DNA from: Trichothermofontia sichuanensis B231 | Lineage (GTDB): Bacteria; Cyanobacteriota; Cyanobacteriia; B231 | Assembly (NCBI RefSeq): GCF_026240635.1 | Contig: NZ_CP110848.1 | Coordinates: 2,296,501 to 2,360,500, forward strand | Direction: 5' to 3' | Length of the DNA stretch: 64,000 nt | Position numbers and translations under genes: made by a program | Shown: positions 1 through 64,000 of the stretch, in pieces | How positions within the stretch are numbered: the stretch's first letter is position 1 | How the letters are laid out: every line of letters begins with the position of its first letter | Notes under the pieces: generated by a model | Databases searched by the model: none | Told to the model about the DNA's origin: nothing | Seen by the model: only the letters and a program-made list of their open reading frames with translations

Positions 1-128
1 CACCATAACCACCATAAAATTAAAATTTTCTGTAGAAGTTGCGGTAGCAGAGAGTCTTCTGTAGAAGGTTCTTCTGCCCTATGGCTATTCCCCTAGCTAC
101 TTGTGTGAGAGCCGAGGAGATCTGAAGA

Positions 129-235
129 TATAGTCATTGCCATTTAGGCTGAAACAGCCCCCTCACCCCCCACCCCTCTCTCAGAGCGGGAGACGGGAGT
201 TAAAAATTGTATCGTTCTTATTTGGATTGACCATA
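129..235 (-). repeat. MITE-like dispersed repeat, family A, copy 1
   Basis: This 107-bp element is in reverse orientation to the copies at 44740-44846, 58202-58307 and 60355-60461. Read on the minus strand it begins TATGGTCAATCC and ends TGACTATA, so its ends are near-perfect inverted repeats. The centre is a palindromic G/C block of the CTCTCCC...GGGAGAG type. It ends 5 bp before the ATG of the solute-binding protein gene and occupies the place where a ribosome binding site and promoter would be expected. Confidence 0.85.
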
Positions 236-240
236 AAGTG

Positions 241-1308
241 ATGGCCAGGTTACTGAATCGCCGCCAGCTACTGCAATATGGCTCCTTAGTCCTATCTAGT
301 AATCTGTTGTGGGCATGTAATCGGACCGGGCCGCCGGCGTCGCCCTCCACCGGAGCACCAACCCGCACCAGTTCTTCGAGTGCTTTAGAGAAGGTAACGT
401 TTGGCACCAATTGGTACGCGCAAGCAGAACATGGCGGATTCTATCAGGCTGTGGCGACGGGAATTTATGCTGACTACGGTTTAGAGGTCACCATCCGCAT
501 GGGCGGTCCCCAAGTCAATGGCACCCAATTGTTGATGGGTAAAGCCGTTGACTTTTTTATGAACAACAGCACCGATGCCATCCTGGCCATTCAGGAAGGC
601 ATCCCCAAGGTAACGGTAGCCGCTATTTTCCAGAAATCTCCGCAGGTATTGATTGCCCACCCCAACACGGGTGTCAACACTCTCGCTGACCTCAAGGGGC
701 GACCAATCTTTGTATCTAAAGGGGCTGCCGTTAGCTACTGGCCTTTCCTCCGGCAGAAATTTGGGTTTACCAATGATCAGCAGCGCCCCTACAATTTCAA
801 CGTTGCCCCCTTCCTGGCGGATAAACAATCGGCGCAACAGGGTTACCTTACCTCAGAACCCCTGACAGTGGAACAAGAAGGGGGGTTTAAACCCGTAGTC
901 TTCTTGCTAGCAGACTATGGGTATACGCCCTACGACACCACGATCGAAACGCGTCGGGAAGTTATGGAGAAAACCCCGGATCTGGTCCAGCGTTTCGTCG
1001 ATGCCTCGATTAAGGGCTGGTATAGCTACCTAGAGGGTGATCCCACCCCCGCGAACCAGTTAATCAAGCAGGAAAATCCCCAAATGACTGATGAGTTGCT
1101 GGCCTACGGGATAGCCAAGATGAAGGAATATGGCATCGTGGTCTCTGGCGAAGCAACCACCCAGGGAATTGGTGCAATGGTTAACGATCGCTGGCGGGAA
1201 CTATTTGAGATGATGCAGGCGCAAGGGGTGTTTAAACCCGATACCCCCTACCAGGATGCCTATACATTACAATTTGTTAACAAGGGGGTTGAGTTTTACC
1301 GCCAATGA
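241..1308 (+). CDS. ABC transporter substrate-binding lipoprotein (NMT1/THI5-like, SsuA/TauA superfamily)
   Basis: This is a periplasmic solute-binding lipoprotein of the NMT1/THI5-like fold. An N-terminal export signal carries a twin-arginine run (NRRQLL) and a lipobox (LLWAC, Cys about residue 26), followed by a Ser/Thr/Pro-rich tether. The mature domain starts near FGTNWYAQAEHGGFYQA, a typical start for binding proteins of aminopyrimidine, sulfonate or riboflavin ABC systems. I chose the ATG at 241; a GTG at 238 is directly adjacent. No Shine-Dalgarno is visible because a dispersed repeat ends 5 bp upstream. The ATPase gene follows after 27 bp, so the two form an operon. No permease gene is present in the window. 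The substrate cannot be assigned; a pyrimidine or thiamine precursor, riboflavin or a sulfonate are family-based options only. Confidence 0.85.
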   Translation: MARLLNRRQLLQYGSLVLSSNLLWACNRTGPPASPSTGAPTRTSSSSALEKVTFGTNWYAQAEHGGFYQAVATGIYADYGLEVTIRMGGPQVNGTQLLMGKAVDFFMNNSTDAILAIQEGIPKVTVAAIFQKSPQVLIAHPNTGVNTLADLKGRPIFVSKGAAVSYWPFLRQKFGFTNDQQRPYNFNVAPFLADKQSAQQGYLTSEPLTVEQEGGFKPVVFLLADYGYTPYDTTIETRREVMEKTPDLVQRFVDASIKGWYSYLEGDPTPANQLIKQENPQMTDELLAYGIAKMKEYGIVVSGEATTQGIGAMVNDRWRELFEMMQAQGVFKPDTPYQDAYTLQFVNKGVEFYRQ

Positions 1309-1335
1309 TCGCCAGTTACCGCGAAACACCCATCC

Positions 1336-2175
1336 ATGAACGATCGTGTTGCCTTTAGCCTCAACCACGTCAGCAAGATTTTTGCGAATGGCACCGTAGC
1401 CCTGCAAGATATGCACTTGACGGTACAGGCATCCCAATTTATCAGTCTAGTGGGACCGTCAGGATGTGGTAAAAGTACGGTTTTGCGCCTCGTAGCGGGC
1501 TTGAGTGGGTTATCGGCGGGGCAAATTGAGTGGGGGGATGATCTCGCCAGGGCGGCTGCCGGCCCTCGAACCCCAGATGCCCAGAAGCTCGCTTTTGTCT
1601 TCCAGGAAGCGGCGCTCATGCCGTGGGCAACGGTGTTAGATAATGTTTGTCTGCCCTTAAAACTGAAGGGGATGTCACGACGTGTTGCCCAGATTGCGGC
1701 CCAGGAAGCGCTACATTTGGTGGGGCTAGCGGGTTGGGAGCGCCACTATCCCCGCGAGCTATCGGGGGGGATGAAGATGCGCGTGTCGATCGCCCGCGCC
1801 CTAGTAACCCAGCCGAGACTGTTGCTGATGGATGAACCCTTTGGGGCATTGGATGAAATCACCCGGAGCAAGCTGAATAATGATCTCCTAGAGTTGTGGC
1901 AGCAGCAGCGCTGGACGGTCCTGTTTGTGACCCACAATATTTACGAAGCGGTCTATCTGTCCCAGCGGGTGATTGTGATGGCCCCCCGACCGGGCCGAGT
2001 GATTGCTGATGTGACCATTGATGCCCCCTATCCACGCACGGAGGCATTTCGCATGTCCGAGATTTGCAATCAATACTGTCGGGAAGTATCTGCTTATTTA
2101 TCGGAAGCTATGCAGCCGGCCTCAGTAGGCAGTCCTTTATCCCTGGTTTCAGCATCCCGACTACCCGATGGTTAG
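1336..2175 (+). CDS. ABC transporter ATP-binding protein (SsuB/TauB/NrtD-like)
   Basis: This is the cytoplasmic nucleotide-binding subunit of an importer of the nitrate/sulfonate/taurine class. Walker A is GPSGCGKST (about residues 40-48), the ABC signature is LSGGMKMR, Walker B is LLLMDEPFGALDE, and the H-loop histidine is in VTHNIYEA. The length of 279 aa is normal for the family, with a short C-terminal extension. It lies 27 bp after the solute-binding protein gene and presumably energises the same transporter. The membrane subunit is missing here, so it must be encoded elsewhere or the system is incomplete. The next gene, glyQ, starts 165 bp downstream. Confidence 0.92.
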   Translation: MNDRVAFSLNHVSKIFANGTVALQDMHLTVQASQFISLVGPSGCGKSTVLRLVAGLSGLSAGQIEWGDDLARAAAGPRTPDAQKLAFVFQEAALMPWATVLDNVCLPLKLKGMSRRVAQIAAQEALHLVGLAGWERHYPRELSGGMKMRVSIARALVTQPRLLLMDEPFGALDEITRSKLNNDLLELWQQQRWTVLFVTHNIYEAVYLSQRVIVMAPRPGRVIADVTIDAPYPRTEAFRMSEICNQYCREVSAYLSEAMQPASVGSPLSLVSASRLPDG

Positions 2176-2232
2176 CGACTCCTGGGTCTAAGATTGTGTC
2201 CTCACCCGGATAACCTTTGTGATAGCGTGAAA

Positions 2233-2282
2233 CACGGTACCGTGGAGCACATGGGCCTAGACCCTGCAATAGTGCTGGGTCT
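2233..2282 (+). other. hairpin-forming leader upstream of glyQ
   Basis: The 165-nt gap before glyQ holds a perfect 12-bp palindrome, CACGGTACCGTG (2233-2244). It also holds a six-base-pair stem AGACCC/GGGTCT ending near 2282. No Rfam class is recognised, in particular no T-box motif, so a regulatory role is only a possibility. Confidence 0.3.
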
Positions 2283-2340
2283 TCAGCATGGTGAGGCTGT
2301 TCACGGGACAATGGAACATCGTTGTAACCAGGAGTCGCGC

Positions 2341-3234
2341 GTGAATTTTCAGTCGGTGATTGCTACCTTGCACCAATTTTGGGCCAAACAGGGGTGTCTG
2401 ATTGTCCAACCCTATGACACCGAGAAGGGGGCCGGTACCATGAGTCCCCACACCTTCCTGCGGGCGATCGGCCCAGAACCTTGGTCAGTAGCCTATGTTG
2501 AACCCTGCCGCCGCCCGACGGATGGCCGCTATGGCGAAAACCCCAACCGCTACCAGCACTATTACCAATATCAAGTGCTGATTAAGCCCTCACCATCCAA
2601 CATCCAGGACATTTATCTCGACTCCCTGCGCGTCCTGGGGATCCATCCAGAAGAACACGACGTGCGCTTTGTCGAAGACAACTGGGAATCCCCTACTCTG
2701 GGAGCCTGGGGGGTGGGCTGGGAAGTCTGGCTCGATGGTATGGAAGTGACCCAATTTACCTACTTCCAGCAGTGTGGTGGGATTGATTGTCGCCCCGTTG
2801 CGATCGAAATCACCTATGGCCTCGAACGGCTGGCAATGTATCTTCAATCCGTTGACGCCTTTACCCAAATCCAATGGGACGATCGCACGACCTACGGCGA
2901 CATACACTTACAAGGTGAAATCGAACACTGCACCTACAACTTTGAAGCTTCCGATCCGGAATTGCTCTTTACCCTCTTTAGCCTCTACGAACAGGAAGCC
3001 ACCCAACTCATTCAACGCCGCCTAGTCTTGCCCAGTTTGGACTATATCCTCAAGTGTTCCCACAGCTTTAACTTACTCGATGCCAGGGGCGTTATCTCCG
3101 TCACAGAACGGACCCGCTATATTGGTCGCATTCGCCACCTTGCCCGTCAGGTTGCCCAACTCTATCTAGAACAACGCGAAGCCCTAGGCTTTCCCCTCTG
3201 TCCAACGCCTCCAACTCCCTTACAGTTAGTTTGA
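2341..3234 (+). CDS. glyQ: glycine--tRNA ligase alpha subunit
   Basis: GlyQ is the catalytic alpha subunit of the bacterial alpha2beta2 glycyl-tRNA synthetase, which charges tRNA-Gly in the cytoplasm. The protein is 297 aa, the usual family length. It carries the near-invariant segments [54 protein letters not shown] and [20 protein letters not shown] chose the GTG at 2341 because MNFQSVI is the standard start; an in-frame extension upstream to 2194 has no family similarity. The beta subunit gene (glyS) is not adjacent, as is common in cyanobacteria. A symmetrical hairpin immediately downstream probably ends the transcript. Confidence 0.97.
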
Positions 3235-3240
3235 CGAGTT

Positions 3241-3258
3241 GCCACCTAGACAGGTGGC
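3241..3258. terminator. hairpin between convergent glyQ and a small gene
   Basis: This is a perfect 7-bp stem GCCACCT / AGGTGGC with an AGAC loop, starting 6 bp after the glyQ stop. It sits between two convergent genes, so it can act in both directions. There is no strong U-tract. Confidence 0.6.
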
Positions 3259-3273
3259 CTAATTGTCACCTAA

Positions 3274-3468
3274 TTAGCCTAAGGCATAGTGACTGAAATT
3301 TTGGCCCAGATACATCATCTCCTTGATGTAATCAGCCGTGAAGGTACATTCAAAGCCCTGGTTAGCGCCCGTTGTTAACTGACAACGCCAATCGTCATCT
3401 AAGCGGCCTAATAGAACCCAGGTTCGACTGTAGGAATCTGTGAAGGTTTTACCAACTTGTAGTTTCAT
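3274..3468 (-). CDS. small conserved-type hypothetical protein (64 aa)
   Basis: I do not recognise this protein. It is 64 residues, starts MKLQVGKTFTDSYSRTWVLLG and ends QNFSHYALG, with no membrane segment and a fairly even residue mix that looks like a small soluble domain. The start at 3468 is set by a strong Shine-Dalgarno (AGGAGG on the minus strand, 3475-3480) a few bases upstream. Longer in-frame extensions run into repeat-derived DNA and are unlikely. It converges with glyQ across a short hairpin. No function can be given. Confidence 0.7.
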   Translation of the reverse strand: MKLQVGKTFTDSYSRTWVLLGRLDDDWRCQLTTGANQGFECTFTADYIKEMMYLGQNFSHYALG

Positions 3469-3510
3469 CTTTTTCCTCCTCATAATGTCATCGACTATAA
3501 TGTTATCGAC

Positions 3511-3546
3511 TCTTCTGGGATTTTGGTCTAAACAGTATACAGCTCC
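3511..3546 (+). repeat. dispersed repeat family B, left-end fragment
   Basis: The sequence TCTTCTGGGATTTTGG followed by TCTAAACAGTATACAGC matches the left part of the copies at 23481 and 33474, and the reverse copy ending at 37286. The hairpin half of the element is missing here. Confidence 0.6.
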
Positions 3547-3640
3547 TTCCTCAATTATAAAGTCTAGTTTTAGATGGGTAGGCTGGAAGCATCCCACTAG
3601 TGCACCCTCTGGTTACCTAACCCATCTTTCCCCCTTTCAC

Positions 3641-3741
3641 TAGGAGAGAGAAAAGAGAACAGCGATAATCGCTCAGTTGCCCTCACTTCTCACTTCTCTA
3701 TCCTCACGCCTAAATTCCTTCTTCCACCAGGGGTAAAGGGA
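3641..3741 (-). repeat. dispersed repeat family F, copy 1
   Basis: On the minus strand this reads AAGTCCCTTTACCCC ... GTGAGGATAGAG ... GAGGGCAACTGAGCG ... GTTCTCTT. It matches 63791-63893 on the plus strand at the other end of the window over about 100 bp with scattered differences. Confidence 0.65.
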
Positions 3742-4128
3742 CTTCAACCCCAAACCCTAGCTCGATGATGTCCCTCTTCGCCCCATCGGCTAGGGGAACT
3801 GGGAGAAGGAGTTGGGGGATGGGCTACCGGTTGCCCAACGAGGATACTGCGGGTAGGATCAAGGTCCAAACCTTAACTGTTACTTTCCGGTTTATGGCCC
3901 ACCCACAGCAATAATTTTTAGGGGCCTGATTCTGTTTCTGGGGTTTGCCCTGATTAATTCAGCAAGCCCCCTTACTGTTCAGGAAGATTTGACGGTATAG
4001 CTTTGTAATAGTTTCCTGAAGATTTTCAGAGCTGGCCTGATAAACTCACGATGAAATAAACCCATGATGAAATTATTAGCTGGCCTCTTTTCTATCAAAC
4101 TCTAAACGAGGACACCGATCGTCCATCC

Positions 4129-5265
4129 TCAGATATCATCCCAATCCCATTCATCGTTATCCTTCTCTTTTAGCGTTGGGGTTGGCGGGGGCATCGAGGG
4201 AGAACTCTGATCGCCCCCAGTTTTTAGGCTTTCTGGTTCATCGGTATTCCAATCCCAATCCCATTCATCCTCAGTCGGGGTCGATGCTGATGCCACCGTT
4301 TCTGCCGTTGCTTGGGGGGTTGTGTTCTGGGTATCCTCCCCCGTGCCATCGCCTTGATCAGCGTCAAAATTAAAATCAAAATCGAAATCATCCTCATCTA
4401 ACAAATTGGCCCGTGCCTTGGCAGCAGCAGCCTGTTCTGCTTGCTCCGCCGCCGTCAGGTTTATCGCAAAGGCATCACCAAGATTTTCGCAGGCGCTGGG
4501 GGGGATTGGGAGCTCCCAACTTGAGCGACTTTCCTTAACCTGTTCTACCCAACTTTGGCCCGTTTTCCTGGCCTGTTCCAGGGTCTCCTGTGTCCAATCT
4601 CGGGTTGATTGTTTCACCCGGCTCACCCAGCCCTGCAATGTTTCCCCCAACTGTTGCGTTTTTACCTGTACCTCATGCCGCCAAGCCTGCAATTCCTCGG
4701 TTACCTGCTCCAGATCACTCTTGAGCCATTCCCCGGTTTTGGTCAAGGTTTGCCTAATGCCACCCCGATAGAGATCCAGACGGGCGATCGTGGCCTCCGC
4801 AATCAGGACTCGTTTGCGGCCCAAGCTAATAATCTTGCGGGGGGGCAATTGGTAAATACCATCCGTCAGGGCGGCTAGCCGACCTGCCACTAATAGATAG
4901 GACTGGATTTCCCCAGTTTCCAGATCAAACACAAAGTCAATAATCTGCCCCACCCGGTTACCCTGATCACTCCACACCTCGCAATGAACAAGGGATTCCA
5001 GTTGACGTACCCGTTCCGCATCGGTTTCGGTGGGCTTCGCTGTTACCAGGACACTGTTCTCCCCCAGCGCGGTAATGTGCTTGAGCTTAAAGGCGGCCTT
5101 CTGCTTACCCAAAAAGCCGGAATGGCAGACAAACCCCAACACCCGATGCACTTGGGGATACATCCAGACCACCTCAATTTGGCCCAACTCCTCCATTGTG
5201 TTGCGATCGAGAACGAGTTGATTGAGTAACTCACTCTGCCGAATCATCCGAGGTCGTTTTACCAT
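4129..5265 (-). CDS. PRC-barrel domain protein with coiled-coil and acidic/aromatic tail
   Basis: This 378-aa soluble protein has two tandem PRC-barrel-like domains (about 8-80 and 90-165; the second contains EVWSDQGNRVGQIIDFVFDLETG). A long helical, probably coiled-coil segment follows (about 175-255, rich in E, Q, K, W). The tail is strongly acidic, with alternating Asp and aromatic residues: DDFDFDFNFDAD, DEWDWDWNTDE and a final DEWDWDD. PRC barrels are known in photosynthetic reaction-centre H subunits and RimM, and in cyanobacteria as uncharacterised proteins. The barrel core is well supported; the tail may be a protein- or metal-binding element, but that is inference. The start at 5265 has only a weak GGGAG upstream. 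Confidence 0.85.
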   Translation of the reverse strand: MVKRPRMIRQSELLNQLVLDRNTMEELGQIEVVWMYPQVHRVLGFVCHSGFLGKQKAAFKLKHITALGENSVLVTAKPTETDAERVRQLESLVHCEVWSDQGNRVGQIIDFVFDLETGEIQSYLLVAGRLAALTDGIYQLPPRKIISLGRKRVLIAEATIARLDLYRGGIRQTLTKTGEWLKSDLEQVTEELQAWRHEVQVKTQQLGETLQGWVSRVKQSTRDWTQETLEQARKTGQSWVEQVKESRSSWELPIPPSACENLGDAFAINLTAAEQAEQAAAAKARANLLDEDDFDFDFNFDADQGDGTGEDTQNTTPQATAETVASASTPTEDEWDWDWNTDEPESLKTGGDQSSPSMPPPTPTLKEKDNDEWDWDDI

Positions 5266-5490
5266 CTTCCCTAACTCCCACGCTCCTCTAAGCAGCCGAG
5301 CAAGTGATGGGGGTACACCTACCCCATTACTCAGGCACTCATTATTTCAGCTTGTCATGTCGTGGGCGCGATCGACTAATTGGAGCCCACAGCGATCGCA
5401 AGAGGATAGCACTCAATCCAAATCCTTACTCGGAAGCCTTCGCCGCAAAACTAACCTAAATTCTAACCAGACTCATCCTGTCGGCCCATC

Positions 5491-5688
5491 TTAGCTGGCT
5501 TCCAACCAATCCAGCGCTTGGTTGAGTTGCGGTAACGTCAACAGACCGTATTGCCATAGGATCATGTGGATCTGGCTCCGATCTTGGTCTGAGTCTAGGC
5601 GGCGCAACACCCAATCGATTTCCGTTGCCGGAATCGCCAGTTCTTCCTGCAAGAAACTAATAAATTCAGTCTGTGTACTCGTTTGCAT
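5491..5688 (-). CDS. DUF2949 family protein
   Basis: This is a 65-aa cytoplasmic protein of the DUF2949 type, a small family found mainly in cyanobacteria with no known function. Diagnostic segments are FISFLQEELAIPATEI near the start and MILWQYGLLTLPQLNQALDWLE at the end. It is probably a small helical domain. The start is at 5688. Its left neighbour is the PRC-barrel gene on the same strand, 225 bp away, so it is probably a separate transcript. Confidence 0.85.
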   Translation of the reverse strand: MQTSTQTEFISFLQEELAIPATEIDWVLRRLDSDQDRSQIHMILWQYGLLTLPQLNQALDWLEAS

Positions 5689-5818
5689 GAACCCTTGGGG
5701 AAATTTTTCGTCTTATGTTAAAGCATCTTGCTGAAAACAGCCACGTTTAAAAAATGGGGAGAACCTGGTGTCCATCCGCTGCAAGTCTCTAGGAATAAGC
5801 ACCTATGCATTCCTAGAT

Positions 5819-6049
5819 CTAGGACAATGCTGACAACTTATTAACCTTGTGCACCCGTCTGCCTCGAACAGCCCGGAGGAGGCGATCGACGCACTGCCGT
5901 TCTTCTTCCGATAGGGTGTCACTCAGAATGGCCGCCAGCAGTCCGTAACTATCGGCGATCGTCACCTCGCGGGAGAGGCTGACGTCAGCAAAAAGTTCCG
6001 ATAACGCTGACGGCAGTAATTCGATCGTGGCGATCGTGGATCTTTCCAT
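5819..6049 (-). CDS. small hypothetical protein (76 aa)
   Basis: This predicted small helical protein contains REVTIADSYGLLAAILSD, TLSEEERQCVDRLLRAVRRG-like and VHKVNKLSALS segments. I recall similar short proteins from other cyanobacteria, with a pattern of ADRYGL followed by an EEE..IDRLL helix and an R-rich end, but no function is known to me. The start at 6049 (ATGGAAAG) is preferred over an in-frame ATG at 6130 because the added N-terminus looks unrelated. The Arg-rich C-terminal segment could bind nucleic acid, but that is speculative. Confidence 0.7.
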   Translation of the reverse strand: MERSTIATIELLPSALSELFADVSLSREVTIADSYGLLAAILSDTLSEEERQCVDRLLRAVRGRRVHKVNKLSALS

Positions 6050-6443
6050 AAGGCTCTTACCTGAACTGAATCCGCTTGTGTCAACTAAATAACTTAACTT
6101 AAACAAATTAAACAAATGGTGTGTTCCCAAATCTAGTGTGTCCCCAAACTGGCGATGGCTAAGTGACTATTCCCATCGGCCTAGGTGATTTTTCTGGCCC
6201 TGATCTGTGATCTCCGTGCGCCCCCTTCTGTGATCAACCGACCCCAAAACCATCTGCCCTGGCTTCGCCCCCCTCTATTGACCCCCTCATGGCACAACAC
6301 CACGATCGCCGTCAAAATTGCCCTAGAAAGTTAATGCTCAAGGCTAGACAAATCTGAGCGAGATCGATTATGATGGGGTGCTGTTGCCAAAACGCAAACT
6401 TTGGTATCTGCGATCACCCATCTCAGGGACCAAGGCTCAAAAA

Positions 6444-6474
6444 TTGCTTAAACGGTAACACTACACGTTATAAT
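6444..6474 (+). promoter_or_regulatory. predicted sigma70-type promoter of the S10 operon
   Basis: A perfect -10 box TATAAT lies at 6469-6474. A TTGCTT at 6444-6449 could serve as -35, with a longish 19-bp spacer. Transcription would start near 6481, giving a leader of about 480 nt before rplC. It is the best-looking promoter in the 900 bp upstream of the ribosomal cluster. Confidence 0.6.
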
Positions 6475-6506
6475 TAAAAGTCTGTCTAGATTAAAAGTCT
6501 GTCTAG
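6473..6506 (+). repeat. 17-bp perfect tandem duplication at the predicted transcription start
   Basis: ATTAAAAGTCTGTCTAG occurs twice without a gap (6473-6489 and 6490-6506). The first copy overlaps the last bases of the -10 box and the predicted start site, so the duplication would repeat the initial transcribed region. Confidence 0.85.
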
Positions 6507-6963
6507 ACGGCGTCTGTACTACAAGACTATCTGTCTTGCCTGTCCTGTTGTTTGGTTACACACCTCATGCTGGGAAACCCCCGTGTGAGTGAGGGTATGT
6601 AACCAAGCCGTCAGGTTTTCAGGGAGGCGAAATGGCGCTAGCCTTAACCGTTGCCCATTCTCCTCACTGCCTGAATCTCTCGTTCGGGAGATACTGCTGG
6701 TTTACCAGTCAAGTCTCCTGAAGCGTGCAGCCTAGCCAACAAGGTTTATGCAGGGAGCGATAGTACCGCGATGCGGTAGCCTTTACTCCTGGCTGTGCGT
6801 AGTTTCAGCCAACAATGTTCCAGACTTCGGAACCCAAAAGACAAGCATCCTTTAGGTCTCGGTTGATTAGGAGATTGGGGCTTAATGCGCTTTGTCTTGT
6901 TTGCTGGAGCCAGACACTGGCTTCAGTCATGATGTGTCCACAAACGTTGGGAGTTCAGTTGCT
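6481..6963 (+). ncRNA. long hairpin-rich 5' leader of the S10 ribosomal operon (candidate structured RNA)
   Basis: This 480-nt stretch has no supported gene and many strong helices. The arm TTGGTTACA/TGTAACCAA (6552-6560 with 6598-6606) encloses CCTCA/TGAGG. Others are ATCTCTC/GGGAGAT (6675-6692, 4-nt loop), GCTGG/CCAGT (6696-6709), and GGGAG/CTCCT around a perfect TACCGC/GCGGTA (6753-6790). Further helices are GGCTG/CAGCC (6791-6810), GTTCC/GGAAC (6817-6833), AAGACAA/TTGTCTT (6838-6898) and an 8-bp hairpin GGAGCCAG/CTGGCTTC (6906-6924). Autoregulatory leaders are known for ribosomal operons in other bacteria, such as the E. coli S10 leader bound by L4. I do not recognise this one as a known class. 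Confidence 0.55.
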
Positions 6964-7605
6964 GTGTCTACAGGTCTACTTGGGACCAAGCTGGGAATGA
7001 CCCAGATCTTTGATGAGGAAGGGCTTGCAATTCCCGTCACCGTGGTCCAAGCCGGTCCCTGTCCCGTGACTCAGATTAAGTCACCGGAAACTGATGGCTA
7101 TGCGGCCATTCAAATTGGCTATGGCGAAGTGAAGGAGAAGGCACTAACCCAGCCAGAGTTGGGCCATCTGGCCAAATCTGGGGCCAGCCCTCTGCGTCAC
7201 CTGCAAGAATTCCGGGTGTCCGATATCAGCGGTTATGAGTTGGGGCAAGCCCTCACCGTTGAAACCTTTCAACCGGGTCAACTCGTTGATGTGACGGGTC
7301 ACCGTATTGGTCGAGGGTTTGCGGGCTATCAAAAGCGCCACAACTTCCGTCGCGGTCCGATGGCTCACGGGTCCAAAAATCATCGCCTGCCGGGGTCGAC
7401 CGGTGCAGGTACGACGCCAGGTCGGGTCTATCCCGGTAAGCGCATGGCGGGTCGCATGGGGGCTACCCAGGTGACGATTCGGAAGCTCACCGTGGTCAAA
7501 ATCGACGCGGAGCGCAACTTGCTGCTGCTTAAAGGCTCCGTGCCAGGGAAACCGGGTAGTCTACTACGGATCTCGCCAGCCAAGGTGGTGGGTAAAGCGA
7601 AGTAA
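6964..7605 (+). CDS. rplC: 50S ribosomal protein L3
   Basis: L3 binds 23S rRNA early in 50S assembly and reaches the peptidyl-transferase centre. Clear family segments are [19 protein letters not shown] at the start, then [23 protein letters not shown] and [16 protein letters not shown] chose the GTG at 6964 ([13 protein letters not shown]), with GGGAG about 10 nt upstream, because cyanobacterial L3 begins this way. In-frame TTG 6892 and GTG 6934 are possible but would overlap the last leader hairpin. It is the first gene of the ribosomal supercluster, 74 bp before rplD. Confidence 0.96.
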
Positions 7606-7679
7606 CCCGTTCTAAAAGTTTGCTTCTGGAAATCCAATTCTGGAAATCAAGGGCGGAATGTTATTGAGAGTGAAGCAAG

Positions 7680-8321
7680 ATGGTTGAGTGTGCTGTCAAA
7701 GATTGGCAGGGAGAAGTCGTCGGTCAGACGGCGATCGATCTCAAAGTGGCCCGTGAAGAAACGGCGGCGGGGATTGTTCATCGTGCCCTAGAGCGTCAGT
7801 TAGCCAATAGTCGCCAGGGTACGGCCTCGACCAAAACCCGTGCTGAGGTCAGTGGCGGTGGTCGCAAGCCGTGGCGGCAAAAGGGAACCGGGCGGGCGCG
7901 GGCCGGCTCAAACCGATCGCCCCTATGGCGCGGCGGTGGCGTTATTTTCGGCCCCAAACCCAGGGACTACACCACCAAAATGAACCGTAAGGAGCGGCGA
8001 TTAGCCCTACGGACTGCCTTCCAACGTCGGGCCGCGGAGTTGATTGTGGTGGAGGATTTCGCCACCCAGTTCGCCCGCCCCAAAACGAAGGATTTAGTGG
8101 AAGCGCTCCGCCGTTGGGGAGCGGACCCCACCGCTCGGCTATTGCTGATTCTGCCGGAGCGCAGTGAAGCGCTGGATAACGTTTATCTGTCCGGTCGCAA
8201 TGTCCCTAATCTCAAACTGATCACGGCTACAAATCTGAATATATTTGACCTCTTGGCGGCGGACCAGATTGTTGTGACTGCCGCTGCCCTGACGAAAATC
8301 CAGGAGGTGTACGGTGAGTAA
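7680..8321 (+). CDS. rplD: 50S ribosomal protein L4
   Basis: L4 is an early 23S rRNA-binding protein whose extended loop lines the exit tunnel. The loop is visible as [19 protein letters not shown] with [19 protein letters not shown]. The 213-aa length is normal. The 3' end overlaps rplW by 8 bp, implying translational coupling. In E. coli L4 represses its own operon through the S10 leader; whether the unusual leader here plays a similar role is untested. Confidence 0.97.
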
Positions 8322-8622
8322 GGTAGATACCCGCGACTTGGCGGATCTGATTCGACGTCCAATCGTGACCGAAAAGGCCACCCGCCTGATGGAGGACAAC
8401 CACTACACCTTTGAGGTGGCCCTGAAGGCGACCAAGCCCCAGATTAAGGCTGCGATCGAATATCTGTTTGACGTGAAGGTCGTGGGCATTAGCACCCAGC
8501 GTCCCCCGCAAAAGCGTAAATCCTTTGGCCGTTCCGTTGGCTATCGGCCCCAATACAAGCGGGCAGTGGTCACCCTCGCCCCGGAAAACTCGCTCCGCGA
8601 GGTCTTTTTCCCAGAAGTTTAA
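8314..8622 (+). CDS. rplW: 50S ribosomal protein L23
   Basis: L23 sits at the exit of the peptide tunnel, where trigger factor and SRP dock. The 102-aa protein shows [16 protein letters not shown] near the N-terminus and [20 protein letters not shown], the basic rRNA-binding strand. It starts with GTG at 8314 inside the end of rplD, preceded by AGGAGG within the rplD coding region. rplB follows after 69 bp. Confidence 0.96.
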
Positions 8623-8691
8623 AGTACTGGCTGCGGGGCATTGGGCCTCGCTTGAGCCTATCGTCAACCATGCCGTCACTGTGAGTGAGTT

Positions 8692-9555
8692 ATGGGTATC
8701 CGTATTTATCGCCCCTATACACCGGGGACCCGCCAGCATTCGGTCGCTGACTTTGCCGAGATTACGCGGTCTGAACCCGAAAAATCGCTAATCCGTCACC
8801 GCCATCGCCCCAAGGGGCGTAACAATCGGGGGGTCATCACCTGTCGTCACCGGGGGGGCGGTCATAAGCGTCTGTATCGTATCGTCGATTTTCGGCGGGA
8901 TAAGCACAATGTTCCGGCGAAGGTGGCAGCGATCGAGTATGACCCCAACCGCAATGCGCGCTTGGCTCTGTTGTACTACCGCGATGGCGAAAAGCGCTAT
9001 ATCCTGCACCCGCTGGGCCTGACGGTGGGTACAGAAATTATCTCTGGACCCGAATCCCCCATTGAAGTGGGCAACGCCTTGCCCCTGGGTAACATCCCAA
9101 CCGGAACGATCATCCATAACGTGGAGCTAACCCCTGGCCGGGGCGGACAAATTGTGCGGGCAGCGGGGGGGGCTGCCCAAGTTCAGGCCAAGGAAGGCCA
9201 ATATGTATTGGTTAAACTGCCCTCTGGGGAAGTTCGCCGGATTCGCCGTGAGTGCTATGCCACGATCGGGCAAGTGGGCAATACCGATGCTCGCAACATT
9301 AGTTTAGGCAAAGCCGGACGTAAGCGGTGGTTGGGGCGTCGTCCCGAAGTGCGGGGCAGTGTGATGAACCCGGTTGATCACCCGCATGGTGGAGGTGAAG
9401 GTCGGGCACCGATCGGGCGCAGTGGTCCTGTCACCCCGTGGGGTAAGCCCGCCCTAGGAGCCAAGACCCGCAAACGTAAGAAGGCCAGCAATGCTCTAAT
9501 TGTGCGTCGCCGTCGTCGTTCCTCGAAGCGGGGCCGGGGGGGGCGGCAGACCTAG
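8692..9555 (+). CDS. rplB: 50S ribosomal protein L2
   Basis: L2 is required for subunit joining and peptidyl-transferase activity. The protein is 287 aa. It carries [19 protein letters not shown], the SH3-like core with [20 protein letters not shown], and the highly conserved C-terminal [19 protein letters not shown] containing the key His. The basic tail [15 protein letters not shown] is typical. The 144-bp gap to rpsS is longer than the other gaps here. Confidence 0.97.
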
Positions 9556-9699
9556 TCGTGACCTAGCGGCGAGAGGAGAGAGATAGCAGGTCAGAGAAAA
9601 CAGCAGTTATGACCCCCCATTCACGACTCAGCCGCATCCATGCCAACTGTATTCAAGCCCCAAACGTCAATCCCTCTGTGCAATAGCTGCAATACGTCT

Positions 9700-9978
9700 A
9701 TGTCTCGTTCACTCAAAAAAGGTCCCTTCGTTGCCGATCATCTCCTCAGAAAAATTGAGAAGTTGAACGCCAACAACGAAAAACAGGTGATTAAAACCTG
9801 GTCCCGTGCCTCCACGATTGTGCCCCAGATGATTGGGCATACCATCGCCGTCCACAATGGACGACAGCACGTCCCCATTTTTATTAGTGAGCAAATGGTG
9901 GGACATAAGCTCGGTGAATTTGCCCCCACCCGTACCTTTCGGGGTCACGCCAAGAGTGATAAAAAGGCCCGTCGCTGA
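9700..9978 (+). CDS. rpsS: 30S ribosomal protein S19
   Basis: S19 forms a pair with S13 in the 30S head near the A site. The family start [19 protein letters not shown] sets the ATG at 9700 and gives 92 aa; in-frame sequence upstream to 9640 is not conserved. Further signatures are [20 protein letters not shown] and [16 protein letters not shown]. rplV follows after 17 bp. Confidence 0.97.
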
Positions 9979-9995
9979 TTGCCCAGGAGAAACCT

Positions 9996-10355
9996 ATGGC
10001 CGTTGATACCACCTACGAAGTCAGGGCGATCGCCCGCTCGATCCGCACCTCGCCCCATAAGGTGCGCCGCGTTCTGGATCAGATCCGCGGTCGCACCTAT
10101 CGGGAAGCACTGATTATTCTTGAATTCATGCCCTACCGGGCCTGTGAATACGTCCTCAAGGTGCTGCGATCCGCCGTAGCCAATGCTGAGCACAATCAGG
10201 GACTGGACCCGGCGAGCTTGGTCATCAGCCGTGCCTTTGCTGATCAGGGACCCAGTCTGCGCCGCTATCGGCCCCGTGCCCAGGGGCGGGCCTACCAAAT
10301 TCGTAAGCCCACCTGCCATATCACGATCGCAGTGGCCCCAGCCATCGATGACTAG
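9996..10355 (+). CDS. rplV: 50S ribosomal protein L22
   Basis: L22 contacts all 23S domains, and its long beta-hairpin lines the exit tunnel. Visible features are [36 protein letters not shown] and the hairpin region [20 protein letters not shown]. The 119-aa length is normal. Spacing is 17 bp to both rpsS and rpsC, consistent with one transcript; a good AGGAG precedes the ATG. Confidence 0.97.
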
Positions 10356-10372
10356 CCTTAGAGGAGACACCC

Positions 10373-11098
10373 GTGGGACAGAAGATTCATCCAGTTGGTT
10401 TTCGCCTGGGAATTACCCAGGAACATCGCTCCCGTTGGTATAGCGATACCCGACGGTATCCTAGCCTGCTACAGGAAGACTACAAAATCCGCAAGTACGT
10501 GGAAGCGAAGCTCAGTAATGCCGGCATTTCCGACATTCGCATCGAGCGCAAAGCGGATCAAATTGATCTCGAAGTCCGGACGGCCCGTCCCGGGGTCGTC
10601 GTGGGGCGAGGCGGAGCGGGTATTGAGTCCCTGCGCGTCGGGCTACAAGAAGAACTCCACAGCGGCGATCGTCAGATTCGCATCAACGTGGTTGAAGTGG
10701 CACGGGTGGATGCGGATGCGGGTTTGATTGCCGAGTACATCACCCAGCAATTGGAGCGGCGGGTGTCCTTCCGGCGGGTCGTCCGTCAGGCTATCCAACG
10801 GGCACAGCGAGCCGGGGTGCAGGGCATCAAAGTCCAAGTCAGTGGGCGGCTCAATGGGGCGGAAATTGCGCGATCGGAGTGGACGCGCGAAGGTCGTGTC
10901 CCCCTGCATACCCTGCGGGCGGACATTGACTTTGCCTATCGCACGGCCCAAACCACCTACGGTGTCTTGGGCGTCAAGGTCTGGGTCTTCAAGGGCGAGA
11001 TCATTCCTGGCCAGGAAGAACAGCCATCCCCCGCTTCGGCCAGCCGTCCCCCCCGGCGGCGGCGTCAGCAATTTGAGGATCGGTCTAACGAAGGGTAA
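10373..11098 (+). CDS. rpsC: 30S ribosomal protein S3
   Basis: S3 lies at the mRNA entry of the 30S subunit and has helicase-like activity with S4 and S5. It starts [18 protein letters not shown] with GTG at 10373 and GAGGAG 7 bases upstream. The KH domain has the [10 protein letters not shown]-type GXXG loop. The C-terminal domain includes [13 protein letters not shown] and [14 protein letters not shown] short basic Pro/Arg extension makes it 241 aa. rplP begins 2 bp after the stop. Confidence 0.97.
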
Positions 11099-11100
11099 TT

Positions 11101-11520
11101 ATGCTAAGTCCCAGAAGAACTAAATTCCGCAAACAGCAGCGGGGCCGGATGACGGGTCAGGCCAGCCGTGGCAACGAAATTAACTTTGGTGATTTTGCCC
11201 TGCAAGCCCTCGAACCCGCCTGGATCACCTCCCGTCAGATTGAGGCCAGTCGACGGGCAATCACCCGCTATGTGCGGCGGGGTGGCAAAATCTGGATTCG
11301 GATCTTCCCCGACAAACCCGTGACCCTGCGTCCGGCAGAAACCCGGATGGGGTCTGGGAAAGGGAACCCGGAGTATTGGGTAGCCGTGGTGAAACCGGGC
11401 CGGATTCTATTTGAGATTGCGGGAGTCTCGGAACAGACGGCCCGCGAAGCCATGCGCCTTGCTTCCTACAAGCTGCCCATTAAAACCAAGTTTATTGCGC
11501 GTGAGCCGGAGCAGGAGTAA
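11101..11520 (+). CDS. rplP: 50S ribosomal protein L16
   Basis: L16 organises the tRNA-binding site of the 50S subunit. Family motifs are [17 protein letters not shown] at the start, [25 protein letters not shown] (partly quoted) with the invariant MGSGKG, and a C-terminal IKTKFI. The length is 139 aa. It is 2 bp from rpsC and 3 bp from rpmC, which indicates tight translational coupling. Confidence 0.97.
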
Positions 11521-11523
11521 CGG

Positions 11524-11811
11524 ATGCCATTGTCTAAGATTGATGATTTTCGGCTACTCAGTGATGCCGAACTCAGTGAACAAATCGCCGCCGTTAAGCG
11601 GGAGTTGTTTAATCTGCGGCTGCAACAGGTGACGCGACCGACCGATGCCCGTCCCAAGCCCCACCAGTACAAGCACCTCAAGCACAAGCTGGCCCAACTG
11701 ATGACGCTGGAACGGGAACGGCAAATCAATACCCGCGCCCGTGAGCAGACCACAGCCGCTGCCGCGAGCGCCGATACCACACCGGACGTAGCGGTTTCAG
11801 AGGAGGAATAA
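11524..11811 (+). CDS. rpmC: 50S ribosomal protein L29, C-terminally extended
   Basis: L29 is a small helical protein next to L23 at the tunnel exit. The conserved part covers the first 65 or so residues (LSDAELSEQIAAVKRELFNLRLQQ, quoted in part, with the later RERQ helix). A tail rich in Ala/Thr/Glu after residue 75 makes it 95 aa, longer than the usual 65-75. Extended L29 tails occur in some cyanobacteria. rpsQ follows after 6 bp. Confidence 0.95.
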   Translation: MPLSKIDDFRLLSDAELSEQIAAVKRELFNLRLQQVTRPTDARPKPHQYKHLKHKLAQLMTLERERQINTRAREQTTAAAASADTTPDVAVSEEE

Positions 11812-11817
11812 GGGGTT

Positions 11818-12069
11818 ATGGCAGTTAAAGAACGGGTTGGCTTGGTGGTGAGCGATAAGATGCAAAAAACCGTGGTGGTGGCCGTGGAAAACCGTGCCCC
11901 CCATCCCAAGTACGGCAAAATTGTCGTCCGTACCAGGCGTTATAAGGCCCATGACGAAGAGAATCGCTGTAAGGTCGGCGATCGGGTACGGATTCGAGAA
12001 ACCCGTCCCCTGAGCCGCACCAAGCGTTGGACCGTGACCGAGATTCTAAGCCACACAACCCTGGCTTAA
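11818..12069 (+). CDS. rpsQ: 30S ribosomal protein S17
   Basis: S17 is a primary 16S rRNA-binding OB-fold protein. The 83-aa sequence shows [39 protein letters not shown] and [19 protein letters not shown], all diagnostic. It lies 6 bp after rpmC and 42 bp before rplN. Confidence 0.97.
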
Positions 12070-12111
12070 TCCAGCTTTACCGTCAACCCTTGGCTCAGAA
12101 GGAAACCGACT

Positions 12112-12477
12112 GTGATTCAACAAGAAACCTATCTCAATGTGGCTGACAACAGCGGTGCGCGTAAGCTCATGTGTATCCGTGTCCTCGGCGGTAACCGTCG
12201 GTATGCGGGTGTGGGCGATGTGATTATTGCTGTGGTCAAAGATGCCCTGCCCAATATGGCCGTCAAAAAATCCGACGTGGTGCGTGCTGTCATTGTTCGT
12301 ACCCGCAAGAGCCTGCGACGCGGCAGTGGCATGAGTATTCGCTTTGATGACAATGCGGCTGTCATTATCAATGCCGACGGCAATCCCCGTGGGACACGGG
12401 TATTTGGCCCCGTAGCGCGGGAGCTACGAGACAAAAATTACACCAAAATTGTTTCGCTGGCACCGGAGGTTCTCTAA
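12112..12477 (+). CDS. rplN: 50S ribosomal protein L14
   Basis: L14 is an interface protein that contributes to an inter-subunit bridge and binds the silencing factor RsfS. It starts with GTG at 12112 ([19 protein letters not shown]). Conserved segments include [30 protein letters not shown] and the C-terminal [15 protein letters not shown]. The stop codon directly abuts the rplX ATG. Confidence 0.97.
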
Positions 12478-12831
12478 ATGAAGAAACATCGTGCGACATC
12501 GACCCCCACCCGATATCGGATGCACGTTAAGCGTGGCGATACAGTCCAAGTCATTACCGGCAAGGATAAGGGCAAGGTCGGAGAAGTCCTGCGCACCTTT
12601 CCCAAGACCAGCAAAGTGTTGGTCAAGGGTGTCAATATCAAAACCAAGCACATCAAGCCGCGTCAAGAGGGCGAATCGGGCCGGATTGAAACCGTAGAAA
12701 GCCCGATCCACAGCTCTAACGTCATGCTCTACTCCAACAAGGAAAAGGTGGCCAGTCGCATCTGCTATACCTTCACCCCGGAAGGCCGCAAGGTGCGAAT
12801 GCTCAAGAAAACCGGTGAAATTCTGGATTAA
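12478..12831 (+). CDS. rplX: 50S ribosomal protein L24
   Basis: L24 is an assembly initiator that binds the 5' end of 23S rRNA. The KOW motif is clear ([20 protein letters not shown]), followed by [18 protein letters not shown] and [10 protein letters not shown]. Its ATG follows the rplN stop with no gap, implying coupled translation. The length is 117 aa. A 91-bp gap precedes rplE. Confidence 0.97.
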
Positions 12832-12922
12832 CGCTGGCAACGGCGATCACCATCGTCCGGCCTCCCCCCTTGCTATCCACCCTATGTCCCTGACCACGAC
12901 CAGGGCACCCCATTAAGGACCT

Positions 12923-13465
12923 ATGGCACAGACCCTAAAAACCCGTTACCGCGAGACGATCGTTCCCCAACTAACCGCCCAGTTCGGCTACACCAACATT
13001 CACCAGGTTCCCAAGCTGGTCAAGATTACGGTGAACCGGGGCCTCGGCGAAGCGGCCCAGAATGCCAAAGCCCTGGAATCATCGGTCCAGGAACTGGCCG
13101 TGATTACCGGCCAAAAACCCGTTGTCACCCGTGCCAAGAAGGCGATCGCTGGCTTCAAGATTCGTCAGGGAATGCCGATCGGCCTGATGGTGACCCTGCG
13201 GGGTGAGCGTATGTATGCCTTTTTGGATCGGTTAATTAACCTGGCTTTGCCGCGAATTCGCGACTTTCGTGGCGTCAGCCCTCGCAGTTTCGACGGTCGC
13301 GGCAACTACACCCTGGGCGTTCGCGAGCAGTTGATTTTCCCGGAAGTAGACTACGACAGCATTGACCAGATTCGAGGCATGGACATCACCATTGTCACCA
13401 CCGCCAACACCGACGAGGAAGGCCGCGCCCTCCTCCGGGCGATGGGTATGCCCTTCCGCGACTAG
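12923..13465 (+). CDS. rplE: 50S ribosomal protein L5
   Basis: L5 binds 5S rRNA and contacts P-site tRNA. Signatures are [60 protein letters not shown] and [18 protein letters not shown]. The 180-aa length is standard. As in other cyanobacteria, no rpsN (S14) gene lies between rplE and rpsH. Confidence 0.97.
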
Positions 13466-13516
13466 GACCCTTAAAACAGTCCTCGCTGCTACAGGAATAT
13501 CACACTAGAGACCACT

Positions 13517-13918
13517 ATGGCAGTTAACGACACCATTGCAGATATGTTGACCCGGATTCGGAATGCGAATCTGGCGCGGCATCAAACCACCGAAGTGCCT
13601 TCAACCAAAATGACCCGCAGCATTGCCCGGGTACTCCAGGAGGAAGGCTTTATCGAGGGATTTGAGGAAGTTGGCGAAGGGGTGAAGCGACGGATCGTGA
13701 TTACGCTCCGCTACCGCGACAAAAACCGTCGTCCGACGATCACGGCCTTACAGCGGGTGAGCAAGCCCGGCTTGCGGGTGTACTCCAACCGTAAGGAGTT
13801 GCCACGGGTGCTGGGGGGAATTGGCATTGCCATTATTTCCACCTCCAATGGCATCATGACCGATCGCGAAGCGCGGCGGCGGGGAGTGGGTGGCGAAGTG
13901 CTGTGCTATGTCTGGTAA
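13517..13918 (+). CDS. rpsH: 30S ribosomal protein S8
   Basis: S8 binds the central domain of 16S rRNA and organises the platform; in E. coli it represses the spc operon. The 133-aa sequence begins [17 protein letters not shown] and contains [18 protein letters not shown] and the C-terminal [19 protein letters not shown] with the conserved STSxG rRNA-binding motif. The 117-bp gap to rplF has no gene. Confidence 0.97.
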
Positions 13919-14035
13919 CGGCCTGCCATTGCAGCCAGCTTCCCACAGCACCCTTGCTTTTCCCCGGGTTAGGTAGCCCCAGTTTGTCTAGGACAGGGAG
14001 CGCACATTCAGTTTAAGACAGAGGATACAGGAGCT

Positions 14036-14575
14036 ATGTCTCGGATTGGCAAACGCCCGATCCCGGTTCCCGCGAAGGTAACCGTAACGATCGATGGGCA
14101 ACAAGTCACCATCAAAGGCCCCAAGGGCGAGCTGTCCCGCGTGCTGCCGAACGAGGTTTCGGTGGCGCAGGTGGATGGCCAGGTCCAGGTCAACCGGCGG
14201 GACGACTCCCGTCCGGCACGGCAACGGCATGGCCTCTGCCGCACGCTGGTGGCCAATATGGTTGAAGGGGTTTCCCAGGGCTTCCAACGCCGTCTGGAAA
14301 TCCAGGGGGTGGGCTATCGGGCGCAGGTCCAGGGTAAAAACCTGGTGCTGAACATCGGCTACAGCCATCCCGTGACGATCGAACCCCCCCCCGGCATTGA
14401 ATTTGCCGTTGAGAACAACGTCAACATTATTGTCAGCGGTATAGACAAGGAAATGGTGGGCAATACGGCGGCGCGGGTGCGGGCTGTGCGGAAACCAGAA
14501 CCCTACAAGGGCAAGGGGATTCGCTACCAGGGTGAACAGGTCCGGCGCAAGGCTGGTAAGTCAGGTAAGAAATAA
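14036..14575 (+). CDS. rplF: 50S ribosomal protein L6
   Basis: L6 lies near the factor-binding region and sarcin-ricin loop. It shows [17 protein letters not shown] at the N-terminus, the internal duplicated fold with [15 protein letters not shown], and the signature [14 protein letters not shown] near the C-terminus. The length is 179 aa and rplR follows after 18 bp. Confidence 0.97.
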
Positions 14576-14593
14576 GGGCTAAGGGTTAAGGCT

Positions 14594-14953
14594 ATGAAAA
14601 CTCGTAAAGATCTCGTTCAAGCACGGCATCGCCGCGTGCGTAAACGCCTGTCAGGAACAACCGAGCGGCCCCGCTTGGCGGTCTTCCGGTCCCATCAGCA
14701 TATCTACGCCCAGGTCATTGACGATACCCAGCACCACACCCTAGTTGCGGCCTCAACCCTTGATCCGGAACTGCGGGGGCAACTGGCCTCCGGGGCTAAC
14801 TGTGAAGCATCGAGCGCCGTGGGCAAACTCATCGCCCAACGCGCCCTGGCTAAGGGAATCGAACAGGTGGTTTTCGATCGCGGTGGCAATCTCTATCATG
14901 GCCGGGTTAAGGCCTTGGCAGATGCGGCCCGCGAAGCCGGGTTGCATTTCTAA
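14594..14953 (+). CDS. rplR: 50S ribosomal protein L18
   Basis: L18 brings 5S rRNA to the large subunit with L5. Family segments are [36 protein letters not shown] and the C-terminal [20 protein letters not shown]. The 119-aa length is normal. The gap to rpsE is 96 bp and carries a short AGCACTGG(C/T) repetition without coding potential. Confidence 0.97.
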
Positions 14954-15049
14954 CACGGCACTGTCGTCATCAACACGCACTCAATAGCACTGGTAGGTAG
15001 CACTGGTTAAGTAGCACTGGCAACAGAGGATTAGGACGAAGGAACCGTT

Positions 15050-15571
15050 ATGGCAAAATCTCGTAAAGCAAGCCGCGCCCGCGAAAAGGAGACCGACTGG
15101 CAGGAACGGGTGGTACAAATCCGTCGCGTCACCAAGGTCGTTAAGGGCGGTAAAAAACTCAGCTTCCGGGCGATCGTGGTTGTGGGTAACGAACGTGGCC
15201 AGGTGGGCGTCGGTGTGGGCAAAGCCGCCGACGTGATTGGAGCCGTGCGCAAGGGTGTTGCCGATGGTAAAAAGCACCTGATCGAAGTGCCCATCACCAA
15301 GTCCAGTTCCATTCCCCATCCCGTCAATGGTCAAGGGGGTGGAGCTGCCGTCCTGATTCGGCCTGCGGGTCCAGGGACGGGGGTGATTGCCGGGGGGGCT
15401 GTGCGCGTCGTCCTGGAACTGGCGGGGGTGAAGAATGCCCTGGCCAAACAATTGGGGTCCGATAACCCCCTTAATAACGCTAGAGCCGCCGTATCGGCCC
15501 TGGCCTCCCTGCGCACATTTGCCGAAGTGGCGGAAGAACGGGGGATTCCGATCGAGCAGCTTTACGCCTAG
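15050..15571 (+). CDS. rpsE: 30S ribosomal protein S5
   Basis: S5 is involved in decoding accuracy and the mRNA entry helicase. Visible are [20 protein letters not shown] and the [17 protein letters not shown] loop, followed by [20 protein letters not shown]. The length is 173 aa. rplO follows after 80 bp; rpmD (L30) is absent between them, as is usual in cyanobacteria. Confidence 0.97.
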
Positions 15572-15651
15572 GTCTGGGTTGCCAGCGATCGCCCTCATCC
15601 GATTTATTTACCGTTATTGACTTTATTCACTAATAAGGAATCAGGTCGCCG

Positions 15652-16119
15652 ATGAGACTCCAAGACGCCAAACCCCAAAAAGGGTCAAAACGCCGCCGCC
15701 GTCGGGTTGGTCGGGGGATTGCTGCGGGTCAGGGAGCCAGTTGTGGCTTCGGGATGCGCGGCCAAAAGTCACGATCCGGTCGCGGGACACGCCCCGGCTT
15801 TGAAGGGGGGCAACTCCCCCTGTACCGTCGGGTACCCAAGTTAAAGCATTTCCCCATCGTTAACCGCCGTGAGTACACTACGATTAACGTAAGTGCACTG
15901 GCGTCGTTACCTGCCAACTCGGAAGTTACCCTTGACTCGCTGTTAGAGGCCGGGATTGTCACCACGGCGCGGGGACCCCTAAAAATCCTGGGGGATGGGG
16001 ACCTGAATGTGGCCCTACAGGTGAAAGCCGCTGCCTTTACGGCGGGTGCCCGCAGCAAAATCGAAGCTGCCGGGGGCAGTTGTGAGGTGATTGAAGCGGT
16101 CGCCGCTGGTGCGCAATAG
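15652..16119 (+). CDS. rplO: 50S ribosomal protein L15
   Basis: L15 is a late assembly protein of the 50S core. The basic N-terminal half with [40 protein letters not shown] and [14 protein letters not shown] is diagnostic. The C-terminal domain ends near [13 protein letters not shown]. The length is 155 aa, and secY begins 32 bp downstream. Confidence 0.96.
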
Positions 16120-16151
16120 CCACGCAGTTCTGTCGGTAGAGGTATCCGCTC

Positions 16152-17465
16152 ATGGTTGAAAGTCGCGATCGCGCACCGACAGCCCAGGAAACGTTTATGC
16201 AAATGGCCCAGGCAGCCGGTCTGCGTGGGCGTTTGTTGGTAACCATCGGGCTGTTGATTTTAGTTAGATTGGGGATCTATTTACCCGTTCCGGGCATCGA
16301 TCGGGAAGCCTTCCGGCAAGCCCTAGGTAATAACCCCGTGATTGGCTTTCTGGATATCTTCTCTGGGGGGGGGTTCCTCGCCCTAGGAATTTTTGCCTTG
16401 GGGATTCTGCCTTATATCAATGCCTCCATCATTTTGCAATTATTAACGGCAGCGATTCCCGCCCTAGAAGATTTGCAGAAAAATGAGGGCGAAGCAGGGC
16501 GACGCAAAATTTCCCAAATTACTCGCTATGTAGCGTTGGGCTGGGCTGTCTTCCAGAGCGTTGGGCTAGCGCTACTAGTGAGTAACCTCGGTGCTGCCGC
16601 TAGCCCTGGCCCCATGTTTATTTTGCAAATGGTCCTAGCCTTAACAGCAGGGGCTATGTTCGTCATGTGGATTGGCGAACTGATTACTGAACGGGGAGTG
16701 GGCAATGGTGCGTCCCTGTTGATTTTCGTCAACATTGTTTCCACATTACCCAAGTCCCTATCCGATACCTTTGCCCTCACCCAGAGTGGCGATAGCAATT
16801 TGGTGGGGGGGGTGATCATCCTCTTGTTAGTCTTCCTGGCGGTAATTGTCGGGATTGTCTTTGTCCAGGAAGGGACCCGTCGGATTCCGATCATTTCGGC
16901 CCGACGCCAGGTGGGACGGCGTTTGTACCTGGAGAAAAGCAGCTATCTGCCCCTACGGTTGAACCAGGGTGGGGTGATGCCGATCATCTTTGCTTCTGCG
17001 GTATTGGTGCTACCCGCATCCCTGGCCTCCTTCACCCGGAATGAATTTCTCGTGCAGATGTCAGCCTACCTCAGTCCGAATGGTCCGGCTCCCTGGCTGT
17101 ACGTCCTGTTTTATCTCGTTCTGATTCTGTTCTTCAGCTATTTCTATGCCTCGTTGATTATCAATCCGGAGGACCTGGCTAAGAACCTGAAGAAGATGGG
17201 ATCGAGTATTCCCGGTATCCGTCCTGGGCAAAAGACCAGTGAGTATATCGAGCGTATCCTCAATCGGCTCACCTTCCTGGGGGCGATTTTCCTGGGGGTG
17301 GTGGCGATCGTGCCAACAGCGGTGGAAAGTGCCACGCGGGTGCGCACCTTCCAGGGCTTAGGGGCCACGTCACTGCTGATTTTAGTGGGGGTGGCAATCG
17401 AGACCTCCAAGCAAATTCAGACCTATGTGATTTCCCAACGCTATGAAGGGATGGTGAAACAATAG
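16152..17465 (+). CDS. secY: preprotein translocase subunit SecY
   Basis: SecY is the channel subunit of the SecYEG translocon in the plasma and probably thylakoid membranes. The 437-aa protein has ten predicted membrane helices, starting with [20 protein letters not shown]. Hallmarks are the plug region with [19 protein letters not shown], the cytosolic QEGTRRIPI loop, and the C-terminal PTAVE helix. The stop and the adk start overlap by 1 bp (TAGTG), so the two are translationally coupled. Confidence 0.97.
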
Positions 17466-18019
17466 TGAAGCGTTTAGTGTTTTTAGGCCCCCCCGGTTCA
17501 GGCAAAGGAACCCAGGCCGTCCGACTGGCCGATCGCTGCCAGATTCCTCACATTTCCACGGGTGATCTCCTGCGGGCGGCAGTGGCCCAGCAAACCGAAC
17601 TAGGGATAAAGGCCAAAGCCTATATGGATCGGGGTGAACTGGTCCCGGACGAGTTGGTCTTGGGGATGGTGAAAACCCGCCTAGGCGAACCCGATACGGC
17701 CTCCGGCTGGATTCTGGATGGTTTTCCTCGCAACCGTGCCCAAGCCGAGGCCCTGGATGCGATGCTGGCAACCCTGGGGCAAGTTTGCGACTACGCCCTG
17801 AACCTGGAGGTCCCGGACACTGAACTAATCCAGCGTCTGTTGGCACGGGGGCGACAGGACGATAACGAAGCAGTGATCCGCCGCCGCCTCGAGGTCTACC
17901 GGGAGCAAACCTTGCCCATGCTCGCCTTCTACGAAGACCAGGGCAAGTTGGTGGCGATTAACGGTCACCAGAGTATGGATGCAGTGACAGCAGCCCTAGA
18001 GCAAGCGATCGCCGCCTAG
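17465..18019 (+). CDS. adk: adenylate kinase
   Basis: Adenylate kinase interconverts ATP + AMP and 2 ADP in the cytoplasm. The P-loop is [10 protein letters not shown] (about residues 8-17), with [11 protein letters not shown], the AMP-binding [10 protein letters not shown] and [11 protein letters not shown]. At 184 aa it is the short-LID form typical of cyanobacteria. It starts with GTG overlapping the secY stop. The gap of 226 bp to infA suggests a new transcription or processing unit. Confidence 0.97.
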
Positions 18020-18245
18020 GCCCCATGGCTGGGGGTGGGATAGCTGTCCTGGCCGTAGTTGGCTCCCAAACAATGAGGCAGGCAAGATGTCTACCTCACC
18101 CAGTGATCCCGATCGCGCTGCCCTCGACTGCCACCTACGGCACAATTCTTGTATATATTTGCTAAGCTGAAGAGTGCTAGGATACGTGTCGTGTTGACGT
18201 GACTGGGGACGCAGACGGTATCTATATCCCCACAAAGGAGGTCGA

Positions 18246-18470
18246 TTGGCTAAACAAGATCTAATTGAAATGGAAGGAACGGTAACAGAGTCCCTGCCGA
18301 ATGCGATGTTCCGGGTGGATCTGGACAATGGCTTTAATGTCTTGGCCCATATCTCCGGTAAGATTCGGCGCAACTATATCAAAATCCTACCGGGCGATCG
18401 AGTCAAAGTGGAACTCACTCCCTACGACTTGAGCAAAGGGCGGATTACCTATCGTCTGCGCAAAAAATAG
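18246..18470 (+). CDS. infA: translation initiation factor IF-1
   Basis: IF-1 is a 74-aa OB-fold protein that occupies the 30S A site during initiation. It starts [20 protein letters not shown] and contains [20 protein letters not shown]. The start codon is TTG (18246), supported by a near-perfect Shine-Dalgarno AAAGGAGG at 18234-18241. A rare start paired with a strong SD may tune expression, since IF-1 itself takes part in start-codon discrimination; that is inference. Confidence 0.96.
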
Positions 18471-18934
18471 CTATAGCAATGGCTATAGGTCATGATGATG
18501 ACTCAGGGGGTTGGTCAGTTGTGAAGCCCGCTTCTTTTAAGAAGTGTGAGACTAACTGATAACTCTCAACCAGATAGCGAGAACGATGGGTTTGCTAAGC
18601 GGTGGGCTAGTAATAAGCTGTCAGGATATTGTTAGGGGGATATTGTCCGTCTTTTTATTCTTCCTATTCTTCCGCGCCTATGGTTACGCTTCTGTCTATC
18701 GGGTTAGGTCCTCGGCAACCAGCCGCTTAAGCTTGTTTCAACTAACCATGATGCGTTTTTAGCAGGAGCAAGGAGCTACCGGTTGTTCCGCCGTCAGCCT
18801 CCTGAGCCGTAGCTGCTAAGAGTGAAGGCAAATGTCAAGAATCTCAACAGAATTGCTGTCGCGCGACCAAAGTATTTGACAAAGTTTTCCACAAGTTGCT
18901 ACTGTAGTATGTTTGTAGAAGCGCCAGAGAAGGC
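18471..18934 (+). other. long structured gap between infA and rpmJ
   Basis: This 464-bp gap holds no supported gene. The first part has nested inverted repeats: TCAGTT/AACTGA enclosing the CTTCTTTTAAGAAG palindrome (about 18515-18560), a plausible terminator or processing site for infA. The middle is featureless, and a promoter at 18876-18905 ends the region. Confidence 0.5.
18876..18905 (+). promoter_or_regulatory. predicted promoter of the rpmJ-rpsM-rpsK-rpoA-rplQ group
   Basis: A perfect -35 TTGACA (18876-18881) is followed after 18 bp by TACTGT (18900-18905) as a -10. The start site would lie about 20 nt before the rpmJ ATG. Its position after the 400-bp gap suggests the alpha-type operon is separately transcribed here. 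Confidence 0.6.
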
Positions 18935-19048
18935 ATGAAAGTTCGAGCATCTGTCAAAAAAATCTGCGAAAAGTGTCGCATTATCCGCCGACACGGTCGA
19001 GTTATGGTGATCTGCTCCAACCCGAAGCACAAGCAGCGGCAGGGCTAG
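18935..19048 (+). CDS. rpmJ: 50S ribosomal protein L36
   Basis: L36 is a 37-residue zinc-ribbon protein of the 50S subunit. The sequence starts [20 protein letters not shown] and continues with [17 protein letters not shown]. The zinc ligands CxxC...C...H are all present, so this is the zinc-binding (C+) form. It is easily missed because of its size. It is the first gene after the predicted promoter, 185 bp before rpsM. Confidence 0.97.
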
Positions 19049-19233
19049 CAGTAGCTATCTATGCAGTGACTATGTGTGAGGGTAGTGCATTAGCGTGGGG
19101 CTGATGTTACCTATTGTAACAGCCTGGTCAAGAGGCAGGTATAGTCAGGCGTCACTGGCCCTTGGGGTTGGGGGGACTGGCTGGATCGAATCAAAATCAT
19201 TACCCATCATCAAGTTTTAGGGGGATAAACAGC

Positions 19234-19620
19234 GTGGCAAGAATTGCGGGTGTAGACCTCCCGCGCGATAAGCGGGTCGAAATTGGTTTGACGTACATTT
19301 ACGGGATTGGCCTGACCCGATCGCAAAAAATTTTGGCAGCCACTGGGATTAACCCAGATACCCGTGTCAAGGATCTGACTGACGCCGAGGTGGCGGCCCT
19401 GCGGGAAGCCGTGGAAACTGGCTACCAGGTCGAAGGGGATCTGCGGCGGTTAGAAAGCATGAACATCAAGCGATTGATGGACATCGGTACCTATCGGGGG
19501 CGGCGGCATCGGATGGGGTTGCCTGTGCGGGGCCAGCGCACCCGGACCAATGCCCGCACCCGCCGGGGTGGGGTTCGGCGCACAGTGGCTGGCAAGCGCA
19601 AGGCAACGGCGAAGAAGTAG
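19234..19620 (+). CDS. rpsM: 30S ribosomal protein S13
   Basis: S13 lies in the 30S head and contacts P-site tRNA and the S19/L5 bridge. The start GTG at 19234 gives [20 protein letters not shown], the standard N-terminus, and 128 aa; in-frame sequence upstream is not conserved. The C-terminal [18 protein letters not shown] is diagnostic. The gap of 293 bp to rpsK is unusually long. Confidence 0.96.
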
Positions 19621-19913
19621 CGTCAAGGTTGGGCAGGCGGCTTAGCCTGACGCAGGGGACTGGGCAAGGGGGTGCTGTCTGGATATGTCTGCGTCGGTTG
19701 CCATCCAGCAGGAGAGTGTGCCCGGCAGCGTTGATTGTGGGCAGGAGCCTTCAGAAGAAGTGTGGTAGTCCCCATTTACAGAGTACGAGCGTTTTCAACG
19801 CAAGAGGTTATGCTCGTTCGATGTCAGGTGATTTCAGGACAGTTGGATTCAGATACTTTCGGTACGACTGTTTTAAGGTTGTTTAAGGTACAGAGGAAGC
19901 GAGAGAGGCGGCA
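19621..19913 (+). other. structured gap between rpsM and rpsK
   Basis: No gene is supported in these 293 bp. A hairpin GCGTCA/TGACGC (19620-19653) directly follows the rpsM stop. Further on, ACGAGC (19785-19790) can pair with GCTCGT (19812-19817), or the inner GCGTT/AACGC (19789-19801) can form instead. These two options partly exclude each other, which is a feature of switching leaders, but function is untested. Confidence 0.4.
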
Positions 19914-20309
19914 ATGGCGCGACAAACCGGTAAGCGAAGCGGAACCAAGAAGCAACGGCGTAATGTCCCCAACGGTGTGGTTTATATCCAATCGACGTTC
20001 AACAACACGATCGTGACCATTACCGATCCGATCGGGGAAGTGATTGCCTGGGCATCAGCGGGATCGAGCGGCTTTAAAGGGGCCAAAAAGGGAACGCCCT
20101 TTGCTGCCCAAACTGCGGCGGAAGGGGCGGCGCGTCGGGCCGCAGACCAAGGGATGCGCCAAGTTGAAGTGATGGTGAGTGGACCGGGAGCGGGCCGGGA
20201 AACTGCCATCCGAGCACTCCAGGGCGCTGGCCTAGAGATTACGCTCATTCGTGACGTGACCCCGATTCCTCACAACGGTTGCCGCCCCCCCAAGCGTCGT
20301 CGAGTATAG
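19914..20309 (+). CDS. rpsK: 30S ribosomal protein S11
   Basis: S11 forms part of the 30S platform and the E-site mRNA path. The 131-aa sequence contains [57 protein letters not shown] and the C-terminal [18 protein letters not shown]. All are near-invariant. rpoA follows after 83 bp. Confidence 0.97.
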
Positions 20310-20392
20310 CAACACGCCAGGGGGTGGAGACGCTATCGCATCCCTCAATGGGGCAATCGTTTAAATCTAAAGAGGATTTGGGAGGTTGGGCT

Positions 20393-21328
20393 GTGACTCC
20401 GTTTGAATGCAAGGTTGAGTCCAATGAGTATAACTACGGTAAGTTTATCCTGGAACCCCTGGATCGGGGGCAGGGGACGACTGTTGGCAATGCCCTGCGG
20501 CGGGTGTTGTTATCAAACTTGGAAGGGGCGGCGGTGACGGCAGTTCGGATCGCTGGTGTGAACCATGAATTTGCTACCATTCCAGGGGTACGGGAGGATG
20601 TGTTGGACATTCTCCTGAATATGAAGAAGGTGATCTTTCGTAATTATTCTTCCCAACCCCAGATTGGGCGCTTGCGGATTCACGGACCGGCGACGGTGAC
20701 AGCGGGAAGCTTTAGTGAAGACTTGCCCACTGATCTGGAAGTGATTAACACAGACCAATATATTGCGACGCTGGCGGCGGGAGCCACGCTGGAGATGGAA
20801 TTCCGGGTCGAACGCGGCAAGGGCTATCGTACGGTTGATCGGATGCGGGATGAAACAACCGCGATCGATTTTCTCCAGATCGATGCTGTTTTTATGCCGG
20901 TTACCCGTGTGAATTATAGTGTGGAAGCGATTCATAGTGGTCCTGGCATTGAGCAGGATCGTTTGATCCTGGAAGTGTGGACCAATGGCAGTTATACTCC
21001 CAAAGAGGCGCTCAGTCAGGCAGCCGAGATCTTAACCAATCTGTTTAGTCCCCTGAAGGATATCTCTTCCCAGACACCGGGACCGGATGAAACGAAGCCA
21101 GGTGACGATCGCGAGCACCAGATTCCGATTGAGGAGTTGCAGTTGTCGGTTCGGGCCTATAACTGCTTGAAGCGGGCGCAGATCAACTCTGTCGCTGACC
21201 TGCTTGACTACTCCCAGGAAGACCTGTTGGAGATCAAGAACTTTGGCCAGAAGTCTGCGGAGGAAGTTATCCAGGCCCTTCAGGATCGCCTAGGGATTAC
21301 TTTACCTCAGGAAAAGTCCCATAAATGA
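20393..21328 (+). CDS. rpoA: DNA-directed RNA polymerase subunit alpha
   Basis: RpoA dimerises to start RNA polymerase assembly, and its C-terminal domain binds UP elements and activators. The N-terminal domain shows FILEPLDRGQGTTVGNALRR and GVREDVLDILLNMK. The alphaCTD contains IEELQLSVRAYNCLKRAQI and LLEIKNFGQKSAEEV. I chose the GTG at 20393 with GGGAGG at 20380-20385; longer in-frame starts would overlap rpsK. The length is 311 aa. Confidence 0.96.
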   Translation: MTPFECKVESNEYNYGKFILEPLDRGQGTTVGNALRRVLLSNLEGAAVTAVRIAGVNHEFATIPGVREDVLDILLNMKKVIFRNYSSQPQIGRLRIHGPATVTAGSFSEDLPTDLEVINTDQYIATLAAGATLEMEFRVERGKGYRTVDRMRDETTAIDFLQIDAVFMPVTRVNYSVEAIHSGPGIEQDRLILEVWTNGSYTPKEALSQAAEILTNLFSPLKDISSQTPGPDETKPGDDREHQIPIEELQLSVRAYNCLKRAQINSVADLLDYSQEDLLEIKNFGQKSAEEVIQALQDRLGITLPQEKSHK

Positions 21329-21521
21329 GGGTATAGATGACCGATGATAGGCAACAGCGGATAAGCAATTGGGTGATAGGCGAGGACACCGTCCTCGTCG
21401 ATACTCTGGAACCAAAGTGTATCCGTTGTACCCTAAAATCTAAAGTCGGTCTCCTTGAGCCAGTCTTCTGCCAATTTGCTATCACTACTATTGGCCATCA
21501 CTACTCACTTAGGAATGAATC

Positions 21522-21872
21522 ATGCGTCACGGTCGTCGAGTTCCCAAATTAGGTAGGCCTGCCGATCAACGGCGGGCGATGCTGCGTGCCCTGACCACGC
21601 AATTGCTGCAAAATGGTCGTATTGTGACGACAAAGGCCCGTGCTAAGGCTGTGCGTGCGGAAGCTGATCGCATTATTACGCTGGCAAAGGACGGTAGTCT
21701 AGCTGCGCGTCGTCAGGTACTGGGCTACATTTATGATAAAAACCTGGTCCATTCCCTGTTCGCCCAAGTGGGTGAACGCTATGGTAACCGTCAAGGGGGC
21801 TATACGCGGATTTTGCGTACAGTTAACCGACAGGGTGATAATGCCGAAATGGCGCTGTTGGAATTAGTCTAG
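21522..21872 (+). CDS. rplQ: 50S ribosomal protein L17
   Basis: L17 is an early-binding 50S protein near the tunnel exit. Family signatures are [38 protein letters not shown] and the C-terminal [20 protein letters not shown]. The length is 116 aa. It is 193 bp after rpoA and 42 bp before truA. Confidence 0.97.
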
Positions 21873-21914
21873 GACTTAGGATACTCGCTAACGATTCGCG
21901 CACCAAAGGTCGTC

Positions 21915-22862
21915 GTGATTAACAGGGGGCAGGTTGGAGAGTGGTCAAATCAGGCGCTATCTGACTTGCCTTTAGCAATTTCTGAATCCTCTGGATCGGA
22001 GAAGGCGGATCAGCGCACACGCGCAGTCGAGCCACAGCGAATTGCTCTGTTGCTGCAATATGTAGGTACCCATTTTCACGGCTGGCAGGCGCAACCCCAG
22101 CAGCGCACCGTGCAGGCAGAATTGGAGGCTGCGATCGCGGAGATTGTTGGACATCCGATTCGGGTCACAGGTGCAGGTCGTACAGATACTGGAGTGCATG
22201 CAGCCGGGCAAGTAGCCCATTTTGATGTGGTTTCACCGATTCCTGCCGCGCGGTGGCCAAGGGTTATTAACAATCGGTTGCCGGGGGATATTTCGATTAC
22301 GGCAGCGGCAGTCGTAGGGCCAGATTGGCACGCTCGTTTTTCGGCTACTTGGCGACGGTATCGCTACACCCTTTATACGGGCAGTCGTCCCAATTTGTTT
22401 GTGCGGCCTTTTTCCTGGCATTATTACTATGCCCCCCTAGATGTGGGGGCAATGCGGGCGGCCTTGGAACCTTTGTTGGGGCGTCACCACCTAGCTGCCT
22501 TTCACCGGTCGAATTCCAATCGGGATCATTCTTGGGTTGAGGTTCAGGCCGTGACCTGCCAGGCGCAGGGGCCGTTCATTGAAATTGAAGTGCAGGCGAA
22601 TGCCTTCCTCTATGGCATGATGCGGCTATTGGTGGGGTTATTAGTACAGGTGGGTCGAAGGCAGCGATCGCCGGAGGAATTTACCCAACTTTGGCTTACA
22701 GAACAGCGGGAGCAAGTGAAATATGCTGCTCCCCCCCAAGGACTGTGTTTATTAGGGGTAGGATATCCGAATAACCTCTTCTTAACAGTTGATCAGGATA
22801 GTAGTAGTCAACCCCACTTTTACCTGGGGCAGGATTTCCCTCTACAGTCGTCTTCTGGATAA
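21915..22862 (+). CDS. truA: tRNA pseudouridine(38-40) synthase TruA
   Basis: TruA isomerises uridines 38-40 in the anticodon arm of many tRNAs. The catalytic motif GAGRTDTGVHAAGQV (Asp in RTD) is intact, along with HFHGWQAQPQQRTVQ and the C-terminal FLYGMMRLLVGLLVQVG. The N-terminus before RIALLLQYVGTHFHGW is longer than usual by about 40 residues. The true start may be downstream of the GTG at 21915. In many cyanobacteria rplM and rpsI follow truA; here about 1.1 kb without genes follows instead. Confidence 0.95.
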   Translation: MINRGQVGEWSNQALSDLPLAISESSGSEKADQRTRAVEPQRIALLLQYVGTHFHGWQAQPQQRTVQAELEAAIAEIVGHPIRVTGAGRTDTGVHAAGQVAHFDVVSPIPAARWPRVINNRLPGDISITAAAVVGPDWHARFSATWRRYRYTLYTGSRPNLFVRPFSWHYYYAPLDVGAMRAALEPLLGRHHLAAFHRSNSNRDHSWVEVQAVTCQAQGPFIEIEVQANAFLYGMMRLLVGLLVQVGRRQRSPEEFTQLWLTEQREQVKYAAPPQGLCLLGVGYPNNLFLTVDQDSSSQPHFYLGQDFPLQSSSG

Positions 22863-23209
22863 AAGCAAAAAATTTAAAAGCAACGACAGCACTCGACCAA
22901 TCGCTCTACCCTTTCCTCTGATAGTTGAGACTAGATGAAGTTGGACTAATTGCAATAATCAGTACCCAAGCTTCCAGTTTTTAGAGCGAGGAAATGTGTG
23001 CAATCTAGGTGAGTGCTGCTGTTGCTAAAACGAGACACCTTCACGCGGAAATCGATGATTGACCTCCTGAAAATTCGTGAATTGAACGTTTTGGATCTAG
23101 CAGAAGCCTTAAGCTTCTGTAGATTAATCTATCGCATGATGATGGTGAATAGATACGATCGCGATGAAAGTTAACACTTCTCGTAAAGTTTTTTTTTGCA
23201 CGACCTGTC

Positions 23210-23450
23210 TACAGCCTTGACCTCGCCTGCAGACTTTACCTAATTGACGCAGTATTGACGCAGTACACAGTTAAGGAGTTAAGGAGTTAAGGGTTGGATC
23301 TGGAGCCGACCGGTAGCCCTTATCCCCCAGCCCCTTCGCTCAGCCCCCCTAACCCCCGGTTTGCGGGGGGATGGGGAGAAGGCAACCCTCACCCTAAATC
23401 CCTTTCCTAGAGCCGGAGAGGGATTGAGGGCGAGGGCCACGCCAGGGGGT
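23210..23450 (+). repeat. dispersed repeat family D, degenerate copy
   Basis: It begins TACAGCCTTGACC, one mismatch from the 13-bp end of the element at 60622. Then come ACTTTACCTAATTGACGCAG, GGATCTGGAGCCGACCGGTAG, and CCCTCACCCTAAATCCC...GGATTGAGGGCGAGGG blocks. The layout is the same as at 31787-31952. Small internal tandem duplications (TTGACGCAGTA, GGAGTTAA) are visible. Confidence 0.6.
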
Positions 23451-23480
23451 TGCACCCATCTTACCCATGTAAAACTGGCT

Positions 23481-23581
23481 CTTCTGGGATTTTGGGATAA
23501 ACAGTATCAGCAACTACAAATAGACGATTAGAAATGCGGAGTTTTGGGTGGGGCGTAGCCCCCCATCCTAAACTTAGGAGA
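23481..23581 (+). repeat. dispersed repeat family B, copy 2
   Basis: It starts CTTCTGGGATTTTGGGATAA and runs through CAGTATCAGCAACTAC to a degenerate hairpin (GTTTTGGGTGGGGCG...CCCCATCCTAAAC). The order is the same as at 33474-33574 and, inverted, at 37185-37286. Confidence 0.7.
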
Positions 23582-23948
23582 GCCGTAAAACGGCAGGTTA
23601 TGATTGAAGGAAGAGCTGTGCTAAGGATAGTTTAGTTATTTGCTTTTTTACCTAAATTAATCCTTCTAGAAGCCTCGATTGACGATTATTAAATTCACTA
23701 TTCTTGTCCAGATTAATCTCATATTTATTGAACTATTTACAATCGATAAGGTTATCCTTGCTCTCAGCAAAATCGGGCTTATGTGCGTTATTTAATCAGG
23801 CATCATGTCTTAAAAGAGACCTTGAATTGAGTCGATTGAAATTGCTTGACAATTTGCAAGATCACTGCGAGGCCCCACCTAAAAAGTTATTCTGGATAGA
23901 TATTGATCAAGCAACATCGTCCCACCCAGTTGAGCTGATGAGGTTATT

Positions 23949-26696
23949 ATGCTTGCCTACTCACAGTCGCATGTTTATCACGCATTATCTCTGCCTGCTG
24001 TCATGCAGGTGTGTGAGACGAATCTTGAAACCGGGTTAACTCCAGAGGAAGTCGCCCGACGTGGGGAAATTTATGGTTGGAACCAACTCCCTATCCAACC
24101 AGGTAAACCCGCCTGGTTACGCTTTCTCTGGCAGTTTCACCAACCTTTGCTCTACATCCTGTTGGTGGCGGGCACAATTAAGGCGTTGTTGGGGGCGTGG
24201 ACCAATGCGTTGGTTATTTGGGGGGTAACGGTTATCAATGCGGTCATTGGCTATGTGCAAGAAACTAAAGCCGAAGGGGCGATCGCGTCCCTTGCCAAGG
24301 CAGTTACTACTGAGAGCACCGTCCTGCGGGAAGGCCAACTGCTTCAGGTGCTATCAGAAGAGCTAGTGGTGGGGGATATTGTCCTGCTGACCTCAGGCGA
24401 TAAGGTGCCTGCCGATTTGCGCCTATGTAAAACCCGTAACCTCCAGATTGACGAGTCGGCTCTGACCGGTGAATCCGTCCCCGCCGAAAAGTCGATCGAC
24501 CCGCTACCCGCCGAGACGCCCCTCGCTGATCGGGTCAATATGGCCTATGCCGGGAGTTTTGTCACCTTTGGCCAGGGAACTGGGGTCGTCGTGGCCACAG
24601 CGGGAGCGACCGAGGTCGGCAAAATTTCTCAGGCAATGGCGCAGCGGGTTAACCTGAGTACGCCCCTCACCCGCAAGTTTGCTAAGTTCAGTCGCATCTT
24701 ACTTTATGCCATCCTGACCCTGGCGGCCCTGACCTTTGCGATCGGCTGGGGACGGGGTGGCTCCTGGTATGAGATGTTTGAGGCGGCTGTGGCGCTGGCA
24801 GTGAGTGCGATTCCCGAAGGATTACCCGCTGTCGTGACCATTACCCTGGCGATCGGGGTGAACCGGATGGCCCGCCGTCATGCCATTATTCGCAAGCTAC
24901 CGGCAGTGGAGACGTTGGGGAGTGCCACCGTCATTTGTTCTGACAAAACTGGTACCCTGACGGAAAACCAGATGACTGTTCAGGCCATTTATGCCGGGGG
25001 ACAACACTACACCGTGAGCGGCAGTGGTTACAGTCCTAAGGGCGACATCCAAACGGAGGATCACCAGCGCTGCTGTGTTGACACTTTGCCACCAGCCCTC
25101 GAAGCCTGTCTCATGGCTGGGGTTCTCTGTAATGATGCGTCCCTGAAACAAATTGGGGAACACTGGTCTGTGGTGGGTGATCCTACCGAAGGTGCCCTGA
25201 TTACGGTAGCGGCCAAGGCTGATTTGACCCAGATGGGCTTAGTCGCGCATCGACCCCGTCTGGACTCGATCCCATTTGCATCCGAGTACCAGTACATGGC
25301 CACTCTGCACGATACAGACCCGCCCCTGATCTATGTCAAGGGTGCGGTTGAGGCGTTGTTACCGCGTTGTGATCGCCAGATGAATGCGCAAGGCGAGGTC
25401 GTTCCCCTTGATCCGGCTGACGTGGCACCGGTGGTTACCCAGATGACTGGTCAGGGCTTGCGGGTACTCGCCTTTGCCCAAAAAATAGGCCGTCCCCACC
25501 AACACGCGATCGAGCATAGCGACCTTGACACCGGGTTAGTATTCCTTGGACTTCAGGGCATGATTGATCCGCCCCGCCCCGAAGCGATCGCTGCCGTTCA
25601 TGCCTGTCAGTCAGCGGGCATTCGGGTGAAGATGATCACGGGTGACCACATTGCCACCGCCTGCGCGATCGCCCAGCGCCTGGGGATTGCAACCAATGGC
25701 CAGGTGTTGGCTTTTGAAGGGCAGCAACTGGCCAGGATGGACGATCACGCCTTAGTCGAAGCGATCGGCAGTGGAGATGTCTTTGCCAGGGTAGCCCCGA
25801 CCCAAAAACTCCGCCTTGTGGAAGCACTTCAGGCCAAAGGGGAGATTGTGGCCATGACCGGGGATGGGGTCAATGATGCCCCCGCCTTAAAACAAGCAGA
25901 TATTGGGATTGCAATGGGCAAAGGGGGCACGGAAGTAGCCCGTGAAGCGGCAGATATGTTGTTAACCGATGATAACTTTGCCTCGATCGTCGCCGCTGTA
26001 GAAGAAGGGCGGGCGGTTTATCAAAACCTGCGCAAAGCGATCGCCTTCCTATTGCCCGTGAATGGGGGCGAATCGATGACGATTTTAATTAGTGCCTTAT
26101 TCGCACGGGATTTGCCCATTCTCTCCTTGCAAGTCCTGTGGCTCAACATGATCAACTCCATCACCATGACCGTGCCCCTAGCCTTTGAACCCAAGCCTCC
26201 CAATTTAATGCAGCAGCCCCCCCGCCCTCCCCAGGAACCCCTACTGACCGCCCGACTCTTGCGCCGCATCCTAACCGTTTCCCTCTTTAACTGGGTGTTA
26301 ATCTTCGGCCTGTTTGAGTGGGTAGAAGCGCAAACCGGCGATGTTGACCTAGCCCGGACAATGGCCATTCAATCCCTGGTCGCCGCCCGCATTGTGTACC
26401 TCCTCAGCATTAGCCAGCTAGGCTTGAGCCTAGGGCACTATCTCAGCCGCCGCTCGCAATCGCTGACCCCCGCCCCAGTCCTAATCCTGGGAATTGCGAT
26501 CGCAGTCAGTTTACAAGTTCTATTTAGCCAGCTCCCCGTCATGAACTGGCTCTTTAAGACAGCCCCCTTAACCCGACAACAGGCTGCCCTTTGCCTACTC
26601 CCCATGCTACCCATGATTCCCGTCGCCCTGTTAGCCAACTGGCTCGATCCCAGCTTAGCCAAACATTCCGTTGCGGCAGCCAAAAGTGAAAAGTGA
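23949..26696 (+). CDS. cation-transporting P-type ATPase (P2-type, PacL-like)
   Basis: This is a 915-aa membrane pump coupling ATP hydrolysis to cation transport. Domains in order are an N-terminal cation-ATPase domain (20-90), TM1-2, the actuator with TGES (173-176), TM3-4 with PEGLP (about 289-293), the phosphorylation site DKTGT (Asp332), the nucleotide-binding domain, the hinge TGDGVNDAP (about 637) and six C-terminal helices. In TM6 the SERCA-type N..TD calcium ligands are replaced: the segment reads [19 protein letters not shown]. The ion is therefore not predictable from PacL. The final residues (KSEK) are encoded by the start of a purine-rich repeat tract. It converges with the ABC exporter gene. 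Confidence 0.93.
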
Positions 26697-26772
26697 AAAG
26701 GTAAAAGGCAAAAGTCTTCCCGACCCCCCACGTTTTCCGTTTTCCTTTTTCCTTTTTCTTTTTCCGTCCTGC
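26680..26772. terminator. purine-arm/pyrimidine-arm inverted repeat between convergent genes
   Basis: A GAAAAGTGAAAAGG-type purine arm (26688-26702) and a CCTTTTTCCTTTTTC pyrimidine arm (26743-26765) can fold into a long imperfect stem between the convergent ATPase and exporter genes. The same arrangement, with a different sequence, occurs at 47106-47195. It probably works as a bidirectional terminator. Confidence 0.5.
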
Positions 26773-26774
26773 AT

Positions 26775-28661
26775 TCAATCCTGAAATTGCTGCGTATAGA
26801 GACGCGCATAATAGCGTCCTGCGGCTAACAACTCTGCATGGGTGCCCGACTCCACAATCTGACCATTTTGCAAGACTAGGATGCGATCGGCCCGCCGCAC
26901 CGTTGCCAAGCGGTGGGCAATAATGAATACCGTGCGATCGCGCATCAACCGTTCCAGGGCCTCCTGGACCAACGCCTCCGACTCCGAATCCAGCGCTGAG
27001 GTAGCTTCATCCAGGATCAAAATGCGGGGATTGAGCAACACTGCCCGCGCGATCGCCAGCCGCTGCCGTTGGCCCCCCGACAGGTTGATGCCCCGTTCCC
27101 CCACCCAGGTGTGGTAACCATCGGGAAACTGACTGATAAACTGGTGGGCATTGGCAATCCGAGCTGCATATTGCACCGCCTCCAGATCGAACCTCGCCTG
27201 CCCAAAAGCAATATTCTGGGCGATCGTTCCTGAAAATAAAATCGTTTCCTGGGGAACAATCCCAATTTGCTGCCGTAAACTCGCCAGACTCACCGTGCGA
27301 ATATCAATCCCATCAATCAGGATTTGACCGGCCTGCGGATCATAAAAGCGGGGCAATAAATTTACCAGCGTTGTCTTACCTGCCCCCGTTGCCCCCACCA
27401 GCGCAATCATCTCACCCGGTAGCGCCAGTAAATTGAGGTGGTGCAGCACCGGAACAGGACGAGACAAACCTTTTCCCAACGCCTCACTGCTGTCTGCTGC
27501 CTGCTGTCTGCTGCTTGCCTGCCCTTCCCCTGCCGCATCACTGGCCGGTAAACGCTGGCCACCATAGGCAAAACTCACATTGCGGTACTCGACCTTCCCC
27601 GTAATCGCCGGTAAAGCGGGTGCATTGGGCACCTCAATCACCGTCGGTTGGACCGCGAATAACTCAAAAATGCGATCGACCGATGCCTCGCTTTGCTTAA
27701 ACTCGTTGTAATTCTGCGTTACCAGCGAGATCGGATCAATCAACAAGGCTGCCGCCGTCACATAGCTAAGAAAGCCATCCACACTCAGATTCCCTTGGGC
27801 AATCTGCCAGCCACCCACCAGCAACAGAAACAGGGCACTCAGGGCTTCGAGGAACCCAATAATCGGAATCTGGATCGCCTTCAGCCGTTCCGTCCGATAC
27901 TTGGCCCGCCGACTGCGCTCGGCCTCAACGCTAAACCGCTGGATTTCGTACTCTTCTGCTGCAAATGCTTTAACCAGCCGCACGCCACTAAACACCTCCG
28001 TCAGCAGATTTGCCAGATTAGACACCCGATTCTGACTCACCCGCGAAAAGCCCCGCAGCCGCTCCCCAAACCAGCCAATCAGCACCCCCATCACCGGGGC
28101 CACAATCAACGTTGCCAGGGTTAACTGCCAGTTGAGATAAATCATGTAAATCGGAATGGTCGCCAACTGAACTGCACAGGGAATGAATTGGTGCAGCAGC
28201 TTATTGACCACCTCGCCAATGCGATCGATATCCTCGGTCAACCGATAGACCAAGTCGCCGGTGGGAGCTGACTCAAAGTAGTCAAAATCCAGGCAATGGA
28301 GGTGGCGATACACCTGTTTCCGCAAATCCAGCGCCATCTGGAGCGCCGCCTTTGCCATAAAAATATCCTGACCCGTTTGGAAAATCCCCCGGACCAGAAA
28401 AACGAGCGCTGCTGTCCCGGCTAACCGGGCCACCCCCGCCACGTCACCCTGGCCAAAGGGGGTGGCTAACTGCCCCGCTAGGTAAATCAGAAACAATGTG
28501 GCCAGAACATAACCGCCAATACAGACCAACCCGATCGCGATCGTTCCCCATTGGGATCGCAAATAGGGCCAAAGCCGCCAGTAATTCGTACGTGATCCCC
28601 TGCCTGAGGATTTGCCTGCGGCAATCCTGCCCAAACGCCTGCTACTCATGGATGGTCCCAT
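26775..28661 (-). CDS. ABC exporter, fused permease-ATPase (MsbA/HlyB type)
   Basis: This 628-aa half-transporter probably works as a homodimer exporting a lipid, peptide or drug. A six-helix ABC membrane domain covers about 35-330. The NBD has Walker A GATGAGKTT, the signature LSGGQRQR, Walker B ILILDEATSALD and the H-loop IIAHRLATV. Between the A-loop (NVSFAYG) and VPVLHHLNL is an extra Ala/Ser/Gln-rich stretch of about 35 residues (366-402). It is encoded by a CAGCAG-type repetitive tract at 27470-27545, unlike the family. The start at 28661, or the in-frame ATG at 28649, overlaps the end of the pentapeptide gene, so the two are co-translated. The substrate is unknown. Confidence 0.92.
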   Translation of the reverse strand: MGPSMSSRRLGRIAAGKSSGRGSRTNYWRLWPYLRSQWGTIAIGLVCIGGYVLATLFLIYLAGQLATPFGQGDVAGVARLAGTAALVFLVRGIFQTGQDIFMAKAALQMALDLRKQVYRHLHCLDFDYFESAPTGDLVYRLTEDIDRIGEVVNKLLHQFIPCAVQLATIPIYMIYLNWQLTLATLIVAPVMGVLIGWFGERLRGFSRVSQNRVSNLANLLTEVFSGVRLVKAFAAEEYEIQRFSVEAERSRRAKYRTERLKAIQIPIIGFLEALSALFLLLVGGWQIAQGNLSVDGFLSYVTAAALLIDPISLVTQNYNEFKQSEASVDRIFELFAVQPTVIEVPNAPALPAITGKVEYRNVSFAYGGQRLPASDAAGEGQASSRQQAADSSEALGKGLSRPVPVLHHLNLLALPGEMIALVGATGAGKTTLVNLLPRFYDPQAGQILIDGIDIRTVSLASLRQQIGIVPQETILFSGTIAQNIAFGQARFDLEAVQYAARIANAHQFISQFPDGYHTWVGERGINLSGGQRQRLAIARAVLLNPRILILDEATSALDSESEALVQEALERLMRDRTVFIIAHRLATVRRADRILVLQNGQIVESGTHAELLAAGRYYARLYTQQFQD

Positions 28662-29481
28662 CCGGCATCATCGCCCCCGTCAAAATGGCATCCCGCATCG
28701 TCAGGCGCTCCATATCCGCATTCAGTAAATTAGCCCTGGTTAAATCTGCCCGGGTCAGATTCGCCCAGTGTAGGTTAACCCGATAGAAATTCGCCTCCAC
28801 CAGAATGGCATTTTGCAGCGATGCCCAACTGAGATTGGCCCCGCGCAACTTGGCATAGCTGAGATCAGCTTTGGGCAAGCTGGCATTGATCAAATTGGCA
28901 TGGCTGAGATCGGCCTCGCGCAGATTCGCGTCCTGCAAATTTACCCCCGTCAGAATCGCATTCGTCAGATTCGCCTTTTGTAAATTACAGCCTGTCATCA
29001 GGGCATTTGTAAGGTTTGCATTCGTTAAATTCGCCCGTGCAAAACTCACTTCCACCAGTTTGGCCCGGTTCAGTACCGCATCCGTCAGGTTGGCGTCATC
29101 GAAATTAGCCCCACTAAAATTCGACTCTCCTAAATTCGCATGGCGCAGATTGGCCCGGTGTAAGTTCGCTTCGCTGGAAATTACGCCGCGTAAGCCTGCC
29201 CCCTCAAGATTGGCTTCAATCAGGTTGGCACTGATCAAATTGGCAGTAATGAGGATGGCGGCTTGCAGGTTGGCTCCCCCCAACATGGCACCACTCAGGT
29301 TGGCCTCCCGAAACACTGCATTGCTAAGATTCGCCCGACTCAAATCCGCATCCGTTAGAATCGCGCCCCGAAAGTTCGCATCGCGTAAGTCAGCCCCCGC
29401 CAGCCGAACGCCATGTAGTTTCTCGTTATTAAAATTCCGCTCGCCATCGGCATAGCGCTTGAGCAATTCAGCAGCATTCAT
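28642..29481 (-). CDS. pentapeptide repeat protein
   Basis: This 279-aa protein is built almost entirely of A(D/N)LxX pentapeptides from about residue 25 to 260 (for example ANLSNAVFREANLSGAML). It should fold into a right-handed quadrilateral beta-helix of roughly twelve coils. No signal peptide is present, so it is probably cytosolic. It ends inside the start region of the ABC exporter gene (overlap 8-20 bp), which couples the two. Pentapeptide proteins include DNA-gyrase mimics and many cyanobacterial proteins of unknown role; the coupling suggests a link to the exporter, but nothing specific. Confidence 0.92.
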   Translation of the reverse strand: MNAAELLKRYADGERNFNNEKLHGVRLAGADLRDANFRGAILTDADLSRANLSNAVFREANLSGAMLGGANLQAAILITANLISANLIEANLEGAGLRGVISSEANLHRANLRHANLGESNFSGANFDDANLTDAVLNRAKLVEVSFARANLTNANLTNALMTGCNLQKANLTNAILTGVNLQDANLREADLSHANLINASLPKADLSYAKLRGANLSWASLQNAILVEANFYRVNLHWANLTRADLTRANLLNADMERLTMRDAILTGAMMPDGTIHE

Positions 29482-30005
29482 CGGTCGTGTTATCCTTTGG
29501 CATCGGCCATGCTCCAGCCTCTAGCAGTGCCGCGTTCTCTTTAGTCAGATTGCTCCAAGGCTCTCAGCAGGCATGGTTAAAGATAACAGATTCCCTCCCA
29601 GCGACGGGGATTGTTCAAAAATTCTGCAATGTTGCAGCCCCACGCTGAGCGTAGCTTAACCATCAGCAAAGCTAAACCTCCCCAGGCAACTTCAGTCCGT
29701 ACTAAAGCAACCTGACTCAGCAACTTGGCTAAGTAACTGTACTCAGTATACGGTCCCCCAGAGATGTACCGGGCTATTCTAAGGACTATACAAGGACTAT
29801 AGACGATCACGAGACGCTCGCGCTCACTTGGCGTGTTACAGAATTCTGCCAAACTGAGATGGGCGCCAAGCCACAGAATGTAAAGAAAACTGTCGTGCCT
29901 ACGCCGAACTGCAACAATCGGGCGGACACTGGGGGGTAGGACCGCACACGGTTTAGCTTGCGAGATTGCATTGATTTTCCATTAATTTGCAGACGAGAGT
30001 TCACC
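29482..30005 (+). other. intergenic region upstream of ilvD
   Basis: This 524-bp region has no convincing gene. A 91-aa minus-strand frame at 29577-29852 lacks family features. Near ilvD there is a spaced direct repeat AAGGACTATA (about 29785 and 29796) and a short GAGCG/CGCTC-type hairpin. No leader peptide rich in Val, Leu or Ile is apparent. Confidence 0.4.
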
Positions 30006-31691
30006 ATGTCGGACAATTTCAGAAGCCAGGTTATTACCCAGGGCGTACAACGATCGCCCAACCGCGCCATGCTCCGGGCCGTCGGCTTTGGCGATGAGGA
30101 CTTCAGCAAGCCGATCGTGGGGATTGCCAATGGCTACAGCACGATCACACCCTGTAATGTGGGTCTCAATGATCTGGCCAAGCGGGCGGAACAGGGTCTC
30201 AAACAGGCGGGAGCGATGCCCCAGGTCTTTGGCACGATTACGATCAGTGATGGGATTTCAATGGGCACGGAGGGGATGAAGTATTCCCTGGTGTCGCGGG
30301 AGGTGATTGCCGACTCGATCGAAACCGTCTGCAATGGACAGGGTATGGATGGCGTCCTGGCGATCGGTGGCTGTGACAAGAATATGCCGGGAGCGATGAT
30401 CGCGATCGCCCGCATGAATATCCCTGCCATCTTTGTCTACGGCGGCACGATTAAACCCGGTCGCTACAACGGGCGTGATTTAACGATCGTCAGTGCCTTT
30501 GAAGCCGTGGGACAATACAGCGCGGGCAACATCAGCGAGGCTGAACTTTTGGGGGTCGAGCGCAATGCTTGTCCGGGGGCCGGTTCCTGCGGGGGGATGT
30601 ACACGGCTAATACCATGTCCTCGGTGTTTGAGGCGATGGGCATGAGTTTGATGTATTCCTCGACGATGGCGGCTGAGGATGAGGAGAAGGCCGATAGCAC
30701 CGAAGAATCGGCGAAGGTCTTGGTGGAGGCGATTCGGCAGCGAATCCGGCCCCGTCAACTCCTGACGCGCAAGGCCTTTGAGAATGCGATCGCAGTGGTG
30801 ATGGCCGTGGGGGGATCGACCAATGCGGTTCTGCACTTGCTGGCGATCGCCCATGCGGCAGAGGTTCCCCTCACCCTGGATGATTTTGTGACGATTCGCG
30901 ATCGGGTACCCGTGCTGTGTGATCTCAAACCGTCGGGCCGCTACGTTACCACTGATTTTCACCGGGCGGGGGGGGTTCCCCAGGTGATGAAGATGCTGCT
31001 GGTGAATAGCGTTCTCCACGGCGATGCCCTGACCATTACCGGGAAAACCATTGCCGAACAATTGGCTGACATCCCGGCGGAACCGCCTCGTGATCAGGAC
31101 GTTATCCGTCCGTGGTCTAATCCCCTCTATCCCCAAGGACACTTGGTCATCCTCAAGGGGAACCTGGCGACGGAAGGGGCCGTGGCCAAAATTTCCGGCG
31201 TGAAAAAGCCCAGTATAACCGGGCCAGCGCGGGTCTTTGAATCGGAAGAAACCTGCCTGCAGGCGATCCTCGATGGCCAGATCAAAGCTGGCGATGTGAT
31301 TGTGATCCGCTACGAAGGTCCCAAAGGTGGCCCTGGTATGCGGGAAATGCTGGCCCCCACTTCCGCGATTATTGGTGCGGGGCTGGGGGATTCCGTGGGC
31401 CTGATTACCGACGGGCGGTTTTCCGGTGGTACCTACGGTTTGGTCGTGGGCCATGTGGCTCCGGAAGCTGCCGTGGGGGGCACGATCGCCCTGCTCCAGG
31501 AGGGGGATTCGATCACGATCGACGCCAACGCCCGCCTGCTCCAGGTCAACCTGTCCGACGCGGAACTGGCCCAACGGCGGGCCAACTGGCAGGCGCCCCC
31601 CCCTCGCTATACCCGTGGCGTTCTGGCCAAGTATGCCAAACTCGTCTCCTCCAGCAGCCAAGGAGCCGTGACCGACGCCAATCTGGACTAG
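30006..31691 (+). CDS. ilvD: dihydroxy-acid dehydratase
   Basis: IlvD dehydrates 2,3-dihydroxy acids to 2-oxo acids in valine, leucine and isoleucine (and pantothenate) synthesis. The iron-sulfur cysteines lie in [10 protein letters not shown] and [18 protein letters not shown]; the C-terminal [19 protein letters not shown] is diagnostic. The length is 561 aa. I chose the ATG at 30006 because [20 protein letters not shown] matches the family start; the frame stays open to 29958. A hairpin 20 bp after the stop probably ends transcription. Confidence 0.97.
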
Positions 31692-31710
31692 GTTCGTCGT
31701 TCTCAATATC

Positions 31711-31742
31711 GGGTGGGATGGCGCTCTGGACCGTCCCAACCC
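31711..31742 (+). terminator. hairpin downstream of ilvD
   Basis: GGGTGGGATGG and CCGTCCCAACCC pair across a 9-nt loop with one bulge and G-U pairs, 20 bp after the ilvD stop. No U-tract follows. Confidence 0.5.
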
Positions 31743-31786
31743 TTGGCTGGCGATCGGGACAGGCCCTACCCTGCAAATCCTAGGAT

Positions 31787-31952
31787 TACAGCCTTTACCT
31801 AACTGACTCAGTACACCGTTAAGGTTTGGATCTCGATCCGACCGGCAGCCCTCATCCCCAACCCCTTCTCCCCACTTGGGAGAAGGGGGGCTGGATTTGC
31901 AAGTCCCTCTCCCGCTCTGGGAGAGGGATTTAGGGTGAGGGCCGCACCAGCC
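31787..31952 (+). repeat. dispersed repeat family D, copy with intact left end
   Basis: The left end TACAGCCTTTACC (31787-31799) is identical to the ends of 60622-60855. The body has GTTAAGGTTTGGATCTCGATC, then CCCCTTCTCCCC/GGGAGAAGGGG, then CTCTCCC/GGGAGAG arms ending GATTTAGGGTGAGGG. The right 13-bp end is missing. Confidence 0.7.
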
Positions 31953-32111
31953 TTATCCTTGTCAACCAATCGTTAAACTTCGTTGCAAAATTATCGGAGG
32001 GACTGACGCGTATGGTAGCGTCTTGCTTAAGCACGGTTTACAAAATACCCCCGTTGCTGAGTGGTTAGGACCTTTTTGCGAGCGCTTAAACCAAAGGAGG
32101 AGAACACCTTG

Positions 32112-32342
32112 ATGGTGCAGGCCGATCGAACCCCGTTAACCGTAGAACGCGAAGAGTTCAGTGACTACGTGGCCCATTTGCAACTGCACATGGCCTTGCA
32201 AGCCCGAAATTTGGTTCCGTCCTTAAGGGATGTCCACGATAGTCGGGCGACGCTGTTACAGCAAACCCAGGCAGATTTTGAAAAGTGGGTATCTCGTCAA
32301 ACCCATAATCAGCTAGTGACCGATCGCCGTTCGCATCGCTAG
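32112..32342 (+). CDS. small hypothetical protein (76 aa)
   Basis: The protein is not recognised. It is a small, soluble, helical sequence with EREEFSDYVAHLQLHMALQA and QQTQADFEKWVSRQTHNQL, and no membrane segment or metal motif. A strong AAAGGAGGAG lies at 32092-32101, 11 nt before the ATG at 32112. The adjacent TTG at 32109 has better spacing and could be the true start. It stands between a repeat and the alkyltransferase-like gene on the same strand. Confidence 0.7.
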   Translation: MVQADRTPLTVEREEFSDYVAHLQLHMALQARNLVPSLRDVHDSRATLLQQTQADFEKWVSRQTHNQLVTDRRSHR

Positions 32343-32493
32343 GGTCAGGTGCACCACGGCGCATCTCCAACCGCTTACAACGCTTGTCATTAGTTAATTT
32401 CAGGTTAATCTGATTCTTACCGAATGCTGCCGGGTCTAGGGCTGTTGTCTATTGGGGACATGACCTGGACCCGATTGTTTTCAGTCAATTCCC

Positions 32494-32874
32494 ATGTCCA
32501 GCTATGCTGCCATCTATGGGATCGTGCGTCAGATTCCCTATGGCCAGGTAGCCACCTACGGCCAGGTGGCCACCTTAGCGGCCTTGCCGGGACAGGCACG
32601 ACTGGTGGGTTATGCCCTCTATCGGGTTGCTCCCGACTCAGATATTCCTTGGCATCGAGTCATCAACGCGAAAGGAACCATTTCCCATTCCAGCCTGCGG
32701 CGGGGAAGCGACTATCTTCAGCAGGTACGGCTGGAGGCAGAGGGAGTTGTATTTAATGCCAATGGTCAGCTTGATGTGCGCCAATACCAGTGGCGACCGG
32801 ATGCTGCGGCGATGATGTCAGACAATCGCAAGGACTCCCGCGCCGAGACAACCCCAGTCAAACCTGACGGGTAG
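32494..32874 (+). CDS. alkyltransferase-like protein (MGMT fold, PWHR motif)
   Basis: The MGMT DNA-binding domain is clear: IYGIVRQIPYGQVATYGQVA, VGYALYRVAPDSDIPWHRVI and LRRGSDYLQQVRLEAEGV. The active-site PCHR of O6-methylguanine methyltransferases reads PWHR, so the acceptor cysteine is replaced by Trp. This defines the ATL group, known to bind O6-alkylguanine without repairing it and to recruit nucleotide excision repair. A C-terminal tail of about 25 residues is not conserved and overlaps the end of the convergent receiver gene by 17 bp. Confidence 0.93.
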   Translation: MSSYAAIYGIVRQIPYGQVATYGQVATLAALPGQARLVGYALYRVAPDSDIPWHRVINAKGTISHSSLRRGSDYLQQVRLEAEGVVFNANGQLDVRQYQWRPDAAAMMSDNRKDSRAETTPVKPDG

Positions 32875-33313
32875 CGCAACGCTCCAGGGCCTTCACCAAG
32901 GCTTCAAAGCGAATCGGTTTACTCACGTAGTCATCCATCCCCGCTTGCAGACAGGATTCGCGATCGCCTTCTAGGGCATGGGCGGTCATCGCGACTAGCC
33001 AGGGTCGCTGATCGGCTGGCCATTCCTGGCGAATGCACTGGGCCGTCTCTAGGCCGTCCATCTTGGGCATTTGGACATCTAGAAACACGAGATCGTAGGT
33101 CTGACGACGCAGCGCCACCAGGACTTCTTCCCCATTGGAGACAGCATCCGCTTGATAACCGAGACGATCGAGCATCCGGAGGGCAACTCTTTGATTCACA
33201 ATGACATCTTCAGCCAGCAAAATTTTGAGGGGTAACCGCTGAGCCATCCCACTATCGATCGCAACCGAATTACTAGACGTCATCATGGCAGTGGCAGATA
33301 GAAGAGTGTCCAT
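32858..33313 (-). CDS. stand-alone response regulator receiver protein
   Basis: A single receiver domain makes up residues about 28-148, with no output domain. Acidic residues are in ILLAEDVIVNQ, the phosphoacceptor Asp79 is in FLDVQMPKMDG, the switch Thr is in AMTAHAL and the conserved Lys in VSKPI. This sequence type resembles receiver modules of hybrid kinases. It may be a phosphorelay intermediate or a CheY-like output for the kinases in this window, but no partner is adjacent. The start at 33313 (MDTLLSATAM) is preferred; an in-frame start at 33355 is possible. It overlaps the alkyltransferase-like gene tail-to-tail. Confidence 0.88.
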   Translation of the reverse strand: MDTLLSATAMMTSSNSVAIDSGMAQRLPLKILLAEDVIVNQRVALRMLDRLGYQADAVSNGEEVLVALRRQTYDLVFLDVQMPKMDGLETAQCIRQEWPADQRPWLVAMTAHALEGDRESCLQAGMDDYVSKPIRFEALVKALERCATRQV

Positions 33314-33906
33314 TCCCAGTATTGCCCCAGGCTGGTAATTCCCCCCTGGGTACATCCAGGCTTGCTATGAAGTTAACATGAATTTGTGGTTTATTATTGT
33401 AGCTTTGATAAGTTTCTGGCTCGTTTTCACGGCCTTGTTCGAGATTATTAAACCAACATTAAAGACAACGGCGCTTCTGAGATTTTGGTGTAAGCATAAG
33501 CAACTATCACATGGAAGATCCCAAATACTGAGTTTAGGGGGGACACGACGCGCTCCTACCATAAACTCAGGAGATCTGCGACAATAATGACGATCGCCCT
33601 ACTCCTGGTAGCCCTTTCTCCCTCCTCGGACAATTCAAAATACAAGAAAATTCAAGATTCAACCTTAGCCTTGGGACGGTAATACCGATGTGCTGGGGAG
33701 TAAAGACCGATCCTGGCGATTGTACCTGACTCCCTACAATTGAGAGTAAGAGGCGGGCGTGACGATCACTATCAATGGCTAATGGGCCTGAAGTCCTCAG
33801 TTGTAGCCGCGTTCGGAGACGTTTCAGGTTCTTAGCTAGAGGATAGCAACTCCCCTGTGGGAGCATCGTCATCTCGCCTTGCCTATTGTTTATGAGTGAT
33901 GCTGCT
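33314..33906. other. intergenic region upstream of clpB
   Basis: This holds a family B repeat (33474-33574) and about 330 bp without recognisable genes. I see no clear CIRCE-type inverted repeat or sigma32-like promoter before clpB. Confidence 0.5.
33474..33574 (+). repeat. dispersed repeat family B, copy 3
   Basis: It starts CTTCTGAGATTTTGGTGTAA, runs through AAGCATAAGCAACTATC, and ends in a degenerate hairpin CTGAGTTTAGGGG...CTCCTACCATAAACTCAG. The order of parts matches the other B copies. Confidence 0.75.
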
Positions 33907-36525
33907 ATGCAACCGACTAATCCCAATCAATTTACGGAAAAAGCCTGGGAAGCCATTGTCCGCACGCCGGATATTGTCAAACAAGCCCAGCAACAAAAAA
34001 TTGAAACGGAACACCTATTTAAGGCGCTATTAGAGCAAGAAGGACTGGCCACCAGTATTTTTAATAAGGCGGAGGTCAATGTCCAACGCCTGCGGGACTA
34101 TACGGAACAATTCATCAACAGCCAGCCTAAGGTTTCCGGCAGCAGCACTTCGGTCTACCTGGGCCAGTCGCTGGATATCCTGCTCGATCGCGCCGAGCAA
34201 TGGCGCAAATCCCTGGGGGATGAGTATATTTCCATCGAACACCTGATCCTGGCCTATGCTAAGGACGATCGCTTTGGTCAGAAGCTTTTCCAGGAGTTCC
34301 GTCTGAGCGAAAATCAATTAAAACAGACGATTACGGCAATCCGAGGGAGTCAAACCGTGACCGACCAAAACCCCGAAGGTAAATACCAGGCCCTGGAAAA
34401 ATACGGGCGGGATCTGACCGCTGCGGCCCGTCAGGGTAAATTGGACCCCGTGATTGGCCGTGATGATGAGATTCGCCGCACGATCCAGATCCTGTCCCGG
34501 CGGACGAAGAATAACCCGGTGCTGATTGGTGAGCCGGGGGTGGGGAAGACGGCGATCGCGGAAGGACTCGCCCAGCGGATCGTCAGTGGGGATGTGCCCC
34601 AATCGCTTCAGGATCGCAGATTGATCGCGCTGGATATGGGGGCGCTGATCGCCGGGGCCAAGTACCGCGGTGAATTTGAAGAACGCTTAAAAGCTGTTCT
34701 GAAGGAAGTGACCGATTCCCAAGGTCAGTTAATTCTGTTTATCGATGAAATCCACACCGTGGTCGGCGCTGGGGCCACCCAGGGGGCCATGGATGCCGGT
34801 AACCTGCTCAAACCGATGCTGGCGCGGGGCGAACTGCGCTGTATCGGGGCGACGACGTTGGATGAATACCGCAAGTATATTGAGAAGGATGCGGCCCTGG
34901 AGCGGCGCTTCCAACAGGTCTATGTGGATCAGCCCAGCATTGAGGACACGATCTCGATCCTGCGGGGCTTGAAGGAACGCTATGAAGTACACCACGGGGT
35001 GAAGATTGCCGACAATGCTCTGGTGGCGGCGGCGGTGCTCTCCACCCGGTATATCAGCGATCGCTTCTTGCCCGATAAGGCGATTGATCTGGTCGATGAA
35101 GCCGCCGCCAAGCTAAAGATGGAGATTACCTCCAAGCCGGAGGAATTGGACGAAATCGATCGCAAAATTCTGCAATTGCAAATGGAACGCCTCTCCTTGC
35201 AAAAGGAAAGTGATCCGGCCTCGAAAGAACGGCTGGAGCGCTTGGAAAAGGAATTGGCGGATCTCACTGAGGAGCAACGGACCCTCAACGCCCAGTGGCA
35301 GGCGGAAAAAGAGGTCATTGCCCATATCCAAAGCCTGAAGGAGGAAATCGATCGCGTCAATATTGAAATCCAACAGGCCGAACGGGACTACGACCTGAAC
35401 CGGGCGGCAGAACTCAAGTATGGTCGGCTTACGGATCTGCAACGGCAGTTGAATGCGGCGGAAGAACGCCTCCGGGAAACCCAGACCAGCGGTAAGAGCC
35501 TGCTGCGCGAAGAGGTCACTGAGGCTGACATTGCTGAAATTATCTCCAAGTGGACGGGGATTCCCGTAAGCAAGTTAGTGGAGTCGGAAATGCAAAAACT
35601 CCTGCACCTGGAGGATGAACTGCACCGTCGTGTGATTGGTCAGGACGAAGCGGTAACGGCTGTTGCCGATGCCATCCAGCGATCGCGGGCGGGTTTGGCC
35701 GATCCCAAACGCCCGATCGCCAGCTTTATCTTCCTGGGTCCGACGGGGGTCGGGAAAACGGAATTAGCCAAGGCCCTGGCGGCCTACCTGTTTGATACGG
35801 AAGAGGCCCTGGTGCGGATTGACATGTCCGAGTATATGGAAAAACACGCTGTCTCGCGGATGATTGGGGCACCACCGGGCTATATCGGCTATGACGAAGG
35901 TGGGCAACTGACGGAGGCCATCCGTCGTCGTCCCTACGCCGTGATCCTGTTCGATGAAATCGAAAAGGCCCACCCGGATGTGTTCAACATCATGTTGCAA
36001 ATCCTGGATGATGGCCGTGTCACCGATTCCCAAGGCCGCACGGTGGACTTCAAGAACACCATTATTATCATGACCAGCAACATCGGATCGCAATTTATTC
36101 TCGATGTGGCTGGGGATGATAGCCGCTATGACGAAATGCGAGCGCGGGTGATGGAAGCCATGCGGTCGAGCTTCCGACCGGAGTTCCTCAACCGGGTGGA
36201 TGAATTTATCATCTTCCACAGCCTACAACAGTCGCAATTGCGGGATATCGTCAAGCTGCAAGTCGGTAGTCTGGAGCAGCGGTTAAGCGATCGCAAGATG
36301 ACCCTGCGCCTATCGGAAGCGGCCCTCGATTTCCTTGCCGAGGTGGGCTACGATCCGGTCTATGGTGCCCGTCCGCTGAAACGGGCAATTCAGCGGGAGT
36401 TGGAAACCCCAATTGCTAAGGGCATTCTCCGGGGTGACTTTAGCGATGGCGACACGATTTTTGTCGATGTTGAAAATGAGCGGCTTGCTTTTAAGCATCT
36501 TCCAGCCGAATTGCTTGCCCACTAA
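33907..36525 (+). CDS. clpB: ATP-dependent chaperone ClpB
   Basis: ClpB is a hexameric AAA+ disaggregase that works with DnaK to resolubilise aggregates after heat stress. The 872-aa protein has the Clp N-domain ([16 protein letters not shown] onward), a first AAA module with GEPGVGKT, a coiled-coil middle domain (about 410-525, [17 protein letters not shown]), and a second AAA module with [15 protein letters not shown] chose the ATG at 33907 (MQPTNPNQF), as in cyanobacterial ClpB1; upstream in-frame starts from 33886 add only a few residues. The middle domain rules out ClpA and ClpC. A strong terminator follows. Confidence 0.96.
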
Positions 36526-36558
36526 TACACCCGATCAACGGTGAGAGATCAATCATTA

Positions 36559-36606
36559 AAGATGCCGACGCCCTAGCGAGAAATATCGTTTTGGGGTCGG
36601 CATCTT
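36559..36606 (+). terminator. long hairpin terminator after clpB
   Basis: Perfect 11-bp arms AAGATGCCGAC (36559-36569) and GTCGGCATCTT (36596-36606) enclose an inner CCC/GGG and CGA/TCG helix, 33 bp after the clpB stop and 24 bp before the next gene. Confidence 0.75.
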
Positions 36607-36630
36607 AATCCATGAGGAGCTAGAAATCTT

Positions 36631-37188
36631 ATGACAACGCTAACCCTTGATCTCCGCTCTACCCTAGAGCTAACGGATGAACAGTTTGTCGCTATCTGTC
36701 GGCATAATCCTGATTTACGGCTCGAACGATCAGCACGAGGAGAGCTAATTATTATGCCACCCACGGGAGGAGAAGCGGGACGACGCAATAGCAAGTTAGG
36801 GGGGCAGCTTTGGCACTGGAACGAGCAATATCAACTAGGGGAAGTCTTTGACTCCTCAACCGGATTTAAATTACCCAATGGGGCCATTCGTGCACCGGAT
36901 GCGGCTTGGGTGCACCGCGATCGCTGGCAAGCGTTAACGCCCGAACAACGGGAAAAGTTTGTTCCCTTGTGTCCCGATTTTGTGATTGAGCTACAGTCAT
37001 CCAGTGATAGTCTGGAAGAGGTACGGGCAAAAATGTGTGAGTATCAAGAGAATGGCCTGAAGTTAGGCTGGTTGATTGACCCGACAACGGCAACGGTGGC
37101 AGTGTATCGAGAACAGCGATCGCCAGAATTACTGCTACAACCTGACACGCTATCGGGTGAGTTGATTCTTCCCGGTTGGCTCTTCTGA
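36631..37188 (+). CDS. Uma2 family (DUF820) restriction endonuclease-like protein
   Basis: Uma2 proteins have a PD-(D/E)XK nuclease fold and are greatly expanded in cyanobacteria; their biological role is unresolved. The 185-aa protein has LELTDEQFVAICRHNPDLRL, the conserved RAPDAAWVHRDRW (Asp), FVIELQSSSDSLEEVRAKM (Glu) and GLKLGWLIDPTT. It appears complete. The stop codon TGA (37186-37188) lies inside the first bases of a perfect 45-bp palindrome from a family B repeat, so the repeat now serves as its 3' end. Confidence 0.9.
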   Translation: MTTLTLDLRSTLELTDEQFVAICRHNPDLRLERSARGELIIMPPTGGEAGRRNSKLGGQLWHWNEQYQLGEVFDSSTGFKLPNGAIRAPDAAWVHRDRWQALTPEQREKFVPLCPDFVIELQSSSDSLEEVRAKMCEYQENGLKLGWLIDPTTATVAVYREQRSPELLLQPDTLSGELILPGWLF

Positions 37189-37286
37189 GTTTATGGTGGG
37201 GGCGCTACGCGCCCCCACCATAAACTCAGCATTTGCGATCGTTTATTTGTAGCTGCTGATACTGCTTACCCCAAAATCCCAGAAGA
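37185..37286 (-). repeat. dispersed repeat family B, best copy with perfect palindrome
   Basis: Positions 37185-37229 form a perfect inverted repeat with 21-bp arms around a 3-nt loop (CTGAGTTTATGG...CCATAAACTCAG). It is followed by the tail that on the minus strand reads TTCTGGGATTTTGGGGTAAG...GTATCAGCAGC. It can act as a strong terminator for the Uma2 gene. Confidence 0.9.
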
Positions 37287-37365
37287 ACCTCCCGGTTTTA
37301 CATTAGATTTAACGGGAATCCTAACGCTTTGATTAGGGAAACTGAACGAGGAAGATTGAATAGGC

Positions 37366-38349
37366 TTAGGCTCTATGGGCGGTTAAATAGTATCGCCAAG
37401 GGGCGGGATATCCTTCGATCGTGCGACTGGGATCATCTGGATTGAGAAACTCTTTGAGACTATCAATACTGGCCCATTCAGTGCGACGTTGCTCCGCGAT
37501 CGTCAGTGGCTCGGCGAAGAAACACTCAATATCAACAAAACCCGCCCGATGTAGCCAGTTTTCTAGACAGGATTGGGTGGGTAAAAACCAGATGCCCCGC
37601 GCATTGGCGTAGCGCTGGCGAGGGGTAAGGGCTACGGGGTCTGGGCCAGGGATACCCTGACAGTCGATCACCAATTCCCCCTTGGGCGCAAGGGCTGATC
37701 GTAATTTGTTAAGTAGGCCAATGGGATCGGGATGGTGATAGAGAATGCCCAGACAGAAAATGGTATCAAAGCAATTTGGATAGAAATGAATATGTTCAAT
37801 ACCTAGAGGTTCAAAGTAGAGGCGATCGCAATGAATCAGGTTTTGGATTAACTGGAAGTTCCAATACAATTTGCCATAGGGTTCAAAGCCAATCACCCAT
37901 TCTGGCTGATGAGGGATCATGCGCAGCATAAAATAACCATTATGGCAACCAATATCGGCAATTTTGCGTCCCTGTAGCGGTTGAATATGGGGCACAAGCC
38001 GCTGCCATTTCCAATCCGATCGCCACTCGGCATCGATCGCAATGCCAAAAAAGTTAAAAGGCCCCTTTTTCCAGGGACAAAAGGCCCGCAGTGCCTGGTA
38101 AAGACGTTGCTGCTGTTCAGGGGGTAAGGTGTTGGCTTGCCCGATCGTGACCACAGGCCCACTAGCGTCAAAGCTGACAGGTGGCAAATCACTAAGACTG
38201 TAGACTGCATCACGGTAGGGTTTTAAGCGATCGTGCTCTAGCTGGGTAACCCGTTCCTGACGCAGGTTCAGGATTGCTGGGCGATCGCCGGAGAAATCAG
38301 GGCGATTGAGATAGTCAGGGGAAGAGTACAGCAGCGGGCGATCGGTCAT
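37366..38349 (-). CDS. cmoB: tRNA U34 carboxymethyltransferase CmoB
   Basis: CmoB transfers a carboxymethyl group from carboxy-S-adenosylmethionine to 5-hydroxyuridine-34, making cmo5U in tRNAs that read four-fold codon boxes. The 327-aa sequence has the family N-terminal region, the SAM-binding loop ADIGCHNGYFMLRM, then FDTIFCLGILYHHPDP and EWASIDSLKEFLNPDD. It starts 11 bp after the cmoA stop, so the two form an operon. Both enzymes are present, giving a consistent pathway except for the U34 hydroxylase, which is not in the window. Confidence 0.94.
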   Translation of the reverse strand: MTDRPLLYSSPDYLNRPDFSGDRPAILNLRQERVTQLEHDRLKPYRDAVYSLSDLPPVSFDASGPVVTIGQANTLPPEQQQRLYQALRAFCPWKKGPFNFFGIAIDAEWRSDWKWQRLVPHIQPLQGRKIADIGCHNGYFMLRMIPHQPEWVIGFEPYGKLYWNFQLIQNLIHCDRLYFEPLGIEHIHFYPNCFDTIFCLGILYHHPDPIGLLNKLRSALAPKGELVIDCQGIPGPDPVALTPRQRYANARGIWFLPTQSCLENWLHRAGFVDIECFFAEPLTIAEQRRTEWASIDSLKEFLNPDDPSRTIEGYPAPWRYYLTAHRA

Positions 38350-38360
38350 GAGTCCAACAG

Positions 38361-39119
38361 TTAAGATTTAAGGGCAACCCAGGTCACAAAGTTATGCAAT
38401 TTTAAGAGGGAATCGATCTGGTGAAAACCTGCTGCCCGTAGCATTTCAAGTTGCTGGGATTCAGTAAGGGGAACCAGCACATTTTCCAGGGCCTCTTTTT
38501 TCCGTTCAATTTCCCGCTGGGCATAGCCATGATGCTGTTTGAAGGCTTCGTAATGGCGGGTCATGGTTTCCTGAAATTGGGGAACGGGCGATTTAACTTT
38601 TTCACTCAGAAAGAGGAGACCACCTGAAACGAGGCCAGCGTGTATCGATCGCAGCAAAGTTTGCCGTTGGGATAGGGCTAAAAATTGCAGCGTATAGTTG
38701 ACAATGACGACGCTACTGTTGCTAAATGAACAGGCTTCGGCAGACTCACACCACAGGTCAACCTGATGCTGTTCTTTAGTGATTGCGAGTTTTGCCTGGG
38801 CTTGCTCCAGCATGGCCTGGGAATTATCAATCCCCACAAGTTGGGCAGGTTGGTTCAAAAAACGTCCAATCAGTTCCAGGAGCGTACCCGTTGAACAGCC
38901 AACATCAATGATGCGGGTACCCGGTTGATAGTAGGCTTTTGCCCAATGGGCCGCACAGGTGAGGACTTCGCGATAGAGGGGCACCGATCGCGAGACCATG
39001 TCATCAAAAACCCGTGCCACTTCTTCATTAAAGGCAAAGGGCTTAGGCCAAGGTCCTGTCTTAAATAGTTCATCCTTATCGGAACTCAAATATAACTCAG
39101 TTTCCAGATCTGGATTCAT
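38361..39119 (-). CDS. cmoA: carboxy-S-adenosyl-L-methionine synthase CmoA
   Basis: CmoA makes carboxy-SAM from SAM and prephenate for CmoB. The 252-aa protein contains FNEEVARVFDDMVSRSVPLY near the N-terminus, the nucleotide loop IIDVGCSTGTLL, VVIVNYTLQFLAL, and the conserved MTRHYEAFKQHHGYAQREIE region with ENVLVPLTE. This is a specific CmoA signature rather than a generic methyltransferase. cmoB follows after 11 bp. Confidence 0.94.
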   Translation of the reverse strand: MNPDLETELYLSSDKDELFKTGPWPKPFAFNEEVARVFDDMVSRSVPLYREVLTCAAHWAKAYYQPGTRIIDVGCSTGTLLELIGRFLNQPAQLVGIDNSQAMLEQAQAKLAITKEQHQVDLWCESAEACSFSNSSVVIVNYTLQFLALSQRQTLLRSIHAGLVSGGLLFLSEKVKSPVPQFQETMTRHYEAFKQHHGYAQREIERKKEALENVLVPLTESQQLEMLRAAGFHQIDSLLKLHNFVTWVALKS

Positions 39120-39617
39120 CTGTATAACCCACGCTTTCTGCGATCGCAGCGATTGTTTCTAAACAAGGGGACTGCTGACTCGACTCGATTCCAACTAACT
39201 GAGGTTGCTTGATCCCAGCCTTATCAACCAACTTTCGCTGAGTTTAAGTTTAGCTGGCGTCTATTTTTAATTAGTGCCCTAGCCGCTTCAAATTTAGGCT
39301 TCATGGCTTTGTAGTGAGATGCGACGCTAGAATTAGCAAGCAGCTTATTTTCAAAGCATTCCAGATTAAGTAATTCCAGATTCATTATGGATTTGCCAGA
39401 TGATGCGATCAGAATTCAGATGAAATTTACAATGTGCTGCCAAAATTATCGGGATGCGATTGATAGCTATTTATTATTGAGAGTTATATGTTATCGAGAT
39501 GTTTTGGTGAAGTCAACCACGGGCGATGCTGCTTGCGGTTGCGACTCGATCGTGTCCCTTCTTGTAAAATCTCAATATGATAGAGAAGTAGCGTTGCGGT
39601 GCGATCGGAGTGAGACT
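39120..39617. other. intergenic region between cmoA and the TM2 gene
   Basis: About 500 bp lie between the divergent genes. The reading frame of the TM2 gene stays open upstream to 39387 but that part shows no conserved features. I see no repeats of the window's families and no clear promoter. Confidence 0.4.
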
Positions 39618-40052
39618 GTGTTTGGAAAACCCAGAAATCGTCGAATAGCTACGCTCCTAGCCTTTGCGGGCATTGTTGCCCCGATCGCGGGCATCCATAA
39701 GTTCTACGTTGGCCAACCCGTTTGGGGCGTCATCTACCTGCTGCTCTCTTGGACGCCCATCCCCCATGTGGCCAGCGCGATCGAAGGGATTTGGTACCTG
39801 GTGCAAGATCCGGAGGAGTTTGACTATAACTTTAATGCCGACTGGGCGGAGAGCCTACCGGCGGATACGGCTGCCCCGGCTAAACCTCGGCTGAAGACCC
39901 CGGTTACCCCACCGCCTGAACCCTTTGACGTAAGCCGTATTGGGGCTATCACCGAAGCCGTCCGCCAACTGGACCAACTCCGCCAGGATGGTTTAATCTC
40001 TGAATACGAATTTGAGCAAAAGCGCCGCCAACTCCTCGATCGCATTGCCTAA
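39618..40052 (+). CDS. TM2 domain protein with C-terminal SHOCT-like helix
   Basis: The TM2 domain is visible as NRRIATLLAFAGIVAPIAGI, HKFYVGQPVWGVIYLLLSW and a second helix. It predicts a small inner-membrane protein with two membrane passes. The C-terminal part (LDQLRQDGLISEYEFEQKRR) looks like a short SHOCT-type module. I chose GTG at 39618, giving 144 aa; longer starts up to 39387 are open but not conserved. TM2 proteins have no established function in bacteria. The helix-hairpin-helix gene follows after 22 bp. Confidence 0.85.
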   Translation: MFGKPRNRRIATLLAFAGIVAPIAGIHKFYVGQPVWGVIYLLLSWTPIPHVASAIEGIWYLVQDPEEFDYNFNADWAESLPADTAAPAKPRLKTPVTPPPEPFDVSRIGAITEAVRQLDQLRQDGLISEYEFEQKRRQLLDRIA

Positions 40053-40074
40053 CCCTCCTCTCCTCTCTCTAACC

Positions 40075-40635
40075 GTGACCCTCTCCCACTGGCTAACCCA
40101 ACTCGCCCAACGTATGGAGCTGGACTCGCGGCGTGCCCCTTGCCGACGGGCGCAGATGCTCCAGGACCCGTACTATCGGTTTGCGTCGATTGCCGAGGTG
40201 CAGGAAGCGGCGGCCTTGGGGGTGACGATCGATGTGAACCGGGCCACTGTTGATGATTGGTTGCGCCTACCGGGTCTTTCGATCCACCAGGCTAAACTGT
40301 TGCACGGCCTCCTTCAGGCAGGGGTTCAGTTTCACTGTTTAGAGGATCTGGCGGCAGCACTCAGTGTGTCTGTGGCTCACCTCAAACCGCTGGCCCCGAT
40401 CCTGCGGTTTTATTACTACGATCCTGATAGTGTGGAGACGATCCAGACCCTCAATGCTAACCAGGCTACGATCGCGCAATTGACGAAGATTCCCAGTGTG
40501 GATCTGTTTTTAGCACGGGCGATAGTTGAGCAGCGATCGGCCCACGGCCCTTACCGCAACCTGGTAGATCTGCAACAGCGGTTAAACCTACCAGCTACAC
40601 TCACGGCAGAATTGATGCACTATCTGCATTTTTAG
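40075..40635 (+). CDS. helix-hairpin-helix (ComEA-like) protein
   Basis: This soluble protein of about 186 aa has two HhH-type DNA-binding motifs. The first is DVNRATVDDWLRLPGLSIHQ (about 55-80) and the second is LNANQATIAQLTKIPSVDLF followed by GPYRNLVDLQQRL. The second resembles the ComEA repeat, but there is no signal peptide, so it is not the canonical competence receptor. The start GTG at 40075 avoids overlap with the TM2 gene. It might bind DNA or serve as a scaffold. Confidence 0.85.
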   Translation: MTLSHWLTQLAQRMELDSRRAPCRRAQMLQDPYYRFASIAEVQEAAALGVTIDVNRATVDDWLRLPGLSIHQAKLLHGLLQAGVQFHCLEDLAAALSVSVAHLKPLAPILRFYYYDPDSVETIQTLNANQATIAQLTKIPSVDLFLARAIVEQRSAHGPYRNLVDLQQRLNLPATLTAELMHYLHF

Positions 40636-40664
40636 TCATTTGGCACATAGCGAATCGTGACGTG

Positions 40665-41236
40665 ATGCTCCAGCTACCCCAGCCTCCCAAGCCAACGATC
40701 GTCTATCCCGACAGTTATCCCGACAGTTATCCCGACAGTGACGGCAAACCGATAGCAGACAAGACCAAACAGTTTCGCTGGATTGTCGTGATGAGGACAA
40801 TCTTCCCCCACAAGTCGTTTTTGAAATTCTTTCACCGGATAATCCCGTGCAGAAATGAATCGCAAGTTATTGTTTTACAATCGCTTTGGCGTGGAAGAAG
40901 ACTACACTTGAAGACTACACTTTACGATCCCGATCGCCATGAATTGAGTGGCTGGCTACGTCAGGAAGTGTACGTCAGGAAGTGTTTTTAGATGTGATCG
41001 ACCTGATCGCCCACTGGGTGAGTCCCCGGTTGCAGATCCAGTTTGAGATGGGGGCAACCGACCTTCGCATTTTCCATCCCAATGGGCAACCCTTTTTGAC
41101 CTATGTAGAAATTGCCCAGCAGGCAGAACAAGAGCGACAACGCGCTGAACAAGCCGAGGCCAAAACCAAACGACTGGCCGATCGCTTACGGGAGATGGGT
41201 ATTGATGCCGATCAGATCCAATTCCTATACAGTTAA
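40665..41236 (+). pseudogene. decayed Uma2 family endonuclease gene
   Basis: The N-terminal segment DGKPIADKTKQFRWIV and the C-terminal part (LYDPDRHELSGWLRQ, then SPRLQIQFEMGATDLRIF and AEIAQQ-type coiled-coil repeats ending near QAEAKTKRLADRLREMGI) match larger Uma2 proteins. The middle is deleted and the remains sit in different frames. For example EDNLPPQVVFEILSPDNPVQ is readable near 40792 only in another frame. The start has a triplicated 12-bp unit encoding YPDS. At least two frameshifts separate the parts; the ends still form open frames of 109 and 84 codons. Confidence 0.8.
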
Positions 41237-41501
41237 CCGTCCGTTATTACCAAGTGCTACGCCTTGGGGAGCAGAACCCACAGCCCTTACTAGCTGATCC
41301 AGCCCGGTGGCCCTTGGCAGCCGTGGTGAGTAGGCCCGCTCCAGAGCCGGGGCTTGTAGCGCGCTCCTACCGGGAAACTGGCCAGCACGATTTTCTGACT
41401 CAGGCTATCCCCAATACTTGCGGTGCGTTGATCCCAGAGGGTAGGATCAGCAGTACTGGGATATCGGGTCATCTACCACGCTGGCAAATTATCATAGAAG
41501 G

Positions 41502-42710
41502 GTGACTGATCTGTACCGTCCTTTACAATCACTTTGCGAGGGGCACTGGTTCAAGTTGATTTGTGGAGCCAGTTACCAGCATCTCGCCAGCATTCGCGAT
41601 CTGACCCTGGCCTATACCTTGGCAGGCGCCGATTGCATTGACGTGGCGGCTGATCCGGCGGTGATTACTGCCGCCCAGGAAGCGATCCAGATGGCCACGA
41701 CCCTGAATATCCCTGATTGCAACCTTGCCCCAAGCGTCCATCCCGACTTCCTTGCAGCCCATCGCCCGTGGTTGATGGTTAGCCTCAACGATGGTGAAGA
41801 CCCCCATTTCCGTAAAGCCCACTTTGATGCTGATCGCTGTCCGACCGACTGCCCACGTCCCTGTGAGCGCATCTGTCCCGCCCAGGCGATTGCCTTTCCT
41901 GCCCCACCCGCTCCCCAGGGCGTTATTGCCGAGCGCTGTTACGGCTGTGGTCGGTGTTTACCCGTCTGCCCCATTGGTCAAATCATCACTGAGGCCACCG
42001 TTGTTAACCCGGCCCAGATTTTGCCCCAAATCATGGCCCTAGGCATTGATGCGATCGAGATCCATACCCAGATGGGTCGGGTTGCCGCCTTCCAACGCCT
42101 GTGGTCCGCGATCGTGCCCCACTGCCCCCACCTGAAACTGATCGCGGTGAGCTTCCCCGACGGCGAGGATGCGATCGCCTACCTATGGACGCTCCATGAC
42201 GTAATACGGGCCACTTGGTCTGGCCCTCTGGTTTGGCAAACCGACGGTCGGCCCATGAGCGGTGATCTGGGCAAAGGTACCACCCACGCAGCCTTGAAAC
42301 TGGCCCAAACCGTCCTCACCGAGGGTCCCCCTGGCTATGTGCAACTAGCAGGCGGCACCAACGCCCACACGGTTACTAAAGCCCGCCAACTGGGCCTGCT
42401 CACCCCATCGGGGCAATCCGTCAGCCGTGAACCCGGCCCCCAGCGGACGATCGCCGGGATTGCCTACGGGAGCTATGCCCGTGCGCAACTGCGCCAGTGG
42501 TTGGAAACCGGCTTGGCTGGGGAAGGGGAAAGAGAAGTGAGGCGGGAGGACAGAGAAGCGAGGGGGCTGTTTGGCGAGCGGCTGTGGTCGGCTGTACAAG
42601 CGGCTGCGGCTCTGGTCTCCCCACTCAAAGCCGGGCTTGTCGTCTCCCTTGAGCGGGAGGATCGCTTTTCCCAGGTCCCCTCGCCGGTTGCTGCGGCTAG
42701 GCCGCCCTAA
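41502..42710 (+). CDS. ldpA: LdpA-type circadian/redox iron-sulfur protein
   Basis: LdpA in Synechococcus elongatus is an iron-sulfur protein that senses redox state and adjusts circadian period through KaiA and CikA. The 402-aa protein has FKLICGASYQHLASIRDLTL, an AGADCIDVAADPAVI beta-strand motif, and two cysteine clusters: C113/117/121/125 and C146/149/152/156 (CYGCGRCLPVCP). The C-terminal region contains GEGEREVRREDREARG, encoded by a purine-rich tract (about 42520-42575) that resembles intergenic repeats and is probably an in-frame acquisition. It starts with GTG at 41502. Whether it acts on the clock here is inferred. Confidence 0.9.
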   Translation: MTDLYRPLQSLCEGHWFKLICGASYQHLASIRDLTLAYTLAGADCIDVAADPAVITAAQEAIQMATTLNIPDCNLAPSVHPDFLAAHRPWLMVSLNDGEDPHFRKAHFDADRCPTDCPRPCERICPAQAIAFPAPPAPQGVIAERCYGCGRCLPVCPIGQIITEATVVNPAQILPQIMALGIDAIEIHTQMGRVAAFQRLWSAIVPHCPHLKLIAVSFPDGEDAIAYLWTLHDVIRATWSGPLVWQTDGRPMSGDLGKGTTHAALKLAQTVLTEGPPGYVQLAGGTNAHTVTKARQLGLLTPSGQSVSREPGPQRTIAGIAYGSYARAQLRQWLETGLAGEGEREVRREDREARGLFGERLWSAVQAAAALVSPLKAGLVVSLEREDRFSQVPSPVAAARPP

Positions 42711-42829
42711 TCTGAGAGGCCTGGGCGCTGGTGGGTGTCCTGCTGGCTAAAGTGTGATGAGGTTCTGCTGGCAGCCATCACTTCTAAACCTCGTATTGCC
42801 TTGACGGGTTGAAACTTCCCGAAGCATCT

Positions 42830-44620
42830 ATGCAAATTACTGACGATCTGAATCAACTGCTCGATATCCTGCCCGATGAGTTGCAGTCGCGCCTGCGCCA
42901 CCATCCTGATCGCGATCAATTGGTGGAAGTGGTTATGGATCTGGGCCGGGTGCCAGAGGCCCGCTTCCCCCACCGCGTGGAGGAATTGTCGGCGAATCCG
43001 GTGACGCGCCCGGTGTTGGCAACCTGTGTGCAACGGGTGGGTAGCTTCAGCAGTGATAACCGCGCCGGTATTGAGCAAACCCTGCACCGGATTAGTGCGA
43101 TTCGTAACCGCACGGGGGATGTGGTGGGCCTGACCTGCCGGGTGGGCCGCGCTATTTTTGGCACCACTAACATGATTCGCGATCTGGTGGAAACTGGACG
43201 CTCGCTGCTGTTGCTGGGACGACCAGGAGTGGGTAAAACCACTGCCCTGCGTGAAATTGCCCGTGTGCTGGCGGATGAGTTGCGCAAACGGGTTGTGATT
43301 ATTGATACATCTAATGAAATTGCGGGTGACGGGGATATCCCCCATCCGGCGATCGGGCGGGCACGGCGGATGCAGGTGGCCCGGCCCGAATTACAGCACC
43401 AGGTGATGATCGAAGCAGTGGAAAACCACATGCCAGAGGTGATCATCATCGACGAAATTGGGACGGAATTGGAAGCCCTAGCGGCCCGGACGATCGCCGA
43501 ACGGGGTGTGCAACTGGTGGGTACCGCCCACGGTAACCAAATTGCCAACCTGATTAAAAATCCCACTCTCTCGGATTTAATTGGGGGCATTCAATCGGTT
43601 ACCTTGGGGGATGAGGAGGCCCGGCGTCGCGGTAGCCAGAAGACGGTGCTGGAACGCAAGGCCCCGCCCACGTTTGAGATCGCGATCGAAATGCTAGAAC
43701 GGCAACGCTGGGTGGTGCATGAACAGGTAGCCGAAACCGTTGATAGCATCCTGCGCGGACGCCCCATCAGTCCGCAAATTCGCACCATTAACGAAGCCGG
43801 TAAGGTTGTTATTACCCGCGAACTCCCTCCTGTGGAGGCTGATGTACCGACCACGACCCCCTTTGCCAGGGGGTGGCAAGCCTCTGGCCGCATGGTCCCC
43901 CTGCCCAACACCCCCAGTCCTTGCAAAGCCTCACCCCCTGCGGCTCCCCTCTCGGAGGAGCAGTATTTTGCCCAATTACTGGATGCCTCTCTGGCCGAGC
44001 AACCGGTGCCTTCGGATGAGTTAGCGGCCCTTGGGGAGGTACCGGTATCTGGGCGCGAGTCTGTGGTCGATTTCCCCGTTGCCCAGCGTCCCCAGCGGCA
44101 CAGCGGGGCTGGCGGCGACACCCTGTATATTTACCCCTATGCCGTTGGACGTCAACAACTGGAGCAGGCCGTTCATACCCTGGCATTACCTGTGGTGATT
44201 ACGAAAAACATTGATGAGGCCGATGTGATCCTCACGGTGCGATCGCAGGTGAAGGGGCACTCTAAGCTCAAGCACCTGGCAAAGATGCGTCAGGTGCCTA
44301 TCCATGCCATCAAGGCTAGTACCCTGCCCCATATTGTCCGCGCCCTGCGGCGGATGCTGAATCTGGATGAACCTGCCCCAGCCAGTGGCATAGACCTTAG
44401 CCTGTTCTCTCACACAGGTAGTGATGATGAGTTGGAAGCTCTAGAGGAAACTCGCCTAGCGGTGGAACAAATTGTCCTGCCTAAGGGCCAACCCGTGGAG
44501 CTATTGCCGCGATCGGCTAAGGTGCGCCGGATGCAACACGAGTTGGTGGAACACTACCATCTTAAGTCGGCCAGTTTTGGCGAGGAACCGAATCGACGGC
44601 TGCGGATTTATCCTGCGTAG
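42830..44620 (+). CDS. Ycf45-type AAA ATPase with C-terminal R3H domain
   Basis: This is a 596-aa P-loop ATPase related to plastid Ycf45 and SpoIIIAA. Walker A is GRPGVGKTT (about 130-138), Walker B is [11 protein letters not shown] (about 203), and [20 protein letters not shown] follows. A Pro/Ala-rich linker of about 100 residues (345-430) and an extra alpha/beta segment lead to an R3H-like domain near the end ([32 protein letters not shown]), which usually binds single-stranded nucleic acid. I chose the ATG at 42830. The family is universal in cyanobacteria with no settled function. Confidence 0.9.
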
Positions 44621-44739
44621 GGATGGGGAGGAAAAAGGGGCAGGATGGGGCGGAATCTGCCACAGGGAGGACGCTAATCTGAAGGATAGGCTGGCACAAT
44701 GAGAGCAAGGATATCCCTCAAAGGGTAAATGTACTCAGA

Positions 44740-44846
44740 TATGGTCAATCCAAATAAGAACGATACAGTTGTTCACTCCCCTCTCCCAGAGCGGGAGAGG
44801 GGCTGGGGGTGAGGGGGCTGTTTCAGCCTAAATTGCAATGACTATA
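44740..44846 (+). repeat. MITE-like dispersed repeat, family A, copy 2
   Basis: It is 107 bp, begins TATGGTCAATCCAAATAAG and ends AATTGCAATGACTATA. Its central hairpin block is CTCTCCC/GGGAGAG. It is nearly identical to 60355-60461. Confidence 0.9.
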
Positions 44847-45019
44847 ACTGGCTTTCCTGACTGGCTTTTCTACTTGCTTTGGGGCTAACCCATCCTGGCA
44901 AGCATTGGGAATTGATTTGTCCTTAATCAGGCTGCATCGCTTCTCTGGCTGGGGACCCTGTCTTTTGGCATTTTCCCTTTCCAAACCCTCCCTACCTCGA
45001 TACAGTAACTTAAGTAATC

Positions 45020-46183
45020 ATGTTGACCGCTCCCTATCCATCGTCTCCCCCACCGCGTAGCGTGACGACCGATCGCATCCTCGTTGTTGATGATTCGCCG
45101 GATAATGCCTACCTGATTCAGGCGGTGCTGGACGCGGAAGGATATGCGGTGGAGGTGGCGGCGGATGGCTATACGGCGTTGCGCCAGGTTGAGCGGGAGC
45201 CACCGGATCTGATCATGCTGGATGTGGTGATGCCAGAGATGGATGGATATGAGGTCACCCGGCGCATTCGCAATCATCCCCGTCTACCCTTTGTCCCAAT
45301 CTTGCTGATCACGGCGTCGGACCAACCCAGTGTGGTGCGGGGGCTGGATTTGGGGGCGGATGATTTTATCCGGAAGCCGGTGGAGTTTGATGAGCTGCTG
45401 GCGCGGGTGCGATCGCTGTTGCGCCTGAAACATACGATCGAGGAACGTAATCAGATTGCGCGTCAACGGGAGGATTTTGTCTCGCGTTTGACCCATGACC
45501 TGCGGACGCCGTTGATTGCTGCCGATCGCATGTTGAACCTGTTTTTAGAGGGTGCCCTGGGTGAGTTGACGCCCCAAATGAAGGAAGTTATCCCCAGCAT
45601 GATTCGTAGCAATCAAAACCTGCTCCAGATGGTGAACCAATTGCTAGAAGTCTACCGTTATGAAGCAGGGGCCAAATCGCTCGCCTTTTCCACCGTTAAC
45701 CTTCAAGATTTGCTCCAGGAAGTTGTGCTGGAACTGCGGCCCCTCGCGACGGCCAAAAATATCGCTCTGGGGTTTGCGACGGCCTGTGGCCCCACAACCT
45801 TCACCCGCTTTGAAGTGGCCGGCGATCGCCAGGAGTTGCGCCGGGTGTTCACGAATTTGGTGGGGAACGCGATTAAATTTACTGATCGCGGGGCCGTTAA
45901 AGTGGTCCTCGGCTGTGTGTCCCCTGAGCCGGTCAATGACCCCGGCCCGACTCAAGCTTGGTTAGTCATTCGGGTAAAGGATACGGGGCCTGGTATCCCG
46001 GCAGAGGAGCAAGCGACCCTATTCCAGCGTTTTCGCCAGGGCAACCATACGCGATCGGGCAGTGGCCTCGGTTTGCATCTATCCCGACAAATTGTGGAGG
46101 CGCATGGAGGTACGATCGAGGTTGAGTCCCAAGTGGGCCGGGGAAGTGCCTTTGTGGTACGCCTACCTGCCCTCCAGACCTGA
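45020..46183 (+). CDS. receiver-histidine kinase hybrid protein
   Basis: This 387-aa soluble signalling protein has an N-terminal receiver (about 19-133, Asp68 in MLDVVMPEMDG, Lys119 in FIRKP). It is followed by HisKA (RLTHDLRTPL, His159) and HATPase_c with NLVGNAIKF, DTGPGIP and the G2 motif GSGLGLHLS. There is no membrane or PAS domain, so its input probably arrives by phosphotransfer to the receiver, making it an intermediate kinase. It is 14 bp before the deacetylase gene. The upstream region contains a family A repeat and no clear promoter. Confidence 0.93.
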   Translation: MLTAPYPSSPPPRSVTTDRILVVDDSPDNAYLIQAVLDAEGYAVEVAADGYTALRQVEREPPDLIMLDVVMPEMDGYEVTRRIRNHPRLPFVPILLITASDQPSVVRGLDLGADDFIRKPVEFDELLARVRSLLRLKHTIEERNQIARQREDFVSRLTHDLRTPLIAADRMLNLFLEGALGELTPQMKEVIPSMIRSNQNLLQMVNQLLEVYRYEAGAKSLAFSTVNLQDLLQEVVLELRPLATAKNIALGFATACGPTTFTRFEVAGDRQELRRVFTNLVGNAIKFTDRGAVKVVLGCVSPEPVNDPGPTQAWLVIRVKDTGPGIPAEEQATLFQRFRQGNHTRSGSGLGLHLSRQIVEAHGGTIEVESQVGRGSAFVVRLPALQT

Positions 46184-46197
46184 TCTGCCAGGTATTT

Positions 46198-47124
46198 ATG
46201 TCCTTGTCTCCCTATCCCCGCGATCTCGTTGGCTACGGTGCCCATCCTCCCCATCCCCAATGGCCGGGAGGTGCCCGCTTAGCCTTGCAAATTGTGATGA
46301 ATTATGAGGAAGGTTCGGAGTATTCGATCCCGGATGGGGACAATCGCTCCGAAACCTATTTATGGGAAGTACCGGGGGCGTCGATGGGACCGGGCAAACG
46401 GGATTTGATCGTGGAGTCGGTGTATGAATATGGTAGTCGAGCGGGCTTTTGGCGGTTAATGCGCTTGTTTCAAAGCCGTCAGATTCCAATTACCGTGTTT
46501 GGGGCAGCCCTGGCGTTGGAGCGCAATCCGGAAGCAGCCCAGGCTATTGTTGAAGCGGGTTATGATATTTGCTGCCACGGGTGGCGGTGGATCGGCTTTC
46601 ATGAGATGAGTGAGGTGGAAGAACGGCATCAAATGCGGTTGGCCGTAGCCTCAATTGAAAAACTAACCGGATCGCGCCCGCTGGGGTGGTATTGCCGCTA
46701 CGCACCGAGTGTTAATACACGTCGGTTGCTGGTGGAAGAAGGCGGGTTCCTCTACGATTCCGATGCTTATAACGATGATTTACCCTATTGGGTCGAAGTC
46801 GCTGGAAAACCCCATCTCGTCATTCCCTACACGCTAGATAATAACGATATGAAATTCTCCGTGGCACCAGGATTTAACAGCGGGGACGACTTTTTTACCT
46901 ATTTAAAAGATGCTTTTGATGTGCTCTATCAAGAGGGAGAAACGGCTCCCAAGATGATGTCCGTGGGGTTGCACACGCGCCTCGCCGGACGCCCCGGACG
47001 CACGGCAGCCTTGGCCCGCTTTCTAGATTATGTCCAAAGCCACGATCGCGTCTGGATTTGCCGCCGTCTGGATATTGCCCAACATTGGATTCAGTATCAT
47101 CCTTACGTGAGGAGCGAGAAGTGA
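46198..47124 (+). CDS. PuuE-like polysaccharide deacetylase / allantoinase
   Basis: This 308-aa protein has the NodB-type fold of the PuuE group, known in some bacteria to hydrolyse allantoin. It shows GGARLALQIVMNYEEGSEYS, a catalytic-like CCHGWRWIGFHEMSE region with histidines, and YDSDAYNDDLPYW. No signal peptide is present, so it is cytosolic, which favours a purine-ring substrate over cell-wall polysaccharide. No other urate or allantoin genes are in the window. The last residues (RSEK) are encoded by the start of the purine-rich arm of a bidirectional hairpin. Confidence 0.88.
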   Translation: MSLSPYPRDLVGYGAHPPHPQWPGGARLALQIVMNYEEGSEYSIPDGDNRSETYLWEVPGASMGPGKRDLIVESVYEYGSRAGFWRLMRLFQSRQIPITVFGAALALERNPEAAQAIVEAGYDICCHGWRWIGFHEMSEVEERHQMRLAVASIEKLTGSRPLGWYCRYAPSVNTRRLLVEEGGFLYDSDAYNDDLPYWVEVAGKPHLVIPYTLDNNDMKFSVAPGFNSGDDFFTYLKDAFDVLYQEGETAPKMMSVGLHTRLAGRPGRTAALARFLDYVQSHDRVWICRRLDIAQHWIQYHPYVRSEK

Positions 47125-47195
47125 GGAGTGAGGAGTGAGGCAAGAAGGAAGTAAGACCCTCTTCTCTCCTCCCTCTTTTCTCTTTTCTCTTTTCT
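47106..47195. terminator. purine-arm/pyrimidine-arm inverted repeat between convergent genes
   Basis: A GTGAGGAGTGAGGAGTGAGG purine tract with tandem units is followed by a CTCTTCTCTCCTCCCTC and TTTTCTC-repeat pyrimidine tract. The arms can pair imperfectly between the convergent deacetylase and pentapeptide genes. The arrangement mirrors 26680-26772. Confidence 0.5.
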
Positions 47196-47828
47196 CTAAT
47201 ACGGGCAATCAGGAGCGGCGATCGTGCCATCTTCTAAGGTAGTCTGGCAAAGGTAAACGCCCTCACGATGACTGCCACGGGTATCAGCTTGCTGTAAGTT
47301 AGCGTGTGTTAATTGGGCATTTCGCAGATCGGCTGCGAACAGGTCAGCGTCCTGAAGGTTAGCCGCGCTCAGGTTAGCGGTTGCCAGGTTGGCGCTGCTG
47401 AGGATGGCGAGGTGTAGGTTGGCTCCACTGAGGTTGGCTCCACTGAGGTTGGCATGACGCAGGTCGGTATTGCGCAGGTCAGCCCCTTGGAGATTTGCGC
47501 CTTGCAGGTTAGCGAAGCGGAGGTTGGCAAAGCGAAGGGTTGCCTCCTGAAGGTTGGCCTGTTGCAAGTTGGCCCGCCGCAGATTGGCACTGGTCAGTTG
47601 GGCCGCGGGTAGTTCTGCACCGGCCAGTTGACAGTCGGCACACCGATGGGTGGTGAGTACTTGCGCGATCGTCGCGGAGGCCGGGGCAGCAGGCAATGAG
47701 GTTCCAGGGAGAGGGGGCGTGGAGGCGACGGTACATCCCAGGAGGCCACTCACTACCAGCATTGCTCCCCCCAGCAGCCAGGGCAGCCGCCGGCAGAGCG
47801 TGAACAGGAAGGGTAACAAGGTCATCAT
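47196..47828 (-). CDS. pentapeptide repeat lipoprotein
   Basis: This 210-aa exported lipoprotein has a hydrophobic signal with the lipobox GLLGC (Cys32), a Pro/Ala-rich tether, then an A(N/D)LxX pentapeptide region (about 65-190) predicted to form a beta-helix. It ends with two cysteines (CQTT...APDC) that could form a disulfide. It lies 15 bp after the amine oxidase gene and is the last gene of the mscS group. Its partner and role are unknown. Confidence 0.9.
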   Translation of the reverse strand: MMTLLPFLFTLCRRLPWLLGGAMLVVSGLLGCTVASTPPLPGTSLPAAPASATIAQVLTTHRCADCQLAGAELPAAQLTSANLRRANLQQANLQEATLRFANLRFANLQGANLQGADLRNTDLRHANLSGANLSGANLHLAILSSANLATANLSAANLQDADLFAADLRNAQLTHANLQQADTRGSHREGVYLCQTTLEDGTIAAPDCPY

Positions 47829-47843
47829 TGTGGCTGGGAGTTT

Positions 47844-49205
47844 TCAGATAGCCAGGATTGCCGCCGCTGCCCGCAGGCCCGATAGGTAGGCCCCATGCGC
47901 AGTACCGAAAAAGTCGGGGTGGGTCGCTTCCCCGGCAAAAAATAACCGTTTCTCTAGGGGAACTGCCAGTGCCTGACGCATCCTGGGCGTGGACCCAACA
48001 GCGTAATAGGAATAAGCCCCCAGGGCAAACGGATCAGTGGCCCAACGGGTAATCTGGTAGTCAACGGGTTGAGGAATGCCAGCCCCGAAAATGGTTTTCA
48101 GAGTATCCATCGCACTGGCAACAATTTGCCGATCGGACCACTGCTCCATCGCTCGCCCCTGCTCAGCCGCATTCAACCCCAGCAGGATGGGCAGCCCAAG
48201 CGCCGGTTGAAAGCTCACCCAGCCAGTCCAGACCCCGTGTGTGGCCGGGATGTATTCCAACCAATCCACATCATCCGGCCAAAAGGCCGATGCAAACCGT
48301 AAATAGCACTTGTTCAATACGCCCATCCCCAATTGGGCGATCGCTGCCCGTTTTTCGGACGGCAAGGCCGGGGAAAACTGCACCCGTTGGGCTTTTAAAA
48401 CCCCCAGGGGTAAGGTGACAACCACATGATCAGCGATCAACGTGGACTGTGGGGTGATGACCTCCACTGGCGATCGCCCCCACCGGATCTCCGACACGGG
48501 TTGCCCCAGTTCAATCCTCAACTCGCGGGCCAGAAAATCGGTAACGGTCCGGAAGCCCTCTGGAAATAAGGCGTCATCCCCATCAAATTCCTCATCACTG
48601 TCATACCAGTGAGCCGAAAGACTGGCGGCACTCCCTGCATACTGATGTTCCAGTTCACTGCTGAGGATAAAGTTAATCAATCGGTATTCCAATGATGATG
48701 GCTCGAATGGTTGCGCCAGGGGGGCGATCGCCTGCCGGATCGAGATATCCTCATCCTGTTCCTGTGCCCGCCCTAAGGTTTGGTAAAGCCGGGTTCGCAA
48801 ACGATCCAGCCGATCAGCTTGAGCCGCTGTCAGGGGTTGACCATTGGTGTTATAGGTGATGGCACTTTCGTAACGGGTGATGACCCGTTCAGCCCCGATT
48901 TCATCCGCTAATTCACTCAGGGGATTGCCGTGGACGCCATGAATCCAGCTTGCCCCTAAATCCAGGGGGATGTCTGGCCATGCGGTGCTGGTCCAGATGC
49001 GCCCCCCCACGCGATCGCGGGCTTCAATGACCTGAACCTCATACCCTTGACGGTGCAACTCCCAGGCCGCTGCCAGACCCGCCAGACCCGCACCAATCAC
49101 CAGAATACGGGAGGACGGTATCTGTCCCTTTTTCTGAGCATAGCCCCCGCTCGTACAGCCTACCAAGGCCAATGCCATGAGTTTAAGCAACTTTCGCCTG
49201 TGCAT
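47844..49205 (-). CDS. Tat-type lipoprotein flavin amine oxidase (polyamine oxidase-like)
   Basis: This is an FAD-dependent oxidase of the monoamine/polyamine oxidase family. The dinucleotide motif is VIGAGLAGLAAAWELHRQGY with EARDRVGGRIW, substrate-domain segments include LGASWIHGVHGNPLSEL, and FFAGEATHPDFFGTAHGAYL closes the FAD site. The N-terminus MHRRKLLKLMALALVGC has a twin-arginine motif and a lipobox (Cys17), so the folded flavoprotein is predicted to be Tat-exported and lipid-anchored. It lies 50 bp after mscS and 15 bp before the pentapeptide lipoprotein gene. The substrate is unknown; polyamines are a family-based guess. Confidence 0.92.
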   Translation of the reverse strand: MHRRKLLKLMALALVGCTSGGYAQKKGQIPSSRILVIGAGLAGLAAAWELHRQGYEVQVIEARDRVGGRIWTSTAWPDIPLDLGASWIHGVHGNPLSELADEIGAERVITRYESAITYNTNGQPLTAAQADRLDRLRTRLYQTLGRAQEQDEDISIRQAIAPLAQPFEPSSLEYRLINFILSSELEHQYAGSAASLSAHWYDSDEEFDGDDALFPEGFRTVTDFLARELRIELGQPVSEIRWGRSPVEVITPQSTLIADHVVVTLPLGVLKAQRVQFSPALPSEKRAAIAQLGMGVLNKCYLRFASAFWPDDVDWLEYIPATHGVWTGWVSFQPALGLPILLGLNAAEQGRAMEQWSDRQIVASAMDTLKTIFGAGIPQPVDYQITRWATDPFALGAYSYYAVGSTPRMRQALAVPLEKRLFFAGEATHPDFFGTAHGAYLSGLRAAAAILAI

Positions 49206-49255
49206 CTGCCCTCTTCTTCTCAGGTCTTCTCAGGTGGATGGCCTACGCGCATAGC

Positions 49256-51106
49256 CTAGCCTGATGCCGACGGCTTGGGGGGCGTGACCGCTTGAGCGGG
49301 GTTGGGGGCAGCTTCAGGGCTGGGGCTGTGATCATTGGAGGACGGTTCCGGGGCCTGAACACGGAAGGACGGAGCGACATAATCGGCTGGAAGATAGCTA
49401 GCAGGAATGGTGGAATGGTTACCATCGCGCAGGGCAGTATATGCGGGTGAGAGAATTTCAATATCGTTTTGATTGCAATAATCCTGAATATTTTGATGCA
49501 ATTCTGAATACACCAGAAATAACCTGACGGAAAGATCAGTGTAGGCGTTGAGTTCATAGCTGACATGGAAATCATTCAGGGCTGTTTGCAGGACAAAGGG
49601 TTTAGGTTCAGGGACGATCCCTTTAGTGGCAAGCGCAGCTTCGACTAACACTTGATGTATCTTGCGCCAGGGGATATCGTATCCCAGCGTAATGGTGGTG
49701 TGGACCAGGAGATAGCCCTGATTCTGCCGCACGGTGGCACTGAAATTGAGCACATGGCTATTCAAAACTGTGGAGTTAGGCAATGTGACCACCACGTTTT
49801 TAGAGGTGCGCAGGCGAGTGACAAAAAGAGATGTTTCGATGACAATTCCCATCGCATCCCCCATCTTCACCAGATCACCCAATTGGAAGGCACGGGTATA
49901 GATCAAAATCACACCGGAAATGGCGTTGGCGATCACAGAGGTCGATCCCAAGGAGAAGAGGACACCCAGGAAAATTGATAATCCTCGAAAAACTGGGGAC
50001 CCAAAACCCGGTAGATAGGGTCCGGCAATAATGCCCGCGATCGCAATGACTAAAAAGCTCACCAGGCGTGTCGTGGGTGCTGTCCATTCTGGATAAAACC
50101 AGGGATAGCTATCATCCCGGCCTAATTCATTAATGACCAGTTTGACTAACCCCAAGGCATAGTAGGTCACCAGCATCACCAGTGCGATCGTGACCAAATT
50201 GGGTAAATAGACAATGAACCCCTGGACTAATTGGTTAGCTTGATAGGCAATCATTTGCAACAGCCGATCGCCCAGGGCTTCCGTGGCGGGGAATAATTGC
50301 AGAACAAAGGGAAAGTACAGATAAAGGCAGAATAGAATTAGGAGCAGTCGAACCGCTTTTAAGAGATTGACTAACAGATAGTGGGTTGCTCCGGCTCCTA
50401 ATATCCTGAAATTGCCAATGCGTAAACCTAAAGTTCCCGTTTCATAGCGAACACGAACTTGGTTGAACAGCCGGGGGAAAAGGGCGGCTTGTCCCCGAAA
50501 AATGGCTAAGAGGATGGCCGTACTCACTACGGTCTTAAATACCCCTAGCAGCAAGCGGCGGAAACTGCGTCGCTCACGATACTGGATAATCGCCGTTTCA
50601 ATTAACGTCTTAGCTCTTTGGGCTAACTGTTGGCGTGTCTGGCCACCGTAGGCCTCCCGATCACCTTCACGAACGGTGAGCAGGGTTAAATCATTGACCT
50701 GAATCACGGTAACCTCGCCTTCGTCCTTAATCACCAGATCAGCCGGCGCGATCGTGGGATCATTCGCAACCACCTGTAGACGTTCGCTGATAATTTTGGC
50801 CCGCTCTGCCGCAGACACCAGCCCAGGAATTCCCTGCCTGACGCGAAAGACGATCTGATTTTCCAACCTCACCGGATACCCATCGACTTGATTCCCGGTC
50901 GTGGGGGTGGGGATGATCTCAGACGCAGGCGAGGCAATGACGGGTGATGCTTCAGGAGTGGGGCTGGCTAATTGCGCCAACAGGGGGGACGGAGCCAACA
51001 CCAGCAGGGCGATCGTGACCGCCAGTAACAGCCAACGACGAAGCACAGGAGAACTTGAAAAGCTAAAACCACCGGACTTTACCCAACGCCACTTGCCCAT
51101 TGCCAT
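49256..51106 (-). CDS. MscS family mechanosensitive channel with N-terminal periplasmic domain
   Basis: A signal-like helix (RRWLLLAVTIALLVLAPSPLL) leads into a periplasmic region of about 150 residues with NQIVFRVRQGIPGLVSA. Several membrane helices follow, then the MscS core: the pore-lining TM3 region GVLFSLGSTSVIANAISGVI, the beta-domain with FQLGDLVKMGDAMGIVIE, and the alpha/beta vestibule domain. A Pro/Ser-rich tail ends the protein. I chose the ATG at 51106 (MAMGKWRW, AGAAGG 7 nt upstream), giving about 616 aa; in-frame sequence to 51187 is not conserved. It heads a tight three-gene group after cheA. Confidence 0.9.
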   Translation of the reverse strand: MAMGKWRWVKSGGFSFSSSPVLRRWLLLAVTIALLVLAPSPLLAQLASPTPEASPVIASPASEIIPTPTTGNQVDGYPVRLENQIVFRVRQGIPGLVSAAERAKIISERLQVVANDPTIAPADLVIKDEGEVTVIQVNDLTLLTVREGDREAYGGQTRQQLAQRAKTLIETAIIQYRERRSFRRLLLGVFKTVVSTAILLAIFRGQAALFPRLFNQVRVRYETGTLGLRIGNFRILGAGATHYLLVNLLKAVRLLLILFCLYLYFPFVLQLFPATEALGDRLLQMIAYQANQLVQGFIVYLPNLVTIALVMLVTYYALGLVKLVINELGRDDSYPWFYPEWTAPTTRLVSFLVIAIAGIIAGPYLPGFGSPVFRGLSIFLGVLFSLGSTSVIANAISGVILIYTRAFQLGDLVKMGDAMGIVIETSLFVTRLRTSKNVVVTLPNSTVLNSHVLNFSATVRQNQGYLLVHTTITLGYDIPWRKIHQVLVEAALATKGIVPEPKPFVLQTALNDFHVSYELNAYTDLSVRLFLVYSELHQNIQDYCNQNDIEILSPAYTALRDGNHSTIPASYLPADYVAPSFRVQAPEPSSNDHSPSPEAAPNPAQAVTPPKPSASG

Positions 51107-51254
51107 CGCACTGCCTTCTGGCACAACTCTGCACAACTCTAGAGAGATAACCTTTACCTTAGCGCAAAAGGTATGCTGCTCAGGCAATCAACGCCAACAC
51201 CGGTATGATTTTGTAACACCTACTGGTCACCCCAACTGTGATGGATGGGTGGGA

Positions 51255-53732
51255 TCAAATCAGCCGCTTCAAGGTTTCGAGTAAGACATCCTGGTTAAAG
51301 CTACTCTTGGTGATATAGGCGTTGGCCCCGGCCTCGGCTCCCCGGCGTTTGTCCTCCTCACTGGCGAGGGTGGTGACTAGGATAATCGGTAATTCGCTGT
51401 ATTCCTTGTGTTGGCGAATCCGCTGGGTCAACCCTAACCCATCCAGATTAGGCATTTGGATGTCGCTGACAACAGCATCAAAGGGACGAGTTTGTAGCTT
51501 ATTGAAACCATCGATCCCATCCACAGCGGCTACCACTTCGTAGCCCGCTCCTTCCAGGATGCGCTTTTCCTGCGTTCGGGTGGCGATCGAATCTTCGACT
51601 AACAGGATCGAGCGGCGTCGCTGCTCCGTAGGCTGGGCAGTGGTCATCGGGCGACTCGCTGCCCGCCCCAGACGACGTACTGACTTAATCAAATCCCCTG
51701 GATTTAACACCATACACACCCGCCCAGTCCCCAGAATCGTGGCCCCCGAAATGTTCCGCACCCGCTTGAGTAACTGACTTTGGGGTTTTAGTACCACATC
51801 CTGTTCATCCAGCAAGGCATCGACCAAAATTCCCAGGCGTTCTTCCCCCACCCGCAAAATGATACAGGGTAACTTTTCAACACTGGCCAGGTTCCTGTGT
51901 CTACCATCGTCGTGGTTGGGTAATTCCAGTAACTCCGCTAGAGGGGCAACGGAGATCGGCTGATCCTGGTGCAGAATCGTGGGGCGATTTTCGATCGTAA
52001 ACACACTCTCTAAATGCACCAGACACGCGGTTTCCACCGCTTCGACGGGAATGGCATAGGATTCGCCCCGCACGGCCACAATCAGGACATGGGCGGTGGC
52101 CAGGGTCATGCTCAATTGCAACCGAATGGTACAGCCTTGTCCTGGTGTCGAGAGGACTTGAATGTTGCCCTTGAGGCGATCGACATGGGTGCGCACCACA
52201 TCTAGGCCCACCCCCCGGCCCGACACTTCCGTCACTAAACTCCGGGTGGAGAAGCCCGGTTCAAAGATGAGATTCTGGATTTGGCTGGGCGATAGACTGC
52301 TCAGTTCCTCCTCCGTAACCATGCGCCGTTTGAGGGCCGTTTGCTTAATCTGCTCCAGATCCAGGCCCCGACCATCGTCACTCACTTCAATCACAATATG
52401 GGTGGGGGTTTGGTAACCGCGCAGATGAATCGTGCCCATTGCGGGTTTGCCGCGGCGTTCCCGTTCCGCTGGCGATTCAATCCCGTGATCGACCGCATTC
52501 CGCAGGATATGCATGAGGGGGTCCTTCATTTCCTCCAGGATGCGTTTATCGGCACGGGTATCCCCCCCCTCGATCACCAGTTCGATCGCCTTCCCTTCCT
52601 GCCGCGCTAAATCTCGTACTAACCGCGGGAAGAGGTTAAACAACGTACTTAAGGGCAGGAGCCGGAGGGTCCGAATTTCTGCCTCCAGATCTTCGCTAAT
52701 CAGTTCCAACCGCGCCGTATCCTCGGACAGCGTGCGCCGGATCTGGTTAACCAATGTCCCCAACTGCTCCAGATGGGCCTCGGTCCGGTTGTGAAACTCC
52801 TCCAGCTTTTGCAGGTTACTTGTGCCCTTACGGATTTCCTCTAACAGGAACCGGTTGAGGAATAAATCCCGGCTCCACTCTTCCCACAGGTTAACGATCG
52901 CGTCCACTTCCGCCAACCGATGGGCAATACGGATCTTCGTCACCGTCAGTTCCCCCGCCTGGGTCATCAGGGCATCCAGGTTACGGGTAGGCACGCGGAT
53001 CGTTTCAATACGGTAGCTGCCATCCGCGGGGTTGGTGGTGGCCACGGCGGCCCCTTGGGAGCTATTCGGCCCTTCCGCTTCCGGTCCTGGGCTAGCGTCA
53101 GCTCGGTCGGCCTCCGGCGGGGAAGCCGCCGCGATCGCCTCCCCGCTAACAGGAGCGGTTGAGGCTGCTGCCCTCCCTTCTACGGGGGGAACGGTTTGCG
53201 GTTCTGGCGGGGTGGGGGAATCGGCATCGGCGGTAGCCGGGGGGGCTGCCGGAGCGACGGTTGGTGTGAGGACGGCATCGGCTTGGGGGGCCATAGCGTC
53301 AGCCTCAGCGTCAGCCTCTGGATTCGCAGGTACGGCCTTACCGGCTGCCGGGGTGGCACCCATGAGTTCAGCCAATACATAGAACGTATTAACGGCGGCG
53401 GGTTCACCCGTGAGTGCTTCGTGGACCAATTTACGGACAGCCTCCAGACCATGCCCGAGGTGATCCGCGAGTTCCGGTGTAAACGGTTGCTCACCGCGGG
53501 TCACCTTGCCCAAGAGATGTTCCATCTGGTGAGCCAGGGTACCCAGATCCTTGAGACCCAACATATTGGCATCGCCCTTGAGCGAATGGGTGTCCCGCAT
53601 CAGAGCTTTTAAGGTTTCCAGGTCGTCGGGATGCTTTTCCAGGTGCAACAGACCCGCATCCAGATTTTGGATATGTTCCTCACTGGCGATCGCAAAGACT
53701 TCGCGCAGTTCATCATCTTCGATTCGCATCAT
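51255..53732 (-). CDS. CheA-type histidine kinase with C-terminal receiver domain
   Basis: This 825-aa chemosensory kinase has, in order, HPt (His49 in MRDTHSLKGDANM), a Pro/Ala-rich linker (about 130-240) and a dimerisation helix pair. These are followed by HATPase (ILRNAVDHGIESP, SDDGRGLD, EVSGRGVGLDVVR), a CheW-like P5 domain and a receiver (VSDIQMPNLDG, TKSSF). The CheB/CheY-binding P2 domain is absent. Such CheA-REC proteins are typical of cyanobacterial Tax/Pix/Hmp systems. It is the last che gene on this strand, 118 bp after mcp1. The start at 53732 or 53729 is ambiguous. Confidence 0.95.
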   Translation of the reverse strand: MMRIEDDELREVFAIASEEHIQNLDAGLLHLEKHPDDLETLKALMRDTHSLKGDANMLGLKDLGTLAHQMEHLLGKVTRGEQPFTPELADHLGHGLEAVRKLVHEALTGEPAAVNTFYVLAELMGATPAAGKAVPANPEADAEADAMAPQADAVLTPTVAPAAPPATADADSPTPPEPQTVPPVEGRAAASTAPVSGEAIAAASPPEADRADASPGPEAEGPNSSQGAAVATTNPADGSYRIETIRVPTRNLDALMTQAGELTVTKIRIAHRLAEVDAIVNLWEEWSRDLFLNRFLLEEIRKGTSNLQKLEEFHNRTEAHLEQLGTLVNQIRRTLSEDTARLELISEDLEAEIRTLRLLPLSTLFNLFPRLVRDLARQEGKAIELVIEGGDTRADKRILEEMKDPLMHILRNAVDHGIESPAERERRGKPAMGTIHLRGYQTPTHIVIEVSDDGRGLDLEQIKQTALKRRMVTEEELSSLSPSQIQNLIFEPGFSTRSLVTEVSGRGVGLDVVRTHVDRLKGNIQVLSTPGQGCTIRLQLSMTLATAHVLIVAVRGESYAIPVEAVETACLVHLESVFTIENRPTILHQDQPISVAPLAELLELPNHDDGRHRNLASVEKLPCIILRVGEERLGILVDALLDEQDVVLKPQSQLLKRVRNISGATILGTGRVCMVLNPGDLIKSVRRLGRAASRPMTTAQPTEQRRRSILLVEDSIATRTQEKRILEGAGYEVVAAVDGIDGFNKLQTRPFDAVVSDIQMPNLDGLGLTQRIRQHKEYSELPIILVTTLASEEDKRRGAEAGANAYITKSSFNQDVLLETLKRLI

Positions 53733-53772
53733 GACAGTCCTCGTAGCAAGGTCCTGGTGGCAGACAATTACG

Positions 53773-53801
53773 AACAGCGACTAACAGCGAACTAACAGCG
53801 A
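53773..53801. repeat. short tandem repeat between mcp and cheA
   Basis: The unit ACTAACAGCGA, or slightly truncated versions, occurs about three times in a row in the 118-bp spacer upstream of cheA. Confidence 0.7.
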
Positions 53802-53850
53802 ACAAGTCACTTCTTGCCGTTTCCGGCTTGCTTCCCTGAACTGGCTTCCC

Positions 53851-55308
53851 TCAAACGATCGCCTGCAAATTTTGGGCTGCTTCATTCAGACGCTGGGTGC
53901 CTATGCGGATTTGGCTAATCCCTCCCGTGGTTTCCTTGGCGGCAACATTAAGCGCATTCATCGCATCGACGACCTGTTGAATCGCGATCGCCTGTTGCTT
54001 GATGTTGAGCGAAATCTGCTGGTTATTCAGCACCACATTATTGATCGCCATTGCCACCCCTGAAAACGCATCTGAAGTTTCCTGGGCAATGCGGACACCT
54101 TCATCAACCGTCTTGGTACCCTCGTCGGTAGCCATAACGGTGGCATTGATTGCGTTTTGAATATCTGTGACCAGATCGCTGATGCGTTCCGCCGATTTTT
54201 TGCTTTCATCCGCCAGTTTACGAATTTCTGCCGCCACGACCGAAAAGCCCTTGCCATGTTCCCCCGCCCGCACAGCTTCCACAGCGGCATTGAGGGCTAA
54301 CATATTAGTCTGGTTGGCCAAATCGCTCACAAGGCCGGAAATACTCCCAATCTGGCTGGTTTGCTCACTGAGGCGCAGGATTTGTTCCGCGATCGCGCTC
54401 ACCTTGGTTTTCAGCGTTGCCATCCCCTGGATTGTGCGTTCAACAGCCCGTGTGCCATTATCGGCAAGGGTCAAGGCTTGCTGCGCTCCTGCTGCTGCCG
54501 CTTCGGCCTGTTCGGCAGACTGGCGGGAGGAGGCTCCCAATTCATCCATTGTTGTGGTGGTTTGGCTGACCGAGGCCGCCTGGTGGCTGGAACTGCGCTC
54601 CTGCTCTTCAATACTGGCAGCAATTTGAGTAGTGGAACTGGCGATCGTACTGGCTGCTTCGCTCATCTGCTGGCTGGCCCGCCGGATCACAAGCGTGCCA
54701 ATGACCCCGGAGGCGATCAGAGAAATCGTCGAAGCCCAAACCAGCAAGCGTTGTAAATCATTCAAGGCTTTGTCCTGGCGCTCGTGGGCTGCTTGCACTA
54801 GCTTGCGTTCATGGGCATCCATCACGCTTAAGGCATTGGCCACTGCCTCTGCCTGGGTGCGTCCATTCTCCCGACGCCATGCTTCTACAGCCTCAGCTTG
54901 TTTACCCTGCTCCACCTGCTCCACAAAACTCTGATTAAGAGTAATCAGCGCGGTGGCTAGGGGTTTCATGTTTTCTAGATTCTTCCGCTGGCTCGGATCA
55001 ACGATCATGGCGTCCAATCGGGCTAAGGCCGCTTCGTAAGCACTCTTCGCTGTTTTAAACCCCTGGCGGAATTCATCATTGCGATCTAACAGGTACCCCC
55101 GAGTCGTCCGCGAGATGACATTCAAATCCACGCTAATGGCATTGATTTCATATAAAACCGCATTGGCATGGGCAACAGTGGCTGTCGTTTCCTTAACCCG
55201 ATTTACACTTATAAAGGCCATTGTGGCAGCCCCTAACAGGGCAATCACAGGAACCGCATACCCTATAGCAATCAACTGCCGCAGTTTTAATTGTTTCCGT
55301 TGCAACAT
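53851..55308 (-). CDS. methyl-accepting chemotaxis protein 1 (CHASE3-like sensor, no HAMP)
   Basis: This is a 485-aa transmembrane receptor. TM1 (about 15-33) is followed by a four-helix periplasmic domain resembling CHASE3 ([12 protein letters not shown]...) and TM2 (about 190-208). The signalling coiled coil follows directly, with no recognisable HAMP domain. The hairpin tip is intact ([21 protein letters not shown], quoted in part), and QQ/EE methylation-type sites occur. No NWETF-like tail is present. It is a paralogue of the next gene upstream and lies 80 bp from it. Confidence 0.95.
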
Positions 55309-55388
55309 ACAAACCAGTCCTCCTTAAAGAAAATCGTGAAGGAGTAACCCTGACGAGCGGATGGGTCCATTGACCGCCAACGGCGGCA

Positions 55389-56846
55389 CTATACAAGTGC
55401 CTTCAGATTTTGGGCGGTATCATTTAGGCGTTGGATACCCATCCGAATTTGACTGATCCCGTTCGTTGTCTCCTGAGCTGCTGCATTCAGGGCATTCATG
55501 GCATCGACCACCTGTTGAATCGCGATCGCCTGTTGTTTGATATTGAGGGAAATTTGCTGATTATTGAGCACCACATTGTTCACGGCACTCGCCACCCCCG
55601 CAAAAGCATCTGAGGTTTGCTGGGCAATCCGCACCCCTTCATCGACCGTCTTGGTGCCCTCGTCGGTAGCCATCACGGTAGCGTTGATCGCATTCTGGAT
55701 ATCCGTGACCAGATCACTGATCCGTTCCGCAGATCGGCGACTTTCATCCGCCAGTTTGCGAATTTCTGCCGCCACGACCGAAAAGCCCTTGCCATGTTCC
55801 CCCGCCCGCACAGCTTCCACCGCCGCATTCAGGGCCAGCATATTCGTCTGGTTGGCTAGGTCACTCACAAGCCCTGAGATGCTGCCAATCTGGCTGGTTT
55901 GCTCACTCAGACGCAGAATTTGCTCCGCGATCGCGCTGACCTTGCGCTTGAGGGTTGCCATCCCTGTGATCGTGCGTTCTACGGCCTGTGTCCCGTTATC
56001 AGCAAGAGCTAGGGCTTGCTGTGCTCCATTGGCTGCTGCTTCAGCCTGTTGCGCAGACTGGCGGGAAGACGCCCCCAACTCGTCCATGGTGGTCGAGGTT
56101 TGATTGACCGATGCTGCCTGATGGCTCGAACTGCGTTCCTGTTCTTCAATACTGGCGGCAATTTCCATCGTTGAACTGGCAATCATTGCTGCCGCCTGAT
56201 TCAACTGCTGACTGGCCCGGCGGATGACCAAGGTGCCAATGACCCCCGAAGCCACCAGGGAAATCGCCGAAGCCCAAATCAGCGATCGTTGTAAAGCCTT
56301 CAGCGCTTCACGCTCTTGCGTCTGACTGGCTGCCACCAAGTCTCGCTCGTAGTCATTCATCGTTTGCAAGGCCTGCACAACCGCATCCGCCTGTGCCTGT
56401 CCGTTCTGCTGACGCCAAGCCTGGATGGCTGCCTCTAGTTTACCCTCCTGAACCATCCTGATCAAATTTTCATCCAAGGTGATTAGCTCGTCGGCTAACG
56501 GTTTGATCGTTTGCAGGTTTTCCTTCTGGGCAGTATCGGTAACCAACCTCTGTAACGTTGAAAACGACTCCTGATAACTCGTTTTCGCCTTATTAAAATT
56601 CGCCAAAGACGTTGGGTTGGGTTGGAGCAAATACCCACGGGTGGTCCGTGAAACAACATTCAGGTCGACGGTTATCCGGTTAATGCGATCCAAAACTTCA
56701 GAGGAATGGGCGACGGCTGCACTGCTGGCTTTGACGCGATTCACACTGATCAAGGCAATGGCGGCTGCACTGAATAAGGCGATCACGGGTACGGCATAAC
56801 CTACCACAATTAACTGGCGCAGTTTGAACTGATTTCGCTGAGACAT
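55389..56846 (-). CDS. methyl-accepting chemotaxis protein 2 (paralogue of MCP1)
   Basis: This is exactly as long as MCP1 (485 aa), with the same layout of TM1, CHASE3-like sensor, TM2 and signalling domain without HAMP. The signalling half is nearly identical to MCP1, and the sensory half has diverged substantially ([20 protein letters not shown] versus [12 protein letters not shown]). This pattern points to a tandem duplication followed by sensor divergence or gene conversion of the signalling half. It is 137 bp downstream of the cheW gene. Confidence 0.95.
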
Positions 56847-56983
56847 GTTGTTACCTACCTGATAGCAAACCGTGGAATACCCGTCATAGTACGCATCCCC
56901 ATACCCTCATGCCACCCCAGCGGCCCACATCCATTGATAGCGAGACCCACGACGGGAAATATGAGGTTTGATGAACTGAATAA

Positions 56984-58153
56984 TTAAACCTCCTCATTGA
57001 TCACAAGATTCCCCTTGAGGAAAATTTTGGGCAGATCTAAGATGCCCATTGACTGGTTGTAATAGGGAGCAACGCCCTCTAGAAATTCATCGTGGCCTGT
57101 ATGTAACGCTGTCGGAATCGGCTGAACATCATGTGGATCGACATAGATCACATCCAAAACATCATCCACCACAACCCCCGCCACCAGTTCATCCAGATGA
57201 ATGAGCATCGCTTTGGTTTTGGCGGCCCCATTCATGGGCAGGTTTAAGGCATGGCTGATATCGACTAAGGTCACGACCTCACCCCGCAGGTTGATATTGC
57301 CAACAATATGACTGGGACAGCAGGGAATCGGGGTAATTGTGTGAATATCGGTGAACTCATGAATGTTGGCAAGGTCAATGCCAAAAAGTTCTCCTTGGAG
57401 ATTAATAACGGCGAGGGGCTGCAACCCTACCTTACTTTCCTGTTCCGTGCGGGACCGTAAACTCCTGGCCCGTTGTTGAAAAATCTCCCAGACTTCAGGG
57501 CTGACCTGGGCAAAGCCCGGAATCGGAGAGACTGCCGATACGCACACGTCGTCACCTCGCTGGTGTAGAGCATCATGAGGACCTGATTGAGCACTTGATG
57601 GCTCGGCTGTGGCATCAACGATCTCAGCGGTGGCCTCAGCAGCGGTGGCGGGGAGGGCTGTCTCTAATAGGGTGGCTTCCGTGTCTGCCTGACTGAGCCG
57701 ATCGCTATACTGTAGAATTTGCACCACATCCAACAAGGTAACGATTTGGGTCCCAATCTCTACCAGATCAATTACAAAGTGCTGGTTGTTCAGCGGTTCC
57801 CCTCGCCCATAGGTCAGATCGACCGCTTGACGATCGCGCTGGACTTCTTCGACATCATAAACGCGATCGACAATGATTCCCGCCCGACTATTGTCCGTTT
57901 GCAGCACAATCACACTATCGGTGAGTTGGTAGGGACGACTGGGCCGACCAAAGCGTCGATTCAAATCCATCACCGGTAAGATCTCACCTCGCAGGTTAAG
58001 CACCCCCACAATATCTGGCGGAGCTTCCGCAACCGGAACTAGGGCTGGCAGAAAAAAAATTTCCTGCACTGCCGAGGTGTTGATGCCATAGCGACATTGA
58101 TTGAGATCAAAAATCAGGTAATGGCAGGCTGAGGTCAGATATCTGTTATCCAT
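56984..58153 (-). CDS. double CheW-domain coupling protein
   Basis: Two CheW-like domains (about 8-150 and 240-385) are joined by an Ala/Thr/Glu-rich linker. The first contains VAEAPPDIVGVLNLRGEILP, the second CCPSHIVGNINLRGEVVTLV, both with the standard NLRG motif. A two-domain CheW could bridge receptors or link to two CheA P5 domains. The start at 58153 is inside a perfect 17-bp duplication that also creates an upstream ATG followed at once by TAG. It lies between cheR and the MCP genes. Confidence 0.93.
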   Translation of the reverse strand: MDNRYLTSACHYLIFDLNQCRYGINTSAVQEIFFLPALVPVAEAPPDIVGVLNLRGEILPVMDLNRRFGRPSRPYQLTDSVIVLQTDNSRAGIIVDRVYDVEEVQRDRQAVDLTYGRGEPLNNQHFVIDLVEIGTQIVTLLDVVQILQYSDRLSQADTEATLLETALPATAAEATAEIVDATAEPSSAQSGPHDALHQRGDDVCVSAVSPIPGFAQVSPEVWEIFQQRARSLRSRTEQESKVGLQPLAVINLQGELFGIDLANIHEFTDIHTITPIPCCPSHIVGNINLRGEVVTLVDISHALNLPMNGAAKTKAMLIHLDELVAGVVVDDVLDVIYVDPHDVQPIPTALHTGHDEFLEGVAPYYNQSMGILDLPKIFLKGNLVINEEV

Positions 58154-58184
58154 GTCTTGTTTAACTACATGTCTTGTTTAACTA
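58151..58184 (-). repeat. 17-bp tandem duplication covering the cheW start codon
   Basis: CATGTCTTGTTTAACTA occurs twice with no gap (58151-58167 and 58168-58184). On the minus strand each unit ends in ATG. The upstream ATG is immediately followed by TAG, so only the second ATG opens cheW. The duplication is exact, so it is probably recent. Confidence 0.92.
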
Positions 58185-58201
58185 CAAGCTAATATCTTAA
58201 C

Positions 58202-58307
58202 TATGGTCAATCTAAATAAGAATGATACAGTTTTTCACTCCCCTCTCTCGCTCTGGGAGGGGGGTGGGGGTGAGGGTAGTGTTTCAGCCTAAATTGCAAT
58301 GACTATA
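58202..58307 (+). repeat. MITE-like dispersed repeat, family A, copy 3
   Basis: This 106-bp element starts TATGGTCAATCTAAATAAG and ends AATTGCAATGACTATA, in the spacer between cheR and cheW. It is in the same orientation as copies 2 and 4. Confidence 0.9.
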
Positions 58308-58441
58308 AAAGGTAATCCTGATTGTTAATGCCCACAACTTGAGTTAGTACCCACTTAGGACATCAACACCCGTTCATCTATTAAATACCCTGATTGGATC
58401 TTTCCCCCTCGGTTCAGTAAATAATGGAGATGATATAAAAA

Positions 58442-60049
58442 TTAAACTTTAGTATTTGTTCGTAATTTTTTCTCCAGGTATTGTTTGAGATCTTTAACTG
58501 TCAAGGGATCAGTCGCTTCGATCAAGGTGTCACTGGGCAATTTCTTAAGGATTTCTAAAGCCGATAGCCACATCTTATTGGCCCTCGCCCAGTTACCCTC
58601 GTGATCGTAGAGGTTCCCTAATTCCACGTAAGCATTAATCGCATCTGGTTCTAGATAAATAATGCGTTTCAAGAAAACTTTTGCACCTTCGCGATCGCCT
58701 TTTGCTTCAGCGATCTGGGCGAGAAGATAGTAGGGCTTCAAGACCCAAGCATTCAGATCTAATGCCTGTTTGCAGGTGATTTCGGCCTTGGTATAATCCC
58801 CTAAACTCGCATAGGCTTCTGCCATTAGGCAAAAGGCTGGCAGACATTGAGGTTGACGTTGAATCAAGGCTTCAGCGGCCACAATCACCTCGGCATATTG
58901 TCCCTGTTGGAGATAGCGAGTCAGGGTCTGTAATTCTGCGGTTGCATCGTTTGGGCAGTCGTCTGGGGGGGGGGTAACCGCGTCCCCTAGGGGCAACGAT
59001 CGCGCGGCAGAGGGCGATGGGCGAGAGGGGGTAGGGGGGAGAATCGTCGGCGGATAGGGTAAGGGGGCAGGTTGCGGCACCGTGATCGGGGGGAGGGGAG
59101 ACGCCATCAGTGGGGCGGCGGCGGGCTGGGGAGTGGCAGGAGCGGGGGCACTGGGAGGGAGGTGAACGGGAGGATCTGGATCCAGCGATCGTTGGTAGAG
59201 CAGGGATTGGGGAAAGCTACGAACCCGGAAGGGCGGCAACGTCTGGCCGTAGAGTTCCGTATGGCCAGTGATCAGGTAACCATTGGGCACCAGGCTTGCA
59301 TAGAACTTGTGTAAAACCCGGTGAATGGCTTCTGGATCAAAATAGATGAAAACGTTACGACAAAGAATGAGGTCGAAATCATACAGCCCTGACTGGGGAC
59401 TGGGGAAAGGATCTTGGACTAAATTGCCATAGCGAAAGGTAACCAGCCGTCGAATCTCGGGTCGGATTTCCCAGCCATCCCGGTAGTGACGGAAGTAGGT
59501 TTGCCGCAGACGTATCTCGGTATGCCGGAAGGACCAGTCACTGTAGATCCCCCGCTGGGCAATTGTCAGGGTGTTCTGGTTAATATCCGTGCCCAAGATC
59601 ACAATGTCCCAGTCATGCCAGTCAGCGATCGCTTCGTGCAGCAGGATCGCTAGGGAATAGGCTTCCTCACCGGTGGCACAACCGGCGCTCCAGAGGCGAA
59701 GGGTGGGTTTGATTCTGGTTTCGCCCCAGTATCGAGTGCCCTGGGAACGTTTGCGATCGATCAACTCCGGCAGGAGGATTTCCCGCAGCAATGAGAATTG
59801 TCCCTGATCACGGAAAAAATAACTTTCGGTAGTCGTCAACAGGTTCAGGAGTTCGCGCCATTCTGGATGGCAGGTATTGTTACGATTCTCAGCCAGCAAC
59901 TGGTAATAAGCTTCGGGCGTGAGCTTACCCACCGCCTGTAACCGCTTTTGCAGCTTTTGTACCAGTAGATCACGGTCTTGGAGACGAATCTGCAAACCTG
60001 TGGTTTCGCCAATCAGAGAGACAAATTGTTGGAGCAAAGCATCACGCAT
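58442..60049 (-). CDS. CheR-type MCP methyltransferase with C-terminal TPR repeats
   Basis: This 535-aa protein has an N-terminal CheR domain (about 1-275) with TTTESYFFRDQGQF, the SAM site LWSAGCATGEEAYSLAI and FDLILCRNVFIYFDPE. A long Pro/Ala-rich linker (280-350) and three or four TPR repeats (about 365-520, for example FLKRIIYLEPDAINAYVELG) follow. TPR-bearing CheR proteins (FrzF, WspC class) usually belong to non-flagellar systems. It is the first gene of the chemosensory cluster. The ATG at 60049 (MRDALLQQF) fits the family. No cheB is in the window. Confidence 0.94.
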   Translation of the reverse strand: MRDALLQQFVSLIGETTGLQIRLQDRDLLVQKLQKRLQAVGKLTPEAYYQLLAENRNNTCHPEWRELLNLLTTTESYFFRDQGQFSLLREILLPELIDRKRSQGTRYWGETRIKPTLRLWSAGCATGEEAYSLAILLHEAIADWHDWDIVILGTDINQNTLTIAQRGIYSDWSFRHTEIRLRQTYFRHYRDGWEIRPEIRRLVTFRYGNLVQDPFPSPQSGLYDFDLILCRNVFIYFDPEAIHRVLHKFYASLVPNGYLITGHTELYGQTLPPFRVRSFPQSLLYQRSLDPDPPVHLPPSAPAPATPQPAAAPLMASPLPPITVPQPAPLPYPPTILPPTPSRPSPSAARSLPLGDAVTPPPDDCPNDATAELQTLTRYLQQGQYAEVIVAAEALIQRQPQCLPAFCLMAEAYASLGDYTKAEITCKQALDLNAWVLKPYYLLAQIAEAKGDREGAKVFLKRIIYLEPDAINAYVELGNLYDHEGNWARANKMWLSALEILKKLPSDTLIEATDPLTVKDLKQYLEKKLRTNTKV

Positions 60050-60354
60050 GGAAAACCACAAGCTGTGTTCAAAAATGGGGACAGGGCGTCAACAGAGCCG
60101 CTCAGCCAAGGGCCGATCGCGTGTCCCAAGGGGACAGTAGTGGCGATCGGTGCGGCTACTCGTGCAACGGTGCGTTTCTCATCAATTTAACGTGTCACTT
60201 AAGATTTCCCATCCCTAGACCGTGAATCGCCCTCTAGTAGCTGATCGCAGGGGTGGACGTAGCCTATCTTTTCAATCAGGCTAACACTGCCTCTACCCGG
60301 GAAAGCCAGTTTTGGAAGAGATTTATCGATGCGGTACCTCACCCCAAAGGGGAA

Positions 60355-60461
60355 TATGGTCAATCCAAATAAGAAGGATACAGTTTGTCACTCCCCTTTC
60401 CCGCTCTGGGAGAGGGGCTGGGGGTGAGGGTGCTGTTTCAGCCTAAATTGCAATGACTATA
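60355..60461 (+). repeat. MITE-like dispersed repeat, family A, copy 4
   Basis: This 107-bp element starts TATGGTCAATCCAAATAAG and ends AATTGCAATGACTATA, nearly identical to 44740-44846, with the CTCCC/GGGAG central hairpin. Confidence 0.9.
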
Positions 60462-60621
60462 ACCGCAACCCTGCCCGTGACTTCCCGCTGGTGGCAGGGA
60501 AATAGCCTATGGCCAAGTTGATGCCTTGGCTTCTGCCGCCCCCCGTCACCTTCCTGAGGTATAGTCAGTACTATTAGCCCCCGGGGTCACCCCCAAACCC
60601 AGTTAGCCCTTATTAAGAACC

Positions 60622-60855
60622 TACAGCCTTTACCGCAATCATCAAGTCCATTTTACCTGGGTAGGCTGGGTGCAGCCCACGGGTGCGGCCCTTACCCTAA
60701 ATCCCTCTCCTAGGGCGGGAGGGGGATTTGAAAATCCCACTCCCCTTCACCCCTTGTGGGAGAAGGGGTTGGGGGATGAGGGCTGCCGGTAGAATCCCGA
60801 TTCAAACCTTAACGCTGGACTGAGTCAATTAGGTGTCAATTAGGTAAAGGCTGTA
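60622..60855 (-). repeat. MITE-like element, family D, with 13-bp perfect inverted ends
   Basis: Perfect inverted ends TACAGCCTTTACC (60622-60634) and GGTAAAGGCTGTA (60843-60855) bound a 234-bp block. Inside are CTCTCCC/GGGAG arms, CCACTCCCC...GGGAGAAGGGG arms, and the GATTCAAACCTTAACG segment shared (inverted) with 31787-31952 and 23210-23450. No open frame lies inside. Confidence 0.85.
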
Positions 60856-60889
60856 CTAGGAACATATTAGGAACATTGGAACATTGCCC

Positions 60890-61174
60890 ATGCCGAAAGC
60901 CATTTGGAACGGTGCAATTCTCGCCGAAAGCGATCGCTGCGAACAGGTGGAAGGGAACTACTACTTTCCCCCCGATGCCATTCGTCCCGAATATTTCAAA
61001 CCCAGTGACACCCACACCACCTGTAGTTGGAAAGGCGTCGCTAGCTACTACACACTGGTTGTCAATGGCCAAGAAAATGTGGATGCAGCCTGGTACTATT
61101 CTGAACCCAAAGAAGCCGCCAAACAGATCCGCGGTTATGTTGCCTTTTGGCGTGGCGTAAAAGTTGAGCCGTAG
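60890..61174 (+). CDS. DUF427 domain protein
   Basis: This 94-aa single-domain protein of the DUF427 family is a small beta-rich fold widespread in cyanobacteria and actinobacteria with no established function. It has KAIWNGAILAESDRCEQVEG near the start, YYFPPDAIRPEYFKPSDTHT, CSWKGVASYYTL and YYSEPKEAAKQIRGYVAFW. The ATG at 60890 is chosen; a TTG at 60884 adds two residues. It lies just downstream of a MITE-like element (35 bp). Confidence 0.93.
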   Translation: MPKAIWNGAILAESDRCEQVEGNYYFPPDAIRPEYFKPSDTHTTCSWKGVASYYTLVVNGQENVDAAWYYSEPKEAAKQIRGYVAFWRGVKVEP

Positions 61175-61178
61175 GGCT

Positions 61179-61350
61179 TAGCTAGATGGGGGCAGCCCAC
61201 GGGTGTGACCCTCACCCAACCCCTCTCCCAGAGCGGGCGAGAGGCTGCGGTTGGCAGCTTTCTCGCTAGCCCTTGGCCTTACCCTACCCTTTGGGCGAGC
61301 CAAAAAGCCGTAAAAAGGTAGCACTTCCTCCCCCCGTTCAGGAGAGGGTC
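61179..61350 (+). repeat. degenerate repeat block between DUF427 and rplI
   Basis: This contains GGGGGCAGCCCACGGGTGTG and CCCTCACCC...CCCTCTCCCAGAGCGGGCGAGAGG, shared with the block at 60665-60720 and others. The boundaries are approximate. Confidence 0.45.
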
Positions 61351-61377
61351 AGCAGTCAAGGCCGTGCTTCTGGACCT

Positions 61378-61839
61378 TTATTGATTCGGAACCACTTGAA
61401 TTTCCACCGTCGCCGTCACTTCCGGATGGAGCTTGATTTCAGCCTTGTAGGTCCCCAACTTGTTAATTTCAGGCAGAGTGATGCCGCGACGATCAATGTC
61501 GTGTCCCGTTGCTCCCTTAATCACATCGGCCACATCCTGGGCCGTCACGGTACCAAAGATGGCCTGATTTTCACCCACCTGTTTGGCGATCAGGAACTGT
61601 TTCGACTGCTGGAGGGTAGCCTTAATTGCATCAGCCTTTTGTTTTTCTTCTGCTAGACGCTTGCGCTCGATCTCCCGTCGCCGCTCCACCTGCTTCAGGA
61701 TACCGGGCGTAACATTCGTTGCCTTCCCTTGCGGAATTAAATAATTACGGGCATAACCGGGAGCAACCTCCACCAGATCCCCTTCCCGGCCTAATTTACT
61801 CACGTTCTGAGTTAGCACTAGCTGTACTCGTTTGGCCAT
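61378..61839 (-). CDS. rplI: 50S ribosomal protein L9
   Basis: L9 projects from the base of the L1 stalk and affects frame maintenance. The N-terminal domain is [20 protein letters not shown] and [16 protein letters not shown]; a connecting helix and a C-terminal domain with [20 protein letters not shown] follow. The length is 153 aa. GGGGAG lies 3 nt before the ATG at 61839. The usual rplI neighbours (dnaB, rpsR, rpsF) are not beside it; it stands alone. Confidence 0.97.
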
Positions 61840-62007
61840 GATCTCCCCTTCCTTGGGTGGACTGCTAATCGACGAATCGCGTAATACACAAGTCCTCTAT
61901 CATAGCGAAGGACCTGCCCCCCGCGCAATCCCGATCGCTATGCTGATGGGGAGACAGCTCAAGTGAGATCTCATCAAGCGGTCAGCGCCAAAACAAACGC
62001 GAACGGC

Positions 62008-62125
62008 CCTCACCCTAACCCCTTGCCCAGAGCGGGCGAGGTGCTCATCAAGCCAGGGTTTGGGCTTAAAGTCCCTTCGCCCCTTTTGTGGGAGAAGGGA
62101 TTTAGGGATGAGGGGCCAAGCAAAG
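62008..62125 (+). repeat. dispersed repeat related to family F
   Basis: It begins GCGAACGGCCCTCACCC, continues through AAAGTCCCTTCGCCCC and GTGGGAGAAGGGATTTAGGG, and ends TGAGG. It shares its layout with 63770-63835. Confidence 0.55.
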
Positions 62126-62178
62126 TCCACTCCTCTCGTAAGGGGAAAAGATGGGTCAGTCAACCCGCAGAGAAGACA

Positions 62179-63492
62179 CTAGGTGGAATGCCGTTGATTC
62201 CAGGCAGTCGCCGCATCGTTGATGGCAGCCTCAACGGTCTTTTCTCCCAGCATGGCGGCTTGTAAGTTGTCGTAGATGAGCCTTTGCAAGACACTAATAT
62301 CCTTCATGGCGGGGACCAGCACCTCTGCCGTTTGCATTTGTGAAGCACTGACGGCTCGGGCTTTTTCTAGGGCTGAATTGGCCGCTGCGGCCTGGTTTTC
62401 CTCATAGCGATCGCGCAATGCTTTTTGGGTTGAGGGCAACACATTGGCTGCTTGGGCAAAGGCCAGTTGGTTGGTGTCATTGGTGACGAACAGAGCAAAG
62501 TTCAGAGCAGTATCGGGTTGATCCGTTTGACGCGGAATCACCAGATTCATTACGGCTACATTCTTTTTACCCGTTTCCCCCGAAATTTGCGGCGCGACAT
62601 CGGATACTTCGGCGATTCTTGGTGCGTTGGTGGCGATCGTGCTCAGGAATTCGGGCCCTGACGACAGGATGGCGGTTTCGCCGGCCTGGTAGAGTTCGAT
62701 CGCCCGGCGATGGCCCTGGGTCAGCACTTCCCTGGGCAGGAGACCATCTTGATAGAGATCGACCCAGTATTGGAACGCCGCTTTCCCCTTGGCCGTGTTG
62801 AAGGCGGCTTTACCCTGGTCATCCACCAGATCAACGCCCATCTGGACCAGGGATTCCAGCACCTCCGCTGAATCATCAGGGGCAAAGGTGACAAAGAAGG
62901 CATATTTGCCAGTCTTCTCGCGAATTTGGCGAGCCACATTGGCCAGTTCGGCATAGGTTGCTGGGGGCTGGCTGATACCTGCTTGTTGGCAGAGGTCTGT
63001 GTTGTAGATGGTAATGCGGGTGGTCAGGTACCAGGGGAGACCAAAGCTTTTGCCGTTGAGGGTGCTGGCCTGCCAAATGTTGGGCAGGTAGAGGGCTTTT
63101 TGCTCAGGCGTTAAGCGATCGTCCAGGGTGAGCCATGCCCCCTGACTCGCCAGTTGGGAGGCAAAGTTGGGGTTGAGGTTAACCACATCGGGAGCCGTAT
63201 TGGCTGAGACCGCCGTCAAAATTTTACTTTCCATGGCAGCCCAGGGTACATCCACCCAGCGCACCTTTACCGTAGGATTGGCCTGCTCAAACTCAGCAAT
63301 CAGTCGATTGAAATAGTCCGTAAATTTCGGCTGGAGTTGCATCGTCCAGAATTCAATTTCAACGGGGCCGGCTGCCCCAGTCGGTGAGGCGGGGTTGGAT
63401 GGCGTTGGACTGCTGCAACTGATTAACCAACTTAACGCCAAACCAATAAGGGCCAAGAGACCCCAACGCGGCCAACGATGCGTGCTGCTCAT
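62179..63492 (-). CDS. extracellular sugar-binding lipoprotein (family 1 solute-binding protein)
   Basis: This 437-aa periplasmic binding protein is of the MalE/UgpB type. Its signal peptide has the lipobox WLISC (Cys26), then a Ser/Pro tether. The fold begins with EIEFWTMQLQPKFTDYFNRL and continues with VRWVDVPWAAMESKI and LASQGAWLTLDDRLTPEQKA. NAAVMNLV-type and TDQPDTALNFALFVTND segments fit the family C-lobe. No permease or ATPase is in the rest of the window. The substrate is probably a sugar or polyol by family, but unknown. It starts at 63492. Confidence 0.92.
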   Translation of the reverse strand: MSSTHRWPRWGLLALIGLALSWLISCSSPTPSNPASPTGAAGPVEIEFWTMQLQPKFTDYFNRLIAEFEQANPTVKVRWVDVPWAAMESKILTAVSANTAPDVVNLNPNFASQLASQGAWLTLDDRLTPEQKALYLPNIWQASTLNGKSFGLPWYLTTRITIYNTDLCQQAGISQPPATYAELANVARQIREKTGKYAFFVTFAPDDSAEVLESLVQMGVDLVDDQGKAAFNTAKGKAAFQYWVDLYQDGLLPREVLTQGHRRAIELYQAGETAILSSGPEFLSTIATNAPRIAEVSDVAPQISGETGKKNVAVMNLVIPRQTDQPDTALNFALFVTNDTNQLAFAQAANVLPSTQKALRDRYEENQAAAANSALEKARAVSASQMQTAEVLVPAMKDISVLQRLIYDNLQAAMLGEKTVEAAINDAATAWNQRHST

Positions 63493-64000
63493 AGGGCAAT
63501 CATGAATATATGTATTGTCTATGTTGTCTATGTCTCAAGGTTATGTCTCAAGGTCAATTGTTCACTCTAGCGCATTCTCGATCGAGCATGACGGCCTATC
63601 ATGGGGCCAAGATCAGTCTGCAAAGTCGGCATATCTGCAAAGTCGGCATAGGAGAATGCTTGCCGCTTTTGTTTAGCCGCAATCACCAACGATAGCCATC
63701 CCCAGTCATCCCCTTTGTTACCCATTCCCAGCGCTAGGGGTAATCCCTGATTGCCTAACAACACTCGAACGGCCCTCCCCCCAACCTATTAAAGTCCCTT
63801 CGCCCCACTTGGGAGAACGGACTTAAGAGTGAGGATAGAGGCGTGAGAAGGGAGGGAAACTGAGCAACGATCGCCGTTCTCTTGCTTCTCTCCTTACTTC
63901 TTACTTCTCACTTGCATTTTCGCGGGACTGTGCCCTGGCGGAAGGTCGCGATCGCGGTGTCCTAGATGTCACTGTTTTTTTCACGGTTGAAGCTGTTCGA
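63493..64000. other. right-end intergenic region
   Basis: No supported gene lies in the last 508 bp. There is a short tandem repeat (CTGCAAAGTCGGCATA, about 63617-63648), a family F copy, and the beginning of an unresolved region. A 65-aa minus-strand frame at 63567-63764 has no family features. Confidence 0.5.
63791..63893 (+). repeat. dispersed repeat family F, copy 2
   Basis: The sequence AAAGTCCCTTCGCCCC ... GTGAGGATAGAG ... GGGAGGGAAACTGAGC ... GTTCTCTTGCTTCTCTCC is homologous to 3641-3741 on the other strand. Confidence 0.65.

Follow-up and report, generated by a model that had tools for sequence, protein, structure and literature searches.

A predicted S8 operator in the leader of the fused S10-spc operon of Cyanobacteriia

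To our knowledge, the control of S10 and spc operons outside the Gammaproteobacteria is largely unknown. In the S8 site of 16S rRNA helix 21, A595 forms a triple with the A596-U644 pair, G597-C643 is joined by position 641, and U598 is joined by A640; A642 is invariant and makes the only conserved base-specific contact (PMC4176348). The counterpart of the triple in spc mRNA is A+80-(A+81-U+11), and on the protein side IISTS is an RNA-contacting motif of S8 (PMC4176348). None of the 20 new ribosomal protein leaders listed in 2020 is an S8 leader or comes from Cyanobacteria (PMC7247131), and a 2024 review stated that phylogenetic studies of spc autoregulation had not advanced (PMC10931766). That S8 controls its own fused operon in Synechocystis was suspected by Dienst et al. 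(2014), who guessed the target to be in the rpl5-rps8 spacer (PMC3925133). Our search of open-licence papers found no prior report of an S8 site in an rplC leader.

The DNA analysed here, called the window throughout, is a stretch of 64,000 nucleotides of Trichothermofontia sichuanensis B231. It carries a fused S10-spc operon that runs from rplC to at least rplO and comprises 18 ribosomal protein genes, including rpsH. The rpsH product matches solved uS8 chains (E = 2.6e-43) and keeps the IISTS segment. The coordinates of all features are collected in Table 1.

Table 1. Features of the rplC leader and operon in the window (position 1 is the first nucleotide of the window)
Feature	Position	Strand	Basis
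Predicted operon promoter, TAGACA-18-TATGAT	6345..6374	+	promoter scan and recurrence in relatives
Predicted leader (about 583 nt) of the rplC operon	6381..6963	+	5' end inferred from the promoter
Long leader stem-loop, no conserved counterpart found	6552..6606	+	complementary arms; shared-sequence search
Alternative hairpin, mutually exclusive with the S8-site hairpin	6675..6692	+	-8.0 versus -20.8 kcal/mol
S8-site hairpin (predicted S8 operator)	6683..6722	+	fold, covariance models R1 and R2
Helices and loop of the S8-site hairpin	outer helix 6683-6691/6714-6722; inner helix 6696-6700/6705-6709; loop 6701-6704	+	
S8 core, 5' strand GAUACU (counterpart of 16S 639-644 and of spc mRNA +6 to +11 in E. 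coli)	6690..6695	+	
S8 core, 3' strand AAGUC (counterpart of 16S 595-599 and of spc mRNA +80 to +84 in E. coli)	6711..6715	+	
Stem-loop near the start codon, no conserved counterpart found	6904..6926	+	complementary arms
Shine-Dalgarno-like GGGAG before rplC	6949..6953	+	sequence
rplC (uL3), first gene, GTG start	6964..7605	+	ORF; start codon position common to relatives
rpsH (uS8), presumed regulator	13517..13918	+	ORF; same-strand uninterrupted run of ribosomal protein genes

The original prediction described 6481-6963 as a gene-free, hairpin-dense leader. We found no plausible gene between the divergent upstream ORFs and the GTG of rplC, and the RNA 6481-6999 is strongly folded (-199.7 kcal/mol; dinucleotide shuffles average -167.2 +/- 6.0, z = -5.4), with none of 100 shuffles as stable. 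The assumed start at 6481, placed after a -10 box at about 6469-6474, is probably wrong, as this box is without a -35 partner. The sole promoter-like site in 6200-7100 was TAGACA (6345-6350) with TATGAT (6369-6374); the scan alone proves nothing, since a shuffle yields on average 0.7 sites of this kind. The same block, together with the CTGTTGCC that follows it, recurred upstream of rplC in 15 relatives, and of 64 non-redundant leaders 32 contained CTAGACA, a count that for any 7-mer in shuffles did not exceed 10. Transcription is thus predicted to start probably near 6381, about 100 nt upstream of 6481, and the leader is given as about 583 nt because its 5' end is placed there. The conserved promoter also speaks against transcription beginning close to 6964. 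The major start mapped in Synechocystis lies 337 nt upstream of rpl3 (PMC3925133). At the other end of the leader, AGGGAGAC-type sites are frequent within the final 25 nt before rplC in the relatives.

Two further observations concern the 5' part of this region. Directly after the TATAAT that had been taken as the promoter there is a perfect 17-bp tandem repeat (ATTAAAAGTCTGTCTAG, 6473-6506), which may be a recent duplication within the leader. Just 3' of the predicted start, at 6382-6398, UUGCCAAA...UUUGG could form a small 5'-terminal hairpin. At this position CTGTTGCC is kept in relatives, and a 5' stabiliser or an initiation-region signal is possible.

Searches with the window leader against 59 relatives (DNA search) and 80 rplC loci (BLAST) gave no similarity. 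A shared block emerged only when the rplC upstream regions of 78 relatives were compared with one another. It has the form GGAUACUGAGUGG-loop-UGCUCAAGUCC and lies 200-400 nt before the start codon. With the window included, GANACU...AAGUC was found in 78 of 79 rplC leaders, L068 being the exception. A strict pattern that demanded both helices matched 72 of the 79 leaders, none of their antisense strands and two places in 394 kb of coding control DNA. Among 77 distinct leaders the core residues were invariant except at the equivalent of position 641, which was U in 72 and A in 5. In the window the block reads UUCGGGAGAUACU GCUGG UUUA CCAGU CAAGUCUCCUGAA and folds at -20.8 kcal/mol (site and flanks, z = -4.0), the inner helix requiring one bulge. 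The original prediction did not pick out this hairpin. It listed instead a 7-bp arm at 6675-6692, which is possible, albeit weak (-8.0 kcal/mol), and which excludes the stronger hairpin.

The original prediction called for a covariation check among relatives, and covarying pairs were found. The helix was scored as 12 pairs over 61 distinct sequences: the 4 core pairs were invariant and the other 8 had changed on both sides. Pairing was kept in 93.1% of cells, and 103 cells were doubly changed compared with 31.5 +/- 7.3 in shuffles, counts of a kind that kinship inflates. The covariation score was 0.471, for a structure derived from the consensus of the same sequences, against 0.245 +/- 0.014 for shuffles and at most 0.192 for slid versions. 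Double changes were distributed over many pair types (GC, AU, UA and CG).

The remaining hairpins behave otherwise. Three listed by the original prediction can be seen in the window: the helix at 6552-6606 has arms of 13 nt that are 92% complementary, that at 6764-6778 can be read straight from the sequence as TACCGC/GCGGTA, and the arms of the one given as 6906-6924 lie at 6904-6926. A k-mer search found no shared leader sequence beyond the S8-site hairpin, the promoter block and the ribosome-binding site, so most of the listed hairpins are not conserved. Downstream of the S8 site, the search for a second conserved element yielded only HIP1 (GCGATCGC) and the ribosome-binding site. Outside the S8 site, the folds that RNAalifold gave for six clades, taken group by group, were lineage-specific. 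Such lineage-specific hairpins, and the fact that long leaders are general in these genomes, fit a leader that serves mRNA stability and has no regulatory RNA, its hairpin kept by common descent. We regard this as the least credible reading considered here, with a very small chance of being right: the helices change on both sides around a fixed seven-nucleotide core, and the site is identical to a known protein site and occurs in an independent position at rpsH. The idea that the 3' strand of the site might act as an anti-Shine-Dalgarno sequence was also rejected, as the pairing was short and inconsistent between species.

Two covariance models were built. With the window included (R1), the window site scored 24.7 bits. 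With the window left out (R2), 6678-6727 ranked first in the window at 18.7 bits (E = 0.0025; next, E = 0.6), a middling match. Over the whole genome under strict filters the window site was reported by R1 and not by R2. R1 was also run over 242 whole Cyanobacteriia genomes and gave a match in 147, nearly always a single one. Among the 130 listed matches whose genome also had a listed rplC, 123 lay upstream of rplC on the same strand, at a distance of 119-634 nt (median 222). In one genome (G038) the rplC start downstream of the match is at the contig end (L111). The other six, weak matches of 20.6-27.6 bits in six genomes, were away from rplC (G126:C126:12851, G132:C63:19269, G204:C56:132343, G197:C6:36074, G111:C1:2169004 and G195:C10:688403). 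They need no explanation, because about 12 chance matches are expected at E <= 0.05 in 242 genomes.

A further 45 leaders, nearly all from genomes without a covariance model match, were searched for the exact core with both helices. It was present in 30, small picocyanobacterial genomes (L148) included. Over the full 124 leaders the same search gave 1 on antisense strands and 0.2 in shuffles. No recognisable S8 core was found before rplC in some lineages (e.g. L136, L144, L147, L149, L153 and L154). These leaders belong to some picocyanobacteria and to family f33.

The identity of the site rests on its core residues. Equivalences were set by the numbering in PMC4176348 and by the E. coli rplE sequence, in which we read GAAACU at +6 to +11 and AAGUC at +80 to +84. 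A search of the window's own genome with RF00177 gave no 16S match, so helix 21 was read in the 16S genes of six other cyanobacteria, where it has the form CAAGUC...GGAAACUG. The residues of the uS8-RNA contact, namely the A595-(A596-U644) triple, G597-C643 with 641, A642 (A6693 in the window) and A640-U598, all have sequence counterparts at 6690-6695/6711-6715. Helices flank the asymmetric internal loop on both sides, as judged by fold and covariation. The window core matches the known S8 core residue by residue. R2 matched neither the E. coli operator nor 16S helix 21, because of the long insert of the former and the permutation of the latter. A pattern search for the S8 core in 6964-17500 of the window found none, which leaves the leader as its only place there. 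In one genome (G010:C1:2401363-2402520) a 16S rRNA match in several pieces occurs in addition to a complete copy at another place; it may be a second rRNA copy that is broken or interrupted.

The Rfam search that the original prediction asked for gave no window match even at E up to 10 and none at the gathering score (Rfam 15), and 12 relatives and the E. coli rplE region gave no relevant match. The proposal of an undescribed cis-regulatory RNA of cyanobacterial ribosomal operons is therefore upheld as far as a candidate with covarying pairs and no Rfam match is concerned. It has to be narrowed in that the core has a precedent in the E. coli spc S8 operator and the conserved element is one hairpin of about 40 nt.

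R2 was built from rplC leaders only, without the window, and contained no rpsH information. Outside Cyanobacteriia, 48 genomes of the phylum yielded two R2 matches only, and both were immediately upstream of rpsH, the S8 gene. The exact core was found in 16 of the 32 rpsH upstream regions of these genomes, in one non-photosynthetic family (f41), compared with 0.45 of 32 in shuffles and 0 on the antisense strand. In this family the core ends 13-27 nt before the rpsH start codon, beside the Shine-Dalgarno sequence, and the inner helices are varied yet paired. S8-type hairpins at the rpsH ribosome-binding site can be seen in L167 (reverse complement, 557-585), in L168 (528-558) and in L187-L200. 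A genome related to f41 (L180) has AGGUC in place of AAGUC, and several genera are without the hairpin. The site at the rpsH initiation region would likely act by plain translational repression.

S8 is put forward as the ligand because of the identity of the core and because of the rpsH-linked copies in the sister lineage; the latter, though indirect, are the strongest evidence. A leader of the E. coli S10 type bound by L4, or one for another ribosomal protein of the operon, was also weighed. The operon is of the same class, and the L4 leader was the first comparison made in the original prediction, which saw no resemblance. We agree, having found no L4-type similarity and, in place of the attenuator hairpin and U tract of that leader, no terminator, although this assignment rests mainly on the missing terminator and Rfam possibly has no model for that leader. 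No Rfam family matched, and the sole conserved element has the S8 core and goes with rpsH, not rplD, in the sister lineage. Control by L4 or another operon protein is in our judgement highly improbable.

We conclude that S8 very probably autoregulates the fused S10-spc operon from the putative operator at 6683-6722, and we infer from the sequence both that S8 binds the hairpin and that this binding represses. Free S8 in excess of the available 16S rRNA would bind the hairpin through the internal loop that it also uses on helix 21, and bound S8 would lower expression of the whole operon from its head. Binding might then be followed by release of the leader, the RNA being terminated early or cleaved somewhere between the site and rplC. 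This last step is weakly supported and stands about level with other possible steps; the case for S8 autoregulation itself is much stronger. Leader release is favoured over direct masking of the start codon, from which the site is about 250 nt away, also because in Synechocystis an RNA of leader size accumulates separately as the operon mRNA falls. The rplC 5' UTR of Synechocystis is recorded as the sRNA ncl0380, which goes up after UV while the downstream ribosomal genes go strongly down (PMC10989929). These data come from a different species, and RNase E processing without a link to S8 might account for them. The S8 site is close to the transcript 5' end in several species; in L003 and L005 about 53 nt separate the promoter -10 from the core. 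The search for a conserved terminator between site and rplC found none: 9 of 78 leaders have a terminator-like structure, against 2.2 in shuffles, and the window's leader has none. We tentatively propose, while granting that it may well be wrong, that S8, from a site near the 5' end, causes leader release by termination or cleavage without a conserved intrinsic terminator, that the released leader keeps S8 bound, and that one RNA module has changed place between the head of the operon in Cyanobacteriia and the ribosome-binding site of rpsH in the non-photosynthetic sister lineage, with different outputs.

The same Synechocystis observation, an annotated sRNA that is up when the operon is down (PMC10989929), might be read to mean that the released leader, ncl0380-like, is mainly a trans-acting S8 sponge or sRNA with cis control secondary. 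Apart from those in rplC and rpsH leaders, the genomes have almost no copies of the site, which fits cis control and makes the sponge improbable. S8 might also bind the hairpin and block initiation of rplC translation through a long-range, switch-like rearrangement of the leader. In the window the weak hairpin at 6675-6692 would be the competitor of the S8 hairpin. In favour are the strong folding of the leaders 3' of the site (median z -2.4, with 46 of 78 below -2) and the sister-lineage site at the rpsH ribosome-binding site, which amounts to plain translational repression. The competing hairpin is, however, 12.8 kcal/mol weaker, and the variable distance of 119-634 nt with its unconserved intervening sequence is unsuited to a fixed pairing partner; we consider such a rearrangement unlikely.

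If S8 autoregulation holds, S8 and the leader hairpin form a specific, nearly phylum-wide regulator-target pair, which explains how a single protein could govern a fused 18-gene operon and shows one ribosomal protein site in two positions in sister lineages. Operon control outside E. coli and its relatives would become directly testable in standard laboratory cyanobacteria. The reading agrees with the proposal of Dienst et al. in S8 autoregulation and differs from it in the site, the window core being in the rplC leader only; the published guess on the Synechocystis target would thereby be corrected. What appears to be new is the position of the putative S8 operator, which lies where the fused S10-spc operon begins and not at rplE.

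Compared with the E. coli S10 leader, the window has likewise a long structured leader at the head of an S10-type operon, but it is without a NusA-type terminator, and the S10 gene is not in this operon head. With 16S helix 21, the primary S8 site, the leader shares the core nucleotides in reversed strand order; position 641, U in 72 of 77 leaders, is A in the cyanobacterial 16S genes examined. Given the same core and the opposite strand order, the leader site can be described as a circular permutation of the rRNA site, as is the E. coli operator. The closest known system is the spc S8 operator at the start of rplE (structure 1S03). Both it and the window site have GANACU on the 5' side and AAGUC on the 3' side in the same strand order, in both the helix closes beyond the U644 equivalent, and both operons encode S8. 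The window site is not at the translation start of rplE, as an spc-type operator is, but in the untranslated rplC leader about 250 nt before the start codon, and its loop is about 16 nt compared with 68 in E. coli.

What the first reader, a model, noticed from the sequence alone, without database searches (positions are those of the whole stretch)
51255..60049. Chemosensory operon of an unusual composition: CheR-TPR, double CheW, two HAMP-less MCPs, CheA-REC, no CheB or CheY
The five genes are on one strand. The receptors lack a recognisable HAMP domain between TM2 and the signalling helices. The coupling protein has two CheW domains, the methyltransferase carries TPRs as in Frz/Wsp-type systems, and the only receiver in the operon is fused to CheA. 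There is no methylesterase and no separate CheY, unlike the known cyanobacterial Tax/Pix/Hmp operons, which usually begin with PatA/CheY-type genes. It may control a process other than motility.
Basis: partly seen in the sequence, partly recalled or inferred. Interest (0 to 1): 0.6.

Follow-up and report, generated by a model that had tools for sequence, protein, structure and literature searches.

The report
Split cyanobacterial chemosensory operon, HAMP-less receptors
The five genes are the front part of a sensing-and-adaptation system that is common in filamentous cyanobacteria; in this genome its 'missing' methylesterase and output regulators appear to sit elsewhere on the chromosome, so the operon is less odd than it first looked, although the system itself remains unstudied.

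Summary
Five minus-strand genes (60049-51255) encode CheR-TPR, CheW-CheW, two CHASE3 chemoreceptors without HAMP, and CheA-REC, with no cheB or cheY beside them.

The picture of a system without CheB or CheY does not hold genome-wide. This operon carries the genome's only CheR. The genome has exactly one CheB, 1.97 Mb away, directly behind a pentapeptide-repeat gene. In three relatives the same pair, pentapeptide gene then cheB, ends the operon after cheA. Trees place this CheB among operon CheBs. A stand-alone CheY-like family flanks the operon in 28 of 41 named and 19 of 37 unnamed relative loci; its three best matches in this genome are orphans elsewhere. The receiver at 32858-33313 is not one of them. 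So the window holds the head of a widespread operon (cheR-TPR / cheWW / mcp / cheA-REC / [PPR] / cheB) whose tail and output were separated. CheB is also unlinked in six other genomes of three other families.

Lack of HAMP is real and shared by the family. Most likely function: methylation-adapted control of type IV pilus gliding. The evidence leans that way but does not prove it. New variant of a known kind.

The parts
58442..60049 (-). cheR-TPR, receptor methyltransferase with C-terminal TPRs (possible TTG start at 60061); the only CheR of the genome
   Evidence: sole PF01739 match in G000
56984..58153 (-). cheW-cheW, coupling protein with two CheW domains
   Evidence: 61 of 291 class genomes match it at E<=1e-20, window genome included
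55389..56846 (-). CHASE3 chemoreceptor 1, no HAMP; methylation-type motif [10 protein letters not shown] at residue 231
53851..55308 (-). CHASE3 chemoreceptor 2, no HAMP; tandem duplicate of receptor 1 (sensor part 115/210, signalling part 245/275 residues identical)
51255..53732 (-). cheA-REC: Hpt (HSLKG at 49), extended dimerisation region, HATPase, CheW, C-terminal receiver (VSDIQMP at 755); no P2 domain found
51188..51254 (.). proposed break: relatives continue here with (pentapeptide-repeat gene and) cheB; in this genome a MscS-type channel gene follows on the same strand
   Evidence: tail pair found at G000:C1:386331-388733

Best explanation
Shown by sequence: the window carries the head (cheR-TPR, cheWW, two HAMP-less CHASE3 receptors, cheA-REC) of a chemosensory operon conserved in many cyanobacteria. 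Its tail (pentapeptide-repeat gene then cheB) lies at G000:C1:386331-388733. Three orphan CheYs of the family that flanks this operon in relatives lie at C1:3777403-3777900, C1:3778229-3778636 and about C1:783746-784123. A receptor related to a second operon receptor of another genome lies at C1:3984291-3985784. Inferred: the two receptors sense a periplasmic or membrane signal through CHASE3 and pass it straight down an uninterrupted helix to a CheA/CheWW array. CheA phosphorylates its own receiver (a sink or gate), the orphan CheYs (output) and CheB. CheR-TPR and the distant CheB add and remove receptor methyl groups, so the system adapts. The output most likely tunes type IV pilus gliding or reversals. 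Which CheY acts, what is sensed, and what the pentapeptide protein does are not known.
For: One CheB and one CheR in a one-contig genome rated 99.76% complete. The PPR of the G130 operon has its best G000 match directly upstream of that CheB (E 1.5e-115, 61% identity; next best 3.2e-44); L093, L101 and L110 have cheA-PPR-cheB in one operon. CheB tree: G000 CheB falls among operon CheBs (96/94); 26 of 30 decoy CheBs form a separate clade (99), the other four being operon-set CheBs themselves. CheA sister to the G072 operon CheA (100/99). Flanking CheYs: 28 of 41 named and 19 of 37 unnamed loci; top three G000 matches 66, 63 and 56% identity, then a drop to 36%; clade support 97. CheB passes NCBIfam CheB cut-offs. 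Motility lean: single-domain output; extended CheA dimerisation region; J-Box-like element 5' of the CheY family in 13 of 56 rows against 26 of 1043 other genes, G000 CheY at -74 included; T2SSE-family ATPases present, two of them neighbours at 1.667 Mb.
Against: No experiment. CheB and CheY partnership rests on homology and gene neighbourhood in relatives. The J-Box-like element was not found at the required score 5' of the window operon, PPR-cheB, the orphan receptor or the genome's own pil operon, and at least 6 of the 13 CheY rows are Nostoc or Nostocales records, so rows are not independent. CheR-TPR is associated in print with ACF, not motility, clusters (PMC3447774). The REC tree is a quick one with long-branch warnings. 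The methylation-type motif is absent from both G072 receptors.
Confidence: 0.62

Rival explanations
1. A Wsp-like (ACF) pathway: the same array controls c-di-GMP, polysaccharide or gene expression rather than motility; the true output is a multidomain response regulator elsewhere.
For: CheR-TPR clusters are mostly ACF-like in print (PMC3447774); CheR-TPR, two CheW domains and CheA-REC recall WspC, WspB/D and WspE; the genome has 87 REC matches.
Against: The conserved neighbour is a single-domain CheY; no REC-GGDEF in the window operon; J-Box-like enrichment 5' of the CheY family.
Confidence: 0.27
2. A system without demethylation: CheR acts alone, and the CheB at 386 kb serves another pathway.
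For: cheB is unlinked here; the genome has another CheA with a HAMP-bearing receptor (Pil type).
Confidence: 0.08
3. A decaying remnant of a once complete operon.
For: Operon tail and flanking cheY are gone from the locus; the upstream receptor type seen in G072 is absent.
Against: All reading frames are open; CheA kinase, phospho-acceptor and receiver residues lie in columns invariant among 10 CheAs; a receptor duplication with diverged sensor and conserved signalling parts.
Confidence: 0.03

Closest known systems
   Same: cheR-TPR, cheWW, two CHASE3 receptors, cheA-REC in the same order; sister CheA
   Different: Followed by PPR and cheB in one operon; its first receptor is of a type the window lacks
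Planktothrix sp. PCC 11201 operon (L226)
   Same: R-WW-M-M-A with no cheB within the stretch held
   Different: Where its CheB lies was not looked up
Wsp system of Pseudomonas (ACF class)
   Same: CheR-TPR, two CheW domains, CheA-REC, transmembrane receptor
   Different: CheW domains fused here; no REC-GGDEF WspR; receptors lack HAMP; cheB unlinked. Wsp details recalled, except CheR-TPR and WspR from PMC3447774
Frz system of Myxococcus
   Same: CheR-TPR (FrzF), CheA-REC, reversal control as a model of function
   Different: FrzCD is a cytoplasmic receptor; FrzZ is a double receiver (recalled, apart from the cytoplasmic receptor, which one search's listing of PMC12077210 states)
Cyanobacterial Tax/Pix/Hmp systems
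   Same: Present in the same genome (Pil-type operon at C1:301-311 kb); CheA-REC
   Different: No CheR/CheB in Synechocystis (PMC4758948); CheY/PatA-type genes and a HAMP receptor; very divergent CheA

Membership tests
Conserved cyanobacterial cheR-TPR / cheWW / CHASE3-mcp / cheA-REC / cheB operon (defined here from relatives) | Gene order R-WW-M-A on one strand | tested here: met
   cheB at C1:386331-387470 (coordinates); counts
Conserved cyanobacterial cheR-TPR / cheWW / CHASE3-mcp / cheA-REC / cheB operon (defined here from relatives) | CheA and CheB descend with those of the other operons | tested here: met
Wsp (ACF) | CheR-TPR and CheA-REC | tested here: met
Wsp (ACF) | REC-GGDEF output in the cluster | tested here: not met
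   none in the operon; whole genome not searched for GGDEF
Wsp (ACF) | CheA class by published class HMMs | not testable with these tools
   class HMMs not on hand
Frz | Cytoplasmic receptor | tested here: inconclusive
   hydrophobic stretches near residues 14-36 and 185-206 are seen in the sequence, and CHASE3 between them, which speaks for a membrane receptor; no TM predictor was run
Tax/Pix/Hmp (type IV pilus class) | CheY/PatA-type genes in front, HAMP receptor | tested here: not met
Type IV pilus (Tfp) CheA class | Extended dimerisation domain (over 70 aa) | tested here: inconclusive
   about 110 residues between 243 and the kinase start by eye; PMC10782961 reports the longest ones in Tfp CheAs of Cyanobacteria and Chloroflexota; no class HMM

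The most novel reading that the evidence does not exclude
This is the temporal-memory module of gliding filamentous cyanobacteria. The model unicellular strain Synechocystis lacks CheR and CheB and senses light direction another way; filaments with this module would compare light or chemistry over time through receptor methylation and set reversals through a dedicated CheY family. HAMP-less receptors send the signal along one continuous helix. Its genes can be scattered (here over five places) without loss of the pathway.
Probability: 0.3. Interest if true: 0.7.

Novelty: new variant of a known kind. Interest (0 to 1): 0.42.

Why it matters
How cyanobacterial taxis adapts is poorly understood (PMC5812497), and the model strain Synechocystis lacks CheR and CheB (PMC4758948). 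A widespread, intact CheR/CheB system in mostly filamentous genera makes methylation-based adaptation testable there. Annotators should not read 'no CheB' from operon context alone: the enzyme can be a lone gene far away. The receptors are also a natural test of signalling without HAMP.

Tried and rejected
The receiver at 32858-33313 as output: it does not group with the operon-linked CheY family and is not among the 43 G000 matches to that family at E<=1e-8. Rejected.

Methylation consensus: one site in each window receptor, at residue 231; expected 0.17 per shuffled signalling part. Absent from both G072 receptors and found at another place in the orphan receptor, so only weak support.

J-Box scan (consensus from PMC6495340, passages read): enriched 5' of the CheY family (13 of 56) and of cheWW (12 of 102), against 26 of 1043 other genes; 300 permuted motifs gave at most 0.125 for CheY and 0.108 for cheWW. 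Nothing at that score 5' of the window operon, PPR-cheB or the orphan receptor. The pil operon, which might have served as a positive control, had none either. Kept as a lean only.

Promoter/terminator scan of 50900-60700: promoter-like 10 against 6.8 expected, terminator-like 5 against 10: uninformative. The one terminator-like site past cheA is at 51088-51070, inside the next gene.

CheR and CheA against plasmids: only matches below 60% identity: no useful outside relative. NCBIfam gave no Wsp or Frz assignment. Of its hits to the pentapeptide protein only one passes its cut-off (Alr5209 family pentapeptide repeat protein); the effector- and resistance-type hits are below cut-off and reflect repeats only. 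PDB searches gave generic CheR, TPR and receiver matches.

Rows dropped or missing: in the REC tree two orphan receivers (4242359, 1353828) and the CheY at 783746 were absent, because my ORF caller dropped the first two and the third had not been fetched; all three are ranked.
Full report
Observation. Five minus-strand genes lie where stated. Pfam gives CheR with TPRs, a double CheW, two CHASE3/MCPsignal receptors and CheA with Hpt, HATPase, CheW and REC. The receptors have no HAMP by profile; the same genome's Pil-type receptor does (3.7e-08). AlphaFold on a 27-row alignment gives one helix from residue 149 to 347, a tip at 348 and a return helix 349-484 (mean pLDDT 80.4, pTM 0.37), so TM2 runs directly into the signalling hairpin. 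About 20 heptads per arm, counted by eye, is my estimate and would fit a 40H-type receptor (class name recalled).

Whole genome. The assembly is one contig of 4,436,989 bases, rated 99.76% complete. It has one CheR (the window gene), one CheB at C1:386364-386888, four MCPs, five CheW domains and 87 receiver matches. The CheB ORF is a full REC-CheB of 379 aa and exceeds both NCBIfam CheB cut-offs.

Relatives. The double CheW matches 61 of 291 class genomes at E<=1e-20, window genome included. Sixty stretches around such matches, and 16 more stretches, were mapped with my own ORF caller and phmmer. A named scan with a CheA alignment gave 80 loci, of which 41 hold cheR-TPR next to cheWW; in these, cheA is in 41, cheB in 37 and the CheY family in 28. 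Among the 37 unnamed stretches the same counts are cheA 31, cheB 26 and CheY 19, some stretches being cut by contig ends. The two sets overlap. Named records are mostly of genera known as filamentous (morphology recalled): Microcoleus, Oscillatoria, Planktothrix, Nostoc, Leptolyngbya, Nodosilinea, Okeania and others. Exceptions are an Aphanothece MAG and one Nitrospinota MAG (L284).

The operon tail. In L093, L101 and L110 a pentapeptide-repeat gene stands between cheA and cheB. Searching the window genome with the L110 protein gives, as best of 34 matches, C1:387561-388547 (61% identity, E 1.5e-115; second best 3.2e-44), immediately upstream of the sole CheB. The pair is on one strand with 45 bases between the ORFs. 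A maximum-likelihood CheB tree puts this CheB with operon CheBs of G072, G137, G130, G007, G179, G162 and G203 (96/94). With 30 other CheBs added, 26 form a separate clade (99) and four are CheBs already in the operon set. So the operon was most likely broken between cheA and the pentapeptide gene.

CheB linkage. Three are unresolved at contig ends. In seven (G000, G018, G035, G049, G021, G183, G050; families f1, f19, f22, f28) cheB lies elsewhere than the cheR-cheWW part. All 37 have at least one CheB, against 184 of 291 overall.

The output. Direct ranking with the L110 CheY gives 66% (3778256), 63% (783746) and 56% (3777535), then 36% for the fourth of 43 matches. Many members share a segment of the form FD[KR]xxGRxAGAxxYLxKP, absent from the other G000 orphan receivers in the set. 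I recall something similar in pilus-type PilG; this was not tested.

Receptors. The two window receptors are sisters (100) within the type nearest cheA in relatives; the other type seen in G072 and others is missing. The orphan receptor at C1:3984291-3985784 is sister to the second receptor of the G050 operon (100) (a quick tree with long-branch warnings). The window pair shares 115 of 210 residues in the sensor part and 245 of 275 in the signalling part: either duplication followed by sensor divergence, or conversion of the signalling part.

Function. Shown: intact core enzymes and a methyltransferase/methylesterase pair. Inferred: adaptation by methylation, and output through the CheY family. 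For motility: the conserved output is single-domain, which PMC3447774 (Results, first of three parts, read) associates with taxis rather than ACF; CheA has a long dimerisation region as reported for pilus-class CheAs of Cyanobacteria (PMC10782961, passages); J-Box-like elements precede 13 of 56 CheY-family genes against 26 of 1043 others; T2SSE-family ATPases are present. Against: CheR-TPR is an ACF hallmark in the same 2012 paper, which also found single-domain regulators in some CheR-TPR clusters of species without flagella, only half of them with type IV pilus genes; the rows are related; the window operon itself has no J-Box-like element at that score.

Literature. PMC3447774 already reports CheR-TPR in cyanobacteria (passages and part of Results). 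PMC4758948 (one passage) says Synechocystis lacks CheR and CheB. PMC5812497 (passages) says adaptation in such photoresponses is little understood. Nine searches of the open library showed no paper on this operon, its pentapeptide gene or its break-up in the listings I saw; subscription journals are mostly not held.

Verdict. A real, conserved and, as far as my searches show, unstudied cyanobacterial chemosensory system, here split. Odd by operon context, ordinary by genome content.

Noticed in passing
window 49256-51187 (-): A MscS-type channel gene follows cheA by 67 bases on the same strand, where relatives continue with PPR or cheB; co-transcription is possible.
   Followed up: no
L284 (Nitrospinota MAG, contig JACOWJ010000028.1): A complete cheR-TPR/cheWW/mcp/cheA/cheB operon (CheA 52% identity) in a record labelled Nitrospinota: horizontal transfer or mis-binning.
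   Followed up: partly
L108, L111, L115, L116, L117, L118, L095, L096 and others: A second pentapeptide-repeat protein (about 279 aa), different from the cheA-cheB one, stands directly upstream of cheR-TPR; found in 12 of 37 unnamed loci.
   Followed up: partly
L102 11532-16340, L189 11790-14084: Large PAS/GAF histidine kinases stand next to cheR-TPR in several relatives.
   Followed up: no
L086, L091, L136, L138, L203: Hybrid operons join a PatA-like receiver protein, cheWW, receptor, cheA and another CheY family with cheB and, in four of the five, cheR-TPR: a possible link between Tax-like and CheR-type systems.
   Followed up: partly
window 60062-61370: A 1.3-kb region upstream of cheR without an obvious conserved gene holds short GC-rich repeats of the form CCCCTCTCC...GGGAGAGG in both orientations (seen).
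   Followed up: no
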